Source: Verrucomicrobiota bacterium
Lineage (GTDB): Bacteria; Verrucomicrobiota; Kiritimatiellia; CAIQIC01; JAGNIJ01
Direction: 5' to 3'
DNA length: 41,515 nt
Assembly: GCA_018823105.1 (NCBI GenBank)
Contig: JAHJJH010000162.1
Coordinates: forward strand, 1 to 41,515
Each line of letters begins with the position of its first letter. The first letter of the stretch is position 1. This document shows positions 1 through 41,515 of the stretch, one piece after another. Made by a program: the position numbers and the translations under genes. A model generated the notes under the pieces. The model saw only the letters and a program-made list of their open reading frames with translations. It searched no databases and was not told where the DNA came from.

Positions 1-3000
1 GTGTCTTTGCCGGAAGTCTTCCGCGCCGTTCGCATGTCGAATCTCGATGTGGGCGCCCGGCAGATCGAGCTGAACCGGGTGGAATACCTGATTCGCGCGC
101 GGGGTTTTATCCAGAGCGTCGAGGACATCGAGAACACCGTCGTCAAGGTGAGCGAGAACGTGCCGATCTACGTGAAGAACGTCGCCCGGGTCGCGATGGG
201 GCCCGCCTTCCGCGAAGGCGCGCTGGACAAGGAAGGGACGGAAGCCGTGGGCGGCGTGGTGGTCGTCCGGCACGGATACAACCCGCTGGCCGCGATCAAG
301 AACGTGAAGGAGAAGATTGCCGAGATCGCGCCCTCGCTCCCCGTGAAAGCAATCGCGGACTACGACCAGACCGGGCGCGCGGACCTGGAAGCTTTCGCCC
401 AAGCGCGCGGGTTCGAGGCCTATGCCGGGACGGAACTGAACCAGGAAGCCTGGCTTCCATGGCTGACGTCCGCGCCCCGTGACCAATGGCCCCGGGGCAT
501 GACCACCAGCCGGGTGACCGTGGTGCCCTTCTACGACCGCACGGGCCTGATCTATGAAACGCTCGGCACGCTCAACAACGCGCTGTACGAGCAGGTCCTG
601 ATCACGACCATCGTCGTCATCGTCATGGCCTCGCAACTGGGCCTCTCGCTCCTGATCAGCGCCGTCATGCCGCTGGCCGTGCTGATGGCCTTTATCGCGA
701 TGAAACTGTTCGGCGTGGAGGCCAACATCGTCTCGCTTTCGGGCATCGCGATCGCCATCGGCACGATCGTGGACATGGGGATCATCCTCTGCCAGAACAT
801 CGTCCAGCACCTGCAGGAAGCGTCGCCCGACGAAAACCGGCTCGAGGTGATCTACCGGGCGGCCACCGAGGTCGGGAGCGCGGTCCTCACGGCCATTGCC
901 ACCACGGTGATCGGCTTCCTGCCGGTGTTCGTTATGACGGGCCCCGAGGGCAAGCTCTTCAAGCCGCTGGCCTTCACCAAGACGTTCTGCCTGATCGGAT
1001 CGGTGATCGTCGCCCTGACGGTACTCCCCGCGGCGGCGCATATCCTGTTTTCCGGGAAGGTCCGGTCGAAGACGGCCCAACGCCTCTGGCATGCCGGCCT
1101 TGTCGCCGCGGGCTTGCTGGTCGGACTTTGGCTGCATTGGTGGTGGGCCGGGGCGCTGCTGGGGATCATCGGGGCGTACCTCCTGGCCGCGGACCGTCTG
1201 TCCGCGCGAGCGCGCCGGTTCACGCCGTGGCTCGCCAATGCGCTGGTCGTTCTGGTCGTCGGTGTCCTGCTCACGAGGAACTGGCTGCCGCTCGGACTTC
1301 AGGCGGGCTTTGCGCGGAACTTCATCCTGGTGACGATCTTCATTGGCGGGTTGTTGGGACTCTTCCACCTGGTGCAGCGATATTACGCGCCGATGCTTCG
1401 GTGGTTCCTGGCGCACAAGCGCACCTTCCTGGCCATGCCTGTCCTGATCGTGCTGGTCGGGTACATGGGTTGGCTGGGATTCGGGACCTTGTTCGGATTC
1501 GTGCCCCGGATGGCCGAAAAGGTCGGGATCAAGGCCGAGACCGTCCGGAAGACTGGTTTCTGGTCGGCCCTGACGCACAAGTTTCCCGGCCTGGGCAAGG
1601 AGTTCATGCCCCCCCTGGACGAGGGGTCGTTCCTCTACATGCCCACCACGATGCCCCACGCTTCCATCGGCGAGGCGCTGGATGTCATCCAGAAGCAGGA
1701 CAGGGCGATCCGCGCGATTCCGGAAGTGGATTCGGTGGTCGGAAAAATCGGGCGGGCCGACACCGCGCTCGACCCGGCCCCGGTCAACATGATCGAGACC
1801 GTCATCACGTACAAACCCGAGTACATCAGCGACAAGGACGGCCGCCGGGTTTCCTTCCGCTATGACAAGAAACGCGGAGAGTACGTCCGCAAGGATGGTG
1901 AACTGATCCCGGATCCGCGCGGCCGACCTTTTCGGCAGTGGCGGGATCACATCCAAAGCCCCGACGACATTTGGAAGGAAATCATCGTCGCCGCCCGGAT
2001 TCCCGGAACCACCACGGCGCCCAAGCTTCAACCGATCGCGGCGCGCATCGTGATGCTCCAGAGCGGCATGCGCGCGCCGATGGGTGTGAAGGTCAAGGGC
2101 CCCGACCTGGACAGCGTCGAACGGGCCGGACTGGAAATCGAGCGCTTCCTCAAGGATGTGCCCCAAGTCGAACCGACCGCCGTCATCGCCGACCGGATCA
2201 TCGGCAAGCCCTACCTGGAGATCGATGTCAACCGCGAGGCCATTGCCCGGTACGGTCTGCAGATCGAGGATGTCCAGGAGGTGATCGAAGTCGCCGTTGG
2301 CGGCCTCCCCCTCACCACGACGGTGGAAGGCCGGAAACGCTTCCCGGTCCGCGTGCGCTATCTGCGCGAGTTGCGCGACTCGGTGGAGATGCTGGAGCGG
2401 GTGCTGGTGCCCGCCATGGACGGTGCTCAGATTCCCCTCACGCAACTGGCGGATATCCGCTATGTCCGGGGCCCCGAGGCCATCAAAAGCGAGGACACGT
2501 TCCTGATCGGCTACGTGCTCTTCGACAAAAAGCCCGGCTATGCCGAGGTGGATGTCGTCGAAGCCTGCCAGCGCTACCTGGAGGCCAAGAAAGCCTCGGG
2601 CGAGTTGACACTGCCGGCGGGCGTCTCGTACCGGTTCGCCGGAAGCTATGAGAACCAGATTCACGCGCAGAAGACCCTGGCGGTCATCCTGCCGCTGACC
2701 CTGTTCATCATCTTCCTGATCATCTACTTCCAGTTCCGTTCCGTGATCACCACCTCGCTGGTCTTCGCCACGATCTTCGTCTGCTGGGCCGGCGGACTGC
2801 TGCTCATCTGGTTATACGGCCAACCGTGGTTCCTCAACGTCACCATCCTCGGCGTGGACCTGCGCCACCTGTTCCAGGTGCACCCCATCAATATGAGCAT
2901 CGCCATCTGGGTGGGCTTCCTGGCGCTGTTCGGGATCGCCTCGGACGATGCGGTCGTCATCTGCACGTACATGGATCAGCGGTTCGGCAAGGTCAAGCCG

Positions 3001-3261
3001 GCCACCGTCGCGGATATCCGGGAAGCCACGGTGTACGCCGGCCAGCGGCGGATCCGCGCATGCCTGATGACCACGGCGACGACCCTGCTCGCCCTGTTGC
3101 CCGTGCTGACCTCGACGGGTCGCGGGGCGGATATCATGGTGCCCATGTCGCTCCCCTCCTTCGGCGGTATGGCCATCGAAGTCATTACGCTCTTCATGGC
3201 GCCCGTGCTGTACTGCTGGGTAAGGGAAAAAAGGCTGAAAAGGGCGAGATCGGCGACATGA
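1..3261 (+). CDS. cusA: Heavy-metal RND efflux transporter, CusA/CzcA type (5' end outside window)
   Basis: Inner-membrane proton-driven pump subunit of a three-part metal efflux system. The reading frame is open at base 1 and starts well inside the family sequence, so the GTG at base 1 is not the true start and the N-terminal part is missing. Visible are the first TM cluster after [11 protein letters not shown], the GTIVDMGI stretch, the [12 protein letters not shown] motif after TM7, periplasmic porter sequence with MRAPMG, and the second TM cluster containing [15 protein letters not shown]. Extra hydrophobic segments around window codons 360-450 make the linker before TM7 longer than in E. 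coli CusA. Its stop overlaps the next start (ATGA), so it is coupled to a copper-type ATPase, which favours Cu/Ag as substrate. The metal itself cannot be proved from sequence. Confidence 0.93.
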
Positions 3262-5519
3262 TGACCCATGATCCCATGTGCGGCATGGAGGTGGATACGG
3301 CGACAGCCCATCGCGCCGTGCAGGAGGGGAAGACGTACTATTTCTGCTCGGCCGGTTGCCGCGACAAGTTCCTCCACCCCCCCGACGCCTCACGCCTGTC
3401 ACCTGTCCCCTCCCTCTATACCTGTCCCATGCACCCGGAAGTCGAGCAGCCGGGTCCTGGCCTCTGTCCCAAGTGCGGCATGGCGCTGGAACCCAAAGAG
3501 GCGTCGGAAGAAGGGGACGATACGGAACTGAAAGACATGAGCCGCCGGTTCTGGGCCGGACTCGTGTTGACCGTGCCGGTGTTTATCCTGGCCATGGGCG
3601 GCATGATACCCGGCGACCCCATGGGCCGTTTCGTTCCGCGCACGGTTTCCAAATGGATCGAACTGTTCCTGGCCACTCCGGTTGTGCTGTGGGCGGGGCT
3701 GCCCTTCTTCAAGCGGGCGTGGCGGTCCGTGAAGACGCGATACCTGAACATGTTCACCCTGATCGGCGTGGGCACCGGCGCGGCCTACGTGTACAGCGTG
3801 ATCGCCACGCTCTTCCCGCGCGTTTTTCCGGAATCGTTCCGCCACCACGGCGAAGTGGCCCTCTACTTTGAGGCGTCAGCGGTGATTATCGTGCTGGTTC
3901 TCCTGGGACAGGTTTTGGAGCTTCGGGCACGGAAGCGAACGAGCGGAGCCATCAAGGAGCTGATGGGACTCGCGGCGAAGACGGCGCGGGTTGTTCGCGA
4001 CGGCGAAGAACAGGAAATCCCGATCGAGGACGTCAAACCGGGGGACATCCTGCGGGTCCGTCCGGGGGAGAAGATCCCGGTGGATGGACAACTCACGGAG
4101 GGAAAGAGCACGGTTGACGAATCCATGATCACCGGCGAACCGCTGCCGGCGGAAAAGGCGCCCGGCGACCCGGTTACGGGCGCAACGATCAATCAGACCG
4201 GCTCGTTTCTGATGCGCGCGACGAAAGTGGGGGCCGACACCTTGCTCTCACAAATCGTACACATGGTCAGCGAGGCCCAGCGCAGCCGCGCACCCATCCA
4301 GGGACTGGCCGATCGCGTCGCTTCCATCTTTGTCCCGGCCGTGATCGCGGTGGCCGTCGCCACCTTCATCGTATGGGCATGGATGGGTCCCGAGCCCCGG
4401 ATGGCCCATGCCCTGGTCAACGCCGTGGCCGTGCTGATCATCGCCTGTCCCTGCGCGCTGGGGCTGGCCACGCCCATGTCCATCATGGTCGGCGTGGGCC
4501 GCGGCGCCCGCGCCGGCATCCTGATCAAGAACGCGGAGGCCCTGGAGGTGATGGAGAAAGTGGATACCGTCGTTGTGGATAAGACCGGCACGCTGACCGA
4601 AGGCCGGCCCGCCGTGACGGATATCCGCGGTAACGGACAGCTCGAGGAAAGCGAGATACTCCGGCTGGCCGCCTCGGTGGAACAGAACAGTGAGCACCCC
4701 CTGGCGGCGGCTATCGTCCGCGCCGCCAAGGAGCGGGGACTGACCCTCGCCAAAGCGGACGATTTCCAGTCCACGACCGGCGGCGGCGTAACCGCCACGG
4801 TGGAGCAGCATAACGTGAAAGTCGGCAAACCGGAGTTCCTCGAAAAAGGCGGCGTCGAGGGTATCCGTGCGCTGCGGGACGCCGCGCGAGATTGGCAGGA
4901 GACGGGACAGACCGTCATCTTCGTGGCCGTTGACGGCAAGGCCAAGGGAATCCTCGCCATTTCAGACCCGATCAAGAAGACAACGGCCGAAGCCGTGGCC
5001 GCCCTGCACGGCCTCGGGCTGCAGGTTTGCATGGTGACGGGAGACAACGAGATGACGGCGCGCCATGTGGCGAAGTTGTTGGCCATTGATGACGTGCAGG
5101 CGGGGGTGGCCCCGCAAGACAAACATGAACGCGTGAAGGTCCTGCGATCCGAGGGGCACATCGTCGCCATGGCCGGTGACGGAATCAATGACGCGCCCGC
5201 GCTGGCGGCGGCCCATATCGGCATCGCCATGGGTACGGGCACGGACGTGGCCATCGAAAGCGCCGGGGTGACCCTGGTCAAAGGCGACCTGCGAGGAATC
5301 GTGAAGGCCATCACCCTGAGCCGCCGGGTCATGCGCAACATACGGCAGAACCTGTTCTTCGCGTTCGTCTATAACGCGCTCGGCATCCCCGTCGCGGCAG
5401 GCGTCCTGTATCCCTTCTTCGGCCTGCTGCTGAGCCCCATGATCGCTGCGGCCGCCATGAGTTTCAGCTCGGTATCCGTAGTGACGAATGCCCTTCGACT
5501 GCGGCACCTCAGGCTTTAG
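3258..5519 (+). CDS. copA: Copper-translocating P1B-type ATPase with YHS and heavy-metal-binding N-terminus
   Basis: ATP-driven heavy-metal exporter, about 753 aa. The start at 3258 overlaps the RND stop (ATGA); the longer track ORF from 2826 runs back through cusA and is not the gene. Residues 1-38 form a TRASH/YHS-like metal site ([18 protein letters not shown]). Residues about 54-80 are a heavy-metal-binding domain ([17 protein letters not shown]). There is no classical HMA domain. The core has the actuator TGEPLPAEK, the membrane motif ACPCALG near residue 396, the phosphorylation loop DKTGTLTEG near 440, the [11 protein letters not shown] motif and the GDGINDAPA hinge near 640. CPC plus this N-terminus is typical of Cu(I)/Ag(I) ATPases of the CopA/SilP kind. 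It probably works with the RND pump, handing metal to the periplasm. Confidence 0.95.
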
Positions 5520-5583
5520 TGCATTGGGGCTCCAAGTCATGACGAAGGGGATGCGGATGTGATCGAGCAAAGGAAGGAAACCG

Positions 5584-5673
5584 ATGAACATGCTATACGA
5601 GCGGACCGCCCGTTTAAACGATCAGCAGATCGAGACCCTCACGGCATGGATGAAGTCCCAGGCCGGCGAATGA
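5584..5673 (+). CDS. Possible 29-aa short ORF after the copper ATPase
   Basis: A 29-codon ORF (begins MNMLYERTAR) preceded by a good Shine-Dalgarno-like AAGGAAGG at suitable spacing. It lies 64 bases after the ATPase stop, in a region that also holds a terminase relic, so it may be debris rather than a gene. I do not recognise the peptide. It was too short for the ORF track. Confidence 0.2.
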   Translation: MNMLYERTARLNDQQIETLTAWMKSQAGE

Positions 5674-5703
5674 CGTGGCCGGGGCAGGGAACCCCGGACT
5701 TAC

Positions 5704-5748
5704 CTCGGCGTAGCCACCGGGGCGAAGCCGGGCTTGCCTCGCCGTAGC
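5704..5748. repeat. GC-rich dispersed repeat with paired CTCGSCGTAGC units
   Basis: Two near-identical 11-mers (CTCGGCGTAGC and CTCGCCGTAGC) sit 34 bases apart around a GC-rich middle that includes CCGGGGCGAAGCCGG. The style (a GTAG core beside short GC palindromes) recurs in other intergenic gaps of this window. It directly abuts the truncated left end of the terminase relic. Confidence 0.5.
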
Positions 5749-5972
5749 TCATAGAGCGCAGGCGGGAGTACCGGCTATCGCCGTCAGGGCAGATTTCCTA
5801 TGGGGCCCCGGAGGGGTATCACGATGACTGCGTTATCGCGCTGGCGCTGGCAAACAGGTATCGGCAGGAATATTTCGTAACCGGTCAGATGCATGCGCTT
5901 GCCCGCCCCAATGTTTCCCCTGGGCTTCTTGCGGAATCGGGGCGTTTTTTATCTCTAACAATTATTTTTTAG
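5748..5972 (+). pseudogene. Relic of the C-terminus of a phage terminase large subunit
   Basis: The frame beginning right after the TAG at 5745 reads LIERRREYRLSPSG and then SYGAPEGYHDDCVIALALAN. This is the characteristic end of the nuclease domain of phage terminase large subunits (the HDDxVxALALA motif). Only about 44 recognisable residues remain, followed by unrelated codons to a stop at 5970. There is no start codon, no ATPase domain and no neighbouring phage gene, so this is a decayed fragment. It suggests a former prophage insertion at this place. Confidence 0.6.
5904..5950 (+). terminator. Possible rho-independent terminator before the RHS operon
   Basis: CGCCCC (5904-5909) can pair with GGGGCG (5939-5944), followed directly by TTTTTT. 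The loop is long (about 29 bases), so stability is uncertain. The position suits separation of the metal-efflux transcript from the RHS operon. Confidence 0.45.
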
Positions 5973-5991
5973 CTTTTGCCCGCATAAAACC

Positions 5992-6020
5992 TTGACTAAG
6001 TCAAAAGCCACAGGTAAAAG
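5992..6020 (+). promoter_or_regulatory. Predicted sigma-70 promoter of the RHS operon, with overlapping dyad
   Basis: TTGACT (5992-5997), a 17-base spacer, then TAAAAG (6015-6020). The -35 box is half of a 13-base dyad, TTGACTAAGTCAA (5992-6004). A larger inverted pair, AGCTTTT at 5971 and AAAAGCT at 6016, flanks the whole element. This arrangement could let a repressor or a cruciform control the operon. The first gene starts 34 bases after the -10 with a strong GGAGGGG site. Confidence 0.45.
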
Positions 6021-6054
6021 CTAACCATCTTGGGACTGCACGGAGGGGCGGGGC

Positions 6055-7155
6055 ATGGTACGGAAGCTCCGAAATCTTTGGGGTCGGGTTGAAATCCGTG
6101 TTTTGATGATGCTGGTCTGCGGCATCTTTCTGGCCGGCTTGGCTATTTGCTTGGCGCAACTCGCAATTTCTTCCTCTGAATCCGATTTCCCGACCATTTC
6201 CTCGTGGGATGACCTGGTCGGTGAGTACCTGCGTTTCCGCGAGTCAAGTTACGCCCTGGTTGTGCCCGATGAATTCACGTCGTACGGGCAAACGGAGGCG
6301 ATGCTCAAGGAGTACGCCTTCGATGCCTTACAGGCCGAACCGGGGTGGTACTGGAACTTTGACGGCGGGGTCTTCTATTTTGACGAGGCAAGCCCCTTAG
6401 CGAAGCAGGTTGAGCACGGGACAGAGATCGTCATCTACGAGGACATGGCGCGTGGAGAACTTCTGGTTCTGCGTGTGCCACAGACCGAGAAAGAAGACTG
6501 CCGGGAGGAGATCGTTTATCGCGCTCCGAAGTGGCCGGAGGTTCAGAACGGGGAAGATTACGCGGTCTACTTATGGCGCGAATTGTCGAAACGACGGCTC
6601 GCTTGGCAGGTTACGCTGAAGGCCAGCGAGCTTGCGGAAAAGGAAGCGGATAGCGGCTTGTCTGCTGAATCAGCATCCCCGGGTTCCGGCATGATGCTGC
6701 TTTTCGAAGAAGAGTGGACCAATCATCTTTGGTTGTCCGTCTATGGTCCGTCTGATGGGCTGACCAACGTAATTGTCGCGGTGCATATACCCGAGGAATT
6801 CACGAACCGGGTTGAAATATTCTCCATCACGAACCTGCTCGGATTTCCGTGGAGCCTGGCCGTGACGAATCTCTCCGCAGCGGGGACCAATTCGGTTTCT
6901 TGGGTAGAGCCCGAATTGGAGAATTTAGAAAAGTCCTACTACATCGCGGGCAATGCTGATTTGGATTCCGATGAGGACGGTCTTGCGGATGCGCGCGAGA
7001 AGTTTATGTATGGCACCGATCCGTCCGAAGAGGATACGGACGGCGACGAAATGTCAGATGGGCTGGAAGTGGAACTGGGCACAGATCCGCTTGTGTTCAA
7101 TCCTGCCCCGGAAGTAGAGATCACTTCGCCCCGCGATGGAGGCATTCTCCCATGA
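6055..7155 (+). CDS. Membrane-anchored protein with C-terminal thrombospondin type 3 repeats
   Basis: A 366-aa protein of unknown function and first gene of the RHS operon, with a GGAGGGG ribosome site. Residues about 14-36 (LMMLVCGIFLAGLAICLAQ) form an N-terminal signal anchor. The middle is not recognised. From about residue 300 there are two or three calcium-binding-type Asp-rich repeats (DLDSDEDGLADA, DTDGDEMSDGLEVELGTDP) as in thrombospondin type 3 repeats. The text before the repeats (VEIFSITNLLG to SYYIAGNADLD) resembles exported PVC-group proteins. It ends soon after a PAPEVEITSP stretch that often precedes an Ig-like domain, so it may be a shortened version. Its stop overlaps the next start (ATGA). 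It probably acts at the cell surface together with the RHS protein. Confidence 0.8.
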   Translation: MVRKLRNLWGRVEIRVLMMLVCGIFLAGLAICLAQLAISSSESDFPTISSWDDLVGEYLRFRESSYALVVPDEFTSYGQTEAMLKEYAFDALQAEPGWYWNFDGGVFYFDEASPLAKQVEHGTEIVIYEDMARGELLVLRVPQTEKEDCREEIVYRAPKWPEVQNGEDYAVYLWRELSKRRLAWQVTLKASELAEKEADSGLSAESASPGSGMMLLFEEEWTNHLWLSVYGPSDGLTNVIVAVHIPEEFTNRVEIFSITNLLGFPWSLAVTNLSAAGTNSVSWVEPELENLEKSYYIAGNADLDSDEDGLADAREKFMYGTDPSEEDTDGDEMSDGLEVELGTDPLVFNPAPEVEITSPRDGGILP

Positions 7156-7628
7156 AAGTCGTGAAAGTCGCCTTGTGCGCTTTGCTCATAGGCTCCTTGC
7201 CGACGTGGGCGGGGTACCGCAACATATCCAAGGAATACACTCGCTCTTCTTCGGAATCCACTGTGTCACCCCGCTGGCAAGCTCAGATTATCCGGGCGCA
7301 CGGACAGCGTCTAACCCCTGTGAATCGCGCCGGCCGTATGGATCCCCTTGATGTCGAGGCCCTGGAAGTCGTGGATGTCGTATTAACTCGGGTGGGATTA
7401 CCCGAGGGCGCATCCGTCTATGCTTATGTCGTCAATGGTGGACGTATCAATGGCAGGATTTCTGAAACTCTCGTTGCGGGCAAAGAAGGGCGGATTTCAT
7501 TTGCTTTTCAAGCGGGGAGGTATTTCGGCGACTATCCCGTGGTTTTGCGCCATAACGGGCGGGAAGAGACGCTGATGTTCTGGGTAAAGCAGGCCAAATT
7601 AGCACCGGCAGAGGAGCAGAAGCCATGA
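7152..7628 (+). CDS. Small secreted protein of the RHS operon, unknown function
   Basis: A 158-aa protein with a clear signal peptide (KVVKVALCALLIGSLPTWAG). The mature part looks like a single beta-rich domain: alternating stretches such as LEVVDVVLTRVGLPEG, ASVYAYVVNGGRING and FGDYPVVLRHNGREE suggest an Ig-like or adhesin fold, but I recognise no family. Both ends overlap neighbours by four bases (ATGA at 7152 and 7625), so it is translationally coupled between the TSP3-repeat protein and the RHS protein. It may be a periplasmic helper in assembly or export of the RHS protein. That role is inferred only from position. Confidence 0.75.
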   Translation: MKVVKVALCALLIGSLPTWAGYRNISKEYTRSSSESTVSPRWQAQIIRAHGQRLTPVNRAGRMDPLDVEALEVVDVVLTRVGLPEGASVYAYVVNGGRINGRISETLVAGKEGRISFAFQAGRYFGDYPVVLRHNGREETLMFWVKQAKLAPAEEQKP

Positions 7629-10600
7629 AGCGGCTGGCCCTGCTTATCGGAACAGGGTTCTTGTTTGCGACTGCCGCTCAAGGGGTAACCAATGATCCGC
7701 CCTGTGGTAATCCGATAAAGCAACTGCCCCCGTCCAACTGCACGCATAACGCATCCAGCAATCCTTTTGACGTGTACTCCGGCAGCGTTGGCCGGGAGGT
7801 GATAGACCTGGAGCCGGCGCATTCCGTTGGGACGGCCCCCTTGCGCTTCGCCCGCTACCATGCCAGCCGCTGGGATGTGAATCCTGGATTCGATATCGCC
7901 TTTGAAAAACCCTTTGGCGACGGCGGCAACTGGAGGCATCGCTTCCTGTGGACAGTTCTCGACAACGGCACCAATTCAGCCGGCCAAAAATCCATTCGGA
8001 TCATCTATCCCTATGGCTTTTATGGGAATTTTGCTAAGGCGGACAGCAATGCCACGCATTTGACCTACTTGGCCAGCGTCCATGAGCGGGTGCTTGAAGA
8101 AGGTACCAACTATTTTTTAATCATGCTGGATGGCACCCGGTATCACTTCACTGGATGGACCAACGAGGCCGGGCGTTTTTACCGCATGGAAGGATTCTCC
8201 GATCCCTACTCTAACCAATACCAGTTTGCATACACCGGGGGTCAGTTGACCGAGGTCATCGGTCCCAACACGAATCTTTCACTAGACTTCACTTACACCA
8301 CGCTGACGAATTCCCAGCCGCCGGGTGAAATCCAATTTACCTTTAGCGATAACACGGCCACACAAGTCTTGCTGGCCGGCACTTTCAATAGCTGGTCCGG
8401 CCAGGACATGACCAATAGCGCCGGGCTCTGGTCTTGTGCGGTCACGCTGACTAATGGCATTTATGAGTACAAATTCATCGCGCGTTATGCCGGGCAAACC
8501 AATGATTTCTGGTATAGCGACCCGGACAACCCGCTTTACACCCTTCCCAATTCCAACTCGGTAGCTTTGATTCAGAGTAATGACTGGACCTCTACGTTGC
8601 TGACGTCCGTACAGGGAACCGATACCCGCGTGGTGAGTTATCAGTATGGTCAGATTTGGGGCACAGGCATCGTCCATGTTGTCCTGACCAACGCTTCGTA
8701 TGGAGACGGTACTTGCGCGGCATATACTTACTATCATCCATCCGAGGACTGGGGCCGCCGTCCTTTGCTGAAAACGGCGGACGATCCTATGTATGTTGGG
8801 CCTGCCCGCGCGGTTCGTTACATATATCAGAGCAACAATCTTTATCCCGGCCAGATATATGAGGAGCGCCACTTATTCACGGATCAACTGCTGGCGAGAT
8901 TAGAGATGGATGGCGCCCAACCCTTGTGGCGTCGCGTGACGAAGTCTGACGGGGCGACCGAGGACTTCATTTTCGGCACGAACACGGGGCAGCGCCTGGC
9001 CTACACCAATGCCGTCGGATATTCATACCGTGCTGAATACTACATGGCTGGCGATGCGGAGGGGATGCTTTGGAAGGAATCAGATCCCATGTCCCGCACG
9101 ACCACATACAGCCGAACCTGGGATTTTGGGGCCGTTACCATTGCCTCCAATAACATTTTGGGCGTCCGGCAATATATTTATACCAGCAATGCAGAGCCGT
9201 TCTATTTGAGCGCTGAAATAGATGAGGCCGGCCGAACCAACGCTTATACCCGCGATAGCTGCCATCGAATTACGCGCCACGATTATCCCGATGGGAGCTA
9301 TGAGACATTCACGTACAACGATCACGGCCAGATCCTAACCCATCGCCGCCGTGACGGCGGTGAGTGGAGCTATGAATATGATGAGCGCGGCCGCAAGATT
9401 CTCGAAACCGACCCTGACGATGCGACCACCACCTTCGGGTACGACGACTATAATCGCTTAACCGCCACAACCAATGCTTTGGGCTATGTCACCCGCCAGT
9501 TCAACAACTGGCGTGGGCTGGTGACCAACGTTGTGTATGCTGACGGGACCGAGGAAAAGACCTGGTACGACCTTTATGGACAACCAACGCAACGTCTCGA
9601 CCGGGCTGGAGGTCTTTGGTCGTCGTTCTATGACGAATTGGGATATCTCTCCGTTACCCGTGACCCGCTGGACCACGAAATCAACTACTGTCATGATGTG
9701 GAGAGACGCCTGCTCGCCATCAGCAACGCTGTTGGCTTGGTCATTAGCAACACCTATGATGGAATAGGCCGGAAAGTCCGGGAGACTTATTCTACCGATA
9801 ATACGTATTATGAATGGCACTACGACCCCGACGGCGTCCGCACGCAATTCAATCGCCTCACCATGCCTACCACGTTCACCTATACACCGGAAGGCCGGTT
9901 GCGGAGCGTCATGGATCCTTTGGGCCGTACGATGAGTTATGGTTATGATCTCGCCGGCAACAGAACGCACATCACCAATGCCCTTGGCGATGTCATCATT
10001 CAAACCTATGACCCCGCCGACCGCGTCACCTCTGTTCGGGATTGTTCCGGCGCGGTGGTAAGCAACGTGTACGATGCGGGTGGCCGGATTGTCATCCGAA
10101 CCGATCCCAACGGCATCACAAATGAGTTCATGTACGACGCCGCGGGCCGCTTGCTCTCTAGCTGGCGCGGCGGGTGTCTCCTTCAAAGCAACGCCTACAA
10201 CACCCTCGGATGGCTCACAGCTTCCATGGATGCCAATGTCCTTGCGCGAACCAACACCTACGACGCCGCCGGCCGATTGCTCCGCGTCTATTTGCCCGAC
10301 GACTCATTCTCCGAGAATGTATATTCCAATACTTTCCTGGTTGAAACTGTGGATCGCGCAGGCCGTCAGACCCTCCTCCTGCGAGACGTTATGGGCCGCG
10401 TCACGAACCAGATTGACAACGCCGACCAAACCGTCCATTTCACTTATGATCCCGCCGGCAGCCTGACTCATCTTTGGGATCAGAACGGCAACCTCACCCG
10501 GTTCCTATATGATGCCGAAGGCCGGCAAACGGCGAAAATCTACGCCGATAATTCCCAATATGCGTACTCGTACGACGCCGAAGGTCGCCTTGTTTCCAAA

Positions 10601-12448
10601 CTTGACGCCAAGAGCAAAACCACCGCCTATCAATATGACCCGGTCGGCAACCTGACCAACATTGTTTATGCCTCCGATCCGCCGGTTTCTTTCGCCTACG
10701 ACGCCTTGAACCGGATGATGGGAATGGTGGACGGGATTGGGACCACCCTCTGGACCTATGCCGCCGGGTGCGGCGCCGTCGAATCCGTGGATGGACCTTT
10801 TGCAAACGACACGCTTTATTATGAACACGACCTCGGAAACCGTCTCCTTTCCGTGACCTCCGCGTTCTCCGCGGTTTCTTATTCCTATGATTTCTTTGAT
10901 CGTATTACCAATGTGGTTGCCGGAGACGGGCCGCCCACAGCCCGATATTCATATTTCGCCAACGGCCGCATGCCTTCCGAACTCCTCCGCGCCAACGGCA
11001 CCCGCACCCGCTACGAATACGATCTCCTCAATCGCTTAACCAACCTGGTTCATGAAACCGATGCCAGCGAAGTCCTTGCTTCCTATGCCTATGCTCTCAA
11101 TTCGGCTGATGAACGGACCGCTGTAACAATAGGTGGACCGGGCGCTCCGCGTACAGTCAATTACACCTACGACCCAATCGGCCAACTCATCTCCGCCCAA
11201 TCCGATCAACCCGGCCATTCCTTTGACTGCGCCTATGACCCCGCCGGCAACCCGGTTCTGCAAGACAATAATGGCTTCGTGGTGAACAACACTTTCAATA
11301 CTCTGAACCAGCACACCACCAACGCATGGTCAGGTTCGGTGACAGTATTGGGAACGGTGAACATTACGAACGGAACAGCGGCAGTAAACGGCTATTCCGC
11401 GCAGGTTCTCGCTAATGGAACTTTCGTTGCGACCAACCTGCCGGTTGCATCGGGGAGCAACGCATTTACAGCGATCCTCACCGATCCCTTTGGACGGACC
11501 TCAACGAGCCGTGTTTCTGTGATTGCCCAAAATCGAGTCTTCTCGTACGACCTCAATGGCTGCATGACCAATGACAACCAGTTTGTTTATGTTTTGGACG
11601 ACGCAGATCGGCTCGTTGAAGTCAAAAACTTGTCCGGAGATTCTCTGATGCAGTGCAGATACGACGGACTTGGTCGCAGACGCGAGCGGATTCTATGGGA
11701 AAACGGTGGAGGCAGCACGAATCGATACATCTACGACGGATGGCTGGTGGTGGCAGTCACAGACGGCTCCACGAACATATTGGAGCGCTACGTGCACGGT
11801 ATAGACTTTAGCGGCAGCCGCGAGGGAGCCGGAGGGATTGGCGGTATTTTGGCCTGCGCCGAGGGCGGCCAGTGGAGCTTTTTCCACCATGACGGCAATG
11901 GCAACATAACTTTGGTCACGGATTCCAACCAAAACGTGACGGCCTCTTTTGAATATGGTCCCTTCGGGACACCCCTGATCCAGCGTGGAAGCGGTCAGCC
12001 TCGCTATCGCTTCTCCTCGAAAGAATGGGACGGACCCGTTGGGCTGTACTACTACGGCTACAGATACTACAGCCCAAGCTTAGGGCGGTGGCTCTCGAGA
12101 GATCATGCCGCGGAGTCAGCGGGTGTAAACTTCTATTTAGCGGTAATGAATAATCCGGTTTCATTACTGGATGCATTGGGTTTAATAATCTGGATTCCCC
12201 CTCATGGGGATGTCGGGCACTGCGCAGGCAATCGAGTCTGCCTACCTCCGAATTACGGGTACGACAAATGCACGCCAGGTGATGAGCAACCGGTTGACTC
12301 TCCGTACGATGTCACATGTGACGATTGTAAAACAATGACTTGTCAAGATTACAAAACATGCTGGGAAATAGAATTTTGCTGCTATGAGGTCAAGGTTACG
12401 GTTACTGCGTGGCTTCCTGGGCCAACTCGGTGTGGGGACTGCCAATGA
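7625..12448 (+). CDS. Secreted RHS/YD-repeat protein with embedded CBM48-like domain and Cys-rich C-terminal tip
   Basis: 1607 aa. A signal peptide (residues 1-20, LALLIGTGFLFATAAQG) is followed by an N-terminal RHS-type region (FDVYSGSVGREVIDL). At about residues 233-315 lies an early-Ig/glycogen-recognition module (VLLAGTFNSWSG, GIYEYKFIARY, DPDNP). Then come many YD repeats (YDAAGRLL, YDPAGNL), an Ig-like segment near 1230-1290, and the RHS-associated core (PRYRFSSKEWDG to LGRWLSRD). The core ends in LDALGL, where related proteins usually have DPxGL. The last 87 residues form a unique tip with 11 cysteines and no family I recognise. RHS proteins build a shell that carries a variable tip. 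The signal peptide and cysteines argue for Sec export and disulfides. It is coupled by ATGA to genes on both sides. Confidence 0.9.
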   Translation: MKRLALLIGTGFLFATAAQGVTNDPPCGNPIKQLPPSNCTHNASSNPFDVYSGSVGREVIDLEPAHSVGTAPLRFARYHASRWDVNPGFDIAFEKPFGDGGNWRHRFLWTVLDNGTNSAGQKSIRIIYPYGFYGNFAKADSNATHLTYLASVHERVLEEGTNYFLIMLDGTRYHFTGWTNEAGRFYRMEGFSDPYSNQYQFAYTGGQLTEVIGPNTNLSLDFTYTTLTNSQPPGEIQFTFSDNTATQVLLAGTFNSWSGQDMTNSAGLWSCAVTLTNGIYEYKFIARYAGQTNDFWYSDPDNPLYTLPNSNSVALIQSNDWTSTLLTSVQGTDTRVVSYQYGQIWGTGIVHVVLTNASYGDGTCAAYTYYHPSEDWGRRPLLKTADDPMYVGPARAVRYIYQSNNLYPGQIYEERHLFTDQLLARLEMDGAQPLWRRVTKSDGATEDFIFGTNTGQRLAYTNAVGYSYRAEYYMAGDAEGMLWKESDPMSRTTTYSRTWDFGAVTIASNNILGVRQYIYTSNAEPFYLSAEIDEAGRTNAYTRDSCHRITRHDYPDGSYETFTYNDHGQILTHRRRDGGEWSYEYDERGRKILETDPDDATTTFGYDDYNRLTATTNALGYVTRQFNNWRGLVTNVVYADGTEEKTWYDLYGQPTQRLDRAGGLWSSFYDELGYLSVTRDPLDHEINYCHDVERRLLAISNAVGLVISNTYDGIGRKVRETYSTDNTYYEWHYDPDGVRTQFNRLTMPTTFTYTPEGRLRSVMDPLGRTMSYGYDLAGNRTHITNALGDVIIQTYDPADRVTSVRDCSGAVVSNVYDAGGRIVIRTDPNGITNEFMYDAAGRLLSSWRGGCLLQSNAYNTLGWLTASMDANVLARTNTYDAAGRLLRVYLPDDSFSENVYSNTFLVETVDRAGRQTLLLRDVMGRVTNQIDNADQTVHFTYDPAGSLTHLWDQNGNLTRFLYDAEGRQTAKIYADNSQYAYSYDAEGRLVSKLDAKSKTTAYQYDPVGNLTNIVYASDPPVSFAYDALNRMMGMVDGIGTTLWTYAAGCGAVESVDGPFANDTLYYEHDLGNRLLSVTSAFSAVSYSYDFFDRITNVVAGDGPPTARYSYFANGRMPSELLRANGTRTRYEYDLLNRLTNLVHETDASEVLASYAYALNSADERTAVTIGGPGAPRTVNYTYDPIGQLISAQSDQPGHSFDCAYDPAGNPVLQDNNGFVVNNTFNTLNQHTTNAWSGSVTVLGTVNITNGTAAVNGYSAQVLANGTFVATNLPVASGSNAFTAILTDPFGRTSTSRVSVIAQNRVFSYDLNGCMTNDNQFVYVLDDADRLVEVKNLSGDSLMQCRYDGLGRRRERILWENGGGSTNRYIYDGWLVVAVTDGSTNILERYVHGIDFSGSREGAGGIGGILACAEGGQWSFFHHDGNGNITLVTDSNQNVTASFEYGPFGTPLIQRGSGQPRYRFSSKEWDGPVGLYYYGYRYYSPSLGRWLSRDHAAESAGVNFYLAVMNNPVSLLDALGLIIWIPPHGDVGHCAGNRVCLPPNYGYDKCTPGDEQPVDSPYDVTCDDCKTMTCQDYKTCWEIEFCCYEVKVTVTAWLPGPTRCGDCQ

Positions 12449-13455
12449 CACACTATCTGTCCAGTTCTCGACGAGTTGCTGCCATTATATTGGTCGTATC
12501 CCCGCTCCAAGTGACGTGCGACGTACTTAATGGCAGCAGTGAGTCTTGGCCTTCTTCACCAGAACCTATTCTACAAGTAGAAATGGATGCTGTTCGAGAA
12601 GAGTATCTATCAGCGATATTGCCTCGGCCACGCAATGATTATATGAGCAAGTCCGTATCGGAAGAGCTAAGGCGTCGTCTCACTATTGTGGAAACAACTT
12701 GGCCTGACTATTTAAAATCACGATCTGATGCAATCGAATTTATCAAGACAGGACGGATTATTCTACTCAGCTACGCCCCTTTGAACTATGTTGAGAGAGC
12801 GTATGCGGCTGCACTTGACAAGCGCTTTGGAGTGGAAGTCGAAGAGTCTCCTGTGCCGATTACTGATATTCACCGCTGGATTTACATTTATGGTTTTAAT
12901 TCCATGATTAGAGAGTTCCTTTTATCCAAGCATAAGGAAGCTGATTTCTGGGTTCTACGCTCTGCAATAGTAAGGGGTTTCGGCTTCCCAGACTCCGTTT
13001 GTCGTAGCGAGTTCTTTGTTCCCTATCGCTTTGCGTTTCGAGCAGCTAATATAGATATACAGTCTTATAAACCGAACGCCGTGGGTTTTGATAACATTTC
13101 TCCTGTAGGGAACAAGGCGGACATGGAGATATTGCATAACAAATATCTAACAACGGAAGGAGTCAGCAGAAGGGGGGATATGTTCAAATCTCTTGCCTAT
13201 AACATAGGCAAATGTCGGTTCTTAGGCATAGGCTGCAGCACCGTCACTGTTGTTGATTATTTGGGGCAGCCCGACCGGAAAGTGAAATGCGGAGAAGTTA
13301 CTATCTATGAATATGGCTATTATGACTCTCAATCAAGTAGTCAAGCTGTTGTGTGGGTGCTTACTACAAATGAGTTGATCGCGGGGGTTACATTCCTTCC
13401 GATAATAACCCCATCGCAAAATGGGGATGGGGTCAGCCCCAAAAATAAAGAATAA
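12445..13455 (+). CDS. Exported partner of the first RHS tip, BamE-like C-terminal domain (candidate immunity protein)
   Basis: About 336 aa, starting at ATG 12445 and overlapping the RHS stop (ATGA); the track start at 12409 lies inside the RHS gene. The N-terminus (RRVAAIILVVSPLQVTC) looks like a signal peptide. The middle is rich in charged helices. The last 80 residues (IGKCRFLGIGCS, VVDYLGQPDRKV, then a short strand pattern) resemble the small BamE/SmpA-like fold. Base composition is clearly AT-richer than the housekeeping genes. Its place directly after a variable RHS tip is where cognate immunity genes normally sit. Immunity function is inferred from that position and is not shown by a known immunity family. 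Confidence 0.75.
   Translation: MTHYLSSSRRVAAIILVVSPLQVTCDVLNGSSESWPSSPEPILQVEMDAVREEYLSAILPRPRNDYMSKSVSEELRRRLTIVETTWPDYLKSRSDAIEFIKTGRIILLSYAPLNYVERAYAAALDKRFGVEVEESPVPITDIHRWIYIYGFNSMIREFLLSKHKEADFWVLRSAIVRGFGFPDSVCRSEFFVPYRFAFRAANIDIQSYKPNAVGFDNISPVGNKADMEILHNKYLTTEGVSRRGDMFKSLAYNIGKCRFLGIGCSTVTVVDYLGQPDRKVKCGEVTIYEYGYYDSQSSSQAVVWVLTTNELIAGVTFLPIITPSQNGDGVSPKNKE
13420..13441. repeat. Short palindromic repeat at the RHS partner/orphan junction
   Basis: TGGGG-TCAG-CCCCA (13428-13441) is a small perfect hairpin, preceded by a further G-run with a CCCCATCGC partner upstream at about 13409. It overlaps the final codons of the partner gene (the NGDGVSPKNKE end) and lies 15 bases before the orphan RHS core. 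Small repeats of this style are common between genes in such genomes. Here it marks a likely recombination joint. Confidence 0.4.
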
Positions 13456-14517
13456 TTGAAGACCAACATCTACACCGCCCTACGCACGGACCCCTTCGGC
13501 CGCGTCGCCACTAGCGCCGTCTCCGTGGTCGCCCAAAATCGGAGTTACGGCTACGATGCCAATGGAAACATGACCAACGACGGCCAATTTGCATACGCAT
13601 GGGACGACTCCGATCGTTTAACAGAAGTTCGCAAAGGCGACGAAGTGGTGATGACCTGCCGCTATGACGGCCTCGGCCGCCGGAGAGAAAGAATTGTAGC
13701 CAACGGCGTTGACGGTGGCCCTTCGACCAACCGCTACATCTACAACGGCTGGCTCGTAACCACCATCTTTGATGGCTCGACCAACGTTCTCGAAACCTAT
13801 ACCCATGGCCCCGACCTCTCCGGCACAGTCGGCGGCGCGGGAGGGATTGGTGGCATTTTAAGTTGCAGCAGCGGTTTTGTACGCCGCTTTTTCCATTTCG
13901 ATGGAAATGGAAACGTCATTATAATCACCGACACCAACCAAGCCGTGGCCGCTACTATCGAGTTTGGGCCCTTCGGCACGCTTCTAGCCCACTCCGGCAA
14001 CTATCAACCGCGATATCGGTTCTCCTCAAAGGAATGGGATGAATCAACCTCTTTGTACTACTACGGCCACAGATTTTATTCCCCAGTATTGGGTCGTTGG
14101 CTCAATCGCGACCAAATTGGAGAATCAAAAGCCTTGGACCTTTACAGATTTTGTTTTAATAGCACGCCCATTCGAATTGATCCTCTTGGATTAGAGGACG
14201 TGCTTGTAGAGTCTATCTGGTACGAGCGTCGTTGCATTGAACTGACCTGCTGGCTTGTCGTTAACTGTGGCATCGATCCGTGGCCTTGTGTTATTCCCAA
14301 TCCAATTTACGGCGACTTGGCTCCACATTTGTGCCCATGGTGGCCGACGGAGGAGAAAGGCGTTCGAAACAAGTATGCAAGTTTCAAATGTCCTGAGTAT
14401 ATAGATTCTCCTCGACCAATTACAAGGTGGAGTAATAGAGACATCCAATGGAGCGAATGGCAGGTGTGCTACGACTATGAAGTTGTTTTCAAATATAATT
14501 ATCGAGAGAAAAAGTGA
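13456..14517 (+). CDS. Orphan RHS core with alternative Cys-rich tip (spare C-terminal cassette)
   Basis: 353 codons open from a TTG that directly follows the previous stop (TAATTG). There is no signal peptide and no ribosome site. The first 245 residues repeat the end of the main RHS protein almost motif for motif: TDPFGR, YDGLGRRRERI, TNRYIY, GGAGGIGGIL, PRYRFSSKEWD, LGRWLNRDQ. They begin exactly inside the Ig-like segment of the main protein and end in an intact IDPLGL. After that junction comes a different tip of 107 aa with 7 cysteines and many tryptophans, unlike the first tip. By eye the two cores differ at roughly a third of bases, so this is not a fresh duplication. It is most likely a stored tip usable by recombination, and may be poorly translated where it is. 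Confidence 0.8.
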   Translation: MKTNIYTALRTDPFGRVATSAVSVVAQNRSYGYDANGNMTNDGQFAYAWDDSDRLTEVRKGDEVVMTCRYDGLGRRRERIVANGVDGGPSTNRYIYNGWLVTTIFDGSTNVLETYTHGPDLSGTVGGAGGIGGILSCSSGFVRRFFHFDGNGNVIIITDTNQAVAATIEFGPFGTLLAHSGNYQPRYRFSSKEWDESTSLYYYGHRFYSPVLGRWLNRDQIGESKALDLYRFCFNSTPIRIDPLGLEDVLVESIWYERRCIELTCWLVVNCGIDPWPCVIPNPIYGDLAPHLCPWWPTEEKGVRNKYASFKCPEYIDSPRPITRWSNRDIQWSEWQVCYDYEVVFKYNYREKK

Positions 14518-15164
14518 TGCAAAAAGAAATACCTTCCATAAAAAGACACATCAGTGTTGCTGTGATTAACATCCTTGTATTAATAATAGGTTTCGCGTTT
14601 GGCAAATACTCTTGTTATACGGCACTTAAATATACTATATCACGTCGTCATTCCCTGGAATCTGGCCTAGGTACTGGGAAATATGATTTCTACTATATGA
14701 ATGCCGACGATAGGCAGGCATGGGGCGAAATAGAAAAGGCTCTTTTTAAGTCCAGCGACATTGATCTTCTTAACAAGATATTTGCTATTACGGAAGGGGA
14801 TGTTGACCTTCAGGTCATTCCACTCACATCGATAGAGCCCATTGAGGGCGTCGTTGTTCTGATCTCATTACGAAATAATTCGGATCGGAAGATTACAATA
14901 CTTGAGCCAAAACTTACTATGCTTTCCGCTCCTTATTCTACAACTCTCCGTTATGCCATTAGTTGTAACTTAGATGGGGCGACCTGGTGCCGAATCCTGG
15001 CCCCAGGCGCGGCGTATTATCATCCTGTATGGCTTAGTCTTGAAAAGAACAGGCACTACAAGGCCGTGTTTTCGTTAGCTATTCCGCACTTTCTGTGTAT
15101 TACGCCCCTCGATTACGATGCTCGAGCCGTTGCCCAGTCAGAATGTGAATTCAGCGTGCAGTAG
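14517..15164 (+). CDS. Membrane-anchored partner of the orphan RHS tip (candidate immunity protein)
   Basis: 215 aa. The ATG at 14517 overlaps the orphan stop as TGATG; a GTG at 14514 is the alternative start. Residues about 11-34 (ISVAVINILVLIIGFAFGKY) form one transmembrane anchor. The rest is presumably outside the cytoplasm and ends in beta-rich sequence (VVVLISLRNNSDRKITI) that looks Ig-like. No family is recognised, and it shares no clear motif with the first partner. It is strongly AT-richer than the surrounding genome, as is usual for tip/immunity cargo. Position directly after the second tip suggests a cognate immunity or accessory protein. A terminator follows 130 bases later. Confidence 0.75.
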   Translation: MQKEIPSIKRHISVAVINILVLIIGFAFGKYSCYTALKYTISRRHSLESGLGTGKYDFYYMNADDRQAWGEIEKALFKSSDIDLLNKIFAITEGDVDLQVIPLTSIEPIEGVVVLISLRNNSDRKITILEPKLTMLSAPYSTTLRYAISCNLDGATWCRILAPGAAYYHPVWLSLEKNRHYKAVFSLAIPHFLCITPLDYDARAVAQSECEFSVQ

Positions 15165-15294
15165 AGGAAGGGATTTAAGGGGGTGGCACGTCTTCACAAT
15201 TATCAAATGTCTGGCCACGACTCCATGAAATGTGAATACTCCTTCATTCGTCTTCCATAGCTCGATAAAGCCCATGCCGTAGTGGCCTTTTCCA

Positions 15295-15318
15295 CCCCGC
15301 TTTCGCGGGGCTTTTTTT
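15295..15318 (+). terminator. Rho-independent terminator of the RHS island
   Basis: CCCCGC-TTTC-GCGGGG (15295-15310), a six-base-pair GC stem, is followed by C and seven T residues. It closes the transcript after the second partner gene. Confidence 0.75.
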
Positions 15319-15433
15319 CGCTCTCCGCCCTCCGCCTTTTCCTGTTCGATTCTGCTTCTCGTGCTCTCCCGACCCCGGGGTCGGGACCGTTCTTTTCCTT
15401 TCGTTTTTATCCCGCCTCGCCGAGCCCCATTTG

Positions 15434-15497
15434 CCGTCCGTTGCGTTTGCTCATGGCCTTGGCGGGTCAAGGGGGTGAAGCAAACGCAGACGGACGG
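15434..15497. repeat. Inverted repeat with 18-base arms
   Basis: CCGTCCGTTGCGTTTGCT (15434-15451) faces AGCAAACGCAGACGGACGG (15479-15497), complementary except for one bulged base, with a 27-base loop. There is no T-run after it, so it is not a standard terminator. It is the main structured element in the 454-base gap 15165-15618, which otherwise holds only the terminator and a doubtful ORF. Confidence 0.6.
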
Positions 15498-15618
15498 ACA
15501 AGCAGCGTGTCGGGAATGAAAACCAAAGTCAGAAAGGAAAAGAACATGAGCACCACGAAGAAGAATCGGGAAAAGGCGGCGGCGGGAGCGGAAGCACCGC
15601 ACCGGTCCGTCCAATCAG

Positions 15619-16419
15619 CTAAAGGCCCAGCAGCCGCGCGGCGTTGTCGTGGAACACGGCCGCAAGTTCGGCCTCGTCCAAGCCTGTCTTTTCCAGCAGC
15701 GCGATCTCGGGGCCCTGTTCGGCCCAAGGTGAATCCGTCCCGAACATGACCCGTTCGATCCCGTGCCGCCGCGCCATGCGCGCAAAATCGGGCGCCGGCA
15801 GCCAGGAGAGCGTGAAGGAGGTTTCCAGCCAGACCGATTTCCCGATCAGGTGGCGGGCCACCTCGTCCCACATCTTGAAGCCGCCGAAATGCGCCGCCAC
15901 CATGACGAGATCCGGAACCCGCTCCAGCACGCGAGCCAGTCGCTCCGGGGGCCCGTGAACAGGCGGCGGGAGTCCGATGTCTACACCAGCGTGAAAAAAA
16001 GCGATCAGGCCGACCTCGGCCATTTTCCGGTAAATCGGGAACATGCGCTCCTCGTCCACGAAAAACGACTGGTAGTCAGGGTGAAACTTGATCCCCTTGA
16101 TCCCGCCCCTGGCCAGGCGCTCGATCTCGGCCTCGGGGTCCGCATACCCCGGGTGCAGGGTGCCGAAGTGGATGAGGTCCGGGTGCCGCGCCCCCATGAC
16201 GAAGGTATTGATGCTGGGCGTCTGCGCCGGGCGGGTCGAGACCGGCTGGGTTACGCTGAAGGCAATGCCGTTCGCCCGCATCGAGGCCCGGAGTCCCGCC
16301 GCCGTGCCGTCCAGGAAGGCCGTTTCCCCCGATTTGCCCACCAGCTGCTGGATCGCCCGCGCGGCCAGGTCGTCCGGGAAAATATGCGTGTGCACGTCTA
16401 TAATCTTACGCTGTCTCAT
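15619..16419 (-). CDS. Metal-dependent hydrolase, amidohydrolase family 2 / TatD-like TIM barrel
   Basis: 266 aa from ATG 16419, which follows a GAGGTCGAG ribosome site; the 13 extra residues in the track ORF look unlikely. The TIM-barrel metal motifs are in order: IDVHTHIF (HxH), KGIKFHPDYQ, AFFHAGVDIG, MVAAHFGG and MFGTDSPW with the C-terminal catalytic Asp. This order matches the amidohydrolase-2 family, which includes small decarboxylases and lactone or amide hydrolases. The substrate cannot be read from sequence. It stands alone on the minus strand between the RHS island and a small zinc-ribbon gene. Confidence 0.88.
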   Translation of the reverse strand: MRQRKIIDVHTHIFPDDLAARAIQQLVGKSGETAFLDGTAAGLRASMRANGIAFSVTQPVSTRPAQTPSINTFVMGARHPDLIHFGTLHPGYADPEAEIERLARGGIKGIKFHPDYQSFFVDEERMFPIYRKMAEVGLIAFFHAGVDIGLPPPVHGPPERLARVLERVPDLVMVAAHFGGFKMWDEVARHLIGKSVWLETSFTLSWLPAPDFARMARRHGIERVMFGTDSPWAEQGPEIALLEKTGLDEAELAAVFHDNAARLLGL

Positions 16420-16585
16420 CTCGACCTCGCTTCGCAAGCTTCCGCCGTGCGCCGTCAAGACTTGGGTGCCGACGCATGGTTTTCAAGCAGAAAAGAACGC
16501 CGGCGGCTTGCATTATGGAGCCGTTCGTGTCACAAGTTAGTAATGACTGCACGCTCGCCGCTGGCGAGCCGACAGGTTTTTAATT

Positions 16586-16774
16586 ATGGGCCTCCAGGAT
16601 ACGAACTCGAAAAACTCCGCGGAGTTGATGTACATCAAGTGCGCCTCCTGCGGCAAGTGGATGGACGTGAAGCCCGGGGAGATGAACAAGGTGAGCCACG
16701 GAATCTGCCCGGCCTGCTTCAAGAGGGAAATGGCGAAATTGAAGGACCCACCCCCTACCGGGCGACCTCTGTAG
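16586..16774 (+). CDS. Small zinc-ribbon-like protein with SHGICP motif
   Basis: 62 aa. Two cysteine pairs (IKCASCGKW near residue 19 and GICPACF near residue 40) could bind one zinc. The VSHGICPACF stretch matches the short Cys motif often found at the very end of histidine kinases and response regulators (CxxCK...SHGICPxC). Here it stands alone as a tiny protein. A perfect hairpin (GCTCGCC-GCT-GGCGAGC, 16553-16569) lies just upstream, and only a weak AGG serves as ribosome site. The 3' end overlaps the converging gene by 20 bases. Function is unknown; a regulatory metal-binding module is possible. Confidence 0.65.
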   Translation: MGLQDTNSKNSAELMYIKCASCGKWMDVKPGEMNKVSHGICPACFKREMAKLKDPPPTGRPL

Positions 16775-17705
16775 CAAAGTTGTGCGTGATGTAGTCGGGC
16801 AGCCACGGCGAGTAGGCGGTGTATCGCGACGGAAGGTTGGTGACGGTCGCTTCCGTGGCCGTGATCTCCCTGGCGCCCGGCACGGTTTCCATGATCCAGC
16901 CGTCCTTGATCTTCAACTGCGGCGGTTCGCTCCCCCCGGCGTACACGAGTTCAAATATCAGCGTTCGGGAAGCTTCGCCGAAGCGGTAGAAACTCGATTT
17001 CAGCCCGGCTTCCGAGACTTTAAGAAAGCGGTCGAACCGGTCCGGGCCCAGCGTGATTTCCATCGCCGCGTACATGTCCTCCCGCAGCATCTCCCCGTGC
17101 TCCACGAAGGGCGGGATGTGCAGGATGACCTTGTCCGGCCGGGGGCTGGTGACCGTCAGCAGGGCGGCCTCAATCTCGGTCAGGTAGGCCCGCGCGTAGG
17201 CGAAGATATCGTTGATTTTCTGCTCTTCCTCGGGGGTCACCTTGATGAGAGAGGCCGCCTCCGGATTGAGGGTGTAGTCCTCCGTGACGGGCGGCACCTG
17301 GAGCCGGGCCATGATGGATTCGGGCAGCGGATACTTCCCCTTGAAGTTCGTCAGGACCCAGTTCAGCACCCCCACGAGCCGGCCGCGCAGGTCCTTCACT
17401 TCGCCGGCCAGCCGCCGGTTCTCCGCCTCCAGCGCGCGCAACCGCTCATCGGCCGCGTCGGACCAGGAGCGCGGCGCCGGCGCCTCCGGCCGGGCGCGGA
17501 CGGAATCCGCTCCGCTCCGCAGGGAGGGGGAACGTTCCAACGTTCCGGCAGGAACCGCAACGGTCGTCACGGCCCGGGCGGGAACCTCCCGGCCCCAGTC
17601 AAACCAGCCCAGCGAGACCCCCACCAGCAGGCCAAACAGACCGCCCGCCGCCAGCAGGATCAGGCCCGCGATACCCGCCGCTCTTTTCATGTAAAACGGG
17701 TTCAT
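16755..17705 (-). CDS. Membrane-anchored coiled-coil protein of unknown function
   Basis: About 316 aa from ATG 17705 (MNPFYMKRAAG); ATG 17690 is also possible, and the track start at 17861 adds an unlikely leader. One N-terminal helix (IAGLILLAAGGLFGLLVGV) anchors it. Residues about 85-115 (ERLRALEAENRRLAGEVKDL) form a coiled coil. The C-terminal 200 residues include a helical part (PEEEQKINDIFAYARAYL) and a beta-rich part near FELVYAGG. I recognise no family. It diverges from the glutathione peroxidase gene, with about 150 bases between the two starts. Confidence 0.7.
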   Translation of the reverse strand: MNPFYMKRAAGIAGLILLAAGGLFGLLVGVSLGWFDWGREVPARAVTTVAVPAGTLERSPSLRSGADSVRARPEAPAPRSWSDAADERLRALEAENRRLAGEVKDLRGRLVGVLNWVLTNFKGKYPLPESIMARLQVPPVTEDYTLNPEAASLIKVTPEEEQKINDIFAYARAYLTEIEAALLTVTSPRPDKVILHIPPFVEHGEMLREDMYAAMEITLGPDRFDRFLKVSEAGLKSSFYRFGEASRTLIFELVYAGGSEPPQLKIKDGWIMETVPGAREITATEATVTNLPSRYTAYSPWLPDYITHNFATEVAR

Positions 17706-17859
17706 CCGAGGTTTCAATTTATAACGAGGCCGCGTGGAAGCCAAGCCCGCACTGCGGACCTCGAATCCAGGCTCGAAACAATGATCGGCGGCGGCGCGCG
17801 GGGCCGTCCTGTTTGCATTTCCCGCCAATTGATTTATCTTCGGTCCGTGGGAGAAAAAC

Positions 17860-18453
17860 ATGAATCACCTGGCGGGCGCAATGTTATGGGTCCTGGCGCC
17901 GGGAGCGCTGAACTGTGCCCCGGCGGCCCCGGCGGGAGGGGACGTGAAAGTGAAAACCGTGCATGATGTGGTCGTGAAGGACATCGAAGGCCGCGCCGTG
18001 CCGCTGTCCGGGTACAAGGGAAAAGTGCTCCTGATCGTCAACGTCGCCAGCCGTTGCGGATTCACACCGCAATATGATGGATTGCAGAAATTGTACGAAA
18101 GGTACATGGAGGCCGGATTGGTGGTCCTCGGGTTCCCGGCCAATAACTTCATGAACCAGGAACCGGGCTCGGACGCGGAAATCCTCCAATTCTGTACCAC
18201 CCAATTTTGCGTCACCTTTCCCATGTTCTCGAAAATTTCCGTGAAGGGCGCGAATATACATCCGCTCTATAAATTCCTGACTTCCGAGGAAACGAATCCC
18301 GGCTTTGCGGGGGCCATTTCCTGGAATTTCAACAAGTTCCTGGTCGGCCGCGATGGCGCCGTGGTGGCGCGGTTCGGTTCTCGGGATAAGCCGGAAAGTT
18401 CCGAGGTCATGCAGGCGGTCGAAAAAGCCTTGAGTGCGCTTCCGGAGCCGTGA
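17860..18453 (+). CDS. Glutathione-peroxidase-type thiol peroxidase, probably exported
   Basis: 197 aa; reduces hydroperoxides, in bacteria usually with thioredoxin. A hydrophobic N-terminus (MLWVLAPGALNCAP) suggests export. The thioredoxin-fold body shows the catalytic Cys motif NVASRCGFTPQY (Cys, not selenocysteine), FPANNFMNQEPG, FCTTQFCVTFPMF with a possible resolving Cys, and the WNFNKFLV tryptophan. The usual FPCNQF is FPANNF here, so both the second Cys and the catalytic Gln are changed; related PVC-type sequences also vary at this place. The start is supported by GGGAG upstream. Its stop overlaps a tiny ORF. Confidence 0.9.
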   Translation: MNHLAGAMLWVLAPGALNCAPAAPAGGDVKVKTVHDVVVKDIEGRAVPLSGYKGKVLLIVNVASRCGFTPQYDGLQKLYERYMEAGLVVLGFPANNFMNQEPGSDAEILQFCTTQFCVTFPMFSKISVKGANIHPLYKFLTSEETNPGFAGAISWNFNKFLVGRDGAVVARFGSRDKPESSEVMQAVEKALSALPEP

Positions 18454-18593
18454 GGAAGCACCGGCTCTCTTTCAGGTCTCGGGCCGCTATCGTCGGCGGC
18501 GTGCTGTGTCTGGCGTCCCTCTCGGCCGTTGTACGCGGGCGGGGCCCTTCCCGCCGCGCATTGAAAAAGGCCCCGTGGGCAGGGTCTTCATGA
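18450..18593 (+). CDS. Possible 47-aa membrane peptide coupled to the peroxidase gene
   Basis: GTG at 18450 overlaps the peroxidase stop (GTGA). The product starts MRKHRLSFRS, has one hydrophobic helix (AAIVGGVLCLASLSAVV) and ends in a basic tail, a common layout of small membrane proteins. It is too short for the ORF track in this frame, has no independent support, and lies just before the ppdK promoter. Confidence 0.3.
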   Translation: MRKHRLSFRSRAAIVGGVLCLASLSAVVRGRGPSRRALKKAPWAGSS

Positions 18594-18621
18594 GTCGTCG
18601 GGCGCGCAAGACCCCGGGCGC

Positions 18622-18649
18622 TTGACTCCCTCCGGCTCTCTGGTAGCAT
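18622..18649 (+). promoter_or_regulatory. Predicted sigma-70 promoter of ppdK
   Basis: TTGACT (18622-18627), a 16-base spacer, TAGCAT (18644-18649) preceded by TGG (extended -10). The predicted start near 18656 gives a 43-base leader that contains AAAGGAGAC ahead of the ATG at 18699. Confidence 0.55.
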
Positions 18650-18698
18650 GTGCGCGCCTTTTTTCACCTGAATGCATCACCAAAGGAGACGCAACATC

Positions 18699-21467
18699 AT
18701 GGCCAAGCAGACGAAGAGCCCGGCGAAGAAGAAGTACGTGTTTTTCTACGGTTTTGGGAAAAAACATACCGAGGGAGACGCCTCGATGAAGGCCATCCTC
18801 GGCGGCAAGGGCGCCAACCTGGCCGAGATGGCCAACGCGGGCCTGCCGGTTCCGCCCGGCTTCACGATTTCGACCGAGGCGTGCGCCTACTATTCCAAGC
18901 ACAACAGCCAATACCCCGCCGGCATGATGGAGCAACTGAAGGCCCAGCTTGCGAAGCTGGAAAAGATGACAGGTAAGAAACTCGGCGATCCGCGCGACCC
19001 CCTGTTGGTCAGCGTTCGGTCGGGCGCGGCCATCTCGATGCCGGGCATGATGGACACGGTGCTCAACCTCGGCCTCACGGACAAGTCCATCTGCGGGTTC
19101 ATTGAGAAGACCGGCCAGGAGCGCGCCGGCTGGGATTGTTACCGCCGCTTTGTGGACATGTTCGGCGATGTGGTCATGGGCCCGTCCACCGGCCTGACCC
19201 ACCACGACTTTGAAGTCGAAATGCAGCGGCTGAAGGACAAGTACGGCGCCAAGGAGGACACCGCCCTTACCGCCGACCAGCTCAAGGAGCTGGTGGACAT
19301 CTACAAGCGCGTGTATCAGCAGAAGGTCAAGAAGCCCTTCCCGCAGGACCCGATGGAGCAGCTCCGGCTGTCCGTCAACGCCGTGTTCGGTTCGTGGAAT
19401 TCCGAGCGCGCGGAGAAGTATCGCCAGATTAACAAGGTGACCGGCCTGCTGGGCACCGCCGTTAACGTCTGCACCATGGTCTTCGGGAACATGGGCAGCA
19501 CGTCCGGCACGGGCGTGTCCTTCACGCGCGACGGCGCGACGGGCGAGGACAAGCCGATGGGCGAATACCTGATCAACGCCCAGGGCGAGGACGTGGTTGC
19601 CGGTATCCGCACGCCGAAGCACCTTGAGGAAATGGTCAACGAACCCGACCCGCTGTGGAAAAAGATGTACGCGGAGCTGCGCGCGATCATGGCGCGCCTG
19701 GAACGCCACTACAAGTATCCGCAGGACGTCGAGTTCACCATCGAGCAGGGCAAGCTCTGGATGCTGCAGACCCGCAACGCCAAGCGCACGGGCCTGGCCG
19801 GCGTCCGCTGGGCCGTCGAGATGGCCACGGGCCGGGACGTGTTCGCCGGCAAGGCCCAGCCGAAGATCCTGAGCGCCAAGGAGGCCGTCCTCACGCTGCA
19901 TGGGAATGACCTGGAACAGCTCCTGTTCCCGATCTTCCACATCGAGGAAGAGAAGAAGGCCGAGGTGATTGCCACCGGGCTGCCCGCCGGGCCGGGCGCC
20001 GGCGTCGGCAAGATCGTCTTCTATGCCCACGATGCGGAGGCGATGGTCGGCAAGAACAAGGACGAAAAAGTTATCCTGGTCCGCCACGAGACCAGCCCCG
20101 AAGACGTCGGCGGCATGTGGGCGGCCCAAGGCATTCTGACGAGCACCGGCGGCATGACCTCGCACGCGGCGGTCGTCGCCCGCGGCTGGGGCAAATGCTG
20201 CATCGCCGGGGCCAGCGCGCTGCACATCAATTACGACACCCGGACCGTGACGGTCGGCCATAACACGCTGAAGGAGGGCGACTGGATCAGCCTGAACGGT
20301 TCGACGGGCATCGTCTATCGCGGCCAGATCGGCACCCAGGCCAGCCCGGTGGTGGAGGCCGTGGCCCACGGCAACAAGGAGGCCCGCAAGCACCCGATCT
20401 ACAAGATGTACAAGCAGGTCTCCGACTGGTCGGACGAGTTCCGCAAGATGAAGGTGCGGACCAACGCCGACCTGCCGAAGGACGCCGCGGTCGGCCGCGA
20501 GTTCGGGGCCGAGGGCATCGGCCTGTGCCGGACGGAGCACATGTTCTTCGAAGGCGAGCGCATCTGGGCCGTCCGCGAGTTCATCCTGGCGGACAGCAAG
20601 GAAGCCCGCGAGAAGGCCCTGGCCAAGCTGCTCCCGCTGCAGCGTGGCGACTTCGAGGGCATCTTCAAAGCCATGAACGGCCTGCCGGTCACTATCCGGC
20701 TCATTGATCCGCCGCTGCACGAGTTCGTGCCGCACGGCGCGAGAGAGCAGGAGGAAATGGCCACACGGCTGGGCCTCCCGGTCGAGAAGGTGGCGCAGCG
20801 GGTCAAGCAGTTACACGAGATGAACCCGATGCTCGGCCACCGCGGATGCCGGCTCTCCATCACCTATCCCGAGCTCTGCGTCATGCAGACCCAGGCGATC
20901 ATCGAGGCGGCCTGCAACGTGGAGAAGAAGAAGGTCAAGGTCCTGCCCGAGATCATGGTGCCGCTCGTCGGCGCCAAGACCGAGCTCGACTACTGCGCGA
21001 GGATCATCCGCAGCGTGGCCGAACGGATCATCAAGGACCGCAAGTCCAAGGTGAAATACCTGGTGGGCACGATGATCGAGATCCCGCGGGCGGCGCTCAC
21101 GGCCGACCAGATCGCGGAAAGCGCGGAGTTCTTCAGCTTCGGCACCAACGACTTGACCCAGATGACGTTCGGCTTCAGCCGCGACGACATCGGCTCGTTC
21201 CTGCCGGCCTATCTCAACGAGAAGATCCTCCCGGTGGACCCGTTCCAGACCCTGGACGCCGGCGGAGTCGGGCAGCTCGTGGAGATGGGCGTCAAGCGCG
21301 GGCGCGAGACGCGGCCGGACCTGAAGTGCGGCATCTGCGGCGAGCACGGCGGCGACCCCAACAGCGTGAAGTTCTGCTACAAGGTCGGCCTGAACTACGT
21401 GAGCTGCTCGCCGTACCGCGTGCCGATCGCCCGGCTGGCGGCGGCCCAGGCGGCCATCGTCCGGTAA
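18699..21467 (+). CDS. ppdK: Pyruvate, phosphate dikinase
   Basis: 922 aa, the normal length. Interconverts pyruvate + ATP + Pi and phosphoenolpyruvate + AMP + PPi, serving gluconeogenesis or PPi-based glycolysis. The start at 18699 follows AAAGGAGAC; the track start at 18672 is nine codons too long. The N-terminal ATP-grasp domain begins with KAILGGKGANLAEM and has MPGMMDTVLNLGL. The phosphohistidine motif TSTGGMTSHAAVVARGWGK is near residue 489. The C-terminal PEP/pyruvate barrel has FFSFGTNDLTQMTFGFSRDD and ends with the catalytic-Cys motif CGICGEHGGD near residue 880. It is transcribed alone, with its own promoter and terminator. Confidence 0.97.
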   Translation: MAKQTKSPAKKKYVFFYGFGKKHTEGDASMKAILGGKGANLAEMANAGLPVPPGFTISTEACAYYSKHNSQYPAGMMEQLKAQLAKLEKMTGKKLGDPRDPLLVSVRSGAAISMPGMMDTVLNLGLTDKSICGFIEKTGQERAGWDCYRRFVDMFGDVVMGPSTGLTHHDFEVEMQRLKDKYGAKEDTALTADQLKELVDIYKRVYQQKVKKPFPQDPMEQLRLSVNAVFGSWNSERAEKYRQINKVTGLLGTAVNVCTMVFGNMGSTSGTGVSFTRDGATGEDKPMGEYLINAQGEDVVAGIRTPKHLEEMVNEPDPLWKKMYAELRAIMARLERHYKYPQDVEFTIEQGKLWMLQTRNAKRTGLAGVRWAVEMATGRDVFAGKAQPKILSAKEAVLTLHGNDLEQLLFPIFHIEEEKKAEVIATGLPAGPGAGVGKIVFYAHDAEAMVGKNKDEKVILVRHETSPEDVGGMWAAQGILTSTGGMTSHAAVVARGWGKCCIAGASALHINYDTRTVTVGHNTLKEGDWISLNGSTGIVYRGQIGTQASPVVEAVAHGNKEARKHPIYKMYKQVSDWSDEFRKMKVRTNADLPKDAAVGREFGAEGIGLCRTEHMFFEGERIWAVREFILADSKEAREKALAKLLPLQRGDFEGIFKAMNGLPVTIRLIDPPLHEFVPHGAREQEEMATRLGLPVEKVAQRVKQLHEMNPMLGHRGCRLSITYPELCVMQTQAIIEAACNVEKKKVKVLPEIMVPLVGAKTELDYCARIIRSVAERIIKDRKSKVKYLVGTMIEIPRAALTADQIAESAEFFSFGTNDLTQMTFGFSRDDIGSFLPAYLNEKILPVDPFQTLDAGGVGQLVEMGVKRGRETRPDLKCGICGEHGGDPNSVKFCYKVGLNYVSCSPYRVPIARLAAAQAAIVR

Positions 21468-21487
21468 CCCGGCCAAAACAAGTACGG

Positions 21488-21522
21488 ACAAGCTCCGCTC
21501 CCCCGGGCGGGGCTTGTTGTTT
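21488..21522 (+). terminator. Rho-independent terminator of ppdK
   Basis: ACAAGCTCCGC (21488-21498) pairs with GCGGGGCTTGT (21507-21517) through 11 base pairs with one G-T wobble, followed by TGTTT. It sits 20 bases after the ppdK stop. Confidence 0.75.
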
Positions 21523-21606
21523 CAGGATGCTTGCTTTTGCCCGGCCGATGCTGGCACAATATTTTGCTCGATATAGTGCGGCTTGAGCGAGAAAAAGCGC
21601 GGTACG

Positions 21607-22461
21607 ATGCAAAGCGAAGACAAAGGCATCAAGATCTACCTGCGCGAGATCGGGCAAACCGCCCTGTTGACGCGCGAGGACGAGGTCAAGCTGGCCCGCC
21701 GGATCAAGCGTGGCGATGAAGAAGCCCGGCAGCTCATGATCCGCGCCAACCTGCGCCTCGTGGTCAAGATCGCCCACGACTACGCGCAGTACGGGCTGCC
21801 CCTCCTCGACTTGATCTCCGAGGGCAACATCGGCCTGATGAAGGCCGTAACGCGCTTCGACCCGAAGAAGGGCGGGAAGTTGAGCACGTACGCCGCCTGG
21901 TGGATCAAGCAGTCCATCAAGCGGGCTCTCGCCAACCAGAGCAAGACCATCCGCCTGCCGTCCCACCTGGTGGACAAGATTTCCCGCATGCGGCGCGCTG
22001 AGCGCGGTTTTGCCCAGAAGCACGGCCGGGATCCCACGGAGGCGGAACTGGCCAAGGCCGCCGGCGTATCCGTCACCACCATCCGGATGTGGCAAACGGT
22101 CTCGCTCCGGCCCGCGTCGCTCAATGCCCCGATCGGCGACGAGGACAGCGCCGAGTATGGCGATATTATCGGAGATGACCGGAACGTATCGCCGGCGGAG
22201 GATATCTCGGACCGCCAATTAAAAGGCGAAATTGAGGGCCTGCTGGACCAACTGGGCAAGCGCGAGCGCGAAATCCTCATGTACCGGTACGGCCTGCGCG
22301 GCGTGAAACCGGAAACCCTTGAGGTTGTGGGCCGGCGTTTCAAGATCACGCGCGAGCGTGTCCGCCAGATACAGAACTCTACTGTGCTGCGCCTGCGCCA
22401 GATGCTGGAGGATCTGGATCAACCACAGCCAAGGACCGAGGAAAAGGAGGAAAGCCCATGA
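21607..22461 (+). CDS. Sigma-70 family RNA polymerase sigma factor, RpoD/SigA-like without region 1.1
   Basis: 284 aa from ATG 21607; a TTG at 21583 (track start) adds eight residues and cannot be excluded. Region 1.2 (IKIYLREIGQTALLTREDE), region 2 (NLRLVVKIAHDY, DLISEGNIGLMKAVTRFD, YAAWWIKQSIKRAL for -10 recognition), region 3 (PTEAELAKAAGVS) and region 4 (ILMYRYGLRG, ITRERVRQIQNSTVLRLRQ) are all present. The lack of region 1.1 and the short length fit a group 2 or compact primary sigma factor. Promoter-like TTGCTT and CACAAT lie at 21531 and 21555. Its stop overlaps apt (ATGA), so it heads a coupled four-gene block. Confidence 0.93.
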   Translation: MQSEDKGIKIYLREIGQTALLTREDEVKLARRIKRGDEEARQLMIRANLRLVVKIAHDYAQYGLPLLDLISEGNIGLMKAVTRFDPKKGGKLSTYAAWWIKQSIKRALANQSKTIRLPSHLVDKISRMRRAERGFAQKHGRDPTEAELAKAAGVSVTTIRMWQTVSLRPASLNAPIGDEDSAEYGDIIGDDRNVSPAEDISDRQLKGEIEGLLDQLGKREREILMYRYGLRGVKPETLEVVGRRFKITRERVRQIQNSTVLRLRQMLEDLDQPQPRTEEKEESP

Positions 22462-22982
22462 CTATCCCGGCATTGAAAAACGCCATTCGTGACATCCCGG
22501 ATTTTCCCAAGGAAGGTATCATTTTCAAGGACATCACCCCGCTGCTGGCCGAGCCGTCCCTGTTCAAGCTGGCCGTGGACACGCTGGCCGACCGCCATCT
22601 CGAAAGCCGCATTGACCGGGTATGCGTGGTGGAGTCACGCGGGTTTCTGTTCGGATCCGCCGTGGCCTATCGGCTGGGCGCGGGCATCGTGCCGATCCGG
22701 AAGAAAGGCAAGCTGCCCCACGAAACGCTGGAGGCCGCCTACGACCTGGAATACGGCACGGCCACGCTCCAGGTCCACGTGGACGCCTTCGAACCGGGGA
22801 CGCGCGTACTGCTCATCGATGACCTGCTCGCCACGGGCGGCACCGCCGAGGCCTCCGCCCGGCTCATCGAGCAACTGGGCGGAAAGATCATCGAGATCCA
22901 GTTCCTCATCGAGCTGGCCTTCCTCAACGGCCGCGAAAAACTCACCAAGTACCCGGTCTTCGCTCCAATTGTGTATGAGTGA
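22458..22982 (+). CDS. apt: Adenine phosphoribosyltransferase
   Basis: 174 aa, the usual length. Converts adenine + PRPP to AMP in purine salvage. The N-terminus IRDIPDFPKEGIIFKDITPLL is diagnostic, followed by VESRGFLFGSAVAYRLGAG, RKKGKLPHET and the PRPP loop VLLIDDLLATGGTAEA. The ATG overlaps the sigma factor stop and the end touches the helicase frame. With the adenine deaminase farther on, the organism has two competing routes for adenine: salvage to AMP or deamination to hypoxanthine. Confidence 0.97.
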   Translation: MTIPALKNAIRDIPDFPKEGIIFKDITPLLAEPSLFKLAVDTLADRHLESRIDRVCVVESRGFLFGSAVAYRLGAGIVPIRKKGKLPHETLEAAYDLEYGTATLQVHVDAFEPGTRVLLIDDLLATGGTAEASARLIEQLGGKIIEIQFLIELAFLNGREKLTKYPVFAPIVYE

Positions 22983-23032
22983 GCGCGGCTGGACGTCCGC
23001 AGCGGCTGGCCTTGCCCGGAAAAAGTGTTGAG

Positions 23033-25597
23033 ATGGACCGCCGCCAACTGCCCATTTTCGAGATCGAGCGCGAATTGATTGCGCAGGCCCGCGCGCAGCG
23101 CCGGCTGATCGTCCGCGCCCCGACGGGCTCGGGCAAGTCCACGCAAATCCCGCAGATGCTCCTTGACCACGGCCTGCTGGACGAGGGCTTGCCCCGCGCT
23201 TCGCGGGGCCGCGCGGTCATTCTCCAGCCGCGGCGGCTGCCCACCCGCCTCCTCGCCGCCCGCGTGGCCTCCGAGCGCGGGGTGAAACTCGGCTCGGAAG
23301 TGGGCTACCAGATCCGCTTCGAAAATGTCGCCGGGGCCGACACGCGCCTTCTCTATGAAACCGAGGGCGTCCTGCTTCGCCAGATGCTCTCCAACCCCCG
23401 TCTCGACGGTGTCTCGGCCATTCTCTTCGACGAATTTCACGAACGGCACCTGTACGGGGACGTGACACTCGCCCGCGCGCTCCAACTCCAGCAAACGACC
23501 CGGCCCGACCTGCGGCTCATCGTCATGTCCGCCACTCTGCCCTCCGGCCCGCTGGAGGACTACCTGTCTCCGTGCGCGGCGTTGGAGGCCGAGGGGCGCC
23601 TCTTTCCCGTAGCCATCGAATACATCGACCGTCCCGTGGATTTCGACCGCACCCCGGCGTGGGAAATCGCCACGGCCGAATTCGAACGGGTCTGCCGCGA
23701 GGGGGATCCGGGCGATACGCTGATCTTCATGCCCGGGGCCTACGAGATCGCACGGACTGTCCAGGCCTTGGGCAACTCCGCGGCCGCGCGCGGCCGGATT
23801 ATCCTCCCGCTGCACGGCGAGTTGCCCCACGCCGACCAGGACGCCGCCGTGACCGGATACGACCGGCCGAAAATCATTGTGTCCACCAATGTGGCGGAAA
23901 GCTCGCTGACGATCGAAGGGGTGAAGCTGGTCCTCGACAGCGGCCTGGCCCGGATTCCTCGTTTCGACCCGGCGCGCGGCATCAATACGCTGCTGGTGGA
24001 AAAAATCAGCCGCGCCTCGGCCGACCAGCGGTCCGGCCGGGCCGGGCGCACCGCCCCCGGCCGCGGCGTCCGCCTGTGGACGGAACGCGAACACGCCGGG
24101 CGGGCGCTCCAGGAAGTTCCCGAAATCCGCCGCCTGGATTTGTCCGAGGTGATGCTGACCCTGCGCGCGGCGGGGGCCGGCGACCTGCGTGAGTTTCACT
24201 GGTTCGAGCCGCCGGAGCCGCGCGCGCTGGATCGCGCCGAGACGCTGCTGCGCGACCTCGGGGCGCTGGACGCGGCGACGGGTGCCGTTACGGAACTGGG
24301 CCGTCGGATGGTCGGGTTTCCCGTGCATCCACGCTATGCCCGGATGCTGATCGCCGCGGAATCTTTCGGCTGCGTCCGGGCCGTCGCCCTGATCGCCGCG
24401 CTCACGCAGGGCCGCTCGCTCTGGATGCGCAAGCCGGACAAGTCCACCCGCGAGCAGCGGGAGGAAGTGCTGGGCGAGGAGGGCGCCTCCGACTTTTTCG
24501 GCCTGATGCGCGCCTTCCGCTATGCCGATAGCCATCACTACGACGTGGCGGCCTGCCATCGGCTGGGCATCCACGCCAATACCGCGCGACAGGTCCGCGC
24601 GCTGGCGGGCTTTTTCCTCGACCTCGCCGAAAAAACCGGGCTGAAGATCGAGGACCGCGCCCCGGAGACCGAGGCGATCTGCAAATGCATCCTGACCGGA
24701 TTTTCCGACCAGGTCGCCCGGCGCGTGGATACGGGGACGCTGCGCTGCCTGATGGTCCACGGCCGCAAGGGGGTGCTGGCGCGGGAGAGCGCGGTCCAGG
24801 ACAGCCCGCTGCTCGTCGCGTCCGAAGTCCGCGAGGTCGAGGGCCGCGGCGGTGAATTGAGCGTGATCTTGAGCCTGGCCACGGCGGTTCGGCCGGAGTG
24901 GCTGGAAGAACTGTATCCCGGCGACTTTCACGAACAGGTGGACGTGGAATACGACGCGGCCGAGCGTCGCGTCACGGCCTGGCGTCGCCGGCTGTTCCGC
25001 GACCTGGCCCTGGAGAGCCGCCGCGTGGATCCGCCGCCCGCGGACGCCGCCGCGGATATCCTGGCCGAGGAGGTCATTAAAGAGAATATTTCGCTGCCTC
25101 GCTGGGATGAAACCACGGATCAATGGATCGCGCGGGTCAACAGCCTGGCGGCCTGGTGCCCTGAACTGGGGCTGGCCCCGTATTCCGAAAAGGACCGCTG
25201 GTTGGTCATTCGAGTCATCTGCAGGGGCGCCGTTGCGGCACGCGATTTGAAAGACCGGCCTGTGACGGCGGCCTTCAAGGATCAGATGGATCCTTCCCGG
25301 CGCGCGCTGGTGGAGAAGCATGCCCCCGAGAAGATCGAGTTGTCCAACGGACGCCGTGCCCGGTTGGTGTATACCGAGGGCGAGTCGCCGCACATGGCCC
25401 TGCGCATCCAGGACCTGTACGACGTCTCCGACAGCCCGAAGATCGCGAAGGGCCGGGTCCCCGTCGTTGTGGAAATCCTCGGGCCCAACCATCGTCCCGT
25501 GCAAGTGACCCGCGACCTGGCGGGTTTCTGGCGCGACCATTACCCGCGCGTGAAAAAGGAAATGCAGCGGAAATACCCGAAGCACGAGTGGCGATGA
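23033..25597 (+). CDS. hrpB: ATP-dependent helicase, HrpB type
   Basis: About 854 aa from ATG 23033; a GTG at 22979 overlapping the apt stop would add 18 residues. A DEAH/DExH superfamily 2 helicase with Walker A APTGSGKST near residue 30, DEFHER near 133, SATLPSG near 166, the motif V/VI region STNVAESSLTIEG and DQRSGRAGRTAPG, then the HA2 domain. The C-terminus (VEILGPNHRPVQVTRDLAGFW and KYPKHEW) is the HrpB-specific domain. HrpB's cellular role is poorly defined, but it is grouped with RNA helicases. It is coupled to trmB (ATGA at 25594). Confidence 0.93.
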   Translation: MDRRQLPIFEIERELIAQARAQRRLIVRAPTGSGKSTQIPQMLLDHGLLDEGLPRASRGRAVILQPRRLPTRLLAARVASERGVKLGSEVGYQIRFENVAGADTRLLYETEGVLLRQMLSNPRLDGVSAILFDEFHERHLYGDVTLARALQLQQTTRPDLRLIVMSATLPSGPLEDYLSPCAALEAEGRLFPVAIEYIDRPVDFDRTPAWEIATAEFERVCREGDPGDTLIFMPGAYEIARTVQALGNSAAARGRIILPLHGELPHADQDAAVTGYDRPKIIVSTNVAESSLTIEGVKLVLDSGLARIPRFDPARGINTLLVEKISRASADQRSGRAGRTAPGRGVRLWTEREHAGRALQEVPEIRRLDLSEVMLTLRAAGAGDLREFHWFEPPEPRALDRAETLLRDLGALDAATGAVTELGRRMVGFPVHPRYARMLIAAESFGCVRAVALIAALTQGRSLWMRKPDKSTREQREEVLGEEGASDFFGLMRAFRYADSHHYDVAACHRLGIHANTARQVRALAGFFLDLAEKTGLKIEDRAPETEAICKCILTGFSDQVARRVDTGTLRCLMVHGRKGVLARESAVQDSPLLVASEVREVEGRGGELSVILSLATAVRPEWLEELYPGDFHEQVDVEYDAAERRVTAWRRRLFRDLALESRRVDPPPADAAADILAEEVIKENISLPRWDETTDQWIARVNSLAAWCPELGLAPYSEKDRWLVIRVICRGAVAARDLKDRPVTAAFKDQMDPSRRALVEKHAPEKIELSNGRRARLVYTEGESPHMALRIQDLYDVSDSPKIAKGRVPVVVEILGPNHRPVQVTRDLAGFWRDHYPRVKKEMQRKYPKHEWR

Positions 25598-26208
25598 AAA
25601 AAGTCTTTTCTGAATCCCTGCGCATCCTGCCCGACGACTGGCTGAACCCGTTACCGCTGGCGCACTGGTTCCCCGCGGGCGGGGCCGGGCAGCGCCCGCT
25701 GGAAGTCGACGTGGGATGCGGCAAGGGCCGATTTCTGCTCGCGCGCGCCGCCGCGCACCCGGACGCGGATTTTCTCGGCGTGGACCGAATGATCGGACGG
25801 CTTCACAAGATCGACCGGAAAGCCGTCCGGCACGGACTGACGAATATCCGGTGGCTGCGGCTGGACGCCTACTACGCCGTGACCTACATGATCCCGGAGA
25901 ACTCCGTCACCACGTACTATATTTTCTTTCCCGACCCCTGGCCTAAGAAACGGCACCGTGAGCACCGGCTGTTTAACGCCCCTTTCCTGGATTCGCTGTT
26001 TCGGACGTTGAAGGCGGGCGGGCAGGTGCACTTCGCCACCGATCATCTTCCGTACTTCGACGACGTCGTGGCCGTGATCAAGGCCGACAAGCGCTTCGCC
26101 AAGATTCCGCCTTTTGAACCAGCCGGGGAGGAGCGGACGGATTTCGAACTGCTGTTCCTGGGCAAAACACCGATCGGCCGGTATTCCTTCGAGAAACAAC
26201 GGGGCTGA
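25594..26208 (+). CDS. trmB: tRNA (guanine-N7-)-methyltransferase
   Basis: 204 aa. Uses SAM to make m7G46 in the variable loop of tRNA. The start at 25594 overlaps the helicase stop (ATGA); the track start at 25588 (GTG) is less likely. SAM motif I is LEVDVGCGKGRFLL, then FLGVDRMIGR, and the signature YIFFPDPWPKKRHREHRL; the C-terminus has GGQVHFATDH. The context with a helicase and sigma factor gives a growth-related operon. A long palindromic repeat follows 30 bases later. Confidence 0.96.
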   Translation: MKKVFSESLRILPDDWLNPLPLAHWFPAGGAGQRPLEVDVGCGKGRFLLARAAAHPDADFLGVDRMIGRLHKIDRKAVRHGLTNIRWLRLDAYYAVTYMIPENSVTTYYIFFPDPWPKKRHREHRLFNAPFLDSLFRTLKAGGQVHFATDHLPYFDDVVAVIKADKRFAKIPPFEPAGEERTDFELLFLGKTPIGRYSFEKQRG

Positions 26209-26237
26209 CGGCCTGCTTTTCCTGTCCGTGACCAACG

Positions 26238-26308
26238 GGTGGGCCGGGCGCTCCGCGCACGGCATTTTTCGCCCAACTGATCCCGCGCGACGGAGCGCGC
26301 GGGCCACC
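26238..26308. repeat. Long GC-rich imperfect palindrome after trmB
   Basis: GGTGGGCCGGGCGCTCCG (26238-26255) faces CGGAGCGCGCGGGCCACC (26291-26308), complementary at 16 of 18 positions. The right side also has its own perfect hairpin, CCCGCGCG-ACGGAG-CGCGCGGG (26282-26303), so two alternative folds are possible. No T-run follows. Confidence 0.6.
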
Positions 26309-26312
26309 TTCC

Positions 26313-26345
26313 TGTAGCCGGCTTCGGCGAAGCTGGCGCCAAGCC
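26313..26345. repeat. TGTAG-type dispersed GC-rich repeat
   Basis: CTGTAGCCGGCTTCGGCGAA followed by GCTGGCGCC forms a short imperfect hairpin and begins with the TGTAG core that recurs at other intergenic sites here (about 29939, 33816, 33894 on the reverse strand, 35158). Confidence 0.45.
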
Positions 26346-26375
26346 GCGTACATTGACCAAGCCGGAGGTTATGAT

Positions 26376-26410
26376 TGATGTCTTGACATCATTACTTATG
26401 ATGCTATGAT
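26376..26410 (+). promoter_or_regulatory. vapBC promoter with overlapping operator dyad
   Basis: TTGACA (26383-26388, consensus), a 16-base spacer, TATGAT (26405-26410). The -35 lies inside a perfect dyad TGATGTC-TT-GACATCA (26376-26391), a good operator for the RHH antitoxin. TATGATGC is repeated twice around the -10. The ATG begins only six bases after the -10, exactly where transcription should start, which predicts a leaderless mRNA. Confidence 0.7.
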
Positions 26411-26416
26411 GCTTGC

Positions 26417-26662
26417 ATGAGGACTACGCTTACGATAGACGACGACGTGCTGGACAAAGCACGATCCCTTGCAGAGAAGCTCCGCGCGCCCTTCCGCCGG
26501 GTAGTCAACGAGGCGCTTCGCGCGGGATTGCCAGCGGTCGAGAAGCCGCCCGCCCATCGGCCCTTTCACACCAAGCCCCGCAAGCTCGGGTTAAGAGCCG
26601 GCCGGAATCTGGACAACATCCAGGAACTGCTTGCGCAAATTGAAGGCGAGGCCCACCGGTGA
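26417..26662 (+). CDS. vapB: VapB-type ribbon-helix-helix antitoxin
   Basis: 81 aa. The N-terminus MRTTLTIDDDVLDKARSLAEK is a ribbon-helix-helix DNA-binding domain. The C-terminal tail (RPFHTKPRKLGLRAG and NIQELLAQIEGE) is the flexible part that wraps the toxin. It should bind VapC and repress its own promoter through the dyad at 26376-26391. There is no ribosome site, consistent with a leaderless start. Its end overlaps the toxin start (GTGA). Confidence 0.9.
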   Translation: MRTTLTIDDDVLDKARSLAEKLRAPFRRVVNEALRAGLPAVEKPPAHRPFHTKPRKLGLRAGRNLDNIQELLAQIEGEAHR

Positions 26663-27090
26663 TCCTGGTGGATGCCAACCTCCTGCTGTATGCCGAAGAC
26701 CAGTTGAGCCGTCGTCATGCGGCGGCGCGGGAGTGGTGGGATAACCAGTTGTCTGGAAAAACACCCGTGTGTCTTTGCTGGACAGTAGTGGGCGCCTATA
26801 TCCGTATCGGGACCAATCCCCGCGTCTTCGAACACCCCCTGTCGCTCGATCAGGCCCTCGCTCGCGTGCAAAGCTGGCTGGACCAGCCATGTACGCGCAT
26901 CGTGCTGCCGACCGAGCGACACTGGATCGTGTTCCGGAAGATGATGACCGAGGGACAAGCGGTCGCCAACCTTGTCAGCGACGCCCATCTCGCCGCGTTG
27001 GCCGTCGAACATGGCTGCGAACTGATGTCCACCGACGCCGACTTCTCGCGCTTCCCGGGCGTCAAGTGGACCAATCCGCTGGGTTACTAG
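26659..27090 (+). CDS. vapC: VapC-type PIN-domain ribonuclease toxin
   Basis: 143 aa from GTG 26659, overlapping vapB. The PIN fold shows MILVDANLLLYAED (first Asp), the helix around VVGAYIRIGTNPRVF, NLVSDAHLAALAVEHG and STDADFSRFPG with the remaining acidic residues, ending WTNPLG. This is the TA-system VapC family seen in many soil and aquatic bacteria; these toxins cleave tRNA or rRNA when freed from VapB. The Glu that some PIN toxins have in the third helix is not evident, as in other members of this subfamily that I recall. Confidence 0.92.
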   Translation: MILVDANLLLYAEDQLSRRHAAAREWWDNQLSGKTPVCLCWTVVGAYIRIGTNPRVFEHPLSLDQALARVQSWLDQPCTRIVLPTERHWIVFRKMMTEGQAVANLVSDAHLAALAVEHGCELMSTDADFSRFPGVKWTNPLGY

Positions 27091-27181
27091 CAACCCGAAG
27101 CGTACGTTCTGCCGGCGTAAGTGCTTGATGCTCTATGAAAACCTGTGGTCCTACCCCGATCCAGCGTCAACCGACGGAGGC

Positions 27182-27218
27182 TGAAATATGCCATTCTGCA
27201 ATCCTGCAAGGACTGACC
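27182..27218 (+). repeat. Left 37-bp inverted repeat
   Basis: Contains ATGCCATTCTGCAA and ends GGACTGACC. The reverse complement matches 28132-28168 with four mismatches. The repeat can itself fold into an imperfect hairpin (TTCTGCA with TGCAAGGA). The rest of the 267-base gap 27091-27357 shows no other feature. Confidence 0.7.
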
Positions 27219-27357
27219 TTCCCCCTTCCCTCATAGGCTTGGAAAAATCTCGCGTCGAGCACAACCTTGAGCCAGGATTAAGAATCAAATCGCGGAAGAA
27301 TTATCATGAAAGCGAGGGGTTTGCTGTTTGCTGACGAAAATACAACGGGGAAACACA

Positions 27358-28077
27358 ATGAAGACCTTTATACTTCTTGCGACTTGTGCGTTGTCATTTC
27401 AGGCTTATGCCGATGAAATAACCTTTAACAACGGCAAGAAGTATTCTTGTGACATACTTTACTACAGCAACTACACGTTTTGCTTGATTGTTGACGGGGC
27501 CACACAGCGTGCCGCAATAAAGAATATTAACAACATAATTTTTAACGCGGTCGAAACAACGCAATCTGATTTCATGGCTGATAGCAGTACAGATCTTGCC
27601 CCCGTTGCCGCTGCCATATCAGAATATTATACCCAACCCATAGCACCTACTGAAACGGTTACTGAATACATTAAGAAAAACAAATACGGGGAAGCTCTCA
27701 CCACGTGCGATATTAGCGATATTAAGCTGAAACTGATTGAACTCGAAGGCAAGCCAATCAAACTCGTATTTTACTATAGATATGACATTAAACAGGTGAA
27801 TACTAACGAGTATCAAGTACACTTGTACGACAAAGACATGAACAGCGTGAACATGATATTCCCAGCCGTTGCTTTAAGCTATGTAAAACAAGTGATGGAA
27901 CGCTTTGTTGTTTCTGCTGTATCACAAAAGAAATACGCGCTTTATGGAGTACTGTTGGGCGAGAGGGATTTAGTCGCATTCAATAGACTATACTGGTATT
28001 CGGCGAGCTGCATCTTCGTACCATTAGGGCGCACGATGAAAAAAGAGGTTGGCGGGGCTGTTAGCTATTCGTGGTGA
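27358..28077 (+). CDS. AT-rich secreted protein of unknown function
   Basis: 239 aa from ATG 27358 with GGGGAAACACA upstream; the track start at 27328 would place extra residues before a clear signal peptide (TFILLATCALSFQAYA). The first mature domain (EITFNNGKKYSCDILYY, then AAIKNINNIIF) has the strand pattern of small beta domains that begin with a G-K-x-Y turn. The rest is unrecognised. Base composition is far AT-richer than trmB or ade and resembles the RHS partner genes. It is flanked by 37-bp inverted repeats, suggesting horizontal arrival. Confidence 0.75.
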   Translation: MKTFILLATCALSFQAYADEITFNNGKKYSCDILYYSNYTFCLIVDGATQRAAIKNINNIIFNAVETTQSDFMADSSTDLAPVAAAISEYYTQPIAPTETVTEYIKKNKYGEALTTCDISDIKLKLIELEGKPIKLVFYYRYDIKQVNTNEYQVHLYDKDMNSVNMIFPAVALSYVKQVMERFVVSAVSQKKYALYGVLLGERDLVAFNRLYWYSASCIFVPLGRTMKKEVGGAVSYSW

Positions 28078-28131
28078 CTGACGCGGATGGAATCTCTCCG
28101 AAAGAGAGCAGGTTCCTTCCGGGGAAAAAGG

Positions 28132-28168
28132 GGTCATTCCTTGCAAGTTTGCAGAATGGCATGTTTCA
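28132..28168 (-). repeat. Right 37-bp inverted repeat
   Basis: Contains TTGCAGAATGGCAT and begins GGTCATTCC. It pairs with the left copy at 27182-27218 in inverted orientation. It lies between the secreted-protein gene and the end of ade, so it may also fold at the 3' end of both transcripts. Confidence 0.7.
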
Positions 28169-28189
28169 TATACGTTTGGAGAACCCGCC

Positions 28190-29908
28190 TCACTCCACGA
28201 ACAGCGGGACCGGCTGGAATTTCGTCACGGCCACAAGCCCCTTGTCGGTGAGCTTAAGTTCCGGGATGACCGGCAGGGCGAGGAAGGACATGGTCATCAA
28301 CGGGTCGGGCAGCGTGCAGCCCATCTCGTGCGCGGCCTTGGCCATGGCTTCGATCCGGTCGCGCACTTCCTCCAGTGGCATGTCCGACATCAAGCCCGCG
28401 ATGGGCAGCGGCACAGAGGCCAGGACGCGCTCGTTCTCCACGACGGCCTGCCCGCCGCGCAGGCGGGCGACTTCCTTGACCGCGGCCATCATGTCCTTGT
28501 CGCTCGCGCCCACGACGACGATGTTGTGCGAATCGTGCGCCACGCTCGAGGCAATGGCGCCCGTCTTCAACCCGAACCCGCGCACAAAACCCACCCCCAC
28601 GTTGCCGGACGCGAGGTGACGCTCGATGACAGCTATCTTCAGGAGATCGCTGGACGGATCCGCCACCACCGCGCCGTCCGCCACGGACGCCTCCTCTTCG
28701 AGGGATTTCGTGAGGATCTGGTCCGGGACAAGGCCGATGACACGGATGCGCGGCCGTTCGCCTTGGCCCTCGGGAACCGGCACGCGGAAATCGAGCCCCT
28801 GCCACTGGACATTGACGCTGCTGCGAAGACGCAGGGGTTTCGCGCGGGCCCGAGGGGCCAGGAGCATCTGGTTCTCCGCCACTTTCTGCCCCGCCTGGTA
28901 CACCTGGGCCACGCGGAAATGCTCGAAGTCGTCCAGGACCACGAGGTCGGCCCAGTAGCCCGGGGCGATGGCGCCGAGTTTATTCAGACCGAAGTACCGC
29001 GCCGGGTGGAGCGTGGCCATGCGGATGGCCGTCACGGGGTCCATGCCTTTCTGGATCGCGCGGTGGACCAGCCAGTTGATGCTGCCCTCGCGCAGCAGGT
29101 CGGCCGGGTGGCGATCGTCCGTGCAGAAGCTGCAATTGATGGCGGCGGCCGGGGTGACCAGCGGCAACAGGGCGTCGAGGTTCCGCGCCGTCGTGCCGTC
29201 GCGGATGAAAATATGCATGCCCAGTTGCCGTTTTTCCCGGGCTTCCTCCAGCGTGGTGCACTCGTGATCCGAGCCGATGCCGGCCACGATGTAGGCGGCC
29301 AGGTCGCGCCCGGAAAGGCCGGGGGCGTGCCCGTCAATGGGATGCCCCTCGGCGGCGGCAAGTTTTTCGAGCACTTCGGGCACGCGGTGGATCACGCCGG
29401 GGTAGTTCATCATCTCGGCCAGGCCGATGACCCGCGGGTGCTGGAACAGCAGCCCAAAATCCTCCGCCGTCAGGCGCGCGCCGGAGGTTTCCATGTCCGT
29501 CGCCGGCACGCAAGAAGGGACCATGACGAAGACCCGCAGGGGCAATCCCTCGCTGGTCTCCAGCATGTAGCGGATGCCGTCGAGGCCCAGGACGTTGGCA
29601 ATCTCGTGGGGATCGGTGACCACCGCGGTCACGCCGCGCGGGACGACGGCGCGCGCGAACTCGGGCGCGGTTACCATGCTGCTCTCCAGGTGCACGTGCG
29701 CGTCGATGAAGCCCGGGCACAGCAGGCGGTTCTGAAGGTCTACGGTCTCCCGGGCTTCGTAGTCACCGAAGCCGACGATATGACCCTTGAAAACCGCCAC
29801 ATCGGCGGCATGGATCTCGTTCGAGAAGACGTTGACAACCCGCGCTTTTTTAAGCAGCAAATCCGCAGGCGTCTCGCCGCGCGCCGCGGCAATCATTTCG
29901 GCATCCAT
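28190..29908 (-). CDS. ade: Adenine deaminase
   Basis: 572 aa, the normal length for the bacterial Ade family. Deaminates adenine to hypoxanthine. A strong AGGAGG lies ahead of ATG 29908. The metal site motifs are PGFIDAHVHLESSM, TDPHEIANVLG, the central DGHAPGLSG and FCTDDRHPADLL; the C-terminal Ade domain has ASSVAHDSHNIVVVGAS. It is the last gene of the minus-strand purine operon, where its product hypoxanthine would feed the dehydrogenase encoded just upstream. Confidence 0.96.
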   Translation of the reverse strand: MDAEMIAAARGETPADLLLKKARVVNVFSNEIHAADVAVFKGHIVGFGDYEARETVDLQNRLLCPGFIDAHVHLESSMVTAPEFARAVVPRGVTAVVTDPHEIANVLGLDGIRYMLETSEGLPLRVFVMVPSCVPATDMETSGARLTAEDFGLLFQHPRVIGLAEMMNYPGVIHRVPEVLEKLAAAEGHPIDGHAPGLSGRDLAAYIVAGIGSDHECTTLEEAREKRQLGMHIFIRDGTTARNLDALLPLVTPAAAINCSFCTDDRHPADLLREGSINWLVHRAIQKGMDPVTAIRMATLHPARYFGLNKLGAIAPGYWADLVVLDDFEHFRVAQVYQAGQKVAENQMLLAPRARAKPLRLRSSVNVQWQGLDFRVPVPEGQGERPRIRVIGLVPDQILTKSLEEEASVADGAVVADPSSDLLKIAVIERHLASGNVGVGFVRGFGLKTGAIASSVAHDSHNIVVVGASDKDMMAAVKEVARLRGGQAVVENERVLASVPLPIAGLMSDMPLEEVRDRIEAMAKAAHEMGCTLPDPLMTMSFLALPVIPELKLTDKGLVAVTKFQPVPLFVE

Positions 29909-29936
29909 CCAAAGCCTCCTTCAGAGGAAGAACATC

Positions 29937-29995
29937 CTGTAGGGCCTGCTCTTGCGCATGGCCGCCTTTCCGGCGCGCCGCAAGCGGCGGCCCTG
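29937..29995. repeat. TGTAGGG-type GC-rich palindromic repeat between xdh and ade
   Basis: Starts CTGTAGGGCCTGC and contains GGCCGCC, a spacer with GGCGCGCC, and GGCGGCC, able to form a stem. It fills the 98-base gap between two genes read in the same direction, so it may modulate mRNA stability. Confidence 0.5.
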
Positions 29996-30006
29996 CATTT
30001 CGGAGT

Positions 30007-32328
30007 TCAGTGCTGCTGCATCGCCCGCCAGATTTTCTCGGGCGTAAAGGGCGTTTCGCGCAGGCGAACACCCACGGCGTTGTAAATGGCGTTGGCGATG
30101 ACCGGGCACGGCCCATTGATGCCGATCTCGGACACGCTTTTCGCTCCGAAGGGTCCCGTCTTCTCGTAGGTCGGCACCAGGATCGTCACCATCTCGGGCT
30201 TGTCCCGCATGGAGTAGATCTTGTAGTTCAGGAACGAGTCGTTGGTCATCCGGCCCTTTTCGTTGAACAGGTACTGCTCGGTCAGCGCATAGCAGATGCC
30301 GTTCATCACGGCGCCCTCAACCTGGCCCTCGGCCAGCTTCGGGTGGATCGCCGTGCCGCAGTCGGTGGCCGCCACGTACTTCACGACGCGGATGAGCCCC
30401 GTCTCGGTGTCGATCTCCACTTCCGCGAAGTGCGCCGCGAACGGCGGCGGGGATTTGTGGCTGATGTTCGAGGAGATGGCCGCGATCTGGAACTGGTTGG
30501 CCGCGTACAGCGAGTGCAGGGCGACGTCCTGGAAGGTCACCGAGCCGCTGCCGTCCTTGGCGAAGACCTGCGCGTCGCGCACCTCCAATTCGGAGGGCTT
30601 CTTCTCCAGCAGTTCCGCCGCGACGGACAGGATCTGTTTCTTCACCTTCAGTCCCGCGTCGAGCACGGCGTTGCCGGTGAGGTAGGTCGTGCTGGAGGCG
30701 TAGGCGCCCACATCGAACGGGGTCATGTCGGTGTCGGACGAATAGACAAGGATCTTGTCGCTCGTGGTGCCGATGGCCTCGGCGGCGATCTGGGCCAGGA
30801 CCGTATCGCTGCCGGTGCCCAGGTCCGTCGCGCCCATGAGCAGGTTGAATGAACCGTCCTCGTTCATCTTCAGCGAGGCCGCGCCCATGTCGATTTCCGG
30901 GATGCTCGAACCCTGCATGAGGCAGCACATGCCGATGCCGCGGCGGTAACGCCCCTTCTTCTTGCGCCAGTCGCCGCGCTTCTTCCAGCCGATCGCCTTC
31001 GCGCCCAGCTTGATGCACTTGTCCAGGCCGCAACTGCCGATGGACTGCTGGACGCCCGCCTTGCCCTCGCCGAGCGCCGCGAAAACCGGCGAGGTCTCGC
31101 CGGAGCGTATGTGATGATTCATCCGGAAGACCAGCGGGTCGATCCCGATAGTCTCCGCGAACTCGTCCACGGCGCTCTCCACGGCAAACGCGGCCTGGGT
31201 CGCGCCGTAGCCGCGGTACGCGCCGCCGACGGGCAGGTTGGTATACACCGCCGTGCCCGTGAAATGCACGTTGGCGGAACGATAGAGGGGCAGCACCTTG
31301 CTGCCGCTGTTGCAGACCACCGTCAGCGCGTGGGCGCCGTAAGCGCCCGTATTGGAAATGCAATCCATGCTGAGCGCCGTCAGCGTCCCCTCGGGATCGG
31401 CCCCCAGTCGCACCCGGATCCGCTCGGGATGCCGCGTGCGGCTGCTGACGAACTCCTCCTCGCGCGTATACATCAGGAACACCGGCCGGCGCGTGCGCCA
31501 CGCCATCATGCCGACCACATCTTCAATCAGCACTTCCTGCTTCACTCCGAACCCGCCGCCGATGCGGGGCTTGATGACCCGCACCATGCGCACGGGGATA
31601 TCCAATACCTGGGCCGTAATGCGCCGCGCGTGGAACGGCACCTGGGTGCTGGTCCGGATCACCAGCCGCCCCTCGGCATCCACGTGGGCCAGGGCTACGT
31701 GCGGCTCGATGGGACAGTGCTGGGCCAGGTGAATGTAGTAGGAGTTGTCCAGCTTGTACGCCGCCCCGGCTATCGCCTGCTCCACGTTGCCCACGTCCAT
31801 GCCGACCTTCGCCGCGATGTTTTTCTGCGGTTCGTACGGGACCGGGATGATCGCGCGGGCCTCAGGCTCGTCATGGATGACGGGGCTGCCCTCTTGAAGC
31901 GCCTCTTCGATGGAAAGCACGGGCTTGAGGATCTCATACTCCACGCGGATCGCCTTCAGTGCGGCCTCGGCGATCTCGAGGGTCTCGGCCGCCACCGCGG
32001 CCACGCGGTCGCCGACGTAGCGCACCTTGCGGTCGAACATGAAGGTGTCGTACGGGGACGGCTCGGGATAGCCCTGGCCGGCCGTCGTGTGCGCGATCCG
32101 CGGCACGTTGCCGTGGTAGAGCACGCAATGAACCCCCGGCATTTTCTCCGCCGCGCTGATATCGATGCTCTTGATGATCGCGTGCGCGTGGGGACTCCAG
32201 AGAAACTTCGCGTAGAGCGCGTCCGCCGGCTTGAAGTCCGCGACGAAGAGCGGCTTTCCCAGGGCCAGCGGTATTGCGTCGAGCTTGGTCACGGATTGGT
32301 TGACGACTTTGAATGTTCGCTTGGCCAT
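30007..32328 (-). CDS. xdhA: Xanthine dehydrogenase family protein, molybdopterin-binding subunit
   Basis: 773 aa large subunit of a molybdenum hydroxylase. GGGAGAATTACA precedes ATG 32328. The N-terminal a/b hammerhead (FKPADALYAKFLWSPHAHAII) is followed by Mo-cofactor motifs: HCPIEPHVALA, KPRIGGGFGVKQ, GAYRGYGATQAAFAVE, MQGSSIPE and the C-terminal SEIGINGP near the place of the catalytic Glu, ending AIYNAVGVRLRETPFTPEKIW. With the FAD and 2Fe-2S subunits encoded upstream it forms the three-subunit enzyme. Adenine deaminase downstream supports hypoxanthine or xanthine as substrate, but this family also oxidises other heterocycles and aldehydes. Symbols follow E. coli use. Confidence 0.9.
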   Translation of the reverse strand: MAKRTFKVVNQSVTKLDAIPLALGKPLFVADFKPADALYAKFLWSPHAHAIIKSIDISAAEKMPGVHCVLYHGNVPRIAHTTAGQGYPEPSPYDTFMFDRKVRYVGDRVAAVAAETLEIAEAALKAIRVEYEILKPVLSIEEALQEGSPVIHDEPEARAIIPVPYEPQKNIAAKVGMDVGNVEQAIAGAAYKLDNSYYIHLAQHCPIEPHVALAHVDAEGRLVIRTSTQVPFHARRITAQVLDIPVRMVRVIKPRIGGGFGVKQEVLIEDVVGMMAWRTRRPVFLMYTREEEFVSSRTRHPERIRVRLGADPEGTLTALSMDCISNTGAYGAHALTVVCNSGSKVLPLYRSANVHFTGTAVYTNLPVGGAYRGYGATQAAFAVESAVDEFAETIGIDPLVFRMNHHIRSGETSPVFAALGEGKAGVQQSIGSCGLDKCIKLGAKAIGWKKRGDWRKKKGRYRRGIGMCCLMQGSSIPEIDMGAASLKMNEDGSFNLLMGATDLGTGSDTVLAQIAAEAIGTTSDKILVYSSDTDMTPFDVGAYASSTTYLTGNAVLDAGLKVKKQILSVAAELLEKKPSELEVRDAQVFAKDGSGSVTFQDVALHSLYAANQFQIAAISSNISHKSPPPFAAHFAEVEIDTETGLIRVVKYVAATDCGTAIHPKLAEGQVEGAVMNGICYALTEQYLFNEKGRMTNDSFLNYKIYSMRDKPEMVTILVPTYEKTGPFGAKSVSEIGINGPCPVIANAIYNAVGVRLRETPFTPEKIWRAMQQH

Positions 32329-32348
32329 TGTAATTCTCCCGGAAATGT

Positions 32349-32831
32349 TCAGGCTTGCTTGGGCTGGTTCGCATCCCGCACGTTTCGCAGCGCCGTCCAG
32401 ATCTTCTCATATCCCGTGCAGCGGCAAAGATTTCCGTCCATGTGCGTCCGGATGTCTTCGTCGCTCGCGTCCGGTTTTTCCTCCAGCAAGGCTTTGGCGG
32501 ACATGATAAGCCCCGGTATGCAGTATCCGCACTGCACGGCGCCGGCGTCGGCCAGCGCCTGCTGGATGGGGTGAACCTTGCCGAAATCGCCCACGCCCTC
32601 GATGGTCTCGACCCGGCGGCCTTCCACCAGGAAGGCCGGCATGATGCAGGACATGACCGCGCGGCCGTCCACGATCACCGTGCACGCGCCGCAGGTCCCC
32701 TCGTCGCAGCCTTCCTTGGTGCCCGTGAGGCCCGAGCGGCGCAGCAGCTTGACCAGCAACTCGCCCGGGGCAATGGCAAATTCTTTTTTCGCGCCGTTCA
32801 ACGTGAAGGATATGGTCTTGGTTCCGCTCAT
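32349..32831 (-). CDS. xdhC: Xanthine dehydrogenase family protein, 2Fe-2S subunit
   Basis: 160 aa. Carries two 2Fe-2S clusters that pass electrons from the Mo site to FAD. The ferredoxin-like cluster is GCDEGTCGACTVIVDGR, with its last Cys in the CIMPAF stretch. The second cluster, in the helical domain, is VQCGYCIPGLIM and GNLCRCTGYEKI. Its ATG overlaps the FAD-subunit stop by four bases and it ends 20 bases before the Mo subunit. Confidence 0.96.
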   Translation of the reverse strand: MSGTKTISFTLNGAKKEFAIAPGELLVKLLRRSGLTGTKEGCDEGTCGACTVIVDGRAVMSCIMPAFLVEGRRVETIEGVGDFGKVHPIQQALADAGAVQCGYCIPGLIMSAKALLEEKPDASDEDIRTHMDGNLCRCTGYEKIWTALRNVRDANQPKQA

Positions 32832-33673
32832 GATGCCTGCTCCTTCGCCTGGGTCCAGGCTTCCACCAGTACGTCGCCCAGTGTAACGCCCGCCAAGCGT
32901 CCGATGTAAGCGGTGGACATGCCCTCGGCTTCCTTGAATTTAAGGCCCGCCAATCCGTTCAGCGCGGCCTCCCGCAGCAGACCCTCGGACGCTTTTTTGC
33001 CTGCGAGCGCTCCTTCCACTCCCGGGCAACGCGCCGGGAACGGCACCCCGCCGCTCATCGCCGCCCGTACCGAACGGATGGTCGCTCCATCGAGTTGCAG
33101 GAGCGCCGCGGCCGTCAGCATGCTGAATCCGGTCGCCGTCTGCCGGACTTTCCGATAGCCGAACCCCAGGCCCGGCGAAAGCGCCGGCACGCACACCTGC
33201 GTCAGCAGTTCACCCGACCGGAACAGGCGCGCCGGCTGGGCGGAAAAAAACTCGTCGGCCGGGACTTCCCGCGTCGTCTCCCCCTGGAGGACCATGACGG
33301 CGCCCAGCGCCAGGAGGGCGGCCGGAAAATCAGCCCAGGGAAACACCCGGCAGATGTTGCCGCCCAGCGTGGACTCATTGCGGATCTGCTGGGAGGCCAG
33401 CATCTGCGCCACGCGGTTCAGGACCCAGCCGGGCGCCGCGTGCTTCTGAAGAGCCGCCACCCGGGTCGTCGCGCCGATCCGGAAGGTCCCATTGTCGCGC
33501 CGGATGCCGTCCAGCCCGATCCGGTTAAGGTCCACTGCGGTCTTCGGCTCGTCTTCGGGAATGAACACCAGCGAGGTCGCCCCGGCCACCGGGAGCCCCG
33601 CCGGGCCCAGGACCCGGAGCAGCGCCAGCGCCTCGTCCAGGCGGGTCGGTATTTTAAAATCGGTAATCTTCAC
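32828..33673 (-). CDS. xdhB: Xanthine dehydrogenase family protein, FAD-binding subunit
   Basis: 281 aa from a GTG start (33673) with a strong GGAGGA site six bases away, the first gene of the operon. The N-terminal FAD-binding part has PVAGATSLVF and IRNESTLGGNICRVFPWADFPAALLALGA, the usual FAD loop; the C-terminal CO-dehydrogenase-flavoprotein domain begins GFGYRKVRQTATGFSML. It oxidises the iron-sulfur subunit and passes electrons to NAD or another acceptor. Confidence 0.95.
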   Translation of the reverse strand: MKITDFKIPTRLDEALALLRVLGPAGLPVAGATSLVFIPEDEPKTAVDLNRIGLDGIRRDNGTFRIGATTRVAALQKHAAPGWVLNRVAQMLASQQIRNESTLGGNICRVFPWADFPAALLALGAVMVLQGETTREVPADEFFSAQPARLFRSGELLTQVCVPALSPGLGFGYRKVRQTATGFSMLTAAALLQLDGATIRSVRAAMSGGVPFPARCPGVEGALAGKKASEGLLREAALNGLAGLKFKEAEGMSTAYIGRLAGVTLGDVLVEAWTQAKEQAS

Positions 33674-33723
33674 GCTGAATCCTCCATGCCGTGTATCTTT
33701 CGATCGAATTCGACCGGTCCGTC

Positions 33724-33749
33724 GGCTGGCGATGCCTTGGATGCCAGCC
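33724..33749 (-). promoter_or_regulatory. Dyad at the predicted start site of the xdh-ade operon
   Basis: GGCTGGC (33724-33730) and GCCAGCC (33743-33749) form a perfect 7-base dyad with a 12-base centre, placed just downstream of the predicted -10 and over the expected transcription start. It could be an operator or a leader hairpin. Confidence 0.35.
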
Positions 33750-33753
33750 TCGT

Positions 33754-33783
33754 TATATACCCCAGCCGCTTAGCCCGTGTCAT
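33754..33783 (-). promoter_or_regulatory. Predicted promoter of the xdh-ade operon
   Basis: On the minus strand ATGACA (33783-33778), an 18-base spacer, TATATA (33759-33754). It gives a leader of about 75 bases before the GTG at 33673. Confidence 0.4.
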
Positions 33784-33813
33784 TAGAAAAGACCGTTAGC
33801 CGGCGCCGATATT

Positions 33814-33900
33814 CTTGTAGGGGCGTCGCTTGCGACGCCCGGGTTGAACGCGCCCTCCCCAGAGGCGGGCGGGCGCCGACCAGCGGCGTCCCTACACAAT
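33814..33900. repeat. TTGTAGGGGCGTC palindromic repeat element
   Basis: The left end TTGTAGGGGCGTC and right end GGCGTCCCTACACAA are inverted copies, and a perfect hairpin GGGCGTCGC-TT-GCGACGCCC (33821-33840) sits inside. The element fills most of the 294-base gap between the divergent xdh operon and the glycosyltransferase. It is the most complete copy of the TGTAG-type repeat in the window. Confidence 0.65.
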
Positions 33901-33920
33901 CCAAAATGCCGTATTGCGAT

Positions 33921-33949
33921 TTGCACAGGAGCAGTCCTTTCTCTACAGT
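33921..33949 (+). promoter_or_regulatory. Predicted sigma-70 promoter of the glycosyltransferase genes
   Basis: TTGCAC (33921-33926), a 17-base spacer, TACAGT (33944-33949). The predicted start lies about 12 bases before the ATG at 33968, just enough to include the GAGGTGA ribosome site. Confidence 0.5.
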
Positions 33950-33967
33950 GACCCGCGAGGTGACCCA

Positions 33968-35149
33968 ATGGCGCGCGCGGAAAGAGTGGCGGTCGTCTGC
34001 CCGCGGTATTCCGAAACCGGAACCGTCGGCGGCGCGGAAACCCTGTTGAAACGGCTGGCCGAACTCGCGGCGGCCGACGGCCGCCGCGTGAGCATTTTGA
34101 CCACCTGCGCGTCCAGCCATTTCACGTGGGAAAACACCCTGCCACCCGGTTCGCGCCGGGTCGGCGACTTGGATGTCCGTTTCTTCCCGGTGGACGCCGA
34201 CCGGGACGTCGGCGCGTTTCTGCGCGTCCAGCAGGTCATCAGCCAGCGGGGGCTTTTTACCATCGAGGACGAACGCCTCTGGATCCGGAACTCCGTTAAC
34301 AGCCGCGCCCTCCTGGATCACTTGCGTGAACATGGCGCCGACTACGACCGCATCCTGGCGGGCCCTTACCTCTTCGGCCTCACGTTCTTTGCCGCGCAGG
34401 TGCATCCGCAGAAAACCGTCCTGGTCCCCTGCCTGCACGATGAGCCGTTCGCCTACCTGGAAATCATGCGAGAGCTGTTCGGGGCCGTCGTGGGCTTCGC
34501 CTTCAACACGGAGCCCGAGCGCGATCTCGCCCGGCGCCTTTTCTCCCTGCCCGCGGAGAACTGCGCGGTGGTGGGGATGGACATCGAACCGTTCGAGGCC
34601 GATCCGGCGGTGTTTGCCCGGGCACGAGGGTTGGACCGGCCCTATGGGCTCTACAGCGGCCGACGCGAGGGCGGTAAGGGCACACCGCTGCTGTGCGAGT
34701 ACTTGCAGGCCTTCCGCGAGCGGACGGGTGAAGATGTAAATTTGGTCTTCACCGGCAGCGGCCCGATCGAAGCCCCTGCCGAGTTGCAGCCCCATATCCT
34801 TGATGTCGGCTTCGTGTCCGAGCGGGAGAAACACGAAGCCATGGCCGGCGCGTTGGCTTTTATCCATCCCTCGGTCAACGAAAGCCTGGGTATCGTCCTG
34901 TTGGAATCCTGGCTGGCGGGGACGCCGGCGCTGGTGCATGCCGGCAGCGAAGTGCTGCGCTGGCAATGCCGCCGGAGCAACGGCGGGCTCTGGTTCCGGC
35001 ATTACCCCGACTTCGAGCAGGAATTGCTGCTTCTCCTTCGCCAACCGGAACTGCGTCGCCGCCTCGGCGCCGCCGGCCACGAGTATGTACTACGCGAGTA
35101 CTCCCGCGAGGCCATCCAAGCGCGCCTGTTCAAGGTTCTGGACAGATAA
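33968..35149 (+). CDS. Glycosyltransferase, GT4-like (GT-B fold)
   Basis: 393 aa from ATG 33968 with GAGGTGA upstream; the track start at 33914 is 18 codons too long and overlaps the promoter. The N-terminal Rossmann-like domain has VVCPRYSETGTVGGAETLLKRL, the glycine-rich acceptor-side loop of GT4 enzymes. The C-terminal domain has LVFTGSGPI, a stretch of decision-type helices and the EX7E region SVNESLGIVLLESWLAGTPALVH that holds the nucleotide sugar. It probably adds a sugar in cell-surface polysaccharide or lipid glycan synthesis. No other pathway gene is nearby, so the donor and acceptor are unknown. Confidence 0.88.
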   Translation: MARAERVAVVCPRYSETGTVGGAETLLKRLAELAAADGRRVSILTTCASSHFTWENTLPPGSRRVGDLDVRFFPVDADRDVGAFLRVQQVISQRGLFTIEDERLWIRNSVNSRALLDHLREHGADYDRILAGPYLFGLTFFAAQVHPQKTVLVPCLHDEPFAYLEIMRELFGAVVGFAFNTEPERDLARRLFSLPAENCAVVGMDIEPFEADPAVFARARGLDRPYGLYSGRREGGKGTPLLCEYLQAFRERTGEDVNLVFTGSGPIEAPAELQPHILDVGFVSEREKHEAMAGALAFIHPSVNESLGIVLLESWLAGTPALVHAGSEVLRWQCRRSNGGLWFRHYPDFEQELLLLLRQPELRRRLGAAGHEYVLREYSREAIQARLFKVLDR

Positions 35150-35154
35150 TAAAA

Positions 35155-35187
35155 CGGATTGTAGCCCGCCCCTCTGCGGGCGCGCGA
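35155..35187. repeat. TTGTAGCCCGC hairpin repeat
   Basis: GATTGTAG is followed by the hairpin GCCCGC-CCCTCT-GCGGGC (35164-35181). It begins with the same TGTAG core as the larger element at 33814. Confidence 0.45.
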
Positions 35188-35217
35188 TTGCATCCGCGCC
35201 GCCGGCTGTGCTATATC
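35188..35217 (+). promoter_or_regulatory. Weak candidate promoter of the second glycosyltransferase
   Basis: TTGCAT (35188-35193), an 18-base spacer, TATATC (35212-35217), only nine bases before the ATG at 35227. No ribosome site is present, so a nearly leaderless mRNA is possible. The gene could equally be read through from upstream. Confidence 0.3.
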
Positions 35218-35226
35218 CCCCACAGC

Positions 35227-36303
35227 ATGAAACGCGCCATCCACCAGCTCGTGGCCGGGTTCAGCCACGGGGACGCCATCAGCAACGAGGCGCTCGTTCT
35301 GCGCGGCCTCTTCCGGTCTTGGGGCTGCGAATCGGACATCTTCTGCGAGGCGCGGCGCATCCTGCCCGAACTGCGCAGCGAGGCGCGCGATCTCGCGCAG
35401 TCCCGCGGGGCGTTCAAGCCGGACGATATCGTGCTCCTGCACCTTTCTATCGGCTCGCAGGTCAACGACATCTTTGCCGAACTGCCCTGCCGCAAGGCGG
35501 TCCTCTACCACAACATCCCCCCGCCGGAATATTTCCGCGGCATCCAGGAACAGATCGGCCACAACCTGGCCAAGGGCCGCGAGCAGGCGAAGCGCCTGGC
35601 CGGGAAGGCGCAGGTCGTCCTGGCCGACAGCCGCTTCAATGCGGACGAACTGGAGTCGTGGGGCTACCGGGAGGCGCACGTCCTGCCGCTGGTGCTGGAC
35701 CTCGCGCGCCTGCGCGGCGCGGCGGACCGGGCGGTGTTGAAGAAATACGACGACGGGCTAATCAACATCCTCTTCGTCGGGCGCTGCGTGCCGAACAAGC
35801 GCCTCGAGGACGCCCTCTCGGCGTTCCATTATTTTCAGCGCTACGTCGAGCCCGCGTCGCGGTTCATCCACGCCGGGTCCTTCTCGGGCGTGGAGCATTA
35901 TCACGCCCTGCTGCTCACCATGATGCGCGACCTGCAGCTTCAGAACGTCGAGCTCATCGGCTCCGTGCGGCAGGACGAGCTCAACGCCTGCTACAAGTCC
36001 GCGGACCTGTTCCTCTGCATGAGCGAGCACGAGGGTTTCTGCATCCCGCTGATCGAGAGCCTCGTGCACGATGTCCCCGTGCTGGCCTACGCCGCGGCCG
36101 CCGTGCCGGACACGCTCGACGGCGCCGGCGTGCTGTTCCGCGAGAAACGGCACGACCTGGTGGCCGAGATGATGGGCCGGCTCGTCCGCGACGCCGCGCT
36201 GCGCGACGCCGTGCTTCGGGGCCAGCGCGAACGGCTGGCGCGCTACGAGCACCGCGACCTCTCCGCCGAACTCCGCACCCACCTGGCGCCACTGCTGGCC
36301 TGA
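35227..36303 (+). CDS. Glycosyltransferase, GT4-like
   Basis: 358 aa from ATG 35227; the track start at 34966 runs back into the previous gene. The N-terminal domain opens IHQLVAGFSHGDAISNEALVLRGLF, where HGDAISNE replaces the usual GGAE-type loop. Then come HNIPPPEYF and ADSRFNADEL. The C-terminal domain has ILFVGRCVPNKRLEDAL (typical of GT4), VELIGSVRQDEL and the donor-site EX7E motif EHEGFCIPLIESLVHDVPVLAY. It is related in fold, but not closely, to the preceding transferase, and probably acts in the same glycan pathway. Confidence 0.88.
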   Translation: MKRAIHQLVAGFSHGDAISNEALVLRGLFRSWGCESDIFCEARRILPELRSEARDLAQSRGAFKPDDIVLLHLSIGSQVNDIFAELPCRKAVLYHNIPPPEYFRGIQEQIGHNLAKGREQAKRLAGKAQVVLADSRFNADELESWGYREAHVLPLVLDLARLRGAADRAVLKKYDDGLINILFVGRCVPNKRLEDALSAFHYFQRYVEPASRFIHAGSFSGVEHYHALLLTMMRDLQLQNVELIGSVRQDELNACYKSADLFLCMSEHEGFCIPLIESLVHDVPVLAYAAAAVPDTLDGAGVLFREKRHDLVAEMMGRLVRDAALRDAVLRGQRERLARYEHRDLSAELRTHLAPLLA

Positions 36304-36348
36304 AGGCGGGAACGAACAGAAGACGCGAAGAGCGCAAAGGATACGCGC

Positions 36349-37002
36349 ATGAATGACGAAAGCCCTCCGAAGCGCCGGGTCGGCTGTCTGCACGTGATGC
36401 TGTTCGTTTTGATCGCCGTGGCGCTGACCGCCCTGGTGAGTTTTTTCGTGTTCAAGGCGGTGTTGTTCCCGTCGGCATTCAGGCCGGTGAAGCTGAATGC
36501 GCGCGAGGAGCAGGTTCTCCAGGTCAAGCTGGACCAACTGGACTTCACGGCCCCCTCGAGCACCGCGGCCGTGACGCTGGCGCCCGAACCGTACAGCGAA
36601 GAGGGCGCCGAGCGGACCATCCGGTTAACGGAAAAGGAACTCAACGCGCTCCTGGCCAGGGACACGGACCTGGCGAATAAACTCGCGATCGATCTGTCGG
36701 ATAACCTCGTGAGCGTCAAGCTGCTGATTCCCCTGGACGAGGACCTCCCGGTGCTGGGCGGGAAGACTCTCCGCGTCAAAGCCGGGGTGACGTTCAGCTA
36801 TGTCGAGGGGCGGCCGGTGGTCATGCTCCGGGGCGTCAGCGTCATGGGCATCCCGCTGCCCAATGCGTGGCTCGGGGGATTGAAGGACATTGACGTCATC
36901 AAGGAATCCGGCGGCGACGCGGGGTTCTGGAAAGCCTTTGCCGACGGGGTCGAAGCCGTCCGCGTCGAAGAAGGCCGCGTCAGCATCAAGTTGAAAGAAT
37001 AA
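36349..37002 (+). CDS. Membrane-anchored protein of unknown function
   Basis: 217 aa with an AAAGGA site upstream. Residues about 15-42 (LHVMLFVLIAVALTALVSFFVF) form one transmembrane helix with a short Lys/Arg-rich cytoplasmic start. The outer part has RLTEKELNALLARDTDLANKL, followed by beta strands (VKLLIPLDEDLPVLGG, VEGRPVVMLRGVSVMG, LPNAWLGGL). This layout resembles the YpmS/DUF2140-like group of anchored lipid-binding-type domains, but the match is by pattern only. It follows the glycosyltransferase by 45 bases and converges with the methyltransferase gene. Confidence 0.7.
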   Translation: MNDESPPKRRVGCLHVMLFVLIAVALTALVSFFVFKAVLFPSAFRPVKLNAREEQVLQVKLDQLDFTAPSSTAAVTLAPEPYSEEGAERTIRLTEKELNALLARDTDLANKLAIDLSDNLVSVKLLIPLDEDLPVLGGKTLRVKAGVTFSYVEGRPVVMLRGVSVMGIPLPNAWLGGLKDIDVIKESGGDAGFWKAFADGVEAVRVEEGRVSIKLKE

Positions 37003-37021
37003 GCGCCGGAATGCCCGCCAT

Positions 37022-38563
37022 TCACCGTGCCGACTTGAGATACACTTCGAGACGGCCATCGAACCCGCCAAGATCAACCACCTGCCGGGATTGCAACTGG
37101 AGTGAAGGGTCAAGAGGTCCGATGCGCAACGGATTAACGAATACGAGCCGACCGCCTGGCTTAAGCACCGTGGCGGCGACGGTAAAAAAATCCGCGAACA
37201 GGCCGCGCATGTCGGGGATGCGAATACGTCTTCCCATGGGCGGGTTGGTGATGATGAGGGTGATGCTATCCGGGCCCAGGCCCTCGACCGCGGCAAAGTC
37301 GCGGAAGTCACAGCAGGTGAACTTCGATTGAATGGACTTCACCTTCGCGACGGAAAAGTTGTCCCTGGCAATGGCAATGGCCTCCGGGCTCACATCCGTT
37401 CCGTAAACGCTTTGCACGCCGCCCAGCAGCGCTCGTTCGACAAGTTCCAAGCCTGATCCGCAAAAAGGGTCCCAGACTATCTCCTCCTCAACCTTTCCGG
37501 CCAGGCGGGCCATGCAAGCGGCCAGCGGAGGATGGGAGGCGGCCGCGATATCCTGTCGGCGATAATAAAAACGCGGATCGGGCGCCAGCCTCGGACGCAA
37601 TTCAACCGAGCTTCCGCGCCCTGCCGGGTGAATGTCGATCGCCCAGGGAGCAAGCCGGGCGTCGTTGAGAATGTCTGGACACAGGGCATAGGCCCGGTTG
37701 GCCACGAGACGCACCGCCCCCCTCTGGTGGCCCTTGGAAATAAATTCCAGGCGATAGCGGATCGAGCCTTCCGTGAAAGTGGAAAGAAGTTCCCGCGATA
37801 AGGGCGATGTAATGGTTGCCGCCAAAGCTTCAATGGACTCCGCCGCGTTGGTGCTCCGAACGGTGCCCAGAACGAAGTTAACGGTGCCGAAACAACGGAG
37901 CGTATACAGGTCGGCCACGGAAAAGGGAACCGCCGGCGTGATCGCGACCAACCCGCGGCGGACCTCGGCGATGCGGAATCGGCCCTGCGGCCCCATGCGC
38001 TCCTTCACCTCGTCACGGACAATCTTTTCCAACCCCCTGCGACAGCGCAAATGGATCCGCAAACGGGTGAACCGGGAGAGGGTTCTGTCCATTCGGATTT
38101 TACTTGGCCTTTGACTGCGGGCGACACTGGCTTTCACCTTTTGCTCGGTTTGCGGAAGAAATCCGCGGCCCCCGTCCACGACTTCCAGCGTGGCCGGCCC
38201 GCCGATTTTATCCAGAGCCTGGCCCAGGGATTTCTGCTCGCGCTCGACCACGGTCGTCCGCAGCAAGGAAAGCAGTTCCGCTTCCTCGCCCGGACCGGCG
38301 CCGATCTTGGGCAGTGCTGTAATGGCGTAGCGTCGTATCTTCTCGCAAGGATCGCGCAGCAAGCCCACAAGCCACAACCTCACCTCGGCCCTCTGTTCCG
38401 CCGTGCCGGAGGCGGCAAAGACCACGCCCACCGCGCGAATGACCGCCACCCTTTCCATCCGCTCCTTGGCAGTGGCTTTATTGAACCGTGCCACCTCGAC
38501 CTTCCACAACTGGCCGCACGACAGGACGCGCAACTGACGATAAAAGTCTTTGTCGGTTTTCAT
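37022..38563 (-). CDS. HEAT-repeat / THUMP / RNA methyltransferase fusion protein
   Basis: 513 aa from ATG 38563, which overlaps the GH127 stop (ATGA); the track start at 39163 is a run-back. Residues 1 to about 130 look like HEAT repeats (RLWLVGLLRDPCEKIRRYAI, LPKIGAG, SLGQALDKIGG). Residues about 165-300 are THUMP-like, binding RNA. The last 200 residues are a Rossmann SAM methyltransferase of the UPF0020/Trm11-RlmL group: VWDPFCGSGLELVERAL, YGTDVSPEAIAIARDN and the catalytic motif IITNPPMGRR. The NPPM motif suggests N-methylation of a base, most likely in tRNA or rRNA. The N-terminal HEAT extension is not standard for this family. Confidence 0.82.
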   Translation of the reverse strand: MKTDKDFYRQLRVLSCGQLWKVEVARFNKATAKERMERVAVIRAVGVVFAASGTAEQRAEVRLWLVGLLRDPCEKIRRYAITALPKIGAGPGEEAELLSLLRTTVVEREQKSLGQALDKIGGPATLEVVDGGRGFLPQTEQKVKASVARSQRPSKIRMDRTLSRFTRLRIHLRCRRGLEKIVRDEVKERMGPQGRFRIAEVRRGLVAITPAVPFSVADLYTLRCFGTVNFVLGTVRSTNAAESIEALAATITSPLSRELLSTFTEGSIRYRLEFISKGHQRGAVRLVANRAYALCPDILNDARLAPWAIDIHPAGRGSSVELRPRLAPDPRFYYRRQDIAAASHPPLAACMARLAGKVEEEIVWDPFCGSGLELVERALLGGVQSVYGTDVSPEAIAIARDNFSVAKVKSIQSKFTCCDFRDFAAVEGLGPDSITLIITNPPMGRRIRIPDMRGLFADFFTVAATVLKPGGRLVFVNPLRIGPLDPSLQLQSRQVVDLGGFDGRLEVYLKSAR

Positions 38564-40518
38564 AGCGTCGGGAAGATCGCGATCCGCAGCCGCGTGCAAC
38601 CGTACGGGACCAGCGTGATCCACTCCACCTTCCGCGAGGCTTTTTCCAGGGCGCGCGCGGTCGGCAGCGGCGGGGTCATCATGAAATCGCCGCGCCGCGT
38701 CCCGTGCCACTTGTCGCGGAGGACCTTCAGCCGGCGCGCGCGCCAGCCCGGGACGCGCACGGCGGGCACGCGCAGGACCACCGGCGGCGGCCGGCCGTCC
38801 CAGGGAAACGAGTTTTCCAATGATTGGAAAAATGCCGCGTTTTTTTTCCAATGATTGGAAACTTTGGATAGCGCGTAATTCCACGGCCCCGCGGGGCGGA
38901 TATTCCACGCCGGAAACTTGTCGCTGGAACGCGGGTCCCGCCGGTCGCGGCGGCGGTGCTCGGGGATGGGCAGGGCGAATAGCAACGGGCCGCGACGTAC
39001 GCACACGCCGCCGCCGGACTGCCGCTCGAGCCGGATGTCCATGGGCAGATCGAGTTCCAGCCGGTCGCCATCGCGGAAACGCCGCCGCATTTCGACGAAC
39101 GCTCCCCGACGGAGCGAGCCCACGAACTTCTCTCCATTGATGAGCAACCGGGAACTCCGACACCAGCCGGGGATCCGTAGAAAGAGCGAAAACAAGACGG
39201 GCCGCGCGGTTTTTACGACAAATTGGATTTTTTCGGCGAACGGATAATCCGTTCTCTCAACGATGGTTATGGTCGCACCCGACCGTCCGGCGCGGAACGT
39301 GACGGTCGAGGGACCATAAAACGTGGCGGCGATGCCTCCGCCCGGCCGCTCCATCCACATGCGCGCCAAGTAATTCGGCACGATGCGGGTGACGTTGCCC
39401 GGGCAGCATTCGGTAGCCGGGTTGGGGCGATAGGATTTGTGGGCCCAGCCGAATCCGTGTCCGTGGTGGTTCGCGCTCGCGTCGGCCACGATCTGGTTCG
39501 GGCTCGAAAAGTACTGCAACGCCTTGAAGTCCGGCAGCAACGCGCCGGGTGCCGCGTTGAAGACGGTGTTTTCGATCCAGTCCGCGTACGCCGCGTCGCC
39601 GGTGGCCATCAGCAGGTAACCCAGACTCCAGGCGGCGTCGGCAATGACGCAGGTCTCGTGGCCGGCGGTCGGGTCGCGACCCTTGAGATGCTCGGTGGAA
39701 CTGGGCACGCCGTCCGCGAGGACGTGGTCGCGGGCCAGCTTGCGCCAGGCATTCGCAGAGGACCGCAGAAGTTTCCGGTTGCCCGTGTAGAGGAAGAGGA
39801 TGGCTGGCAGCTTGGATAGCTCGCAGTAGTTCACGCCATGGTCCCGGGCGGTCGCTCGCGAGAGCATGCTGCGCAAGCTGGTCGCCGCATCCGGATGCCG
39901 GCGATTGAATCCGGCCAGGCTTTGGCGGGCGAGGGCGAGCAGGCGGCGGTCGCCGGTCTGCGCATAGAGCCAGAGCATGATTTCTACGTTGCACAGATTG
40001 CGCCCGTCGCGGAACTCCGCGGTGCCGGAGAGATAGTGGCGCGTCAACCGGCGGAGGATCGTGCGCTGGTGCTTCGCGGGGAGGTGAGTCATCAGCGCGC
40101 GGAAGAGGACGGCGTGCGGCCAGCGCTCGGCGCGGCCTTCGGGCGTGATTTTCTTGAGGGCGGCGGGGCCAAGATAGCCGTCGGCGTCGGGATGATCGAG
40201 CACGTGGTCGAGCTGGCGGAATGCTTTGCGCAAGAGGCTGTTATCGCGCAGAAGCTGGCCGCAGCGGGCCATGCCGTCAATCCAGTAGGCGACCTGTTCA
40301 TAGGGCCACCAGGCGCTACCGGGCCCGCCCCGGCGGCGAATGGGATCGAGCAGCCAGCCGCCGGTATCGAAAGGATACCCGGCGTGTTCGAGATGACCCG
40401 TCAACCCGTCGCGCTGGCGCTCGAGCCAGCGGTGCAGCCAGCCGGACGGCCGGATCGCGGCGAGGTTCAACTCGCGGAATACACCGTGATAGCGGGCGGG
40501 CTTCGAGCGTGGTTTCAT
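38560..40518 (-). CDS. Glycoside hydrolase family 127-like (DUF1680), beta-L-arabinofuranosidase type
   Basis: About 652 aa from ATG 40518; an ATG 63 bases farther upstream is an alternative, and the longer track start is unlikely. An (alpha/alpha)6-barrel with FDTGGWLLDPI, WPYEQVAYWIDGMARC, the DGVPSSTEHLKG region and the zinc/nucleophile cysteines HETC and ATECCPGNVTR as in GH127. A C-terminal beta-sandwich follows (WNYAL, PPPVVLRVPAVRVPGW). There is no signal peptide, so it acts inside the cell or is exported in another way. Between WNYAL and PWDG the frame is occupied by a palindromic repeat. It is coupled to the methyltransferase by ATGA, an odd pairing. Confidence 0.85.
   Translation of the reverse strand: MKPRSKPARYHGVFRELNLAAIRPSGWLHRWLERQRDGLTGHLEHAGYPFDTGGWLLDPIRRRGGPGSAWWPYEQVAYWIDGMARCGQLLRDNSLLRKAFRQLDHVLDHPDADGYLGPAALKKITPEGRAERWPHAVLFRALMTHLPAKHQRTILRRLTRHYLSGTAEFRDGRNLCNVEIMLWLYAQTGDRRLLALARQSLAGFNRRHPDAATSLRSMLSRATARDHGVNYCELSKLPAILFLYTGNRKLLRSSANAWRKLARDHVLADGVPSSTEHLKGRDPTAGHETCVIADAAWSLGYLLMATGDAAYADWIENTVFNAAPGALLPDFKALQYFSSPNQIVADASANHHGHGFGWAHKSYRPNPATECCPGNVTRIVPNYLARMWMERPGGGIAATFYGPSTVTFRAGRSGATITIVERTDYPFAEKIQFVVKTARPVLFSLFLRIPGWCRSSRLLINGEKFVGSLRRGAFVEMRRRFRDGDRLELDLPMDIRLERQSGGGVCVRRGPLLFALPIPEHRRRDRRDPRSSDKFPAWNIRPAGPWNYALSKVSNHWKKNAAFFQSLENSFPWDGRPPPVVLRVPAVRVPGWRARRLKVLRDKWHGTRRGDFMMTPPLPTARALEKASRKVEWITLVPYGCTRLRIAIFPTL
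38814..38861. repeat. Tandem palindromes TTTCCAATGATTGGAAA inside GH127
   Basis: Two exact copies of the near-perfect 17-base palindrome TTTCCAATGATTGGAAA (38814-38830 and 38845-38861), 31 bases apart, with a T/A-rich spacer. On the minus strand they are translated in frame as SNHWKKNAAFFQSLENS. From memory, palindromes of this type are abundant intergenic repeats in Kiritimatiellota genomes. Finding it inside a gene is unusual. Confidence 0.75.
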
Positions 40519-40654
40519 GGAGCGGCGGACTATACGCCGTTCAAGGTGAGAGGCAAGCTCACATGACGCGTCAACGCTCATAGCACAGGCGCCCTGCTTC
40601 CTGTCAGGCGAAACCCCATGCCAGCCTCTTTCACCCGAAAAAAGCACGGTGCCC

Positions 40655-41515
40655 TTATCGTGCAGGGCCCGTCTCACGCTCAACGACGACACCATGCCCG
40701 CGGCCGGGGCTATGGCCTTTGCCTGTGGTCTTGAGCCTCCTTTCTTCCAAAAGATCCAGCGGACTTTGCGCCGGGTTGCGCAAATCTTTCACCACGTGTG
40801 TGTACACCATGGTGGTCTCCACGCTGGAATGACCCAGGTATTCCTGGATTTCCCGCAGATCCACGCCGTTCAGCAGCAGGTGGGTGGCGAAACTGTGCCG
40901 TAGCGTGTGCACGGAGACGGGTTTATAAATCCCGGCCTGCCCTACGGCCGCTTTCACGGCCCGCTGGATCAGCGCATCGCATACATGGTGTCGCCGCACT
41001 TGCCCGCCCCGTGGGTCCACCGACAGTTTTTCGGAGGGAAAAACCCACTGCCAGCCCCATTCGGCCCCAGCCCTGGGAAACTTCGTCGCCAACGCATCCG
41101 GCAGCCATACCCCACCCACCCCCGCCTTCTGATCCTGCTCGTACATGCGACGGACCTCCGCCAGGTGCGCCTGCAGATCTGGGCACACCCGTTCGGCCAG
41201 CAATGTGGAGCGATCTTTGTCGCCTTTTCCCCCTCGAACAAACAACAATCGGTTCTCAAAATCCACGTCCTTCACACGCAGCCGGCAGCACTCCATGACG
41301 CGCAGTCCGCCCCCGTAGATCAACCCGGCCATCAGCCGCGGCGTACCGGTCATGAAATTCAGCAGCTGGCCTGTTTCCTCGACGGTCAGCACCACCGGAA
41401 GATGTCGCCCCCGTTTCGCGCGCAGCCCCTGCTCCATCTCGCCCAGGTCGATGTTCAATACCTCGCGGCACATGAAAAGGATCGCATTGAATGCCTGGTT
41501 CTGTGTCGAGGCCGA
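40655..41515 (-). CDS. intI: Integron-type integrase (tyrosine recombinase), N-terminus beyond window
   Basis: 287 codons in the window, open at the right edge; the visible frame starts SASTQNQAFNAILFMCREVL, which matches the arm-domain text of integron integrases, so the track start at 41473 is internal. The catalytic residues are the Arg in GGGLRVMECCRLR, the HTLRHSFATHLL His-Arg, LGHSSVETTM and the Tyr of VYTHV. The IntI-specific extra patch is present (ALATKFPRAGAEWGWQWVFP, then SVDPRGGQVRRHH). Such enzymes insert and excise gene cassettes at attI/attC sites. In the usual arrangement attI and the cassette array lie upstream of intI, that is, to the right of this window. No attC-like site is evident to the left. 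Confidence 0.92.
   Translation of the reverse strand, partial: SASTQNQAFNAILFMCREVLNIDLGEMEQGLRAKRGRHLPVVLTVEETGQLLNFMTGTPRLMAGLIYGGGLRVMECCRLRVKDVDFENRLLFVRGGKGDKDRSTLLAERVCPDLQAHLAEVRRMYEQDQKAGVGGVWLPDALATKFPRAGAEWGWQWVFPSEKLSVDPRGGQVRRHHVCDALIQRAVKAAVGQAGIYKPVSVHTLRHSFATHLLLNGVDLREIQEYLGHSSVETTMVYTHVVKDLRNPAQSPLDLLEERRLKTTGKGHSPGRGHGVVVERETGPAR

Follow-up and report, generated by a model that had tools for sequence, protein, structure and literature searches.

We found that two palindromic sites inside a glycoside hydrolase gene are one small cluster of a family of near-identical sites, present in tens to about a thousand copies in many genomes of the class Kiritimatiellae. Neighbouring sites are spaced by whole numbers of helical turns. 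The sites are best explained as maintained binding sites, evolved in place, for an unidentified dimeric DNA-binding protein that contacts its neighbours along one face of the DNA and most likely organises the chromosome. We put the probability of this explanation at roughly two in three. The protein was not found.

Results

The starting point was a 41,515-nt stretch of DNA (the window), a contig of a 3.56 Mb, 356-contig genome of a Verrucomicrobiota bacterium (GCA_018823105.1, contig JAHJJH010000162.1). Two exact TTTCCAATGATTGGAAA copies (TTTCCAA-TGA-TTGGAAA) lie at 38814-38830 and 38845-38861, 31 bp or three helical turns from start to start. They are separated by a 14-bp spacer (38831-38844) with an A-rich start, a GC middle and a T-rich end. 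A scan allowing up to 2 mismatches found only these two places in the window, each on both strands, against a mean expectation of 0.00, and none of 100 dinucleotide shuffles reached this number. Both copies lie within a minus-strand ORF (38560-40518, with a possible start as far up as 40695) encoding a GH127-like beta-L-arabinofuranosidase, which matches the Pfam GH127 catalytic and middle domains (PF07944 and PF20736; E 1e-18 and 6e-20). They encode SNHWKKNAAFFQSLENS between WNYAL and PWDG. The observation made in the first-pass annotation, an exact in-frame pair at this position, is thus confirmed. The two copies are read in different frames (SNHWK and FQSLEN), indicating that what is repeated is DNA and not peptide. 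The annotation also described the repeat as open on both strands. With a TGA centre, however, one of the six frames has a stop (TTC CAA TGA), so the unit is open in five.

Some other features of the window were noted in passing. A tyrosine recombinase of the phage integrase family (40655-41473) lies at the contig end, next to the GH127 gene. A large RHS-repeat protein (7625-12448) is followed by a shorter RHS-repeat ORF (13456-14517), and the two share a 50-bp stretch (12045-12094 and 14054-14103, 76%). Inverted repeats of 37 bp (27182-27218 and 28132-28168), 89% complementary, flank about 0.9 kb with an ORF of no clear family, possibly a small mobile element. A PIN-domain protein (26659-27090) is a possible toxin of a toxin-antitoxin pair, although no antitoxin was sought. 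For the palindromic sites themselves, a search against Rfam gave only a sub-threshold chance match (mir-3747, 21.5 bits against a gathering score of 63, E 0.15).

The whole genome was then searched for the motif. It holds 43 exact TTTCCAATSATTGGAAA sites and none of the reversed control, about 96 TTCCAATGNTTGGAA cores, and 90 sites of the form TTTCCAA-N3-TTGGAAA with a free centre. We identified 34 arrays of 1-5 copies with start-to-start spacings of 31 or 32 bp. The spacers are 14-15 nt long and nearly all different, with A-rich and T-rich ends and a GC-rich middle. A home-made gene finder placed about a quarter of the arrays inside genes and the rest between genes.

With a free centre, the roughly 97 sampled genomes of the same class include many with tens to hundreds of sites (1010, 712, 452, 407, 336, 331, 325 and so on) and many with none, including sister genera of motif-rich ones. 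About 190 genomes elsewhere in the phylum have 0 or 1 site, as chance predicts. In a partial collection-wide scan for spaced pairs, the records examined were all labelled Kiritimatiellae (or Kiritimatiellaeota, Pontiellaceae), Lentisphaerae, Verrucomicrobia or Spartobacteria MAGs, or unnamed bacteria. Two viral contigs also carry an array (L229, 3429-3505; L230, 10588-10653). They match transposase and DNA-transposition proteins and, in one, a terminase small subunit, so they look like Mu-like phages. In L230 the array starts right at the stop codon of the gene with the terminase small-subunit match.

To test whether the pair had been inserted into the gene, GH127 homologues from the class were aligned, a comparison the first-pass annotation had itself proposed. 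Homologues outside the genus have a variable loop of about 17-22 residues, mostly 21, and no palindrome. The window gene also has 21 residues there. The orthologue in the same-genus genome, G002, has four palindromes at the same place and is about 20 residues longer. Here the palindromes therefore occupy the loop without lengthening it, and the difference between the two species is a frame-keeping pair of units (63 bp). No GH127 match was found in the two other, incomplete, genomes of the family. In a TrpF gene carrying three sites, the protein still matches the whole PRAI family, and against solved structures its array region aligns with only a few extra residues. The annotation had named as its own disproof homologues that lack the palindrome in DNA yet encode the same residues. 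The homologues outside the genus lack both, so this was not observed.

The interpretation offered by that annotation is only partly supported. The palindrome is a Kiritimatiellae-wide element, it sits in frame in a variable GH127 loop, and a count in coding and non-coding DNA, which had also been suggested, found it in both. By contrast, the claims that it was inserted, and that it may be shaped to enter genes without breaking them, are not supported by the loop length, by the unrelated surroundings of single sites in another genome, which share no flanks or boundaries, or by the retention of arrays at orthologous places. This fits sites that evolved in place and are maintained by selection and not an element that jumps into genes.

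Conservation was measured against G002 with the palindromes masked. About 21 arrays of the window's genome (G000) have an array at the orthologous place in G002, where flanking DNA is roughly 70-89% identical. In eight array pairs of equal copy number, 327 of 336 arm positions are identical (97.3%), whilst the spacer interior is 56% and the flanks 62% identical (70% beside genic arrays). The arm figure is somewhat inflated, since G002 loci were chosen for having palindromes. The 3-bp centres are the same in 8 cases, exact reverse complements in 8 and different in 12 (e.g. the locus pairs L044/L263 and L061/L249), the second group appearing as if the centre had been inverted in place. Three orthologous places are empty in G002 and one or two hold decayed arrays, including the counterpart of array L035, so not every site is essential.

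Arrays are kept between genera in a few cases. Deep conservation is clear at three loci: in-frame arrays at one position of a sugar nucleotidyltransferase (5, 2 and 6 copies in three genomes), in-frame arrays at one position of an OppB-like permease in several genomes, and arrays just before the start of pheS in four. A general test for enrichment of the same neighbour genes across genera was not significant (Fisher p 0.39).

Individual sites were studied in a relative, G083, represented by a single 3.88 Mb contig. In 1.235 Mb sampled mainly at fixed intervals we found 182 exact TTCCAA-N3-TTGGAA cores, where well below one is expected. All 89 other arm permutations, and every other centre length from 0 to 12, gave 0 or 1. 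Cores with one mismatch numbered 222 against 1.3 for control arms. Sites are mostly single, and their flanks are unrelated apart from a T/A preference in the base or two on either side. Of the 182 cores, 120 are inside genes, in all three frames, where 87% of the DNA is coding. Sites are thus enriched outside genes (34% of sites in 13% of the DNA), although two thirds are intragenic.

Neighbouring sites in G083 are helically phased. Sites with up to one mismatch cluster, with 84 pairs within 110 bp where 12.6 are expected. Adjacent spacings pile up at 22, 31-32, 42, 52-53, 63, 74, 83-84 and 94 bp. The periodogram peaks at 10.42 bp over all 87 adjacent pairs up to 220 bp. For the 74 adjacent pairs at most 110 bp apart, R is 0.83 at 10.5 bp (Rayleigh p about 1e-22). 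There is no 3-bp periodicity, and the DNA between the paired sites inspected is unique, so duplication does not explain the pattern. The phase is still visible to 220 bp and weakly to 500 bp, and exact sites alone give the same result with 19 pairs (p about 1e-5). Other genomes show their own rules. Spacings are only 31 or 32 bp in G000, a further group uses 22/30/31 combinations, and 22, 30-32, 52-53, 62 and 83 bp are found among other genomes.

We also checked the position of G083 sites relative to genes and to the origin. Gaps between convergent genes held 14 sites (9.5 expected) and tandem gaps 23 (32.7 expected), whilst divergent gaps were mildly enriched (17 against 11.8). Sites inside genes are spread evenly along them. 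There is thus no overall preference for promoter-bearing gaps or for terminators. Counts per 20 kb showed no trend with distance from the GC-skew origin (Spearman -0.11, p 0.41), an early hint of a gradient towards the origin or terminus having vanished with more sampling. A five-site phased cluster (L304, 6038-6250; about 1.364 Mb in G083) lies at the start of an mnmG/gidA-like gene, not far from the GC-skew switch that marks the likely origin.

Candidate partner proteins were then sought. Motif-rich genomes (e.g. G000, G015, G067, G083 and G092) carry exactly one HTH_ParB match, as do most motif-free genomes, excluding a dedicated ParB/Noc paralogue. Y1 (REP-associated) transposases do not track the motif: one genome (G153) has 105 sites and no Y1_Tnp match, whilst another (G070) has no site and 13 matches. 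Genes flanking the arrays are of mixed, mostly housekeeping function, and no recurrent DNA-binding gene was recognised amongst them; whole proteomes were not profiled. None of six forms of the sequence occurs in the literature searched, and no paper there links Kiritimatiellota with such repeats.

Discussion

Taken together, our results suggest that the pair is one cluster of a genome-wide set of binding sites (TTTCCAA-NSN-TTGGAAA) for a sequence-specific, probably dimeric protein of Kiritimatiellae. The analysis itself establishes the great over-representation of the sites, their distribution amongst genomes and their presence inside and between genes, the conservation of arms whilst centre, spacers and flanks drift, the whole-turn spacing of neighbours, and the appearance of having arisen in place in the one-contig genome sampled. 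The protein, its cooperativity and its architectural role are our inference. In this view, each 17-bp palindrome, with half-sites about one turn apart, binds one dimer with two recognition elements, and neighbouring dimers touch or bridge on the same face of the DNA so that close sites bind cooperatively. Persistence of the phase from two to at least ten turns suggests either a chain of dimers or flexible bridging. Because sites show no promoter or terminator preference and are spread along the chromosome, we favour compaction, looping or anchoring over control of single genes, though this rests on location and phasing only. The absence of the motif from sister genera means that the function is dispensable or uses another sequence there.

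Two alternatives are unlikely, to a similar degree. The palindrome could mark self-DNA for natural transformation and accumulate by biased uptake and recombination, as described for DNA uptake sequences, their dialects and molecular drive (PMC3630211, PMC2397512). Hundreds of copies, the excess of one-mismatch copies, the mostly intragenic location, origin in place and clade restriction with centre dialects would fit. However, helical phasing and ordered arrays of 2-7 sites with clade-specific spacing are not predicted by uptake bias, only tens of arrays occur in this genus, and uptake sequences are not palindromes of this length. Competence genes were not searched for and uptake was not assayed. 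Alternatively, the sites could be operators of a global, cooperatively binding transcription regulator, in line with their palindromic form, phased arrays, enrichment outside genes and position upstream of pheS. Against this stand the two thirds of G083 sites spread evenly inside genes, the intergenic sites not concentrated in promoter-bearing gaps, and the mixed housekeeping neighbours.

A mobile palindromic repeat (a REP/REPIN spread by RAYT, a MITE or an in-frame insert like the Rickettsia palindromic element), which was the reading of the first-pass annotation, is largely refuted. The many near-identical copies, in-frame presence in several proteins and copy-number differences between orthologues in near-multiples of the unit favour it. 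The lack of common flanks, the unchanged GH127 length in this genome, the absence of a RAYT link and the phasing of independent sites across unique DNA speak against it. A CRISPR-like array was considered because of the unique spacers, but these are only 14-15 nt and arrays have at most 7 copies; cas genes were not searched. A mutational by-product, in which template switching at short inverted repeats perfects and flips palindromes without any binding protein, might produce the reverse-complemented centres but cannot explain one fixed arm sequence, the fixed 3-bp centre or the phasing.

Several systems resemble these sites in part. The Noc-binding sites of Bacillus subtilis are also short palindromes scattered over the chromosome and bound by a sequence-specific protein that links the nucleoid to cell architecture (PMC8429893, PMC4331003). 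They differ in sequence, and the sites studied here form phased arrays, have no second ParB-type HTH protein and show no depletion near the terminus. HIP1 and other highly iterated palindromes of cyanobacteria likewise reach very high frequency in a clade (PMC4390886), and our motif shares their strong over-representation in coding and non-coding DNA. HIP1 is 8 bp without a gap, against 17 bp with a free 3-bp centre, and is neither phased nor in ordered arrays; co-occurrence with an orphan DNA methyltransferase was not searched. DNA uptake sequences share the hundreds to thousands of copies arising in place with near-matches and dialects, whilst the sites here are palindromic, phased and clustered. 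Rickettsia palindromic elements and REP/REPIN sequences are repeated palindromes sometimes found in frame inside genes, but no transposable unit was seen here. Plasmid centromeres such as F sopC, which were not compared directly, have tandem palindromic sites at near-integral helical spacing bound by a dimer, at one locus on a plasmid, against tens to about a thousand sites chromosome-wide.

It is possible, though we hold this only tentatively, that Kiritimatiellae possess an undescribed chromosome-organising system, in which a sequence-specific dimer docks at hundreds to thousands of helically phased palindromes, inside as well as between genes, and polymerises or bridges along one face of the DNA with genus-specific spacing rules. 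In this view, genome-wide helical phasing of one long palindrome, strong enough to be read in coding sequence, is a direct footprint of protein-protein contact along chromosomal DNA. It predicts a specific protein and its geometry from sequence alone, in a bacterial class whose nucleoid biology is little studied. It also warns that residues such as FQxLE, FSNxWK and FPxIGK in Kiritimatiellae proteins can be imposed by a DNA code rather than by protein function.
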